Source: a bacterium (GTDB taxonomy: Bacteria > UBP6 > UBA1177). Taken from it: a stretch of 38,940 nt of DNA. The stretch is from positions 1-38,940 of the forward strand of contig JAGCNV010000014.1 in assembly GCA_017645765.1 (NCBI GenBank), given 5' to 3'. The translations under genes were made by a program, and so were the position numbers. Below the pieces are notes generated by a model. It made no database searches and had not been told where the DNA came from. It saw only the letters and a program-made list of their open reading frames with translations. Of this stretch, positions 1 to 38,940 are shown in pieces; positions within the stretch are counted from its first letter, which is position 1; each line of letters starts with the position of its first letter.

Positions 1-140
1 GAAAGTTCGATCTCGTTTTTCGTGAGAGTGAGCTCTCTTTTCGGAGCGCGTCTGATACCTTCCACGAATTTCGGATATTCGGGAAGAACCGGGTCAAGTT
101 TGATCGTCATTGCATTCGAAATGTCGAAATTATTGAGCAT
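1..140 (-). CDS. hutU: Probable urocanate hydratase, N-terminal fragment (runs off the left edge)
   Basis: Forty-six codons of a minus-strand gene are visible, starting at the ATG at 140 behind GGAGGG (145-150). The N-terminus contains a proline-rich stretch ending in the motif G-I-R-R-A-P-K-R, followed by a helix-like Glu/Leu segment. I recognise this layout from the long form of urocanate hydratase found in Bacteroidetes and eukaryotes, which converts urocanate to imidazolonepropionate in histidine degradation. The NAD-binding and catalytic regions lie outside the window, so the assignment rests on a short N-terminus only. The gene diverges from the tmRNA gene, with its own promoter-like sequence at 172-199. 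The reading frame has no stop up to the window edge. Confidence 0.5.
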   Translation of the reverse strand, partial: MLNNFDISNAMTIKLDPVLPEYPKFVEGIRRAPKRELTLTKNEIEL

Positions 141-171
141 TTTTCCCTCCAAAACAGGTTTTTAACGGCGA

Positions 172-199
172 AATATACTATTAAAAAAGAAAGTTGCAA
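172..199 (-). promoter_or_regulatory. Promoter-like sequence for the hutU-like gene
   Basis: On the minus strand a TTGCAA hexamer (199-194) is followed after 16 bases by TATATT (177-172). This is a reasonable sigma-70 pair, about 30 bases upstream of the start codon at 140. It lies back to back with the tmRNA promoter at 215-242. Confidence 0.45.
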
Positions 200-214
200 G
201 ATTGCTGGGAAGTG

Positions 215-242
215 TTGACTTTTCAGCGGTTCGGACTATAAT
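215..242 (+). promoter_or_regulatory. Strong sigma-70 promoter of the tmRNA gene
   Basis: TTGACT at 215-220 and a perfect TATAAT at 237-242 are separated by 16 bases. Transcription should start near 249, leaving about 30 bases of 5' leader to be removed by RNase P before the mature tmRNA end at 279. It is the closest match to the consensus seen in the window, fitting a highly expressed stable RNA. Confidence 0.75.
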
Positions 243-278
243 ATTCGCCGTTCTTTCAGGAACGCTTCTTTGACAAGT

Positions 279-625
279 GGGGATGACTTGGTTTCGACAG
301 GGAGGCTGGATTTTCCGGCTGCATGCCGAGGCGCCGCTGGCCTCGTAAAAAGCGGCAAAACAAGAAACGCAAATAATAATTTTGCATTGGCAGCTTAAGC
401 CTGCCCGTCCTACTGCGGCTTGTCCGCGGCTTCAGATAGGGCGCCAAACAGCGGAATAGCGACCTGAGCCTTTTCGCAGGGCGAGGGAAGCGAAATCAAT
501 TGCGAAAAAGTGCGAGGGATCCTGCTGCTGGGAGCCTGAACACTCATTAAAACAGACAGCTACGCACGTAGACGCCCGACTTTCCCCCTTTTTGGACGCG
601 GGTTCGATTCCCGCCATCTCCACCA
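279..625 (+). ncRNA. ssrA: Transfer-messenger RNA (tmRNA)
   Basis: tmRNA rescues stalled ribosomes: it enters as an alanyl-tRNA mimic, then its internal frame tags the nascent protein for proteolysis. The 5' end GGGGATG (279-285) pairs with CATCTCC (615-621) to form the acceptor stem, followed by an encoded ACCA (622-625). The T arm is a five-base-pair stem, GCGGG (598-602) with CCCGC (610-614), closing the loop TTCGATT. The tag frame runs from the resume codon GCA at 369 to TAA at 396-398 and encodes A-N-N-N-F-A-L-A-A, ending in the usual ALAA degron. At 347 nt it is of normal one-piece size. The 3' end lies four bases from the convergent plsB stop codon with no terminator hairpin between them. 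Confidence 0.97.
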
Positions 626-629
626 GATC

Positions 630-2888
630 TTAATTCAGATTTTTGATTTTATCGGTTAATTCCAGAGACAATTCTTTGTCGAAAATGGTTAGATTTTCTT
701 TCAGAACGCCTTTCTTTTCGAGGAAGAAAAGCATTTCATAGATTTCATCAGCCGTGGCTGATGGAATTTCTGCTGAGATTTTAGGAAGGAGACGCTGGAC
801 TATTGTGGTGTGATGCAGGTTTTTCTCCTCAAAAAGGTTGAGTTTTGGAATGAGTTCTAAAATTTTGTCAAGAATTGCGAATTTGTCGGCAAAAAAGCGC
901 CGTAACATCGTCTTGAACCAGTCGGGAAGGGCGGAAACATCGATTTGATTTTCGGAATTGATCGATTCGTAGTAGCCCATAATCGTGTTTTCGAGAAACT
1001 CGCTTACGAATGAATAAAGTTCCGTGTCGCGGAAGAGTTCGCAGAAGAAAGGCGCGAATGCGAACGCGGCCGAATTTTTGTAGAACGCAAATTCCGGAAT
1101 TGAATCTTTTGATATTGTAAGTTCTTGATTTTCTTCGTGATGTTTTCCTTTTTGTATCAGATCTCCTTTTTTGAGGAGTGTGGACGTAAGTTTCGAGCAG
1201 TTTACATCGAGGTTGTTAAGTGCGTAGGCTGTTTCGATGTCAGGAAGTGTGCGGAGGATCTCAACGGTTTGCTCCATTCTTTCGATGAGTTCTTTGATCG
1301 AAAGGCTCTCAAAACCCATAAAAACAGCCGAAAAAATTGCCGAAAAACTGATAACCGAGGCTTTTTCCTGCATTTCAGCGATTCTGAGCGCCGTTTCTTC
1401 TGTAAATTTTGTGTTGAGATAGATCGGCTGCGAAAATCTGACGTAAACAGGACCGTAATTTGCTCTGAAAAGGGTGAAGACTTTTTTGAGAAAGTGTTCC
1501 GATTCGGGTTGTTTTACACCCTGCTTTTCCCGGCTGTAATCTTCGATTTCTTTGAGTTTTTCATAAGTTATCGAAACAGGCACGATGTAGAGTTTTCTGT
1601 TTGTCGCCTTCGTGATTTCGGCTAACATTTTTAGCATTCCGGTTCGCGGAGAGCGCACCATTCCGCTTCTTGAGCGGCCTCCTTCGATGAAAAATTCCAT
1701 GTTGTAACCGGCAGTTACGGTCTGTTCGAGGTAGGTTGTGAGTATTTTTTTATAAAATTCATCGTCTTTGATCTTGCGCCTGATGAAGAAGGCTCCCATT
1801 CTTCTCAAAACCAGCGAGAGCGGGAAAAAATCGAGGTTGTCGCCTGCCGCAACGAGGGGAACCGTTACTTTTTCCTTGTAAAGAATGTAGTTGAGTATCA
1901 GGTAGTCGAAGTAGCTTTTGTGTGTCGGGACAAAGACTGTGTTCGAGGCACTTTGCGCGCAGACTTTTCGCAGTTCGTTTATTTCGTCTGAGGAATAAGT
2001 GAATCTCGAAAAGCGGGCGTTCAAAATTTTTCCGAAGAAATATGTGAGTATCTCGGCATATAGCGGGCTGTATTCAGAAGACATCGAGTTCATTATTTTT
2101 ATTGCCGAGCGCTTCTCTTCCTGTGAGGAGAGCTCCATTTTGAACAGAGTTTCATTTTTGAGATCGAGCCAGTTCTTGAGTGCTGCGCCGACGACATTGC
2201 GTTTTGAAGTGTTCATCAGATCGCACAGTTTACGTACGAAAACTTCTTCCGAATCTTCGAGTTTTGCCGATGAAGAAATGCCGATTCTGAGCGTCAGTTT
2301 TCTTCGTTTCAGCATGAACATGAGAAGTTCCCATGACGTTGACCAGAAGTTGTAGTGCCCGATAAGCTGGTTTATCCACTCCCAGCGGTTCTTTTTGTCT
2401 AAATTTTTGTCCCACAGTGTGATTACCGGTATCAGAGTTGCCTCCTGATGCCTGAGTTTGTGGTAAACTTCGGCAAAAACAGGGTCGATACTGAGTTCTT
2501 CGGGCGAATCGACCGGAATGTATAGCGATTCGATGAACCTCTCTTTGATTATCGACGGAGTGAAAATGGAAATGAACATAATCCAGAGTTCGCCGAGCGG
2601 ACGGAAAAAACGGGTTTTAGGACCGAAAGAGTGAGTGGGCGGGGTGATTCCGTTTTCGATCATGAAACCGTTCAGGAGAAACTGTTCGATTTTGCTGTTT
2701 CGTCCTGAAATGTAGATGATAAGGCGCTTTTTGTCATTCTCGTCTTTTGTTTTCAGTGCCTCGAAACCTGCAGGATCTGGGATTTCGACATCAAATTTTC
2801 TGAAAAAATAGTGGTATATCCGCTTGTGAAGTCCGTGTGCGAACGAAGTTACGAAATTGCGAGAGTAGAAAAATCTGCCGTTTCCCAT
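630..2888 (-). CDS. plsB: Glycerol-3-phosphate 1-O-acyltransferase (PlsB type)
   Basis: This membrane-associated enzyme acylates sn-glycerol-3-phosphate to 1-acyl-G3P, the first step of phospholipid synthesis. All four acyltransferase motifs are present: HKSYFD with catalytic His323 and Asp328, GAFFIRR at 365-371, IEGGRSRSG at 401-409 and VPVSITYEK at 436-444. At 752 residues it is slightly shorter than the E. coli enzyme (about 807). The long N-terminal region and helical C-terminal third match the PlsB architecture rather than the short PlsC type. The ATG at 2888 follows AAGG in the six-base gap after the upstream lipoprotein gene, so the two are probably cotranscribed. The gene converges on the tmRNA gene, so read-through from either would give antisense RNA. 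A related dihydroxyacetone-phosphate acyltransferase activity cannot be excluded from motifs alone. Confidence 0.9.
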   Translation of the reverse strand: MGNGRFFYSRNFVTSFAHGLHKRIYHYFFRKFDVEIPDPAGFEALKTKDENDKKRLIIYISGRNSKIEQFLLNGFMIENGITPPTHSFGPKTRFFRPLGELWIMFISIFTPSIIKERFIESLYIPVDSPEELSIDPVFAEVYHKLRHQEATLIPVITLWDKNLDKKNRWEWINQLIGHYNFWSTSWELLMFMLKRRKLTLRIGISSSAKLEDSEEVFVRKLCDLMNTSKRNVVGAALKNWLDLKNETLFKMELSSQEEKRSAIKIMNSMSSEYSPLYAEILTYFFGKILNARFSRFTYSSDEINELRKVCAQSASNTVFVPTHKSYFDYLILNYILYKEKVTVPLVAAGDNLDFFPLSLVLRRMGAFFIRRKIKDDEFYKKILTTYLEQTVTAGYNMEFFIEGGRSRSGMVRSPRTGMLKMLAEITKATNRKLYIVPVSITYEKLKEIEDYSREKQGVKQPESEHFLKKVFTLFRANYGPVYVRFSQPIYLNTKFTEETALRIAEMQEKASVISFSAIFSAVFMGFESLSIKELIERMEQTVEILRTLPDIETAYALNNLDVNCSKLTSTLLKKGDLIQKGKHHEENQELTISKDSIPEFAFYKNSAAFAFAPFFCELFRDTELYSFVSEFLENTIMGYYESINSENQIDVSALPDWFKTMLRRFFADKFAILDKILELIPKLNLFEEKNLHHTTIVQRLLPKISAEIPSATADEIYEMLFFLEKKGVLKENLTIFDKELSLELTDKIKNLN

Positions 2889-2894
2889 AAAACC

Positions 2895-4409
2895 TTAGAA
2901 TCTGTTGACATATTCAGGCATTCCGACAACTATTTCTCCGTTTTTGTTGTTGAAAACGGAGTTCCCGTAACCTCCTTCTGGAGAAGCAGGCTGGAATTTG
3001 CACGCTTCAGGCTCCGAGATCGTTTGGTTATTGATCGTAGCGCAGTAAGTCATTCCGCCGCTACTGAAATTCTTGCCGCCGACAACGATAAGATCAGTAT
3101 CATCCGATATTTTTATCGTATCGAAATCGGAAATGTTTCCATCTTCTGCAAAGGCTGACGGGAACGAAAAACGGCCTCTTGCGACGAAATTTTCAGAGGG
3201 ATCGTAGAAGTTTACAGTTCCGTAGTTTTTGTCTTTTGTTGCAAGTACTGCCAGATAGTTTTTGCTGCCGATTTCAATGATTTTCAGTCCGCTTCCGAAC
3301 TGTGAGCCGGGTTCTCCGAAAATTTTATTTGAAGCAGCTCCCTCCCAGTCGGTTCCGCCCAGATAAATGTATACTCCGCCTGAATTTGCCGAAGATTCAT
3401 TCTCTTTCAAGCCCCAGCCTGAAACTGCCAGATCGGGCTTGGAATCTCCGTTGAAGTCGTAGGCAAGCATCGAACTGCCGAAATACTGGGCTTTTTCTTC
3501 AACTTCGGGAAGCATTACCCAGCTTTCGTTTTCGGAAAGACCTGCTGCAGTGCCTTTGAAAAATGCGACCATTCCCTGACTTCCGCCGCCATCAAGTTCC
3601 GGACCTGCATTCTGACCGCCTGCAAAAATATCGGCAAAACCGTCGCCGTCGTAGTCAAGACACGCAAGAGACTGGCTCATGCTGTCAGCTTTCTGAATAT
3701 AATTGTCGGAAAGGCGCGAAATCGAAGTGGTTTCTTCGCTCCAGCCGTCCGGACTGCCGTAAAAAACAACGATTTCTCCGGCTGCATAGAGGTTTCCGAA
3801 CGATGCAAGGTGAGATGAAACGACCAAATCGTCAAGGCCGTCGCCGTTTATGTCGCACGGAGCTGCCGCAGTATAGCCGAAGCCGACATTGAGCGCTTTT
3901 TCGGGGTGGTTCAGCACGAAAGCTGCATCCTCAAGCGATTCGACATGTTTGTTTTTCTCGAAAATATAGAGTTTGCCGGTCGCTTTGTCCCAGTCGAAAG
4001 CGGGAATCGACTCGTGGATCGCGCTTACGGCCCAGTATTTTTTCCCGAGAGAGAAAATCGAAAAACCTAAAAATCCACCGTTTCCCAAAATATTTCTCGA
4101 TTTCGCGTTGCCCGATTCGTCAAAATCGGAAAAAATATAGATGCCGCCTGTCTGAAGTTCCTCAAAATCGTTGTCATCACCGGGAGTTTCGCTATCGTTT
4201 TCGGGTGAATCCGCATCGCTGTTTTCGTCTTCATCATTTTCTTCGACCGCGCTGTCAGTATCGGAAACAGATTCATCCGGTGTTGCAGTGTCAGAATCGT
4301 CTGACGGAGTTGTGCCGTCAGGAGTTTCGTTTTCATCCGAAGAACTGCTTCCGCATGCAAACAGAAAAATGCAAAGAAAAATGGCGATCATTTTGAATAT
4401 TGCAGGCAT
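2895..4409 (-). CDS. Lipoprotein with FG-GAP/VCBS repeats
   Basis: A lipoprotein of 504 residues. The signal peptide ends in a lipobox with the lipidated Cys at residue 19 (F-A-C-G), followed by a Ser/Asp/Glu/Thr linker to about residue 80. The rest carries FG-GAP-type repeats with calcium-binding-like loops, DINGDGLDDL (186-195), DYDGDGFADI (252-261) and DFNGDSKPDL (318-327), and weaker copies around them, consistent with an integrin-alpha-like beta-propeller. I chose the ATG at 4409 rather than the in-frame ATG at 4421, because the latter overlaps the GGAG that serves the former; rpmB has the same 15-base leader. It probably sits in the outer membrane and may bind a ligand or partner; no enzymatic motif is visible. 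plsB follows after six bases. The fold assignment is firm, the biological role is unknown. Confidence 0.8.
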   Translation of the reverse strand: MPAIFKMIAIFLCIFLFACGSSSSDENETPDGTTPSDDSDTATPDESVSDTDSAVEENDEDENSDADSPENDSETPGDDNDFEELQTGGIYIFSDFDESGNAKSRNILGNGGFLGFSIFSLGKKYWAVSAIHESIPAFDWDKATGKLYIFEKNKHVESLEDAAFVLNHPEKALNVGFGYTAAAPCDINGDGLDDLVVSSHLASFGNLYAAGEIVVFYGSPDGWSEETTSISRLSDNYIQKADSMSQSLACLDYDGDGFADIFAGGQNAGPELDGGGSQGMVAFFKGTAAGLSENESWVMLPEVEEKAQYFGSSMLAYDFNGDSKPDLAVSGWGLKENESSANSGGVYIYLGGTDWEGAASNKIFGEPGSQFGSGLKIIEIGSKNYLAVLATKDKNYGTVNFYDPSENFVARGRFSFPSAFAEDGNISDFDTIKISDDTDLIVVGGKNFSSGGMTYCATINNQTISEPEACKFQPASPEGGYGNSVFNNKNGEIVVGMPEYVNRF

Positions 4410-4442
4410 GATTTTCTCCATTAAAAAACACTAAAACGGGCG

Positions 4443-4494
4443 ATTATATATATAATTAAAAAATTTGACAGTAATATTTATTTCCATAAAAGGG
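4443..4494. promoter_or_regulatory. AT-rich divergent promoter region
   Basis: The gap between the divergent lipoprotein and ribD genes is strongly AT-rich. On the minus strand TATAAT is at 4448-4443. On the plus strand TTGACA is at 4465-4470 with only a poor -10 after it (CATAAA or TAAAAG near 4485-4492). Both partner elements are weak, so the start points are uncertain. No other feature is seen here. Confidence 0.3.
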
Positions 4495-4521
4495 GAAGGC
4501 TTTGTTAACGAGGAGAATCCT

Positions 4522-5592
4522 TTGGCTGAGATAGACGAAAATATCGTTTCCGCGATGATGAAAAGGGCGGTTGAGATTTCAAAACTGGCAACGGTGAAAA
4601 CCTATCCGAATCCGAAAGTCGGAGCCGTTATTTTTGATGATTCGGGATATGTGATTTCGGAAGGTTTCACTCAGGAATACGGTTTTGATCATGCCGAAGC
4701 CGACGCTCTGAGAAAAATCGGTTTCAAAGCACCGGGGTTCAACATGGCTGTGACACTTGAGCCTTGCAACCACTACGGGAAGACTCCGCCATGCGCGAAA
4801 GCTATACTGGAAGCTGGTATTAAGAGAGTTTTTGTCGCAAAAGGGGAAGAAAACGCAAAAGCCGGCGGAGGAATGGAATTTTTGAAGCAAAACGGCGTGG
4901 AAGCCGCATTGATAAAAGGTTTCGCAGGCGAAGTCGAAGAGATAAACCGCTTCTTTTTTAAAGGTGTCAGGACTAATCTTCCGTGGGTGACGGCAAAAAT
5001 AGCACTCAGCAGCGACGGATTCATCACCGATAAAGTGGGCGAAAGGTGCATCATTAGTGGCTCAGAGGCACAAATCTATGTCCATAAACTCAGAAGTGAG
5101 CACTCCGCGATTGCAGTCGGAGCAAAAACCGTGAATATCGATGATCCTCTGCTTACAGTCAGGCTGATAGAGGGTTTTGACCCGCAGCCGGTTATTTTCA
5201 GCCGAAATTTTTCGGTTGATCTGAATTCAAAAATAATGAAACGCTCTACGATAATCGTTACAAGCTCGTCGAAAGCGCATGAAATCAAGGCTCAAGGGAT
5301 AAAACTTCTGCTTTTGGAAAACGGTTTTTCCCTGAAAGAGGCGTTGAGAAGACTCTTCACGGAACACAAAATAAATTCTATCCTTCTCGAAGGGGGCGCA
5401 GACCTTGTGAAAGCCTTTTTGAATGAAGGCTTGATAGATGAAATGCAGCTCATTGAATCGGAAAAAGTTTTCGGTTCGGGACTGAAACTTTTTGATGAAA
5501 ACGGGAAAAAACTTTTTGAAAACTCATTCAATCTGATTCACTCGGAAAAACTCGGTGAAGATTTGTTAAAAATATACAGACAAAACCCATGA
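4522..5592 (+). CDS. ribD: Bifunctional riboflavin biosynthesis deaminase/reductase RibD
   Basis: RibD performs two successive cytosolic steps of riboflavin synthesis: deamination of the pyrimidine from GTP, then NADPH-dependent reduction of the ribosyl side chain. The N-terminal half has the cytidine-deaminase-type zinc site, HAEA with His57 and Glu59, and PC-(x)8-C with Cys82 and Cys91. The C-terminal half, from about residue 150, is the RibD_C reductase domain. I place the start at TTG 4522 because GGAG (4512-4515) lies six bases upstream. An upstream TTG in frame at 4465 is the -35 hexamer of the likely promoter. The protein is then 356 residues, normal for the family. No other rib genes are in the window. 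The stop overlaps the start of the next gene (ATGA), suggesting translational coupling. Confidence 0.92.
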   Translation: MAEIDENIVSAMMKRAVEISKLATVKTYPNPKVGAVIFDDSGYVISEGFTQEYGFDHAEADALRKIGFKAPGFNMAVTLEPCNHYGKTPPCAKAILEAGIKRVFVAKGEENAKAGGGMEFLKQNGVEAALIKGFAGEVEEINRFFFKGVRTNLPWVTAKIALSSDGFITDKVGERCIISGSEAQIYVHKLRSEHSAIAVGAKTVNIDDPLLTVRLIEGFDPQPVIFSRNFSVDLNSKIMKRSTIIVTSSSKAHEIKAQGIKLLLLENGFSLKEALRRLFTEHKINSILLEGGADLVKAFLNEGLIDEMQLIESEKVFGSGLKLFDENGKKLFENSFNLIHSEKLGEDLLKIYRQNP

Positions 5593-7634
5593 AAAAAATA
5601 TCGCTGTACACATTCAGAAATTTTCTTGAAAAGGCAAAACTCAAAGAGGGAACATTCCTGATTTTTGCCGCAGTCATAATCGGAATTTTAGCCGGATGCG
5701 CATTTTTGTGCTTCAACTGGCTGATAGACGCCCTTTCAAAACTTTTTATCGGTGCACCGACTATCGCTGCGGTTGCAAGATTCAAGGAAATGCCTCTGTG
5801 GTACAAGTTCTCTCTTCCGCTTATCGGCGTTTTCATCAGCGGATTCATTATACGTTACGTCTGCAAGGAAAGCGGCGGTGCCGGCTTCGGATTCCTTCTC
5901 AAAACTTTGAAAAAGCACAACGGGATAATGCCTCCGAAACTTGCAGTTTTCAAAATGATAACCTCGGCTCTTTCGATTGCGACGGGTGTTCCGCTCGGCA
6001 ACGAAGGTCCGATAATCGTGATCGGTTCGACTATAGGCTCGACTATCGGGCAGTTTCTTAGTATGCCGATATCCAGGATCAAACTTTTTGTAGGATGCGG
6101 TGCTGCTGCCGGTCTTGCGGTTGCTTTCGGCGCACCGATTGCAGGAACCATTTTCGCAGTTGAGACAATTCTTGGAAACTACGCTATCGGCACTCTGACG
6201 CCCATCGTAGTTTCTGCGGCTACGGCAAGTTTCTTCGGCTCGTATTTCATGCCGGGGCACACCGCTCTGCCCGCTGCGGCACTCGGTTTCAGCGCGGAAA
6301 TAAGTTCGGGAACCGAGATCTTTCTTTTCACGACTTTCGGTCTCATCAACGCGCTTTTGGGAGTCGGTCTCATCAAACTGACCTATTTCAACTCCAATAT
6401 TTTCGACAAGGTCAAGGCAAAACTTCCCGAATTTATTCACACTCCGCTGCTTCTGCTTCCGTTTGCACTGACGGTGCCTTTTGTTCCGGAGATTTTCGGT
6501 CTCGGAAAAGACGTCATGCTTGCCGGAAACGGCTTCACGCCGGGATTTCTGATCGGTATTGCGCTTCTGAAACTCCTTTTCCTTTCGATCGCGTTTGCAA
6601 GCGGAGCTTCGGGCGGAATTTTCCTTCCGATCCTTTTTGTGGGTTACATTTTCGGTCTCGGTTTCGGAAAAATAATCCCGATATTTTATCCCGAATTCGG
6701 CTCTTCGATAGGACTTAGTTTTGCTTCGGTCGGTATCGGAGCTCTTCTCGGGGCGGCGACTCAGGAACCGATTTCCTCGCTTCTTCTCGTTTTCGAAATT
6801 ACACGGGATTACAACATGCTGCCGTCGCTTATGCTTGCGACCGTAGTTGCTACGATGATTTCGAAGCGGATGTGCGGATTCTCGATTTACAACTACCAGC
6901 TTTACAAAGAGGGAATCGCGATAGACGACAGCGAAGAGGCTTCGATTATGAACGAAAACCATGTCCAGCTCTGCCTGAGGCATGAATGCGTCATTGTCCA
7001 CAAAGACGAAGAGCTGCCGCAGATTCTTGACAAAATGAGGGATATGGAGCGCTTCGAATCGTATGTCGTTGACGATTCCGGCAAATATTTAGGTGCAATA
7101 AACGGTGTTTTCAGCTCGAACAACAAAGTTGATTACGATGCGATCGGAAGCATGGTCCTTGCGGGGGATCTGTTAGACACTACTTTCCCGACCGTTAAAC
7201 TCGACACACCGCTTTCCCAGGCGATGAAATACATGATCAAGCGCGAAGTCATCGAACTGCCCGTCCTTTCTGAATACGGCGAAGTGATAGGCTGCATCCA
7301 CGAGCACGACATCATCGACTTCTACCACCGAGAGATCCTCTCGAAAGCGAATATGCTGAAAACTGTCCAGCGAGCCGAAGGAACGGAGCAGTACAGCATC
7401 GAATTTGAGGACGAATACCGCATCGAGGCTGTAAACACGACAGGGAAAATGTGGGGACACAACCTGATTGACCTCAGACTGCGCGAAAATTTCAATGTTC
7501 TCGTCCTTGCAGTTCGCGAAAAATCGACAGGGAAGGGGACGATGTCTCCCACTAAAACGCTGGAGGCGGGCGATGTCCTTATCGCGGCTGGCACCAAAGA
7601 GGATCTTGATCGGATGAAAGCCGCGCTGAAGTGA
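5589..7634 (+). CDS. CLC-family chloride channel/antiporter with CBS pair and RCK-C-like tail
   Basis: An inner-membrane CLC protein of 681 residues. The ion-pathway motifs are present in diverged form: SGGAG (95-99) in place of GSGIP, GNEGP (137-141) with gating Glu139, and GIFLP (343-347). About ten hydrophobic segments fill residues 20-430. Two CBS motifs follow (about 455-515 and 520-580), then a C-terminal segment (about 600-681) resembling the RCK-C/TrkA-C domain that senses ligands in potassium channels. Aligned by eye to E. coli ClcA, the internal proton-transfer glutamate is replaced by Thr193. Known CLCs with this change include channels and some exchangers, so the transport mode is open. 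The start overlaps the ribD stop by four bases. Family call is firm; substrate (chloride versus another anion) is inferred. Confidence 0.85.
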   Translation: MKKISLYTFRNFLEKAKLKEGTFLIFAAVIIGILAGCAFLCFNWLIDALSKLFIGAPTIAAVARFKEMPLWYKFSLPLIGVFISGFIIRYVCKESGGAGFGFLLKTLKKHNGIMPPKLAVFKMITSALSIATGVPLGNEGPIIVIGSTIGSTIGQFLSMPISRIKLFVGCGAAAGLAVAFGAPIAGTIFAVETILGNYAIGTLTPIVVSAATASFFGSYFMPGHTALPAAALGFSAEISSGTEIFLFTTFGLINALLGVGLIKLTYFNSNIFDKVKAKLPEFIHTPLLLLPFALTVPFVPEIFGLGKDVMLAGNGFTPGFLIGIALLKLLFLSIAFASGASGGIFLPILFVGYIFGLGFGKIIPIFYPEFGSSIGLSFASVGIGALLGAATQEPISSLLLVFEITRDYNMLPSLMLATVVATMISKRMCGFSIYNYQLYKEGIAIDDSEEASIMNENHVQLCLRHECVIVHKDEELPQILDKMRDMERFESYVVDDSGKYLGAINGVFSSNNKVDYDAIGSMVLAGDLLDTTFPTVKLDTPLSQAMKYMIKREVIELPVLSEYGEVIGCIHEHDIIDFYHREILSKANMLKTVQRAEGTEQYSIEFEDEYRIEAVNTTGKMWGHNLIDLRLRENFNVLVLAVREKSTGKGTMSPTKTLEAGDVLIAAGTKEDLDRMKAALK

Positions 7635-7677
7635 TTTTTTATCAATTTTTCCTTAGTTTTTCCCTATAATCATATAC

Positions 7678-7705
7678 TTGATTTTTAAATTTTAAGTAGT
7701 AATAT
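7678..7705 (+). promoter_or_regulatory. Promoter-like sequence upstream of dnaG
   Basis: TTGATT (7678-7683) and TAATAT (7700-7705) with a 16-base spacer lie about 30 bases upstream of the dnaG start. A second TATAAT at 7665-7670 has no good -35. The region 7635-7733 holds no gene and no terminator hairpin that I can see. Confidence 0.4.
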
Positions 7706-7733
7706 ATTTCGCTTTTTTTTGGAGGAGTTGCAG

Positions 7734-9485
7734 TTGGCGTTTTCCGCTGAAGTCAACAGGCTCGTTTCAGAGCGCGTTTCCCTTGACAAATTGATCTCGA
7801 AGTATGCTAAGTTGGAACCGACCGGAAAAGGGTTTAAGTGTCTCTGCCCGCTTCACCATGAAAAAACGCCGTCATTCCACATATATACGGACATGAATAC
7901 TTTTTACTGCTTCGGCTGCGGCGCTTCCGGAAATGCAATAACGTTCCTGATGAAAAAAGAGGGTTACTCCTATATCGACGCAGTGAAAAAGCTTGGCGAG
8001 GACTTCAATATCCCGGAACTTCTGAAGGATGAACCACAGATCGACAGAGAGGCGGAGCAGCTTAGAAACGAGATTCTCGAGGCGAACAAAATCGCGGCAA
8101 AGATATTCATGCAGAATCTCGAAAACAGTCCTGAAGCACTTGAATATCTCAAAAAACGCGGTGTTTCCGACGAAATGAAGCGGCGTTTCGCGATCGGTTA
8201 CATCGGAGACGGTGAAGTTTTCATCGAAGAGCTCAGGAAAAACGGTGTCAGCCTCAGTACTGCGGCGCGTGCTGGGCTTATTAAAATCGACGAAAATTCG
8301 AGAGCCCGTTCATTTTTCTTCAACCGGCTGATGTTTCCGATAATCCATAGAAAGAATGTAATCGCTTTCGGCGGCAGGGTAATGACCGGCGGAAATTCCG
8401 GTCCGAAGTACCTCAATTCGCCCGATACGCCGGTGTTCAACAAAAAACACAACCTTTTCGGTATAGATTTTGTCAGAGAGTCGCTGCATGATTTTCCGTA
8501 TGTTGTTCTCTGCGAAGGTTACTTCGATGTCGTCGCGATGCACCAGCACGGTTTTCAGACGGCGGTCGCGGCGTTGGGAACTGCGGTAAGTGACGAACAC
8601 CTGGAGATTCTAAGCAGGTTCAACAAGCCTCTTGTCGTCATGCTTGACGGTGACAGCGCAGGGCGCAAGGCTGCAAAAAGGATAGCAACGCTTACTGTGC
8701 CGGACAAGCTTGATCTCAGGGCTGCATTCATCACGGACGAAGGTGAAGATCCCGATTCCATGCTGAAAAAAGAAGGCGGGGAAGAGAAAATACGTGCTCT
8801 TATCGAAAATTCAAGACCGCTTTTCCAGGAACTTCTCGACGAACAGCTTGTCATTTTCAATTCGCTTGACAATGTTGAAGAAAAACTCAAGACAGAGCGT
8901 GTTGTACGCGATATTGTCGCAAAAATTCCGGCTTCCAAGACAAAGGCTTATTCAAACTATGTCATGAAGAGGTCAAACGGAGAGATCAGAATCTACAAAC
9001 CGGCGGTGTCGCAGGTCAGGACGCTTGTTTCAAAGGCGGAGAGCGGAGAAGTGAAGCAGCATGACATTTACGCAAAATGCAGCTTTGAAAACTTGAGAAA
9101 ACTGGTCGTTATCGCTCTTTTACACAATGAATTTGTGAGACCTCTCGAAGAAGTCAGGGACTATTTCATATATTCGGGCTACGGTACGCTGATAGACGAG
9201 ATTTCCGCGGCTTACGACGAGGGTGAATCTATGGAAAACATTCTCGAGAGAGTCGATGCGTCGGGTGAGATTTCGACTGAGTTCAGAGATAAAAAAGAGA
9301 GCTTTATCGAGAAATACTTCAATCGTGAGATCGCGGGTGTAAAGATTGCACAGAACGAGATGCTTTACAAGACTCTGTGCGGCGACGGAAGTGAAGATGC
9401 TAAACAAAAAATAACGGAAATTATTAAAGAAAACAGGGAACTCGAGAAGAAAAAACGTGACAATAAGATTATTGCGGATAATTGA
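7734..9485 (+). CDS. dnaG: DNA primase
   Basis: DnaG lays down RNA primers at the replication fork. The N-terminal CHC2 zinc finger is complete (Cys38, His41, Cys59, Cys62). The RNA-polymerase core follows with an R-G-V motif and a TOPRIM domain: the acidic CEGYFD motif with Glu261 and DGDSAG with Asp305 and Asp307. The C-terminal 150 residues are helical, as expected for the DnaB helicase-binding domain. Length is 583 residues, typical. The start is TTG 7734, six bases after GGAGGAG (7721-7727); two upstream in-frame TTG codons overlap or abut that site. rpoD follows after 15 bases, so this is the dnaG-rpoD part of the classic macromolecular synthesis operon, here without rpsU in front. Confidence 0.95.
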   Translation: MAFSAEVNRLVSERVSLDKLISKYAKLEPTGKGFKCLCPLHHEKTPSFHIYTDMNTFYCFGCGASGNAITFLMKKEGYSYIDAVKKLGEDFNIPELLKDEPQIDREAEQLRNEILEANKIAAKIFMQNLENSPEALEYLKKRGVSDEMKRRFAIGYIGDGEVFIEELRKNGVSLSTAARAGLIKIDENSRARSFFFNRLMFPIIHRKNVIAFGGRVMTGGNSGPKYLNSPDTPVFNKKHNLFGIDFVRESLHDFPYVVLCEGYFDVVAMHQHGFQTAVAALGTAVSDEHLEILSRFNKPLVVMLDGDSAGRKAAKRIATLTVPDKLDLRAAFITDEGEDPDSMLKKEGGEEKIRALIENSRPLFQELLDEQLVIFNSLDNVEEKLKTERVVRDIVAKIPASKTKAYSNYVMKRSNGEIRIYKPAVSQVRTLVSKAESGEVKQHDIYAKCSFENLRKLVVIALLHNEFVRPLEEVRDYFIYSGYGTLIDEISAAYDEGESMENILERVDASGEISTEFRDKKESFIEKYFNREIAGVKIAQNEMLYKTLCGDGSEDAKQKITEIIKENRELEKKKRDNKIIADN

Positions 9486-9500
9486 TTCCAGGAGGAAAAA

Positions 9501-11516
9501 ATGAGAATTCCGCCTTTCATGAAGAAAAGGAACGTGATCACAAGGGATTCAGAGGCTTTAAACCGCAGGAAAAAGGAAGAGCAGATTTCCGACAGAGTGA
9601 GACAGCTTCAGCAGGAGGGTAGAAACCCGAAAGAGTCGCTTGAACAGGTTGCGAAAGATGTTCTGCTGAATGCAGACAGTTTCACCGATCCGCAGGATTT
9701 CAACAAAATGGTGCCTGATGATTTCAACGTTGACGATATGGAGATGCTCTTCAATGTTCTGCCGGATGATTTCAATCTTGACAGAAAGATCGGTACTCCC
9801 AGCGTACCGGATGAAACAGAGGTCCCCTCTGCTGATGCTGTCGCGACGATAATGAAAAAATCCTCTTCCACGACTCACGAACGCGGAAGGAAGGATCCTC
9901 TCAGAATGTACATGCTCACTATCGGTTCGGTTCCTCTGCTTACGAAAGAAGGCGAAGTCGATATTGCAAAGAAGATCGAAAGCGGAGAAAAGGATATAAT
10001 CAGGCTTCTTCTCGATTTTTTCATCACTTTCAAGGAGATCGTGACTATTCCGGACAAGGTAAACAACGGTCAGCTTAACATAAAGGAGATCGTAAGAGAA
10101 CAGGATGAGGAGATCGGCGGCGACGGCGACGACATGTCGGATGACGACGATGATGACGACGATTTTGAGAATGAAAAGGGATCGTCTGATACGGATGACG
10201 ACGATGACGACGATGAAGTCGCAGATCCCGAAGCTCAGGGCAAAAAGGTTAAACAGCCGAAAGTGCCTACTCAGAAAGAGATTCAGAATAGTGAAAGAAA
10301 TCAGTCACTTATAGAAGCAACTATAGCATGCATCGAGTCTCTTAAAACCAAAAACAGAGAAAAAATCAAAATTCAGAAACAGCTTGAAACTCCGCGTCTC
10401 AGATCGGATGCAAAGAAAAAATATACGGCTGCTCTCGAGGCTGTTGTTGATGAAATGGTCGATATCGTTATCGAAATGAGGCTCAACAAGGCTTATTTGA
10501 ACTCTCTCTGCGAAAAAATCAGGCTTTACGAGGAAAAGGCGAAACAGCTTCAGAACAATATCAAAATCATCGAAGAAGAGATGAACATGACGTTTGAACA
10601 GATGGGACAGATCATCGCAAATCCCGAAAAGTTCCCGCTTGTCGATGCGAATGCTCTTCACATCAGTGAAAAATACGCCCTCATCAACCAGACGAAACGC
10701 AGCATCAAGAAGCTCGAAGCCGAGACGACACTTTCGATAGAAGAGCTTACTGCCAATTCCAAAAAGCTCAGAGCTGCCGAAGAGGCTGTCCGCAGCGCGA
10801 AAAACCAGCTTATCCAGGCCAATCTGAGACTTGTTGTCAGCATCGCGAAAAAGTACAACAACCGCGGACTTGATTTCAAAGACATCATCTGCGAAGGAAA
10901 CATCGGTCTGATCAAGGCTGTCGACAAATTCGAATATCACCGCGGCTACAAATTTTCGACTTATGCGACGTGGTGGATCAGACAGTCGATAACAAGAGCA
11001 ATAGCGGATCAGGGCAGAACGATAAGAATTCCTGTCCACATGATCGAAATGATGAATAAAATCAACAAGACGATCAAAGAACTTACCAATAAAAACGGTT
11101 TCGAACCGAGTATTTCCGATGTCGCAAAGCAGATGAACCTTCCCGAAGACAAGATCCGTAAGGTTTGGCGCAGCGCGAGAGAGACGATTTCGCTTGAAAC
11201 TCCTATCGGTGAGGACGAAGACAGCCAGCTTCAGGATTTCGTTGAAGATCCGAAGACTCTGAGCCCGGAAGACTACACCGCACGCCAGAACATGGCTGAA
11301 ATCATCAGAGAGCTTTTCCACGGTCTCACTCCGAGAGAGGAAAAAGTCATCAGAATGCGTTTCGGAATAGGTGAAACCGACTCCTTCACACTTGACGAAA
11401 TCGGCAAGGAATTCGGTGTTACCCGTGAAAGAATCAGACAGATCGAAGCCAAAGCTGTTATCAAACTCAAAAAAATGCTCAAGAGCAAAAAGACTTCCTG
11501 GGACGATTTCATGTAA
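9501..11516 (+). CDS. rpoD: Housekeeping RNA polymerase sigma factor (sigma-70)
   Basis: RpoD directs RNA polymerase to housekeeping promoters. Region 1.2 is visible near residues 130-160 (D-P-L-R-M-Y), regions 2.1-2.4 near 430-515 including the tryptophan-rich TYATWWIRQ core, region 3 near 520-590, and the region 4 helix-turn-helix near 628-655. The 671-residue length reflects the large non-conserved region between 1.2 and 2.1 that primary sigmas of proteobacteria carry. Within it, residues about 200-240 form an extremely acidic stretch with two runs of seven or eight Asp. The start ATG follows AGGAGG at good spacing. The TATAAT/TTGACA-like promoters elsewhere in the window fit the conserved regions 2.4 and 4.2. 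Confidence 0.96.
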
Positions 11517-11585
11517 TCTTTCCGCCGCCGCCGTTTGCCAGCATTAAGTTCCCAAAAAGCTATCAAACTCATTTGTTTTTTACTA

Positions 11586-11613
11586 TTGAAATATGTTCAA
11601 AAAAAATTATATT
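11586..11613 (+). promoter_or_regulatory. Promoter-like sequence of the LamG/lipoprotein gene pair
   Basis: TTGAAA (11586-11591) and TATATT (11608-11613) with a 16-base spacer lie about 70 bases upstream of the start at 11686. No hairpin terminator for rpoD is evident in 11517-11685, so some read-through from rpoD is possible. Confidence 0.45.
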
Positions 11614-11685
11614 TTTTCATCTGAATGTTCGTTAAAATCCTGAGTTTTCCTGATGACTGAGTTTTTGTTAATTATGGAGATCAAA

Positions 11686-14600
11686 ATGAAAAAAGTATTT
11701 TGTTTGTTGTTTTGTATTTTGTGCTCCTCTGGAATTTTATCAGCAAAATTGCTGACGCATCTTGAATTTGAAGAATCATTAGAAGACAGTGTCGGTGACA
11801 ACAACGGAACTTTTACAGGTTCAGATTCAGAAACTTATCAGACAGGTAGAAACGGAAAGGCGCTTGTTTTCAACGGAACAAGTGATTATCTGGAAATAGG
11901 CAACAAGGATTTTGACCCAAGGTATGAAGGTCGCTACTCTATTTCAATGTGGGTTCTTTCCACGGAACAAGCTTCATCAACAAACAACAACAGTTATATC
12001 GGAAAACATACAAGCTCAGGTGATAATGCCATTCTTTTCGGTTATTGGGATGGAAAACTCTCCTTAAGAATAAAAAGCGATCTGGTGCAGATTTCTTCTA
12101 TAAGCGAACCGGTAAACTATTGGGCTCACTATGTTGTTTCCGCGAGAGAAGACAATAATAATGGAACAAGTTCTGTTGTAATTTATAAAAACGGTTCGCA
12201 GGTTTGGAGCGGAACATTGAATGATGTTGCAGGAGATTTCGAGGAAGATGATAAACCATGGGTTTTGGGCATGGATTGGGATTCCGGTAACTTACAAACA
12301 GATTTTTTCAAAGGGAAAATGGATGATGTCCGTATTTACGATTGGAATATTACCGCTGACGAAGTAAAAGAGATATATTACAAGGAGGCAGCAAAAATCC
12401 ATTTGAAAATGGATGATACTTTTAATGCATCAGCAGGTTCTATCTCCGGAAGCGGAGTCGGCGGCACAGTTTTTAAGCAGGGAATGGAAAACCGGTCGGC
12501 ATATTTCGACGGAGTTAATGACTATGTTCAGTTCGGATATGGAGTCACTGATCCTCGTGGTTCTGGAACAACGACACGAAAATATACGATCAGTTTATGG
12601 GTGAAATCTGATGCTCAGGCCTCTTCTTCTAACAACAATTCCTATATAGCCAAACATGATAGCAGTGACGGAGATGTTTTTCGATTCGGCTATTGGAACA
12701 ATAAACTTATTCTCAAAATTGCTGGCAGCTCGGCAGATGTTTCAACAGCAACAGAACCAACTTCATGGACTCATTATGTGATTACCGGAACTGAAAACTT
12801 ATCTGCGTCAACGACTTCGGCAACTGTTTATAAAAATGGTTCTCAAATCTGGACAGGAACAATTTCTGCTGTAATGGGAACTTTCACTTCAAGTTACAAA
12901 CACTGGGTTCTTGGCAGAAGACTAGGTAGCATTGGAGATTATTTTAAAGGTGAAATAGATAATGTCCGTTTTTATGGGAGCGTATTAAATGCAGCGGCAA
13001 TCAAAGCTCTTTACCGTAGTGAGTTCAGCGGGGTAAGATATTGTAATACAGACCAAAATTCGGTTGGATGCACAATCGTAAACGACACTGTTTACGATCT
13101 TGGTCAATATTCATGGTTGATTGTTTCAGGCACTGGGTTTAACGGAATTCCTATTGTTTTTTCTGTATCCCACACAAGTGTTGAATCAATAAAAGTTTCC
13201 GAAGGTTGGGAAACATTTTTGTGTACACAAGCTAATCATCAAGGCACATGCCGTTATTATGATGACGGTTTATATGATTCTACAAATTTGCTTGACTCAT
13301 CGTTTGTAAATAATGTCTATTCTATGACTGTTCAACCATCATCTTTCAGTGCTGCAAAGAAATTTTTCGGTTATAAAAGAGCTAATGCTAACGGTAATTA
13401 TCCTGCAGGATTTGCATATGTTTATGAGCAGATTAGTTTTGTGGCACCTACAAAAACATATTCATCGCGCAGAAGATTGTTTTTGAATAGTTATGACAGA
13501 TATGATTTTTCGAATAATCTGCAAAATTCCATAATTAGAACAAATTACATAAGTTCTGCTGAATTATATGGTGATGTTTATTTGGAGGTTGGAGACAGTA
13601 GCAACGGTAGCAAAGAACTGATGACTTCGCACAATAATTTTTCAAAAGACATGACAAATTATCCTGAGTTGGATTTTAGAACTTTATATCACAACACAAG
13701 TACTGTTGTTTTGCGCGGAAACACCGAACCTGTTGGCAGTGTTGGTTGGTTTTTATCTAATGATTTTCCTGTTGTAGGGCTTCTTTATGCATCTTGTTTA
13801 GAAGGCGTTTCCAAAACACTAACTTACAATGAAACAAGAATAGAGTGTGTCGAATATAACTATCAAAATTTGTCTTTTGAGAATTTTGTTAGTAATGATC
13901 CGGATGAATTTTTTAACAGAATCTATAATGGAAACAGGCAAAAATTTGAAAGATATGCAGATAATTATTCGCTCTTAATGCTTAGCGGGCATGGCTCATA
14001 TACACCTGCCCTCGCATATCCTTTTTCTTCTCCTGAAACTGTTTCTATAAGTATAACCAACAATGAGATGCCGGAAAAACGACAAATCACTATTAACAAT
14101 ACGGAAATCAATCCTTATTCTCAAAAATTGGGTAACCAATACACTCGTTGGATGGAAACCACGGCTTGTCAGTCAATGGGAAATAATGACACAAGTGGGT
14201 CTGAAGTCGGAAATGTTTACTATAATGTCTTGAAAAGACTTAATGGTGTCGGGGGTTATAAAAATGATTCTATTTGGTTTGTCTACGATCATCAATTTGA
14301 TACTCATTGGGAGGATTTGACGCATAACAATAAAACTGTTTCTAAAGCATGGGTGGATTCATGGAGTAAAACATATACCGAGGACTCAGGACGTGACGCT
14401 CGTTTTCTGACTCTTGAAAAATGCAATTGCTCAGATTCAAGTTGCACTGGAACATACATGAAAAATGATTACTTTTACAATGTTTCAACTGGTCCTAAAG
14501 CGCAGAAAACAAATTTATCAGAATTTACGCATTATTGCTTCAGAGATAAGGAATCTCCAAATTTTAATGGTGTTCAAAGAAGCTCAAGCAATTTACCACA

Positions 14601-15285
14601 AGATTATCCTGAAGAATTTGCTGCTTATTCCTATGATTCTTTGCCAAATTATATTATTGAACAAATTTTTGATATAAAAATAGATGAAAACACTGCAAAA
14701 TTCCGCGGAAATGACAGATATAATTACAAAGATGATTATGTGATTGTGAATAGAAAAGATAAAAACATCCAAGCTATCATGAACAGGAAAATGACTTCGT
14801 TCGAAAATGAAAAAGAATCAGAAGATACGATTTGGGACAAATTCAACGAGGCAAAATATATGGCAGAAATGTTAACTTCGGTGCAATTTGAATATGAAGG
14901 AATATCAAGAGATGTTAATGAGGCTTTTGAAGTGGGCGGGAACGGAGAATCGCTAGGTAAAATGATAAATTCCGTTATCTTTGTATTCAGACCAGTTATT
15001 GACGGAATCCCGATTTTTTCAGAAAGCATAGAAGTTGAATACGATGCAGAAGGATTCTATCAGTTGCGCTCGAATGTTCCTTATTCAGTATCTGAGACGA
15101 AAAGAAGTATTGTAAAATCAGAAAATGATGTAGAAACTGAGATGTATTCAACACTTGGAAAATATGAAGAAAAAATAATAGCTTATGTTTTAAACGAAGA
15201 AGGCAAGTTCATTTTATCTGCTGTTGCAAAAGACGACACAAACGAAACATTTTTAAAAATTTCATTGGAGGCTGACCATGATTAA
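11686..15285 (+). CDS. Large secreted LamG-repeat protein with a possible caspase-like (clan CD) domain
   Basis: An exported protein of 1199 residues. A cleavable signal peptide ends near residue 20 (Leu-Ser-Ala). Two LamG/concanavalin-like domains follow (about 22-233 and 238-445), then a Cys-containing segment (about 449-552) loosely like a beta/gamma-crystallin fold. The central region contains the motif M-L-S-G-H-G-S with His769, and about 59 residues later E-T-T-A-C-Q-S with Cys828. This spacing and context resemble the catalytic dyad of clan CD peptidases (gingipain/legumain type) or the related DUF6345 fold. Near 1095-1133 the V-I-D-G-I-P pattern resembles FTP/PepSY inhibitory segments of peptidases. 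The start is ATG 11686 with GGAG (11676-11679); the ATG at 11675 overlaps that site. The gene is clearly more AT-rich than rpoD or nusA, suggesting transfer. LamG is solid, the protease idea is inference. Confidence 0.7.
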   Translation: MKKVFCLLFCILCSSGILSAKLLTHLEFEESLEDSVGDNNGTFTGSDSETYQTGRNGKALVFNGTSDYLEIGNKDFDPRYEGRYSISMWVLSTEQASSTNNNSYIGKHTSSGDNAILFGYWDGKLSLRIKSDLVQISSISEPVNYWAHYVVSAREDNNNGTSSVVIYKNGSQVWSGTLNDVAGDFEEDDKPWVLGMDWDSGNLQTDFFKGKMDDVRIYDWNITADEVKEIYYKEAAKIHLKMDDTFNASAGSISGSGVGGTVFKQGMENRSAYFDGVNDYVQFGYGVTDPRGSGTTTRKYTISLWVKSDAQASSSNNNSYIAKHDSSDGDVFRFGYWNNKLILKIAGSSADVSTATEPTSWTHYVITGTENLSASTTSATVYKNGSQIWTGTISAVMGTFTSSYKHWVLGRRLGSIGDYFKGEIDNVRFYGSVLNAAAIKALYRSEFSGVRYCNTDQNSVGCTIVNDTVYDLGQYSWLIVSGTGFNGIPIVFSVSHTSVESIKVSEGWETFLCTQANHQGTCRYYDDGLYDSTNLLDSSFVNNVYSMTVQPSSFSAAKKFFGYKRANANGNYPAGFAYVYEQISFVAPTKTYSSRRRLFLNSYDRYDFSNNLQNSIIRTNYISSAELYGDVYLEVGDSSNGSKELMTSHNNFSKDMTNYPELDFRTLYHNTSTVVLRGNTEPVGSVGWFLSNDFPVVGLLYASCLEGVSKTLTYNETRIECVEYNYQNLSFENFVSNDPDEFFNRIYNGNRQKFERYADNYSLLMLSGHGSYTPALAYPFSSPETVSISITNNEMPEKRQITINNTEINPYSQKLGNQYTRWMETTACQSMGNNDTSGSEVGNVYYNVLKRLNGVGGYKNDSIWFVYDHQFDTHWEDLTHNNKTVSKAWVDSWSKTYTEDSGRDARFLTLEKCNCSDSSCTGTYMKNDYFYNVSTGPKAQKTNLSEFTHYCFRDKESPNFNGVQRSSSNLPQDYPEEFAAYSYDSLPNYIIEQIFDIKIDENTAKFRGNDRYNYKDDYVIVNRKDKNIQAIMNRKMTSFENEKESEDTIWDKFNEAKYMAEMLTSVQFEYEGISRDVNEAFEVGGNGESLGKMINSVIFVFRPVIDGIPIFSESIEVEYDAEGFYQLRSNVPYSVSETKRSIVKSENDVETEMYSTLGKYEEKIIAYVLNEEGKFILSAVAKDDTNETFLKISLEADHD

Positions 15286-16486
15286 AAGATTATTTTTGAC
15301 GCTTGTTTCTGCAATATTTCTTGTTTTGATGATTGTTGCCTGCGGAAGTGACAAAAAAGAGTCTGAAACAACTGATACCAGTGACACGGAAACTGTTCCC
15401 GACACGGATTCAGTCGACACAGGCAACACCGAAGTGGTTCCTGACTCAGATTCAACTGACAGCGGAGACACAGAAGCCGTTCCTGACGAAGACAACACTG
15501 ACACAGGGAATATCACGCAGGACGATTGCACGATAAAATCATCTTTCGGAACACATTCTGCAAAAAAAAATATCTCTGACACCTGCATTCAGGAGATTGC
15601 TAAAGCTAATGCCGGAAGTTGTACTTGGGATCGTCAAAATGAAAATGAAACAAGCAAGCATATTGCATATTTGTTGCGACTTGTGGCCACTTTCAGCAAA
15701 GAATGCACTGACAAAAATGAAGAAGAGATTGTGACATGTCCTGATTTTATTCCTGAAACTTTGAGATTGGAAAGTCTTTCTGGATGTGATGTCTACAATA
15801 TTAACCCTGATTCTGCCTGTGATGCACCTTGTGCAGATCTCTATTTTTCAACAAACAACGACACTTTTCATACAGTTTTTATAGGTGAGATCGAAAGTTA
15901 TCCGTCAACGATTGTTTATGTGAAATCCTCGGATACAATCAAAGAAGCCTCATTTATCGCAGAAATGCATGTCGGTTTAAACAATGCACTTTTCACATGG
16001 TCTGAAAAGGCTGAAGACGGAAGCATAATTGAGAAAGAAGTAGCTGTAAAAATGAAAGTTTTTGATTCAAACAGCGATAGCGGTGAAGACTTCGAAACTG
16101 TTGATGTCGGCGAATGCCGTCACGAAGAACCTGCTTTTTCTTTCAGAGACAGAATCTACACAGATGAGGAAAATTATCCGTGCAACGAATATGTCGAAGT
16201 TACAGAGAAAACAGACAACATAATCCGTTTCAACTGGTTCGGTTCAATGCACTGCGGTATTGATTGGGAATATGGCTATAAAGTTGAAGGAATAGATGAA
16301 AATGTTCTCAATGTCAGCATTCTTGAGCGTGATACCGATCTTGGAATTGCAGCTGGATGTGCTGATTGTTGCTATCTTATGCCGATAGAATACACAGCTT
16401 CAACCACCGAAGAAATCGAATCGCTCAAAGGAATCGAAATCAATTACAAAGGCAAAAATCACACTGCTTATTTCGAGATAAAATAA
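15278..16486 (+). CDS. Lipoprotein of unknown function, coupled to the LamG protein
   Basis: A 402-residue lipoprotein with the lipobox I-V-A-C-G (Cys22). It is followed by an acidic linker (about 28-80) made of three degenerate copies of a 14-residue unit around T-E-x-V-P-D. The remaining 320 residues contain many Cys, including pairs near CDAPC and CADCC, so the folded domain is probably disulfide-bonded outside the cytoplasm. I recognise no known domain. The start codon overlaps the end of the LamG gene by eight bases with GGAGG in front, so the two are translationally coupled and probably work together at the cell surface. It shares the AT-rich composition of its partner. After its stop come a T-run and the promoter-like sequence of the next operon. 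Confidence 0.75.
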   Translation: MIKRLFLTLVSAIFLVLMIVACGSDKKESETTDTSDTETVPDTDSVDTGNTEVVPDSDSTDSGDTEAVPDEDNTDTGNITQDDCTIKSSFGTHSAKKNISDTCIQEIAKANAGSCTWDRQNENETSKHIAYLLRLVATFSKECTDKNEEEIVTCPDFIPETLRLESLSGCDVYNINPDSACDAPCADLYFSTNNDTFHTVFIGEIESYPSTIVYVKSSDTIKEASFIAEMHVGLNNALFTWSEKAEDGSIIEKEVAVKMKVFDSNSDSGEDFETVDVGECRHEEPAFSFRDRIYTDEENYPCNEYVEVTEKTDNIIRFNWFGSMHCGIDWEYGYKVEGIDENVLNVSILERDTDLGIAAGCADCCYLMPIEYTASTTEEIESLKGIEINYKGKNHTAYFEIK

Positions 16487-16494
16487 ATTTTTTT

Positions 16495-16522
16495 TTGATT
16501 TTTACATTTTTAATGGTAAATA
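16495..16522 (+). promoter_or_regulatory. Promoter-like sequence upstream of the rimP-nusA-infB operon
   Basis: TTGATT (16495-16500) and TAAATA (16517-16522) are 16 bases apart, about 80 bases before the rimP start. The match is moderate. The non-coding stretch 16487-16599 shows nothing else I can support. Confidence 0.35.
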
Positions 16523-16599
16523 ACGCGCCGTGAGGTTCTTTTTATCTCATTTCTCTGCATCGTTTTCGCAGGTTTTAATCCAAAGAGTGAGGTTGTTAA

Positions 16600-17079
16600 A
16601 TGTGGAGTGGCAGAGCTAAGGATATTTTTTTTAAATTGGAGCCGTTGGCTAACAAAATGGGATTCAAGATCGTCGAACTCGATCTGCCGACCGGTCAGAA
16701 CGGCGTTTTCAGAGTTTATCTCGACACGCTTTCGCCTGAAACGCGGATTTCGCTTGACGAGTGCGGCAGATTCAGTCCGATCGTGAGCGATTTTCTCGAT
16801 GCGGAGGATCCGTTTCCTTTCCGCTACTACCTTGAAGTGAGCTCGCCGGGTCTCGACAGACCTGTCAGAAGGTGGGACGATCTGCACGAAGAAATCGGAA
16901 AAACGCTGAAAATCAAACTTTCGGAACTTGTTGAAGGCAGAAAACGCTTTACCGGAGAACTTGTTTCTGTCGATGACGACAAAGAAGAATTCGTAGTCCG
17001 CGCCGAAGACGGAACGGAACTTAAGATAGCAAAAGGATTTGTCAGAAAAATAAATGAAGTTTGGAATGGAGAAAAGTAA
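16600..17079 (+). CDS. rimP: Ribosome maturation factor RimP
   Basis: RimP assists 30S subunit assembly. The 159-residue protein has the family's two-domain layout, with the signature YYLEVSSPGLDRP at residues 76-88 and a C-terminal Sm-like beta domain with the D-G-T-E pattern near residue 140. GAGG lies about eight bases before the ATG. The stop codon TAA shares its last A with the ATG of nusA, the standard rimP-nusA arrangement. It opens the translation/transcription operon that continues to rbfA. Confidence 0.93.
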   Translation: MWSGRAKDIFFKLEPLANKMGFKIVELDLPTGQNGVFRVYLDTLSPETRISLDECGRFSPIVSDFLDAEDPFPFRYYLEVSSPGLDRPVRRWDDLHEEIGKTLKIKLSELVEGRKRFTGELVSVDDDKEEFVVRAEDGTELKIAKGFVRKINEVWNGEK

Positions 17080-18656
17080 TGGATTTTAATTTGAAAGAAT
17101 TGATCGACCAGCTGGTCAAGATGAAGGGTATTAAAAGGGAGTCCATCATTGACATCGTGAAAGAGGCTTTGTATCGCGCTGTTCAGAAAAAACTCGGAAC
17201 CGAAGCCGACATCGACATCATGTATGACGATGCTACGGGAAATCTGGAAGCTTACTATTTCAGAGAGGTTACGAACAGAGTTGAAGATCCGTTGCTTGAT
17301 ATTTCACTCGAGGAAGCGCGTAACATAGATCCGGAAGCGCAGTTGGGCGATACGCTCGGCATCAAAATGGAGGCTGACGAGCTCGGCAGGATTGCGGCTC
17401 AGGTCGCGAAACAGGTTATTCTTCAGAAGATAAAGACTCTTGAAGGCGACATAATTTATGATGAATTCAAAAACAGACAGTCCGAAATCATCACCGGAAC
17501 GGTAAGACGTTTCGAAAAGACAGGCATCATTGTCGATATCGGCAAAACAGAGGCTTACCTTCCTTACACCCAGCAGATCCCGTCCGACAGATTCAAAACC
17601 GGTGACAGGATCAAGGCTTTCATCCTCGAAGTCAAAAAACCGGCGTCAGGTCAGAGCTGCAACATTCTTCTCAGCCGTGTCAACACGATGTTTCTTATCA
17701 AACTTTTTGAACTCGAAGTTCCTGAAATTGCTGAAAAAATCGTTAAAATTGAAGGCGTTGCGCGTGATCCGGGACACCGTTCCAAAATCAGTGTCAGATC
17801 AATTGACCACGATGTCGATCCTGTTGGTGCATGCGTCGGCATGAAGGGTTCGAGAATCCAGAATGTAGTACACGAGCTCAGCGGCGAAAAAATAGACATT
17901 ATCCCGTGGGATGAAGATTCCGTAAAATATATCTGCAACACCCTTTCGCCAGTCGAAGTTTCGCAGATCATCATTGACGATGATGAGCACAGCATGGATG
18001 TCATCGTTCCCGACGATCAGCTTTCGGTTGCTATAGGCCGCGGCGGTGAAAACGTCAGACTTGCAAGCCAGCTTACCGGCTGGAGTATCGATATCCAGAG
18101 CGAGAGCCAGATGCAGATGATGCTTGAAGAGGCGAAGAGAAGACTTCTTTTCATCGACGGCATCGACGAAAGCATTGCGGATTCGCTTATCAAACTCGGT
18201 TACACGACTCTGGAAGACCTCACGACGGTCGCTCCTGAAGTTCTTGCCGAGCTTCCGGATATTTCGGTCGAAAAGGCTGAATCGATCATCGAACAGGCAA
18301 ACATGATGCTTGAAAAAGGCATGGGCGTCATCAACATCGACGACGAACTCGAAAAGAAACTCGATGTTCCGACGACGACTCTCAAGTGCATCAACGAAGA
18401 ACTCGGTCAGTTCCTTGCAGAAAGAGGTTATCTCACGCTTGCAGACATTCAGAGCGAGCCCGATACGGAATCTTTTGCAAAGAATGCGGAACTCAGCATA
18501 AGAAGGGCAAGACAGATCCGTTACAGTCTCCAGATCCACATCGATGAGCTCAACGGCAAAAAACGTGACAAAGTCGGCAGAGTAACGCCTGATTCCTTCT
18601 TCGATTTCTCGAAACTTGAAGAAGACGGCGACGGTGAAAAGGAAGAGAAGGAGTAG
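17079..18656 (+). CDS. nusA: Transcription termination/antitermination factor NusA
   Basis: NusA binds RNA polymerase and nascent RNA to control pausing, termination and antitermination. The 525-residue protein shows the NusA N-terminal domain (1-125), an S1 domain (about 135-200) and two KH domains, the second marked by GRGGENVRLA near 320-329. Two C-terminal helical repeats follow (about 350-410 and 430-490), like the acidic repeats of the E. coli protein. The start is ATG 17079, preceded by GGAG seven bases away; a TTG at 17061 in the same frame has no proper site. It overlaps rimP by one base, and the next gene begins one base after its stop. Confidence 0.96.
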   Translation: MDFNLKELIDQLVKMKGIKRESIIDIVKEALYRAVQKKLGTEADIDIMYDDATGNLEAYYFREVTNRVEDPLLDISLEEARNIDPEAQLGDTLGIKMEADELGRIAAQVAKQVILQKIKTLEGDIIYDEFKNRQSEIITGTVRRFEKTGIIVDIGKTEAYLPYTQQIPSDRFKTGDRIKAFILEVKKPASGQSCNILLSRVNTMFLIKLFELEVPEIAEKIVKIEGVARDPGHRSKISVRSIDHDVDPVGACVGMKGSRIQNVVHELSGEKIDIIPWDEDSVKYICNTLSPVEVSQIIIDDDEHSMDVIVPDDQLSVAIGRGGENVRLASQLTGWSIDIQSESQMQMMLEEAKRRLLFIDGIDESIADSLIKLGYTTLEDLTTVAPEVLAELPDISVEKAESIIEQANMMLEKGMGVINIDDELEKKLDVPTTTLKCINEELGQFLAERGYLTLADIQSEPDTESFAKNAELSIRRARQIRYSLQIHIDELNGKKRDKVGRVTPDSFFDFSKLEEDGDGEKEEKE

Positions 18657-18657
18657 T

Positions 18658-19233
18658 ATGACCGAAAGAAGTTGCGTATTCTGCGGCGGCAGAGACGAAA
18701 AGGAAAATCTTCTGCGCTGGGTCGCGGCGGGCGGCGTGCTGGTTCCTGACTGGACTCAGAAACTGGACGGTCGCTCGGTTTATACCCATTTTGACAGAAA
18801 GTGTCTTTGCGGGATCTACGGCGCGAAAAAAGTTCTTTCCTCTTTCGAAAACTGCACATCTTTCGGTGTTCCGCAGGAGAAAATTCTCGATTTCGTGCGG
18901 ACTCAGGCGGAAAAGTCGTTTGACTACTATTTCTCGATATGCCGCAGGAGCGGAGTTCTTCTCAAAGGACAGAATCTTATTGCCGAAGAAGCCGGCGAAG
19001 GAACGGTTTTTGCCGCTATCTTTTTCGCTTCCGACGCATCGGATAGAACTGTCAGGGAACTTGAGAAAAAAACAGGACTGAAAGGGGTTAAAACGACACT
19101 TTCAAAAGATTTTTTTGGGAAAAAATTCGATGGTCGGGGTGTTTCGGTACTTGCGCTGAAACCTTCGAAACAGTCGGAAAAACTTATGTTTTATATGAAT
19201 TTACTGAATAATTTCACTTCGGGGGATATTTAA
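18658..19233 (+). CDS. YlxR (RnpM-like) domain fused to an L7Ae/YlxQ-like RNA-binding domain
   Basis: A 191-residue protein between nusA and infB, where ylxR and ylxQ usually sit as separate genes. The N-terminal 60 residues match the YlxR/DUF448 family, an RNA-binding domain reported as an RNase P modulator (RnpM) in Firmicutes, with R-S-C-V-F-C (Cys6, Cys9) at the start. The C-terminal part (about 80-185) has the alternating alpha/beta pattern of the L7Ae/L30e family. The likely role is RNA binding linked to ribosome or RNase P function. The ATG at 18658 directly follows the nusA stop, and the GGAG sits inside the end of nusA. Its own TAA shares a base with the infB start. The YlxR half is firm; the L7Ae half is judged by pattern and context. 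Confidence 0.8.
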   Translation: MTERSCVFCGGRDEKENLLRWVAAGGVLVPDWTQKLDGRSVYTHFDRKCLCGIYGAKKVLSSFENCTSFGVPQEKILDFVRTQAEKSFDYYFSICRRSGVLLKGQNLIAEEAGEGTVFAAIFFASDASDRTVRELEKKTGLKGVKTTLSKDFFGKKFDGRGVSVLALKPSKQSEKLMFYMNLLNNFTSGDI

Positions 19234-21860
19234 TGCGTATCAGTGAACTGGCAAAAGAACTTGGTGTTGAGAGCAAAGTCGTCATAGCGTATCTTGCTTC
19301 AGAGGGATACGGTGACTACAAAGCTGCAAACAAAATTGACGAGCTTGAGGATGTTATCCGCAAGCATTTCAAAAAGGATGAACCGGAACAGGCAAAGCGA
19401 AAGACGATACTCCGCAGAGGAAACGGAAACAGGGAAAGAAGTTATATTCCGGAGGACGAGCGTCCCGCAGTGCAGCCGGAAGAGGAAAAACAGCCTGAAA
19501 AACCTGTTGAAGAAGTGAACGAAACAAAGCCTGCGGAAGAAGCACCGGCAGTTTCTGCGGAAGAGTCATCCCCCGAATCTTCCGTAAATCCGGTCGAAGA
19601 AGCACCGGTAGAAGTTCCTGCGGAAGAACATCCGGAAGAAAACATCGAGGCTCCCGAAGAAAAGATCGTCAGCGTCGAAGATGAAATCAGAAAGATCGCT
19701 GCGGCAGAGCAGGATGAAGAGGAAGAACGCCCCGAAGAGGAAAGAAGACCTCTGCGCAGAAAAGAGGAAGATACAGCGGAAGATGACGATGAAGATTATT
19801 CCGATGATTTTAGAAACAGAGTCAACAAAAAGAAAAAAGTAGTCATTCCCGAGTCAAATACTCCTGTTTCTCAGAATACGGGGATGCAGCAGCGTCACGG
19901 CAAGAAGAAAAGCGGAAACCGCGGTGACGGAGACGATTCTGTTCGTCTGGTTGTTACAGGCAAGCTCAGGGGAGCCGATATCTCGCAGTTCTTCGGTGAT
20001 GATCAGGGAAGCAGCTACGGCGGCGGATTCCAGGATTTCAGAAAGAAAAAGAAAGATAAGAAAAAAGCTAAGCAGCAGCCGGTCGTCGCGCCGAACCCGA
20101 CAAAGGCTATAAAAAAGGTCCTCAAAATCGAGGATTCCATTCAGGTAGCCGAACTTGCTAGAAGAATGGGCGTCAAGGCGGCTCAGCTTCTTTCAAAGCT
20201 GATGAGCATAGGCGAAATGTTCGGGATCAACGATAAAATCCCGTACGACACAGCGCAGTTCCTGGCCGAAGAATTCGGATTTACCGCTGAAAATGTCGCT
20301 CTCAGCGAGGAATCTTTCATCGAAGTTACCGAAAGCAAGCCGGAAAACATGGTTCCGCGCCCGCCGGTAGTTACTGTCATGGGTCACGTCGACCACGGCA
20401 AAACGAAACTTCTGGATGCAATCAGACACACGAATGTCGTTGACCGCGAAGCAGGCGGAATCACGCAGCACATCGGTGCATACTCCGTTGAAATAAACGG
20501 TGGAAAGATCACTTTCCTTGATACTCCCGGTCACGAAGCGTTCACGGCGATGAGAAGCCGCGGTGCACAGGCGACAGACGTAGTTATCCTCATCGTTGCG
20601 GCTGACGACGGCGTCATGCCGCAGACAGTCGAAGCCATCAACCACGCGAAGGCGGCAAATGTTCCGATAATCGTTGCTATCAACAAAATCGACAAGCCGA
20701 CTGCAAATCCGGCTAAAGTCAAAAACGAACTTTTGAAATACGAGATCGTTGCGGAAGAACTGGGAGGCGAAAACCTTTTCGTCGAAATTTCGGCAAAACA
20801 GAGGATCAATATCGAAGGTCTTCTCGAAGCTGTCCTTCTTCAGGTAGAGATGATGGATCTCAAGGCTGATCCGACAAAACCGGCTGAAGGTATCGTCATC
20901 GAATCGAGAATGGATCTCGGCAAAGGCCCCGTTGCGACAGTTCTTGTCAAAGACGGAACCCTTAAAATCGGCGACATGGTTGTTACCGGCGCATCGATCG
21001 GTTTCGTCAGGAGCATGATGGACTGGACGGGAAAACGCGTCAAAGAGGCAAGTCCTTCGATGGCAGTAGAAATCACAGGTCTCGACACAGTTCCTCCGGC
21101 TGGCGAAAAACTTTACGTCTTCAAGGATGAAAGAAGGGCTAAAGGACTTGTCGAACTCAGGATCAACAAGCAGCGCGAGAAAAAGAACGTCGAAAAGGCT
21201 ACTCCTTCGATCGAAGAGTTCTTCGCTGCCGAGCAGGAAGAGGTCAAGGATCTCAATGTAATTGTAAAAGGCGATGTCGACGGTTCTGTAGAGGCTATCA
21301 TCGCATCCCTCAACAAGATCGAACACAAGAAGATGAAGATAAAAGTTATCCATTCCGGTGTCGGAGGCATCAACGAAAACGATGTTCTGCTTGCGAGCGC
21401 ATCGAAGGGAATGATCATCGGTTTCAATGTCCGCGTTGATAACAAGGCTAAACAGCTTGCAACGGCTGAAGGTGTAAATATCGAAATTTTCTCGATTATT
21501 TACGAGCTTATAGATGCTATCAAAGCGGCAATGTCGGGTATGCTGGCGCCGATCATCAAAGAAGAGTTCATCGGAAAACTCGAAGTCCGCGAAATCTTCA
21601 AGGTCGGCAAAGTCGGCACGATCGCAGGCTGCATGGTTACGGAAGGAAGAGTTGTCAGAATGTCCAAAATCAAGCTCGTCCGTGACAATGTCGTTATCTA
21701 CAGCGGCAAACTCGGCACGCTCAAACGCTTCAAGGACGATGTCAAAGAGGTCAAGAGCGGTTACGAATGCGGTGCCACGATCGACAGCTACAACGACATC
21801 AAAGTCGGCGACGTAATCGAATGTTACATTGACAAAGAGTTCAGAGACGAGGTCCTTTAA
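19233..21860 (+). CDS. infB: Translation initiation factor IF-2
   Basis: IF-2 is the GTPase that places initiator tRNA on the 30S subunit. Residues 1-46 are an IF2_N helical domain and a second copy lies near 295-345. Between them is a Glu/Pro- and Lys-rich disordered region. The GTPase core has G1 GHVDHGKT (384-391), the switch I motif AGGITQHIG (407-415), G3 DTPGH (430-434) and G4 NKID (484-487). Domains II-IV follow to residue 875, with no truncation. The start ATG shares a base with the preceding stop. Length variation relative to the E. coli protein (890) is in the linker. Confidence 0.97.
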   Translation: MRISELAKELGVESKVVIAYLASEGYGDYKAANKIDELEDVIRKHFKKDEPEQAKRKTILRRGNGNRERSYIPEDERPAVQPEEEKQPEKPVEEVNETKPAEEAPAVSAEESSPESSVNPVEEAPVEVPAEEHPEENIEAPEEKIVSVEDEIRKIAAAEQDEEEERPEEERRPLRRKEEDTAEDDDEDYSDDFRNRVNKKKKVVIPESNTPVSQNTGMQQRHGKKKSGNRGDGDDSVRLVVTGKLRGADISQFFGDDQGSSYGGGFQDFRKKKKDKKKAKQQPVVAPNPTKAIKKVLKIEDSIQVAELARRMGVKAAQLLSKLMSIGEMFGINDKIPYDTAQFLAEEFGFTAENVALSEESFIEVTESKPENMVPRPPVVTVMGHVDHGKTKLLDAIRHTNVVDREAGGITQHIGAYSVEINGGKITFLDTPGHEAFTAMRSRGAQATDVVILIVAADDGVMPQTVEAINHAKAANVPIIVAINKIDKPTANPAKVKNELLKYEIVAEELGGENLFVEISAKQRINIEGLLEAVLLQVEMMDLKADPTKPAEGIVIESRMDLGKGPVATVLVKDGTLKIGDMVVTGASIGFVRSMMDWTGKRVKEASPSMAVEITGLDTVPPAGEKLYVFKDERRAKGLVELRINKQREKKNVEKATPSIEEFFAAEQEEVKDLNVIVKGDVDGSVEAIIASLNKIEHKKMKIKVIHSGVGGINENDVLLASASKGMIIGFNVRVDNKAKQLATAEGVNIEIFSIIYELIDAIKAAMSGMLAPIIKEEFIGKLEVREIFKVGKVGTIAGCMVTEGRVVRMSKIKLVRDNVVIYSGKLGTLKRFKDDVKEVKSGYECGATIDSYNDIKVGDVIECYIDKEFRDEVL

Positions 21861-22207
21861 TGGCTGGTGTAATAAGACAGGACAGAGTTGCCGAATCAAT
21901 AAAAAGGTTTATCAGCACCATGGTTTACAGCGATTTCGGCGGTACTCCGGCTGACATGATCACGATCACTCACGTTTCTGTTCTGCAGGATCTGAGGTCG
22001 GCGAAGATATACTATTCGACTTTCAATCCGGAAAATGTCGGAAAAATTCAGGAATACCTTGATTCAAACCTTAAAAACATCCGCTTCAAACTCGCATCTC
22101 ACCTTAGCAGGCTTAAATTCGTGCCTGAAATCAAGTTCGTTTACGACGATTCTATCGACCGGGAGATAAGGTTGGAAAAGATTTTTGAAGCAATAAAAAA
22201 AGATTGA
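21860..22207 (+). CDS. rbfA: Ribosome-binding factor A
   Basis: RbfA binds the 30S subunit near the 5' domain of 16S rRNA and aids its maturation. The 115-residue protein has the single KH-like domain of the family, with the characteristic segment around D-L-R-S-A-K-I-Y-Y-S and the late motif L-K-F-V-P-E-I-K-F. The start overlaps the infB stop by one base (TAATG). In many bacteria truB follows; here the next gene encodes a penicillin-binding protein 15 bases later. Confidence 0.93.
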   Translation: MAGVIRQDRVAESIKRFISTMVYSDFGGTPADMITITHVSVLQDLRSAKIYYSTFNPENVGKIQEYLDSNLKNIRFKLASHLSRLKFVPEIKFVYDDSIDREIRLEKIFEAIKKD

Positions 22208-22222
22208 TTTTTGGAGTGATAA

Positions 22223-24814
22223 ATGGCTCAAAAGAGGTTCGGTTCCAAATCAACTAAATTCCGGAAAATATTTAAAATAGCGCTGATTGCGGCTGCTGCG
22301 CTTTTTGTCGTCGGTGTTATCACAGGTATTGCCGTTTATTCCAAATTCAAGGCGGAAATCCCTGCAATCAACATGGTCAGCGACTACAAGCCGGATGCCG
22401 GAACGAAAGTTTATTCCTATGACGGAGAGCTTATAGCCGAGTTCTATCACGAAAACAGAAGAATAATAATCCCTTATGACAAGATTCCCGAAAAACTTCG
22501 TCTCGCTTTCGTAGCTGGCGAAGATTCGTCGTTCTACACGCATAAGGGCATTGATCCGCTCGGCATCGTCCGCGCGGCATTCAAGTATATGACCACCGGA
22601 ATCAAGCAGGGCGGAAGTACGATAACGCAGCAGCTTTCCAAATCTTTTGTCGGCTCAGAGAGGACTTTCAGCCGTAAAATAAAGGATATGATCATGGCGA
22701 TCGAGCTTGAAAAACACCTTTCGAAAGAAGAGATCCTTTATCTTTACCTCAACGAAGTCTACCTCGGAAGCGGTGCATACGGCGTTGAAGCGGCTTCCCG
22801 CAAATATTTCAGCAAGCACGTCTGGGAGCTTGAAATCGATGAAATGGCGATCCTTGCCGGACTTCCGAAATTTCCGTCCGCAGCTTCCCCGATACTCAAT
22901 CCTGACAAGGCTCTGCGCCGCAGAAACTATGTTTTAAAGAGGATGTTTGAAGACAAATACATCACAAAATCCGAATATGACGCAGCGCTGTCCAAGCCGA
23001 TAAAAACGAATGTCCAGAAAGAACTTTTCCTCGATAAAGCACCTTATTTCAGCGAAAAAGTACGCAGATACCTGCTTGACAAGTACGGTTTCGACAAACT
23101 TTACAAAGAGGGTATGACTGTTCAGACAACGGTCGATATGCGCGCCACGCAGTTCGCCCACGAGGCTGTTTTTTACGGCATAAGAGAGCTTTCGAAGCGT
23201 CAGGGATATGCAAGAGGCGAGGAGGACAGCTATCAGAAAGGTGATAAATTCAGCGGTGAAGTGACAAACCCGCTCTATTCGATAAACCTTAAAAAAGATC
23301 TTGAAACTTACCTCAAAAGGCATGAAAAGACTTTCGGAAAAATCACCGAAGAAACGATAAAAAGCGGTGTTTACTATCAGGGTGTCGTTCTTGAAACCAA
23401 GGAAAAAAGTGCACTTGTTCAGGTCGGCGAAGTAAAACGCGAAATATATCTCGAAGATCTGGGGTGGGCGCGTCCTTGGAGTCCGGTCGGTTCTTACGCG
23501 GTTGTGAGATCGGTCAAGGAGGTTTTCAAACCGGGCGATGTCATTCTTGTCAGAGCGACAGACAAGGCAGGAACGCGCGATCAGTACGATTTTCGCAACT
23601 ATTCGAAAGAATTGGGAAAAGACTTCTATTTCGTTCTCGAACAGATCCCGTCTTCTCAGGCTGCAATAATCGTGAAAGACCCGTATTCCGGATATGTCAA
23701 GGCGCTTATGGGCGGTTACGATTTCGAAATCAGCGAATTCGACCGTACGACTCAGGCTTGCCGTCAGCCGGGAAGCTCGATAAAGCCGATTTTCTACACT
23801 TTGGCACTCGAAAAACGCGGCGGCAGATCTCCGCTTCTCACTCCGGCGACGATGGTTCTTGACGCACCGGTAACAGTTACTGACACAAACTTCAAACCGG
23901 CGAACTTCGAGAACACTTTCAAAGGCGAAGTTACGGTCTGGGAGGCGCTCATTCACTCTATGAACACTCCTGCGATCAGAGTTCTTCAAAAACTGGGGTT
24001 GCGTGACGCTATCGACGGCGCAAAGGCTTTAGGTATCAAAAGCGAGATCAAGCCTGAGTTCGGCAGTATGCTTGGTTCGAGCTGTCTCACGATAGACGAA
24101 CTTACCGATGCTTACGCCCACTTCCCGAACATGGGGAAGGCTCCGCACACGACATACATCAGAAAAATTTACGACAAAAACGGGAATGTCCTTGAAGACA
24201 ACACTGTTTTCTATGATCCTTATATCTCCGCTCCGGCAAAACTGGAAAGATTGCTCCACTTTGCAAAAAGAGACGAAAATCAGGTCCTTACGCCTCAGAC
24301 GGCTTACATCACAAATAAAATTCTTGAGGATGTCGTAAACCGAGGAACTGCGGCGAGCGTACGCGGATTCAACCACTACAAATGCAAAAAGAGCAATGTC
24401 AGTGAGGAAGATGGAGGCGAAGAAGGAATATGCAACCGTCACGTTGCAGGAAAAACCGGAACGACGAACGACTATTTCGATGCGTGGTTCATCGGTTATT
24501 CACCGAATTTCGTTGCCGGTGTCTGGGTGGGCAACGACCAGCACGGACGTCCGCTCGGCAGAGTTGAAACCGGTTCGAAAACAGCACTTCCGATCTGGCG
24601 CGACTTCATGGAAAGGTATCTCAAAAACTTCCCGCCCACGTCAGATTACGAGCTTCCGGCAGGAGTTGTAGGCAGGAATATCGATCCCAAAACAGGTCTC
24701 GTTTCAGATAAAGACGGCGTAAGAATGTACTTCCATGCCGGCAGCGAGCCTAACAAAACCGTCGAAGAAAAAGACGTTCTCGATCCGACTCAGGGCGCAG
24801 AAGATCTTTTTTAA
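22223..24814 (+). CDS. Class A penicillin-binding protein (PBP1A type)
   Basis: A bifunctional inner-membrane enzyme that polymerises and cross-links peptidoglycan in the periplasm. One membrane helix (about 16-40) follows a basic cytosolic tail. The GT51 glycosyltransferase domain has catalytic Glu100 in the E-D-S-S-F-Y motif, the QGGSTITQQ motif (129-137) and Glu178. A linker/OB-like domain follows. The transpeptidase has all three motifs: SSIK with nucleophile Ser518, SMN (579-581) and KTGTT from Lys744. At 863 residues it is close to E. coli PBP1A (850). GGAG precedes the ATG. It lies 15 bases after rbfA and may be read from that operon. There is no terminator hairpin in 24815-24870. Confidence 0.93.
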   Translation: MAQKRFGSKSTKFRKIFKIALIAAAALFVVGVITGIAVYSKFKAEIPAINMVSDYKPDAGTKVYSYDGELIAEFYHENRRIIIPYDKIPEKLRLAFVAGEDSSFYTHKGIDPLGIVRAAFKYMTTGIKQGGSTITQQLSKSFVGSERTFSRKIKDMIMAIELEKHLSKEEILYLYLNEVYLGSGAYGVEAASRKYFSKHVWELEIDEMAILAGLPKFPSAASPILNPDKALRRRNYVLKRMFEDKYITKSEYDAALSKPIKTNVQKELFLDKAPYFSEKVRRYLLDKYGFDKLYKEGMTVQTTVDMRATQFAHEAVFYGIRELSKRQGYARGEEDSYQKGDKFSGEVTNPLYSINLKKDLETYLKRHEKTFGKITEETIKSGVYYQGVVLETKEKSALVQVGEVKREIYLEDLGWARPWSPVGSYAVVRSVKEVFKPGDVILVRATDKAGTRDQYDFRNYSKELGKDFYFVLEQIPSSQAAIIVKDPYSGYVKALMGGYDFEISEFDRTTQACRQPGSSIKPIFYTLALEKRGGRSPLLTPATMVLDAPVTVTDTNFKPANFENTFKGEVTVWEALIHSMNTPAIRVLQKLGLRDAIDGAKALGIKSEIKPEFGSMLGSSCLTIDELTDAYAHFPNMGKAPHTTYIRKIYDKNGNVLEDNTVFYDPYISAPAKLERLLHFAKRDENQVLTPQTAYITNKILEDVVNRGTAASVRGFNHYKCKKSNVSEEDGGEEGICNRHVAGKTGTTNDYFDAWFIGYSPNFVAGVWVGNDQHGRPLGRVETGSKTALPIWRDFMERYLKNFPPTSDYELPAGVVGRNIDPKTGLVSDKDGVRMYFHAGSEPNKTVEEKDVLDPTQGAEDLF

Positions 24815-24871
24815 ACAACCCTGTTTTTACCGATAGAAATCCGATATTTTTAGTTTTTTTGCTCAAAAAAA

Positions 24872-24899
24872 TTGCTTTTTCATTAAAAATGTCTATAAT
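24872..24899 (+). promoter_or_regulatory. Sigma-70 promoter of rpmB
   Basis: TTGCTT (24872-24877) and a perfect TATAAT (24894-24899) are separated by 16 bases, ending 43 bases before the rpmB start. This fits a ribosomal protein gene. Confidence 0.6.
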
Positions 24900-24942
24900 G
24901 CCTGCGTTTTTTTTGTTATTGTTGTAATTTATGGAGAAAATC

Positions 24943-25134
24943 ATGTCACGCAAATGTGAAATATGCGGCAAAAAGCCTTTGTTCGGTCACAATGTAAGCC
25001 ACTCGAACAACAGAACCCAGAAAATCCAGAATCCGAATATTCAGAAAGTCAAAATCGTTGAGAACGGTACTGTAAAAACGGTTACCGTATGCTCGCGCTG
25101 CCTTCGTTCAGGTAAGGTTCAGAAAGCTGTTTAG
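24943..25134 (+). CDS. rpmB: 50S ribosomal protein L28
   Basis: A 63-residue ribosomal protein of the large subunit. It begins M-S-R-K-C-E-I-C-G-K and ends with C-S-R-C, giving two C-x2-C pairs (Cys5/Cys8 and Cys56/Cys59). This is the zinc-binding 'C+' form of L28. The start is ATG 24943 with GGAG in the leader ATGGAGAAAATC; the ATG at 24931 in that leader is in frame but overlaps the ribosome binding site. It has its own promoter and appears monocistronic, with rpmG not adjacent. Confidence 0.94.
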   Translation: MSRKCEICGKKPLFGHNVSHSNNRTQKIQNPNIQKVKIVENGTVKTVTVCSRCLRSGKVQKAV

Positions 25135-25173
25135 TCAGTTTTTTTCCAATCACAGTTTTTCTCATTATCATTT

Positions 25174-25202
25174 GTAGAGACGCCATATTATGACGTCTTT
25201 AC
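25174..25202 (+). repeat. Short palindromic repeat, copy 1
   Basis: A 29-base element: arm GTAGAGACG, an 11-base centre and arm CGTCTTTAC, which is the complement of the first arm apart from one base (a G-U pair in RNA). A second copy lies 17 bases downstream and a related one at 38767. It lies in the 128-base gap between rpmB and the ABC ATPase gene, where it could act as a weak RNA hairpin. Confidence 0.7.
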
Positions 25203-25218
25203 GGTATGTCTTGGTTTA

Positions 25219-25247
25219 GATGAGACGCCGTGATATGACGTCTCTAC
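25219..25247 (+). repeat. Short palindromic repeat, copy 2
   Basis: A 29-base element similar to copy 1: GATGAGACG, an 11-base centre and CGTCTCTAC. The right arm is perfect, the left has two changes at its outer end. A weak promoter-like pair overlaps it (TTGGTT 25211-25216, TATGAC 25234-25239, 17-base spacer), which could serve the ABC gene starting at 25263. Confidence 0.65.
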
Positions 25248-25262
25248 AGGTAGGGTTTCTGG

Positions 25263-26036
25263 ATGCTGGAAATTAAAAATCTCTCGGTTGCGATTTCAGG
25301 TAAAGAGATCATTCATGATATCTCATTTTCTGCGGGAAAGTCGGAAAATATTTCGCTGATAGGGACAAACGGTGCGGGAAAGACAACTCTTCTGCGTGCT
25401 GTTTCTTCGCTACTTAAGCATTCGGGAAGCGTTCTTGCAAACGGTGTCGAAATTGCTTCGATTAGCGAGCGTGATCGGGCAAAACTCATTTCGTTCGTTC
25501 CTCAGGGTGCCGAAATCTCCGGTGATTTTGAGGTTTCGCACTTTCTTGAACTTTCGCGTTATCCTTATAGAAAACCGTGGGAACAACTTTCCGCAGAGGA
25601 TAAAGCTGCTATAGAGCGGGCGCTTGAACTCACCGATACGAAAAAATTTCTGTTGAGAAAGATCGGCACTTTGAGCGGTGGCGAAAGGCAGAGGATCCTT
25701 ATTGCGGGAGCGATTGCGCAGGAAAGCGAGATCCTGCTTCTCGACGAGCCTCTGACCTATCTCGATCCGGTTCAGCGGATAGGCATTTCCGAAATCATCA
25801 GAAAAATAGCGGCGAGCGGAAAACTTGTGATAACAGTGACGCACGAAATCAACGAGGCTCTCGTTTTTTCTGACAGGATCCTCGCTTTGAAAGAGGGGAG
25901 GCTCGTTTTTGACGGAACTCCGGCAGAACTTGTAAAAAGCGGAGAACTTAAAACTCTTTTCAACAGCGATTTTATCACTTTCGGTGCTTTTGAAGAGGGA
26001 AAATCGCTCGTTTTCCCGAAATTCGATCAGGCGTAA
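25263..26036 (+). CDS. ABC transporter ATP-binding protein (FecE/BtuD-like)
   Basis: A 257-residue ATPase subunit of an ABC transporter. Walker A is GTNGAGKT (34-41), the Q-loop Gln81, the signature LSGGE (137-141), Walker B I-L-L-L-D-E (157-162) and the H-loop His194. The length and the P-Y-R-K-P-W segment before the helical domain look like iron-siderophore/cobalamin importers (FecE/BtuD/HmuV family). No permease or binding protein gene lies on either side, so its partners are elsewhere and the substrate is not known. The ribosome binding site is weak (TAGGG). The 3' end overlaps the convergent nadD gene by ten bases. Confidence 0.85.
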   Translation: MLEIKNLSVAISGKEIIHDISFSAGKSENISLIGTNGAGKTTLLRAVSSLLKHSGSVLANGVEIASISERDRAKLISFVPQGAEISGDFEVSHFLELSRYPYRKPWEQLSAEDKAAIERALELTDTKKFLLRKIGTLSGGERQRILIAGAIAQESEILLLDEPLTYLDPVQRIGISEIIRKIAASGKLVITVTHEINEALVFSDRILALKEGRLVFDGTPAELVKSGELKTLFNSDFITFGAFEEGKSLVFPKFDQA

Positions 26037-26587
26037 AGCCTGTTTTTCCTTATATATTCCAGGATTCCGGCAGGAAGAAAGACATCGGGATTCTGATTTT
26101 CTTTGATCATATTTTTTATCATCGTGCTTGATATGTCTGGAAGTGAAAAACCTTTCTCTTTTTCTTCACCCCGGCCGATGACGACTATTTTGCGGCACAT
26201 TTCTTCGATTTTATCGAAATTCTTCCATTTTTCGCGGACATCCCAGTTGTCAGAGCCGATGATAAGTGAAAAATCATTTTCAGGAAAAGCTGCTTTGAGA
26301 TGTTTGATCAAATCGACAGTGTAAACGACTTCAAGCCCGATTTCTTTCTCGACAGTGAGAACTTTTGCCTTTTTCCCGAAAGGTTTTGCCATGATGCGGC
26401 ACATTTCCGTTCTTGTTTCGAAGTTGCTCGGATGAAAGCCGAAAGGATGGGAAAAACTTGGAATTATCCAGACTTCGTCAAAACCATATTTTTCGAGAGC
26501 CAGAAATATGCTGAGCTGGTGACCCAAGTGCGGAGGATCGAACTTGCCGCCGAAAATCGCGATATTGTTCCTGTTTGTTTCACTCAT
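26027..26587 (-). CDS. nadD: Nicotinate-nucleotide adenylyltransferase
   Basis: NadD makes deamido-NAD from nicotinate mononucleotide and ATP. The nucleotidyltransferase motif GGKFDPPHLGH (residues 13-23) is intact, and the second signature near residues 151-158 reads I-S-S-T-M-I-K where most homologues have Arg at the last position. Length of 186 residues is normal. It is the last gene of the minus-strand operon starting with prmA; its ATG overlaps the stop of the preceding gene (ATGA). It overlaps the convergent ABC ATPase gene by ten bases, with no room for terminators. Confidence 0.93.
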   Translation of the reverse strand: MSETNRNNIAIFGGKFDPPHLGHQLSIFLALEKYGFDEVWIIPSFSHPFGFHPSNFETRTEMCRIMAKPFGKKAKVLTVEKEIGLEVVYTVDLIKHLKAAFPENDFSLIIGSDNWDVREKWKNFDKIEEMCRKIVVIGRGEEKEKGFSLPDISSTMIKNMIKENQNPDVFLPAGILEYIRKNRLYA

Positions 26588-27660
26588 TTTGATTCGATCA
26601 GCACTTTGCGTATTTCTTCTTTGACTTCCAGTTCTATTTTTTCGTCTCTCAAGATTTTAGTGAGTTCCGGAACGAGATCGGAAAAGGCTGGAATCAAATC
26701 CTTTAAAGCGGGGACAAATGCAAGTTTTGAGTCTGTGATCCTGATGTCACCGGCTGTATTTGCCGTCCTGAACAGCGGAATTGCCGTTTCTTTGACGGTT
26801 TTTATGTCCGTATATTTCAGAAGGTCGGCGAAAAGTTCTTTATGAGCGAACGGAATATTGTGAAAATCATAGAACAATCCGCCTGTTATTGCCGTTTTTA
26901 TGAAATATGGCGCTTTGTCTGCAAAAGAGGCGCGCAACTCTCCCGATTGTTTCAGTGCAAGTTTGTCTTTGAGTATACGAAGTGCCTGCATGCGGTCGTT
27001 TTCACGCTGGGAAAGCATGAAAAGAAGCAGAATGTCAGCGCAGGGATGTTCCTTCATGGCAACAAGGATCTTTGCTGTCTGCGGCTGCGAGTCGATTTTG
27101 TAGAGTATCATACCCGTCAGCTGTTCAATGTGCTCTTTCGGAACAAAACCGAGTTTCGGCAGTGAAGAGAGATAGAATGCCAGAAAGCCGGTATCCGCGT
27201 GATCAATAAAACTGTAGAGATCCTGAGAAGCGATCTGGACAAGCTGTTTGTTTATATTGTCTGAAAAAGTAAAGCCGAAAAGATCGTATTTGTTGAAAAT
27301 GAAACTTACGAGGTCGATAAGAAGACCGTTGTTGTTCCCGAGGATATCGGCAAATGTCTCGCGAAGTTCTGTGTTGTTGTAAGTTATTGATTTTGTGAAT
27401 AGATTTTTTATATTTTCTCTCAGCATATTTTTTGCCGGCTCGAAAAACATACCGACTTTGCTTCCTTTTGCCGCGGCGTTTTTTAAAAAAACGTAAAAAG
27501 AGGATATGTCGAAAAGCCTGTTCGATTTGATGAGATTTTTGATTATCGAATGCAGATCGGCAAACGCCTCGGCCTGATCTTTTCCGGTTTCAGCTATCTC
27601 TTCCAAATGGCTGATGCAGGCTTTAAGAGACTTGTCTTTGAATTGTTCCTTTGTTGCCAA
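26584..27660 (-). CDS. Unknown alpha-helical protein (HEAT-like pattern)
   Basis: A 358-residue protein with no signal peptide or membrane segment. It is rich in Leu, Lys, Asp and Phe and almost entirely helix-forming, with repeating helix-turn-helix spacing reminiscent of HEAT/ARM scaffolds. I recognise no named family and see no catalytic motif. The start is placed at TTG 27660, seven bases after AAGGA and just beyond the dapF stop. A GTG at 27681 is in frame but would overlap dapF and lacks a binding site. It sits between dapF and nadD in a tightly packed operon, so it is expressed with them, but its role is not evident. It is probably a cytosolic protein-interaction scaffold. Confidence 0.7.
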   Translation of the reverse strand: MATKEQFKDKSLKACISHLEEIAETGKDQAEAFADLHSIIKNLIKSNRLFDISSFYVFLKNAAAKGSKVGMFFEPAKNMLRENIKNLFTKSITYNNTELRETFADILGNNNGLLIDLVSFIFNKYDLFGFTFSDNINKQLVQIASQDLYSFIDHADTGFLAFYLSSLPKLGFVPKEHIEQLTGMILYKIDSQPQTAKILVAMKEHPCADILLLFMLSQRENDRMQALRILKDKLALKQSGELRASFADKAPYFIKTAITGGLFYDFHNIPFAHKELFADLLKYTDIKTVKETAIPLFRTANTAGDIRITDSKLAFVPALKDLIPAFSDLVPELTKILRDEKIELEVKEEIRKVLIESK

Positions 27661-27664
27661 GATG

Positions 27665-28471
27665 CTATCCTTCGAATTCACCTGTAAAAATTCTGAGAGG
27701 GATTCCGGAGATTATAGTTTCTCCGTCGCCGGTTATTGTGTAGTCCATGTCTCCGCCAGGGTATTTGACGGTAAATGGCTGATTTTCTTTGATCTTTCCT
27801 GAGAGAAAAAGAGTGTTGACAACGGCCGCGCCGCCTGTTCCGCAGGCCGGAGTTTTGCCTGCTCCGCGTTCGTAAACGTCAACTTTAGCGCAGTTTTTTA
27901 CGAAATCGGCGTCGGTCACGAGTTCAACGTTAGTTTCGAAGCCGAGTTCGCGCAGTTCCCAAAGTTCACGGACATCGAGTGTACAGTTTTTATCTTGTGC
28001 AATGTAGACTAAATGAGGATTTCCTGTCGAAATGCCGGTACGCTCGAATTTCCAGCCTTTTGCGGCAACAGTTTTTGTCGCGTCAAGAATTTTGATTTTT
28101 CCTAAAGTCGCGCTGATTCTGAAAGTGTTTCCCTCCTTTTCGCAGCGTGCTTCAAGAAGACCGTTGCCTGTTTCGATTTTGAGCGGATCGGATGTTAAAC
28201 CGCAGTCTTTTATGAGGTAAAGTGCGAAGCAGCGGATTCCGTTTCCGCACATTTCGGCGGTCGATCCGTCGCTATTGAAAATAGTCATTTTCGCGTGGGC
28301 GTTTTTACTTTCGGGAGCGGAGTGAAGCAGGATCCCGTCGGCTCCGATGCCGAATCTGCGGTCGCAAAGCCTGACAATATTTCCGGTTGTCAGTTTAAAA
28401 CCGCCGAGTTCACGCTCGTTTATGATGACAAAATCGTTCCCTGCGGCTGAATATTTAAAAAATCTGACCAT
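27665..28471 (-). CDS. dapF: Diaminopimelate epimerase
   Basis: DapF converts LL- to meso-diaminopimelate, the last but one step to lysine and the source of the peptidoglycan cross-linking residue. Both catalytic cysteines are present in their motifs: Cys75 in EMCGNGIRC and Cys210 in PACGTG. The duplicated alpha/beta fold and 268-residue length are typical. The ATG shares one base with the stop of the gtrA-like gene (TAATG). It provides substrate for the peptidoglycan that the nearby PBP cross-links, although the two are in different operons. Confidence 0.95.
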   Translation of the reverse strand: MVRFFKYSAAGNDFVIINERELGGFKLTTGNIVRLCDRRFGIGADGILLHSAPESKNAHAKMTIFNSDGSTAEMCGNGIRCFALYLIKDCGLTSDPLKIETGNGLLEARCEKEGNTFRISATLGKIKILDATKTVAAKGWKFERTGISTGNPHLVYIAQDKNCTLDVRELWELRELGFETNVELVTDADFVKNCAKVDVYERGAGKTPACGTGGAAVVNTLFLSGKIKENQPFTVKYPGGDMDYTITGDGETIISGIPLRIFTGEFEG

Positions 28472-29034
28472 TAATTCTCTTCTTTGGAATTGACGACAGC
28501 TTCAACGGTTTCAATCTGTTTTTTAACCTGCTGTTCAACTGCTTCTTTGAATCTGAAAACGAAGAATTTGCTGCCGAAGAAGTTGAAGAACATTCCTGCC
28601 AGAATGCCGCCGAAGTTTGCAAGGTTGAAGAAACTGTTCGGGTTCAAAACATTGTTGATGAGTATGACATAGACAATGAGTCTCGGTATAAGGGCGAAAA
28701 GAGCCACTCCGAAGAATTTCCCGAAAAGTTTGAAAGAGACTCTGTGGTTTTCAGTCTCTCTGCTGAATGTCCAGAAATGGTTAATGAGATAGTTCTGGAT
28801 TACAGCAGCGATAAAGCCTAAAACCGGCGGAATGCAGAGAAGTATTTTGTCGGTAAGTCCGTTTGTGTTGCTGTCGAGATTGATTGTGAAAGTGCTCTTC
28901 AAAACCAGCAGAACGATGTAGGATATGATCATATCGGTGACTACACCAAGGCTTCCTGTTACGCAGAAGCGCATGAACTGGAATTTTGTAATAGCTTTGA
29001 AAGCATCATTAAGATTTTTTAAGAATTCTTTCAT
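28471..29034 (-). CDS. GtrA-family membrane protein
   Basis: A 187-residue protein with four predicted membrane helices (about 22-46, 66-86, 104-127 and 138-158). It carries the GtrA/DPMS-related signature spots R-F-C-V-T-G-S (22-28), N-Y-L-I-N-H-F-W-T-F (81-90) and N-F-F-G-S-K-F-F-V-F (151-160). GtrA proteins are thought to help move polyprenyl-linked sugars across the inner membrane for surface glycosylation. The C-terminal 25 residues form a charged cytosolic tail. The start is ATG 29034 behind AGGAG; an upstream in-frame codon at 29067 lies inside prmA. The start overlaps the prmA stop by four bases. No glycosyltransferase gene is adjacent, so the substrate is unknown. Confidence 0.82.
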   Translation of the reverse strand: MKEFLKNLNDAFKAITKFQFMRFCVTGSLGVVTDMIISYIVLLVLKSTFTINLDSNTNGLTDKILLCIPPVLGFIAAVIQNYLINHFWTFSRETENHRVSFKLFGKFFGVALFALIPRLIVYVILINNVLNPNSFFNLANFGGILAGMFFNFFGSKFFVFRFKEAVEQQVKKQIETVEAVVNSKEEN

Positions 29035-29813
29035 TTGTCTCTCCTTTTCAAAAGATATCCTGACCATTCGTTTTCATTGGTTTTTTCGATAAGTTCAAAC
29101 TCTTCGTCAAGTCCCATCCGCTGCATGAAAACAGGGGCTTCGCTTTCGAGAACACCTGAAAGTACGAGCCATTTCGAAGTGAGGCGCTTGAGATCGTCCG
29201 ACAGGAAATAGAGGACTGAAGAGATGATGTTGGCAACTACGAGGTCGTATTTTTCTTCAAATTTGAAAACCGGCTCGCTGCTTAAAGTTATTGAATCCTG
29301 AACATTGTTGAGAATCAGGTTTTCAGCGGCGTTTTCGATCGCGTCGGTGTCGTTGTCAACGGCTGTCGCACGGATCGAATTTTTAAGTTTTACGGCGGCG
29401 ATCGCCAGAATCCCTGAACCTGTGCCTGCGTCAAATATAGTGTTTACAGTGTTGTCTTTTTGAAGAACCTTTTCAACAAAGCCCAAAGCAAGCCTTGTCG
29501 TTTCGTGATGACCTGTCCCGAAGCCTCTGGCAGGGTTTATTATGATGTCGCCTTCGTCCTTTTTCCACGGAGGAACAACGGTAAGAGAACCGATTTTTAC
29601 AGGTACGAAATATTCGCGCCATGTCTCTTTCCAGTCTCCATCGGAAATGACTGATATATTATATTCTTTTAACTGATCTTTTACTTTTTCGCTTTTCTCA
29701 AAATAAAGAATAATTGCGTTTTCTTTTTCTTCGCTTCCCAAGAAACCTTCGATTTCCAGAAACCGGTCTGTCGAGGAGTCTTTAGGCAGCGCTATCTGAT
29801 ACCACTGGTTCAT
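29031..29813 (-). CDS. prmA: Ribosomal protein L11 methyltransferase
   Basis: PrmA methylates ribosomal protein L11 using S-adenosylmethionine. The N-terminal 90 residues form the substrate-recognition domain, followed by the family signature GTGHHETT (99-106), the SAM-binding motif DAGTGSG (128-134) and the motif V-V-A-N-I-I near residue 190. The protein is 260 residues, slightly short. The start is ATG 29813, five bases after GGAGG; the frame stays open upstream to 29867 but without a binding site. It is the first gene of a five-gene minus-strand operon (prmA, gtrA, dapF, helical protein, nadD). The genes overlap or nearly touch, so they are probably transcribed together. Confidence 0.9.
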   Translation of the reverse strand: MNQWYQIALPKDSSTDRFLEIEGFLGSEEKENAIILYFEKSEKVKDQLKEYNISVISDGDWKETWREYFVPVKIGSLTVVPPWKKDEGDIIINPARGFGTGHHETTRLALGFVEKVLQKDNTVNTIFDAGTGSGILAIAAVKLKNSIRATAVDNDTDAIENAAENLILNNVQDSITLSSEPVFKFEEKYDLVVANIISSVLYFLSDDLKRLTSKWLVLSGVLESEAPVFMQRMGLDEEFELIEKTNENEWSGYLLKRRDK

Positions 29814-29899
29814 TTCAGCCTCCGGCAAAATTGCGCGAAAGGATAACCATGAGGTCGGAAAATGCAATTTTTATGTTTCTCATATACAAATGAATTTTC

Positions 29900-29927
29900 T
29901 TGAAAAAAATTCTTATATGGAGATAAT
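29900..29927 (+). promoter_or_regulatory. Promoter-like sequence of the first giant lipoprotein gene
   Basis: TTGAAA (29900-29905) and GATAAT (29922-29927) with a 16-base spacer lie about 50 bases before the ATG at 29981. The interval between prmA and this gene (29814-29980) shows no other feature. Confidence 0.5.
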
Positions 29928-29980
29928 TACCCGCTTTAAGTTGATTGGGATTTTGAGATAACTATAAAAGGAGGGTTTCC

Positions 29981-32900
29981 ATGAAACGTTTTTTCAGTTT
30001 GATTATGGTTTTTCTTTTGATTTGCATGGTTGTTTCATGCACAAAAAAGAAAAAAGAGGAAAAACCTGCGTATGAAGAGCAGGTGTCAAAAGAAATTTCA
30101 GCCGAAGAGGGGGGAAAAGTCGAAAGTTCCGACGGAAAGACTTCGATCGAGATCCCGGCTGATGCTCTGAATGAAAACACTACCATCACGATGACGATCT
30201 ATGATGCTGAAGGCTATACCGGACCGGAAGGCCAAAAGGTCATCAGTAAAGTCGTTGAATTCGAACCTTCGGGCACAGTTTTCAAAAAACCGGTCATCAT
30301 TACGATGGCGGCTTCCGAAGACGTAGAAGGGCAGGTTTTCTCTGCTGCGGTATACCGCGAGGAAAAAGGCGAATGGAGTTACGATGAGCACGGCGCGTAT
30401 GCAGTTCTTGCCGGCAGAGACGCTGCCGGCGATCCGATCATGCAGAGTGCGGCAGGAGACCCGATCATGCTGAATGCAGCAGGTGACCCGATCATGCAGC
30501 AGGCTGCGGGAGATCCGATAATGATGGCTGCTGCCGGTGATCCGATCATGCTTGCATCGGCTGGAGATCCGATCATGTCGAATGCTGCGGGAGATCCTAT
30601 CATGAACGCGGCTGCGGGAGATCCGATCATGATGACGACAGGTCACTTCACGACTTACACATTTATCACGGTTAAACCGGATGGCACTCCTGTCGAAGAG
30701 CCAGACACTGAATTGCCTGTTAAAGAAGATGACTACGAGCCTTCGGAAACTGATGACGATCCTGCCGGTGAAGATGACGACGATCCGATAGATGACGGCG
30801 ATATTGATGATGTTCCGGAACCCGAAAAAGTTTATTCCAAAGCGATATGCACCGGTCTCAGAACATGCGTAAGCAGCATTGATATGATTATCGACGGACC
30901 TCAGTCTCTGCCAAGGGTAGTGTCAACGGATCAGGAACTCAATCCTTTCGAATGTCCGAAGAAGGGCAGCGATTTTTACGGTCAGGATGCACAGTATGCA
31001 ATCAGAAGATCATGTGTTCCTCAGGATTTTGAAAGACTTCCTAAAGCCGCTGTCACTGCTGATGACGAGGTTTATCAGGAAATAAAGGACAATGTCACCG
31101 GTCTGATCTGGCTTTATACCGGAAGAAGCGGCAGTTTTACCGAAATGTCCGGGCTGTGCAGCGGACTTACTTACGACGGCAGAACATGGAGACTTCCGAC
31201 TCCGAAAGAGTTTATGACGATTGTCGACAGCGATGCAACGGATACTCCTGTTTTCAGGCAGCTTTATTTCCGCGAGTTATTCGGCATGGAGAAAGCATCC
31301 TACTTCTGGACTTCACTTCCGACACTCTATTTTTATAGCGACGGAAGCATCATGCGTGTCAATGAAGAAGAGGGTGGCAGCAACAGCGTTATGTGCGTAA
31401 GCGGCGAGGAATACGGAAAAGCAGGAAACTATACTTCCGAAACGGTTGACGGCGAAGAAGCTATCCGCGATTCTTCGACAAGTCTCCTGTGGCAGAAGAC
31501 TTACGTTTCCGATAAAAGCTGGAAAGAAGCTCTTGAATACTGTGAAAACCTTGAGTATGCAGGTTATACCGACTGGAGACTTCCCAACAAAAACGAGCTT
31601 GTAACGCTTCTTGACTACTCGAAAACCGAAGTTCTTTCATCTTTCCCGGGCATGACTGCGAATGTCTTTGCATCTTCGACACCGCGTCTTTCTTCCGGCG
31701 GAATAAGCGGAAGTATCTGGTCAGTATCAATGAAAGAGGGAAGGATCGATTATGTCCTCTCCGACAACGAAACGGAAGAAGAGGAGATTGGAGAAGTCGA
31801 CGGTCAGGAAGATCCTGAAGGGTCTTCCGGAACGCTTTTCTCTGTCCGCTGTGTCAGAAGCGATCTTGACGATCTGCCGGAAGACGGCATGCCTCTTTGC
31901 AACGAAAAAATCGGATATGCTCCGTGCAGAGATGCGTCAACAGATATAGTCTGGTCGCCGAAAATGCAGCTTTCAGGCAGATATGAGGGCGGGGACGGAA
32001 ACGGAATGTCATGGGCTGATATAGCGAAATCGTGCCGTGAAATGACTTTTAACGGCAAACGCCTGTGGAGAGCTCCTACTATCTCTGAACTCAGAACTCT
32101 GATGAAAAACGACAAACTTAAAACCGGCGGAACATGCAAGGTAACCGACAGTTGTTTTGACATGGAAACATGTTTCGATGAGTCGGAATGTGTCGACGAG
32201 AACGAAGAAGCATTCGAATCGGGTCTTCGCGACTACGGAATTCTTGTTTCCGGCACCGCTGCGGACAACAGCGACCACACTTACGATGCTGCATGGGCGA
32301 TCCATACGACTCATGGTGCACTTTCTGAATTTATTTCCGGCGATACAAGAGAAGTCGCGGCAAGATGCGTTTTTGATGAAACGCTGCCTGAATTTGAATT
32401 TCCGTACACGCAGAATCTGGAAGAAGACAATTACCTTGTCTGGTCTTCCATGTCGGAATCGAAACTTGTATGGTCAGAGGCAGCAAAATACTGCATGGAT
32501 CTTGAAGAAGGCGGTTCGGACAACTGGAGAGTTCCTGCACTGGAAGAACTTGAAAAGCTTGCAGTGATTGACGAAGAATGCGTTGAGGACGGCTGCGCTC
32601 CGGATACAAAAGGTAAGTATTCAGTTTTAGGCGATATTGTCACACTCTGGTCTTCCGGGGATTCAGGTGAGGAAGAAACTCCTTTCTCTCTGATAGATTT
32701 CATGACCGGCAAAACCAATATGTACGGCACTGATGCTTCGGCTTATGTCCGCTGTGTCAGGGCAAAAGGTGAGCCGGAAACCGCTACGGCATTTACATTC
32801 CCGTATGCAGATGAGGAAACCGGACTTCTCTGGTCGGAAGTATCAGAGTCCGAGGTTTATGATTTCGAATCGGCTGAATCGTACTGCAACGGTCTCAATG

Positions 32901-33199
32901 AAGCTGAATACGGCGGAAGAGCGACATGGAGAGTTCCGGATATCAGTGAACTTGAAACACTGATCAGGAGCTGTGAATCTTCTCCGACCGGTGAAATGAC
33001 GGGAGCGGGGAGAATGTGCATCAACTATTCTTTTGAAGGTTATTCCGTTTACGGCGATATGTTCAGGCTTATCTCTTCAACTGTAGAAGAGGGTGACTAC
33101 AGCACTAAGTACTATGAATTCGATTTTGCATCGGGAGAAAAGCTGCTGCCATACTGGCCTGACGGTTATGTCCGCTGCGTAACTTCTCTTGGTGTATAA
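29981..33199 (+). CDS. Giant lipoprotein: ZU5-like domain, AAGDPIM repeats and DUF1566 modules
   Basis: A 1072-residue lipoprotein (lipobox V-V-S-C, Cys20). Residues about 40-110 look like a ZU5 domain (I-P-A-D-A-L followed by beta strands). Residues 148-219 are eight copies of a nine-residue repeat, A-A-G-D-P-I-M-x-x. After T-G-H-F-T-T-Y-T-F and an Asp/Glu linker (about 235-285), five modules with the DUF1566 (Lcl C-terminal-like) pattern follow near 366-418, 491-547, 647-710, 813-863 and 944-999. Each has a W, a conserved Cys and a W-R-x-P motif. DUF1566 is found in surface proteins and phage tail/fimbrial-type ligand-binding domains, so an adhesin or surface-binding role is plausible. AAGGAGG precedes the ATG. 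Its first 230 residues are paralogous to those of the next gene. A hairpin terminator follows at 33213. Confidence 0.85.
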   Translation: MKRFFSLIMVFLLICMVVSCTKKKKEEKPAYEEQVSKEISAEEGGKVESSDGKTSIEIPADALNENTTITMTIYDAEGYTGPEGQKVISKVVEFEPSGTVFKKPVIITMAASEDVEGQVFSAAVYREEKGEWSYDEHGAYAVLAGRDAAGDPIMQSAAGDPIMLNAAGDPIMQQAAGDPIMMAAAGDPIMLASAGDPIMSNAAGDPIMNAAAGDPIMMTTGHFTTYTFITVKPDGTPVEEPDTELPVKEDDYEPSETDDDPAGEDDDDPIDDGDIDDVPEPEKVYSKAICTGLRTCVSSIDMIIDGPQSLPRVVSTDQELNPFECPKKGSDFYGQDAQYAIRRSCVPQDFERLPKAAVTADDEVYQEIKDNVTGLIWLYTGRSGSFTEMSGLCSGLTYDGRTWRLPTPKEFMTIVDSDATDTPVFRQLYFRELFGMEKASYFWTSLPTLYFYSDGSIMRVNEEEGGSNSVMCVSGEEYGKAGNYTSETVDGEEAIRDSSTSLLWQKTYVSDKSWKEALEYCENLEYAGYTDWRLPNKNELVTLLDYSKTEVLSSFPGMTANVFASSTPRLSSGGISGSIWSVSMKEGRIDYVLSDNETEEEEIGEVDGQEDPEGSSGTLFSVRCVRSDLDDLPEDGMPLCNEKIGYAPCRDASTDIVWSPKMQLSGRYEGGDGNGMSWADIAKSCREMTFNGKRLWRAPTISELRTLMKNDKLKTGGTCKVTDSCFDMETCFDESECVDENEEAFESGLRDYGILVSGTAADNSDHTYDAAWAIHTTHGALSEFISGDTREVAARCVFDETLPEFEFPYTQNLEEDNYLVWSSMSESKLVWSEAAKYCMDLEEGGSDNWRVPALEELEKLAVIDEECVEDGCAPDTKGKYSVLGDIVTLWSSGDSGEEETPFSLIDFMTGKTNMYGTDASAYVRCVRAKGEPETATAFTFPYADEETGLLWSEVSESEVYDFESAESYCNGLNEAEYGGRATWRVPDISELETLIRSCESSPTGEMTGAGRMCINYSFEGYSVYGDMFRLISSTVEEGDYSTKYYEFDFASGEKLLPYWPDGYVRCVTSLGV
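30422..30637 (+). repeat. Eight-copy 27-base coding repeat (AAGDPIMxx)
   Basis: Eight consecutive 27-base units each encode A-A-G-D-P-I-M plus two variable residues (QS, LN, QQ, MA, LA, SN, NA, MT); the sixth has Ser-Ala in place of Ala-Ala. Codons differ between copies (for example GGCGAT, GGAGAC and GGTGAC for Gly-Asp), so the amino-acid motif is kept while the DNA has diverged. A matching array is at 33717-33932. Confidence 0.95.
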
Positions 33200-33212
33200 G
33201 TAAAGTTGATTG

Positions 33213-33269
33213 ACCTCATCTCTAACCCCTCTCCACCGTGGAGGGGGGAACAATCGGTGAGGTTTTTTT
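33213..33269 (+). terminator. Nested inverted repeat with T-run (terminator, possibly REP-like)
   Basis: An inner hairpin has arms CCCCTCTCCA (33226-33235) and TGGAGGGGGG (33239-33248) around a three-base loop, with one G-U pair. An outer pair, ACCTCA (33213-33218) and TGAGGT (33258-33263), encloses it and runs into seven T (33263-33269). This is a strong rho-independent terminator shape between the two giant genes. The arrangement also resembles widespread CCCCTCTCC palindromic repeats known from many genomes. The next ATG is 12 bases downstream, so the following gene needs read-through or a promoter I cannot see. Confidence 0.7.
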
Positions 33270-33281
33270 CGGAGGTTTTTT

Positions 33282-36200
33282 ATGAAGCGCATTTTTACTT
33301 TGGTTTTGGTTGTTTTTTTGGTTGTTCTTGTTGCATCTTGCGGCGACGAGAAAAAAAAGGATGTCGTTAAGGAGAAGGTAACGCAGGAGGTTTCTTCCGA
33401 AGAAGGCGCAACTGTCAAGACTTCGGATGAATCAGTTGCCGTCGATATTCCAAGCGGCGCTCTTGAAGGTAATACGACTATCACGATGACGGTTTATGAA
33501 TCTTCGCACCATGCTACGGCTGAAGGCGAACAGGTCATGAGCCAGGTCGTTGAGTTCGAACCGAGCGGTACGATTTTCAAAAAGCCCATCATCATTACGA
33601 TGAAAAGTACAGAAAACATAAAGAATAAAGTTGTCACAGCAGCTGTTTACAACGAGGCAAAGGGCGAATGGAGCTACAATGAGCACGGTGCGTACGCAGT
33701 TCTTACCGGACAAGACGCGGCAGGTGATCCGATCATGCAGAGTGCGGCAGGCGATCCTATCATGCTGAATGCTGCTGGTGACCCGATAATGATGAGTGCT
33801 GCGGGAGATCCGATAATGATGGCTGCCGCAGGCGACCCGATCATGCTTGCTTCTGCCGGAGATCCGATCATGACCAATGCTGCGGGTGATCCTATCATGA
33901 ATGCGGCGGCAGGTGATCCTATCATGATGACTACAGGTCACTTCACGGCTTACACATTCATCGCGCTTGGTCCGAAAGAACCTGTTGAAGTGCCGGATGA
34001 TGCTGACGATAAAGACGATGAGGATAAAGATGACATCGATGACGTTGATGACGTGGACGATGCTGATGAAGATATATACGTTCCGGAATGCGGAAACGGT
34101 AAAGTTGAAGAAGGCGAAGAATGCGACAAGGGTTCAGAAAACGGCAAGACCGAATGTGCTTACAGTGAGACATCCTGCCAGGTTTGTACTGATGACTGCC
34201 AGATCACTGAAGGAAACACTTCTTTCTGCGGCGACGAAGTAAAGGATACCGCAAACGGCGAAGAGTGTGACAACGGCTTCAGCAACGGCATCATTAACTG
34301 TGCTTACGGTGACGAGAACTGCACTGTCTGCACTGCTGACTGCAAGGTTGCTGACGGAACTACTTCTTTCTGCGGCGACGGGATCGTCGACGAAGATGTC
34401 GAGGACTGCGACGACGGCGCTAATAACGGAAAATACGGTTACTGCAACGCTGACTGCAACGGTCTGGCTCCGCGCTGCGGCGACGACTATGTAAATGAAG
34501 AATACGGCGAAAAATGCGACGACGGCGCACTCAACGGAACTTACGGTTACTGCAATACAACATGCAGCGGTCTGGCGGCTCACTGCGGCGACGGAAATAT
34601 CGATACCGCAAACGGCGAAAAGTGCGACAACGGCGAGAATAACGGAAATACCGACTGCGCTTACGGAGAAACAAGCTGTACGGTCTGCTCGTGGAACTGT
34701 CAGCCGGAAGAGGGTTATGCTTCATACTGCGGAGACGGACTTGTCGATGAAGATCATGGCGAAGCCTGCGACGACGCGTCTGGAAACGGCAGAACAGACT
34801 GCGAATACGGCGATGAGAGCTGCACGCTCTGCAGCAGTAACTGCCAGCCGGTTCAGGGTGCAACTTCCTTCTGCGGCGACAGCAGAGTTGACAATGAAAA
34901 CGGAGAAAAATGCGATAACGGCACAGATAACGGACAGATATTGAACTGCACTTACGGTGAGACCGGATGTACGCTCTGCAACGGTGACTGCCAGCCGTTT
35001 GAAGGCAATGTTTCCTTCTGCGGCGACGGTATGATCGACGAGGCAAACGGCGAAGCATGCGACAAGGCTGATCCTCAGGTCGGTGACAGAGAGGGAACCG
35101 GCAACAGATGCTCCGACGACTGCACAGTCAACTGTTTCGAGCACGCTACATGGAACGGTACGGAATGTGTTCCCGACACGATGGAAAGCGAGTGCGAAGG
35201 ACTTCCGGACAACGCGCAGTGGAACACAGTTCCGTCAATTACCCAGACCTGGAGCGGCGAAACATGGCTTCCGGTAACAGACGGAGTTTACAATGAAGAG
35301 GGAAGCACCAAAGAGTGCCGTTTCAAATGCAAGGAAAACTATAATTGGGATGTCGAGAATGGACTCTGCGTAGCTGCAACCAAAGAGGCTGACTGCTCTG
35401 AAATTCCTGCAAACGCGCAGTGGAACACAGTTCCGAGAATTATACAGACATGGTCAGGTGAAGAATGGCTTCCGTCGGCAACTTCAGTTTACAGTGTCGA
35501 CGACAGCACCGACGAGTGCTTCTTCAAATGCAAGGAAAATTACGAGTGGAAAGACAATGCCTGTGTAGCTTCGATCAGAGAAGAAGTCGAGTGCGAAGAC
35601 CTTCCGGACAACGCACAGTGGAACCATTCCGGAAAGATTACTCAGACCTGGAGCGGTGAAGCATGGCTTCCGTCGGAAACTGCTTCCTACAACACAAATC
35701 CCGGTGAAACTGTTGACTGCAGTTTCAAATGCAAAGATAACTATAACTGGAATGAAAATGATAGAGTCTGCGTAGCTGCAACCCGGGAAAATGTCGATTG
35801 CGGAGACCTTCCTGCAAACGCGCAGTGGAACCATTCAGGAAAGATTACTCAGACATGGAGCGGTGAAGAATGGCTTCCGTCGGTAACTCCTTTCTACGAT
35901 GCAGAACCCGACGAAACTGTTGATTGCAGTTTCAAATGCAAGGAAAATTATGAGTGGAATATAAGTGATGAAGTCTGCGTAGCTAAAACCAGAAATGAAG
36001 AGTGCACAGATCTTCCTGCAAACGCGCAGTGGAACACGACTGATTCAATCACTCAGACATGGTCGGGCGAAGAATGGCTTCCTGCGTTAAGCGGAGTCTA
36101 CAACGAAGAGGCAAGTGAAGAAGAATGCCGCTTCAAATGTAAGGAAAATTACGAATGGAACAATGCTTCGGCATCCTGCAAAGCTCAGACAAAACAGGAA

Positions 36201-38756
36201 AACTGCACAGGTCTTCCTGCAAACGCGCAGTGGAACACGACTGGTTCAATCACTCAGACATGGAGCGGTGAAGAATGGCTTCCGGTAACAGACGGAGTTT
36301 ACAATGAAGAGGGAAGCACAAAGGAATGTCGTTTCAAATGCAAGGAAAACTATAACTGGAATGATGATACTGAAGCTTGTGTAGCTGCAACCAGACCGGC
36401 TGACTGCTCCGAACCTCCTGAAAACGCAGTGCGGAACACGGCTACGTCGATCACTCAGACATGGTCGGGTGAAGAATGGCTTCCGTCGTCAACTTCAGTT
36501 TACAGTGTCGACGACAGCACCGAAGAGTGCTTCTTCAAATGCAAGGAAAATTACGAGTGGAAAGACAATGCCTGTGTAGCTTCGACTCAGGAAGATATTG
36601 ATTGCGAAGACCTTCCGGACAACGCACATTGGAACCATTCAGGAAAGATAACTCAGACCTGGAGCGGCGAAGCATGGCTTCCTTCGGCAACGGCTTCCTA
36701 CAACGCAAATCCGGGAGAAACTGTTGATTGCAGCTTCAAATGCAATGAAAACTATAACTGGAATGCTAATGGCGGAGTATGCGTAGCAGCAACCCAGCCG
36801 GCTACTTGCTCCGAACCTCCTGCAAATGCAGAGCGGAACACGGCTACGTCAATCACCCAGACATGGAACGGTGAAGAATGGCTTCCGTCGGCAACTTCAG
36901 TTTACAGCGATGAGGCAAGCACCGAAGAATGCTTCTTCAAATGCAAGGAAAATTATAATTGGAATGCCGGTGATGAAATCTGCGTAGCTGCAACCAGAGA
37001 GGAAAACTGCCCAGAACCTCCTGCAAATGCAGAGAGGAACATAGCTGAGTCAATCACTCAGACATGGAGCGGTGAAGCATGGCTTCCGGCAACAACTTTA
37101 GTTTACAACGAAGAGGCAAGCGAAGAAGAATGCCGCTTCAAATGCAAGGAAAACTACGAGTGGAGCAATGCTTCGGCATCCTGCGTAGCTAAAACCAGAA
37201 GGGAAAACTGCTCCGAGCCTCCTGCAAATGCAGAGTGGAACACAGTTTCGGCGATCACTCAGACCTGGAGCGGTGAAGCATGGCTTCCGTCAACAGACTC
37301 TGTTTACAGCGAAGCGGCAAGCACCGAAGAGTGCCGTTTCAAATGCAGTGAAAACTATAATTGGAATGACAAGACTGAAGCTTGCGTAGCTGCGACCAGA
37401 GAGGAAAACTGCCCCGAACCTCCTGCAAATGCAGATAGGAACACGGCTGTGTCAATCACTCAGACATGGAGCGGTGAAGAATGGCTTCCGTCAGTAACTT
37501 TAGTTTACAGCGAAACGGCAAGTACTGAAGAATGCTTCTTCAAATGCAAGGAAAATTACGAGTGGAGTGACGGATCGTGTGTTGCTCAAACCAGAGAAGA
37601 AAACTGCACAAATCTTCCTCCGAACGCAGAGTGGAACACGGTTTGGTCGATCACTCAGACATGGTCTGGCGAAGCATGGCTTCCGACTGAAACCGGTTCC
37701 TACAACGAAGCTGAAAGCACCGAAGAGTGTCACTTCAAATGTTCCGAAGGATACGAATGGAACGCGAATACTTCCACGTGCGATCCTGAACCCCGCTGCG
37801 GTGACGGCATACTCAACGGCGATGAAGTCTGTGACGACGGTGACGAACACAACGGTCAGTATGGTTTCTGCTACGAAGGTTGCACCGGATGTGACGACGA
37901 GTTCCATGTCGAGAACGGTCACTGTGTTTCGAACTCCGGAGAGTACACTGAATGTGAAGGAGAGCTTCCGGATTATGCTGAATGGGTAAACGACACCTAT
38001 TATCGTTACTGGGTAAATGAAGGCGATCTCGGCGATGCTACCGGATACTGGCATGTGGCTGAACCGACATACAGTTATCAGGATGACGGTACCGACTGTT
38101 CCTTCAGATGCCTTGACGGCTTCGAGTGGAATGAAAATCTCCAAAAGTGCGAATGTCCTCAGGATCGTCAGCTCAACGACACTGACCCGGATGATCCGTA
38201 TTGTGCTCTTACAGGAGAAAATGTCAGAGATTGCAGTGCTAAACCTGAAAATTCGGTCTGGACAGACAACGGACAGCACGGTCAGTATATTTTCAGCATG
38301 ACACATCAGGTAACAACGCAGTATGCCGGCGGCGACACCTGTGACTGCTGCTTCGACTGCGCTGAGGGTTACCACTATCTTGATGATACCGGTATATGCG
38401 AACAGGACGACGATCCGTGTGATGAACTTCAGTGTGAAGAAATCGATAACAGTGACGGAAACTGCTCAATTGAAAACGGGGAACCTTACTGCGGTTGTCT
38501 TGAGAACTATGAATGGGATGCAGACGAATATATCTGCTCTCCGGCAACACAGTCGGTATATTGCGACGGGCTTCCCGATAATGCATCATATAACTTTGGC
38601 GGATATATAACGCAGACATGGGACGGCGAAGAGTGGTATCCGTCAGCTGACGCTTTCTACAGCGAAGAGATGCCGCCGATGGAAGATTGCAGCTTCCAGT
38701 GCGTCGAAAACTACTATTGGAATGTACAATTGAACGCATGTATGGAAATGGAGTAA
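33282..38756 (+). CDS. Giant Cys-rich lipoprotein: ZU5-like domain, AAGDPIM repeats, DUF4215-like repeats and a 13-module tandem array
   Basis: A 1824-residue lipoprotein (lipobox V-A-S-C, Cys20; SD GGAGG). Residues 1-230 parallel the previous protein: ZU5-like domain, eight AAGDPIM repeats (146-217) and a T-G-H-F-T-A-Y-T-F segment. After a pure Asp/Glu/Lys/Val linker (about 235-265) come eight Cys-rich repeats from Cys270 (C-G-D-G ... G-E-x-C-D), matching the DUF4215/Myxococcus cysteine-rich type. Then 13 tandem modules of 65-69 residues (638-1505) each carry four Cys and an I-T-Q-T-W-S-G-E core. A ninth Cys-rich repeat and three divergent modules end the protein. About 130 cysteines imply an exported, disulfide-stabilised filament or stalk. 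Function is unknown; adhesion or prey/host contact is inference. A hairpin terminator and an IS element follow. Confidence 0.88.
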   Translation: MKRIFTLVLVVFLVVLVASCGDEKKKDVVKEKVTQEVSSEEGATVKTSDESVAVDIPSGALEGNTTITMTVYESSHHATAEGEQVMSQVVEFEPSGTIFKKPIIITMKSTENIKNKVVTAAVYNEAKGEWSYNEHGAYAVLTGQDAAGDPIMQSAAGDPIMLNAAGDPIMMSAAGDPIMMAAAGDPIMLASAGDPIMTNAAGDPIMNAAAGDPIMMTTGHFTAYTFIALGPKEPVEVPDDADDKDDEDKDDIDDVDDVDDADEDIYVPECGNGKVEEGEECDKGSENGKTECAYSETSCQVCTDDCQITEGNTSFCGDEVKDTANGEECDNGFSNGIINCAYGDENCTVCTADCKVADGTTSFCGDGIVDEDVEDCDDGANNGKYGYCNADCNGLAPRCGDDYVNEEYGEKCDDGALNGTYGYCNTTCSGLAAHCGDGNIDTANGEKCDNGENNGNTDCAYGETSCTVCSWNCQPEEGYASYCGDGLVDEDHGEACDDASGNGRTDCEYGDESCTLCSSNCQPVQGATSFCGDSRVDNENGEKCDNGTDNGQILNCTYGETGCTLCNGDCQPFEGNVSFCGDGMIDEANGEACDKADPQVGDREGTGNRCSDDCTVNCFEHATWNGTECVPDTMESECEGLPDNAQWNTVPSITQTWSGETWLPVTDGVYNEEGSTKECRFKCKENYNWDVENGLCVAATKEADCSEIPANAQWNTVPRIIQTWSGEEWLPSATSVYSVDDSTDECFFKCKENYEWKDNACVASIREEVECEDLPDNAQWNHSGKITQTWSGEAWLPSETASYNTNPGETVDCSFKCKDNYNWNENDRVCVAATRENVDCGDLPANAQWNHSGKITQTWSGEEWLPSVTPFYDAEPDETVDCSFKCKENYEWNISDEVCVAKTRNEECTDLPANAQWNTTDSITQTWSGEEWLPALSGVYNEEASEEECRFKCKENYEWNNASASCKAQTKQENCTGLPANAQWNTTGSITQTWSGEEWLPVTDGVYNEEGSTKECRFKCKENYNWNDDTEACVAATRPADCSEPPENAVRNTATSITQTWSGEEWLPSSTSVYSVDDSTEECFFKCKENYEWKDNACVASTQEDIDCEDLPDNAHWNHSGKITQTWSGEAWLPSATASYNANPGETVDCSFKCNENYNWNANGGVCVAATQPATCSEPPANAERNTATSITQTWNGEEWLPSATSVYSDEASTEECFFKCKENYNWNAGDEICVAATREENCPEPPANAERNIAESITQTWSGEAWLPATTLVYNEEASEEECRFKCKENYEWSNASASCVAKTRRENCSEPPANAEWNTVSAITQTWSGEAWLPSTDSVYSEAASTEECRFKCSENYNWNDKTEACVAATREENCPEPPANADRNTAVSITQTWSGEEWLPSVTLVYSETASTEECFFKCKENYEWSDGSCVAQTREENCTNLPPNAEWNTVWSITQTWSGEAWLPTETGSYNEAESTEECHFKCSEGYEWNANTSTCDPEPRCGDGILNGDEVCDDGDEHNGQYGFCYEGCTGCDDEFHVENGHCVSNSGEYTECEGELPDYAEWVNDTYYRYWVNEGDLGDATGYWHVAEPTYSYQDDGTDCSFRCLDGFEWNENLQKCECPQDRQLNDTDPDDPYCALTGENVRDCSAKPENSVWTDNGQHGQYIFSMTHQVTTQYAGGDTCDCCFDCAEGYHYLDDTGICEQDDDPCDELQCEEIDNSDGNCSIENGEPYCGCLENYEWDADEYICSPATQSVYCDGLPDNASYNFGGYITQTWDGEEWYPSADAFYSEEMPPMEDCSFQCVENYYWNVQLNACMEME
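33717..33932 (+). repeat. Eight-copy 27-base coding repeat (AAGDPIMxx), second array
   Basis: The variable residues after each A-A-G-D-P-I-M are QS, LN, MS, MA, LA, TN, NA and MT. They match the first array copy for copy at six of eight positions, and both arrays have the Ser-Ala variant at copy six. Copy number, unit length and order are the same as at 30422-30637, so the whole array was inherited as a unit with the N-terminal domain. Confidence 0.95.
34089..35134 (+). repeat. Eight DUF4215-like Cys-rich repeats
   Basis: Eight copies of a 35-50 residue unit begin C-G-(N/D)-(G/D/E/S) and contain G-E-x-C-D, N-G, then either C-A-Y-G-x-x-x-C-x-V-C or Y-G-Y-C-N, and a closing C. A ninth, isolated copy starts at 37797. 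The unit matches my knowledge of the 'Myxococcus cysteine-rich repeat' (TIGR02232 / DUF4215), which is common in exported myxobacterial proteins. Confidence 0.85.
35193..37796 (+). repeat. Tandem array of 13 modules with five-module higher-order period
   Basis: Module starts (first Cys codon) are 35193, 35394, 35592, 35799, 36003, 36204, 36405, 36603, 36807, 37008, 37209, 37410 and 37605. Lengths are 67, 66, 69, 68, 67, then 67, 66, 68, 67, 67, then 67, 65 and the last. Core motifs are N-A-x-W-N or N-A-E-R-N, I-T-Q-T-W-S-G-E-x-W-L-P, E-C-x-F-K-C and N-Y-x-W. Modules 1-3 and 5 recur as 6-8 and 10 with near-identical variable parts, giving a 1011-base higher-order unit. Confidence 0.93.
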
Positions 38757-38766
38757 TGTTTGATCT

Positions 38767-38797
38767 GTAGAGACGTGATCTGACACGTCTTGTTTTT
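38767..38797 (+). terminator. Hairpin terminator made from the GTAGAGACG palindrome (copy 3)
   Basis: Stem AGACGTG (38771-38777) and CACGTCT (38784-38790) with a six-base loop is followed by TGTTTTT. It begins with the same GTAGAGACG arm as the repeats at 25174 and 25219. It lies ten bases after the stop codon of the giant gene and probably ends its transcript. Confidence 0.65.
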
Positions 38798-38802
38798 GAC
38801 CT

Positions 38803-38940
38803 TGTTCTGACCCCCAAAGTTTGGACACCCATTAAAGAGAGGTGGAAAAATGGGAGTAAATCATTATCCTTTGGAGTTGCGTGAGCAGGTTTTGACAGAG
38901 TATGAGTTGGGCTTGGGCGGTTATCGGAGATTGGCGAAAC
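38803..38940 (+). mobile_element. Left end of an IS3-family insertion sequence
   Basis: The sequence from about 38803 (or 38808) has the IS3-group terminal look: TGACCCCCAAAGTTTGGACA, followed within 40 bases by a transposase start. The right end lies outside the window, so neither the inverted repeat pair nor target duplication can be verified. The exact outer base is uncertain by about five positions. Confidence 0.65.
38850..38940 (+). CDS. Transposase (OrfA-type) N-terminus, IS3 family, partial
   Basis: Thirty codons are visible before the window edge. The sequence begins M-G-V-N-H-Y-P-L-E-L-R-E-Q-V and continues with Y-E-L-G-L-G-G-Y-R-R-L-A-K. This is the start of the N-terminal helix-turn-helix typical of IS3 OrfA proteins, which bind the element ends. 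The ribosome binding site GAGGTGG precedes the ATG. Whether the element is intact cannot be seen. Confidence 0.7.
   Translation, partial: MGVNHYPLELREQVLTEYELGLGGYRRLAK

Follow-up and report, generated by a model that had tools for sequence, protein, structure and literature searches.

GDPIM, a short repeat in the ZU5 loop of modular lipoproteins and in other exported proteins of one uncultured bacterial order

The ZU5 superfamily (PF00791) brings together domains of ankyrin, UNC5b, PIDD, the FIIND of CARD8/NLRP1 and GAIN in a common fold. Some of its members cleave themselves, PIDD at HF/S and CARD8/NLRP1 at SF/S, the slash marking the cut (PMC3210808). In bacteria, a self-cleaving N-terminal ZU5 domain was proposed in 2012 to stand at the base of polymorphic toxins and large surface proteins with diverse C-terminal modules, which it would release; the available part of that account describes no GDPIM array, the feature that sets the present family apart (PMC3482391). 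Among short motifs, the GDPH of VWD domains is cleaved at its Asp-Pro bond (PMC10880436). RTX nonapeptides follow the consensus GGxGxDxUx, in which Asp6 ligates calcium. LPXTG, the dockerin and the T9SS CTD are short conserved sorting or docking signals on unrelated exported proteins.

Two lipoproteins with a ZU5 front end

The window, that is, the whole stretch of 38,940 nucleotides analysed here, encodes two large lipoproteins on its forward strand, which share an N-terminal adapter and differ behind it. Their features are as follows.

29981..33199, + strand: lipoprotein 1, 1072 aa, with lipobox, ZU5 domain carrying a GDPIM array, acidic linker and five Lcl_C modules (ORF, sequence, Pfam)
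29981..30040, + strand: lipoprotein 1 signal peptide, lipobox VVSC, Cys20 (sequence; Cys invariant in 71 relatives)
30071..30673, + strand: lipoprotein 1 ZU5 domain including the inserted array and last strand, Pfam core 30104-30355 (Pfam, AlphaFold, Foldseek to ankyrin ZU5)
30422..30631, + strand: lipoprotein 1 array of eight AAGDPIM-type units, period 27 nt, before the last ZU5 strand
30641..30652, + strand: lipoprotein 1 GHFT, the HF[S/T] motif and possible self-cleavage site (H and F invariant in 71 relatives)
30680..30835, + strand: lipoprotein 1 acidic linker (sequence)
31070..33196, + strand: lipoprotein 1, five Lcl_C / DUF1566 modules (Pfam PF07603, E 1.9e-73, 5 stretches)
33282..38756, + strand: lipoprotein 2, 1824 aa, front end as in lipoprotein 1, C-terminus Cys-rich
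33282..33341, + strand: lipoprotein 2 signal peptide, lipobox VASC, Cys20 (sequence)
33393..33629, + strand: lipoprotein 2 ZU5 Pfam core (Pfam)
33717..33926, + strand: lipoprotein 2 array of eight AAGDPIM-type units, likewise spaced by 27 nt
33936..33947, + strand: lipoprotein 2 GHFT motif (sequence)
34083..35140, + strand: lipoprotein 2 DUF4215-like CGDG...CD units (sequence; Pfam PF13948 elsewhere in the protein)
35211..37685, + strand: lipoprotein 2 Cys-rich repeat of ~67 aa (~201 nt), QTWSGEEWLP, about 12-14 tandem copies (TRF)

The two adapters are 68% identical across residues 1-243. ORFs, sequence and Pfam bear out the shared order given in the first-pass annotation, namely lipobox, ZU5 domain with EFEPSGT, the lead-in EWSYxEHGAYAVL, eight GDPIM units, TGHFTxYTF and an acidic linker. 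The ~67-aa repeat of lipoprotein 2 matches no Pfam family; single copies related to it occur in other lipoproteins of the same genome. Long antisense ORFs run over both arrays on the minus strand (30098-30646, 182 aa; 33432-33941, 169 aa), which the recurring codons probably explain. Elsewhere in the window (11653-15285), a 1210-aa protein with two Laminin_G_3 stretches lies near the conserved housekeeping genes rimP, nusA, infB and rbfA.

Pfam analysis revealed ZU5 (PF00791) in both lipoproteins, with E-values of 2e-7 and 3e-7 and scores of 31.6 and 31.1 bits, above the curated cut-off of 21 bits. AlphaFold models, computed with 71 relatives, display a confident ZU5 fold outside the signal peptide and the array. 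AlphaFold is often unreliable on repeats, and the array (residues 157-220, pLDDT about 33) was modelled as a loop between the strand 152-155 and the last strand 225-231. Structural similarity search using Foldseek gave ankyrin ZU5 domains (probability 1.00) and UNC5b as best matches of the adapter model, and a relative with a hexapeptide array also matched UNC5b, in addition to the GAIN domains of BAI3 and CD97. Taken together, the profile match, the model and the structural hits make the adapter a lipobox followed by one known domain, ZU5, and not the undescribed unit that the first-pass annotation had seen in it; that annotation had itself named membership in a single known domain as an outcome that would refute its reading. 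The lead-in, array and GHF segment, listed there as separate parts, are predicted to form a single ZU5 domain with the array inserted before the last strand. The view that no system of this architecture had been described also fell, as N-terminal ZU5 domains with diverse modules appear in the available part of the 2012 work (PMC3482391).

The GHF[S/T] segment directly follows the array, and its H and F are kept in all 71 aligned rows. Among 123 carriers the motif reads HFS in 59, HFT in 59, HYS in 4 and NFS in 1, so that 118 of them have the PIDD-like pattern [HS][FL][ST] (PMC3210808), whose Ser/Thr nucleophile stands ahead of the last strand, C-terminal in the domain as it is in PIDD. The adapter differs from the superfamily members named above in its tandem GDPIM array just before HF[S/T] and in its lipoprotein anchor. 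Because of the likeness of the motif to PIDD and CARD8/NLRP1, together with the 2012 ZU5 proposal, we infer that the adapter may cleave itself between HF and the following Ser or Thr, although HF[S/T] is by itself no proof of cleavage. The ZU5 part is a compact module, which makes the bacterial self-cleaving surface proteins proposed by Zhang and colleagues in 2012 directly testable.

Variable cargo behind one front end

Beyond the linker, the two C-termini are unrelated, five Lcl_C modules in one protein and DUF4215-type units with Cys-rich repeats in the other, and Pfam and sequence agree here with the first reading (five DUF1566-like modules versus Cys-rich arrays). Cargo of relatives was classed by Pfam plus a local profile; BLAST single-linkage clusters of the C-termini were dropped, as they merged the Cys-rich modules together. 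At least eight kinds were found, including Lcl_C, a C-type lectin with disintegrin-like, MopE and TSP3 repeats, SBBP and RCC1 propellers, DUF6273, EGF and several orphan Cys-rich types. No toxin domain occurs among the cargos scanned. As binding regions, the role given to them in the first-pass annotation, the cargos are putative.

On an adapter tree of 110 rows, the cargo label switches at least 14 times and is constant inside several subfamilies. The adapter of lipoprotein 2 groups with one whose Cys-rich cargo matches its own, and two adapters that carry Lcl_C join this pair next. Listing what follows the adapter in homologues, as the first-pass annotation had suggested, yielded many different C-termini behind one front end, and for this reason the display architecture, an anchor with variable cargo, is real at the level of sequence. 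The same annotation had called the cargo regions interchangeable, and this part is weak, because Lcl_C/DUF1566 cargo makes up 63 of the 98 classified proteins and cargo is stable within several subfamilies; inside a subfamily it is usually conserved.

Conservation and range of the GDPIM motif

The own genome of the window contains 52 GDPIM motifs, of which six lipoproteins share 51 and a nucleotidase has one, against 0 matches for the reversed pattern, so the repeat is not due to chance. Across the order, a carrier survey that did not exhaust every genome gave about 845 exact units in about 138 ORFs of 25 genomes, with 1 to 21 copies per protein and a period nearly always of 6 or 9 aa. All 14 other same-genus genomes examined contain the front end or the repeats (1-21 matches each), and front-end matches were also found in the same family and order, with none in the sister family f4 or in more distant genomes. 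Paired units were present in 23 of the 25 genomes of the order, compared to none of 3 from the sister family, none of about 358 other genomes and no viral contig. Among the genomes searched, GDPIM is confined to one uncultured order. A phage or plasmid origin was discarded, the matches there being limited to RTX-like composition on plasmids. Pfam and NCBIfam hold no family for the motif, the PDB holds no credible structure of the array, and a literature search for 'GDPIM' returned no relevant paper. The named genomes are metagenome assemblies (ruminant), the source from which members of the own genus are mostly known; flaws at repeats and contig ends are possible, and independent studies agree.

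Selection acts on the peptide. The units are written in 68 distinct codings, with codons free at G, D, P and I, while only about 22 one-letter variants were found and pN/pS between units of one array is about 0.04. Moreover, 843 of the 844 DNA matches are in frame with ORFs of 150 aa or more; two of these 843 look like antisense coincidences. Internal ribosome starts (GGAG...ATG) were rejected, because most units have GGC, GGT or GGG as glycine codon, which destroys GGAG.

The same counts bear on the idea that a selfish or mobile DNA element of 18 or 27 nt has spread by in-frame insertion among exported proteins. In its favor, the own-genome 5'-nucleotidase (G000:C34:23055-23999) alone has a 23-aa in-frame insert with GGDPIM directly after the signal peptide, which is missing from same-genus orthologues (L210-L219) that are 89-98% identical; the 18-nt core of this insert is identical to one unit in a giant lipoprotein, and copy number varies widely among proteins. 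However, the units are alike in protein and not in DNA, their codons are saturated, out-of-frame or intergenic copies are essentially absent, and a DNA search of the own genome gave no second copy of the rest of the insert. We regard such an element as very improbable, and a palindromic or minisatellite form was rejected, as it calls for conserved DNA in any frame or between genes.

Most of the copies, by a great majority, sit at one place, the ZU5 loop. The first-pass annotation had treated the repeat as a component of the adapter; it is indeed present there, but it extends through the order in unrelated exported proteins. Pfam identified A2M, NosD-like β-helix, FGE-sulfatase, dockerin/PKD and 5'-nucleotidase proteins as non-adapter carriers, of which the A2M-like, NosD-like and FGE-sulfatase-type ones are lipoproteins. 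The giant carriers are lipoproteins of 1,260-4,100 aa with a divergent ZU5-like domain, and complete carriers nearly all begin with a lipoprotein signal. Two exported proteins without a Pfam match (L036, L174) have GDPIM between a coiled N-terminal part and a catalytic-looking part, and could be read as transglutaminase-like. In the A2M-like lipoproteins L160, L155, L154 and L164, one to three units occupy one loop upstream of MG2. This loop reads SGEPIASGSPLM (a TGxPI-like turn) or SGNPV in some genera, and one, two or three SGDPIM or a single AGDPIM in others, where the choice of S or A matches the lineage.

The residue before GDPIM (position -1) follows the lineage as well. It is Q in 31 of 31 units of f2, S in 77 of 79 units of f1 genera 2-4 and A in 84 of 88 units of f3; in the own genus it is mostly A or G, but one genome has S at this position and two have M or L. 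This tracking holds separately in four homologous families (ZU5, giant, macroglobulin and FGE). Lineage predicts the residue for 114 of 139 proteins and protein family for 93 of 139, and no shuffle out of 2000 reached the observed value, a permutation result that is only indicative because related proteins are not independent. For Ser at -1, TCN as well as AGY codons are used, which are more than one step apart.

Proposed role of GDPIM

Comparison with described motifs showed partial likeness to each. The RTX nonapeptide and the array share a nine-residue period, a G-D pair and a hydrophobic residue, and weak tblastn matches were obtained. However, GDPIM units have Pro at the position of the calcium-ligating Asp6, lack the GG pair and also occur in six-residue and single-copy forms; membership was rejected, since AAGDPIMxx set against GGAGDDILQ departs from the GGxGxD consensus. 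GDPH of VWD domains has the same Gly-Asp-Pro core, whereas GDPIM is tandem, occurs in many unrelated contexts and has neither the His nor a VWD domain; Ile follows Pro in all exact units, and Pfam found no VWD match, which excluded it from the GDPH autocleavage group.

The shared GD-P core, cut at Asp-Pro in GDPH (PMC10880436), and the strictness of the sequence would fit a modification or cleavage site, at which Asp-Pro would be cleaved or form a cross-link, as it does in VWD domains, or a dedicated enzyme would modify another residue. By contrast, GDPH is cut inside one folded domain, while GDPIM is found in six or more unrelated contexts; cuts at eight sites, redundant as they are, would detach the cargo, and no enzyme was found. 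We consider this explanation improbable, and a smaller rival than the next.

The chief rival is a structural β-turn repeat, in which a GDP turn and an IM strand would build a small β stack or a spacer that lengthens the ZU5 loop, free of any partner. The great majority of copies in that loop makes such a role possible. The periods of 6 and 9 aa both divide 18, degenerate units such as DGKEVTV preserve the period, and AlphaFold gives order to the final units of a hexapeptide array (pLDDT 78-90), with short bridges at IM. Against it, the nonapeptide array of the window was predicted to be disordered; swaps among I, V and L or between M and L, which a structural repeat should tolerate, are almost absent; one to three units also occur in A2M, β-helix and nucleotidase proteins; and residue -1 tracks the lineage across unrelated proteins. 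On balance, this reading appears unlikely, though less so than an Asp-Pro site.

We propose that GDPIM is an extracytoplasmic recognition tag read by a trans-acting partner, a reading to which we give about an even chance and in which both the partner and the docking role are putative. It draws on the strictness of the motif, its independence of context, its extracytoplasmic location, its tandem expansion and the dialect at residue -1. A near letter-perfect pentapeptide in unrelated folded proteins, with free codons and a lineage-specific neighbor, is the signature of sequence-specific recognition. Like LPXTG, the dockerin and the T9SS CTD, GDPIM is short, conserved and carried by unrelated exported proteins; it differs in being internal and tandem, in loops of folded domains, with a lineage-specific residue -1. 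The ZU5 front end adds a new member to a known kind, and GDPIM might work like these other sorting and docking tags. Somewhat more tentatively, the five residues might form a private, order-wide code that, with its lineage-specific -1, serves as a multivalent address label on surface proteins for a co-evolved, undescribed receptor or enzyme outside the cytoplasm.

In the proposed recognition mechanism, a membrane-anchored ZU5 domain would bear tandem units of the lineage residue plus GDPIM in its last hairpin loop and display the variable C-terminal cargo, which HF[S/T] may release by self-cleavage. A putative binding protein or modifying enzyme would recognize GDPIM in trans and hold, sort or modify its carriers at the cell surface, where several copies in a row would increase avidity. 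The crowding of copies in the ZU5 loop, the order predicted for the hexapeptide form and the looseness of residue -1 within the own genus, where A, G, S, M and L all occur, speak against a tag. Gene neighborhoods revealed no recognizer gene common across lineages, conserved neighbors reflecting genus-level synteny only. Finding the reader of GDPIM would uncover a new route by which bacterial surface proteins are addressed or assembled.

One same-genus genome, G013 (97% complete), contains zero GDPIM. Its ZU5-Lcl_C lipoprotein has an unrelated loop and GHLG at the place of GHF[S/T], and it retains a nucleotidase and a macroglobulin that is free of the motif. This pattern is compatible with loss of a recognizer, and other causes are possible. 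Public labels for the assemblies with this protein family differ (UBP6, 'Spirochaetales', 'bacterium'), and of 'uncultured Spirochaetales' (RUG11946, RUG12558; L042, L046 and others) and UBP6, one label is probably wrong.
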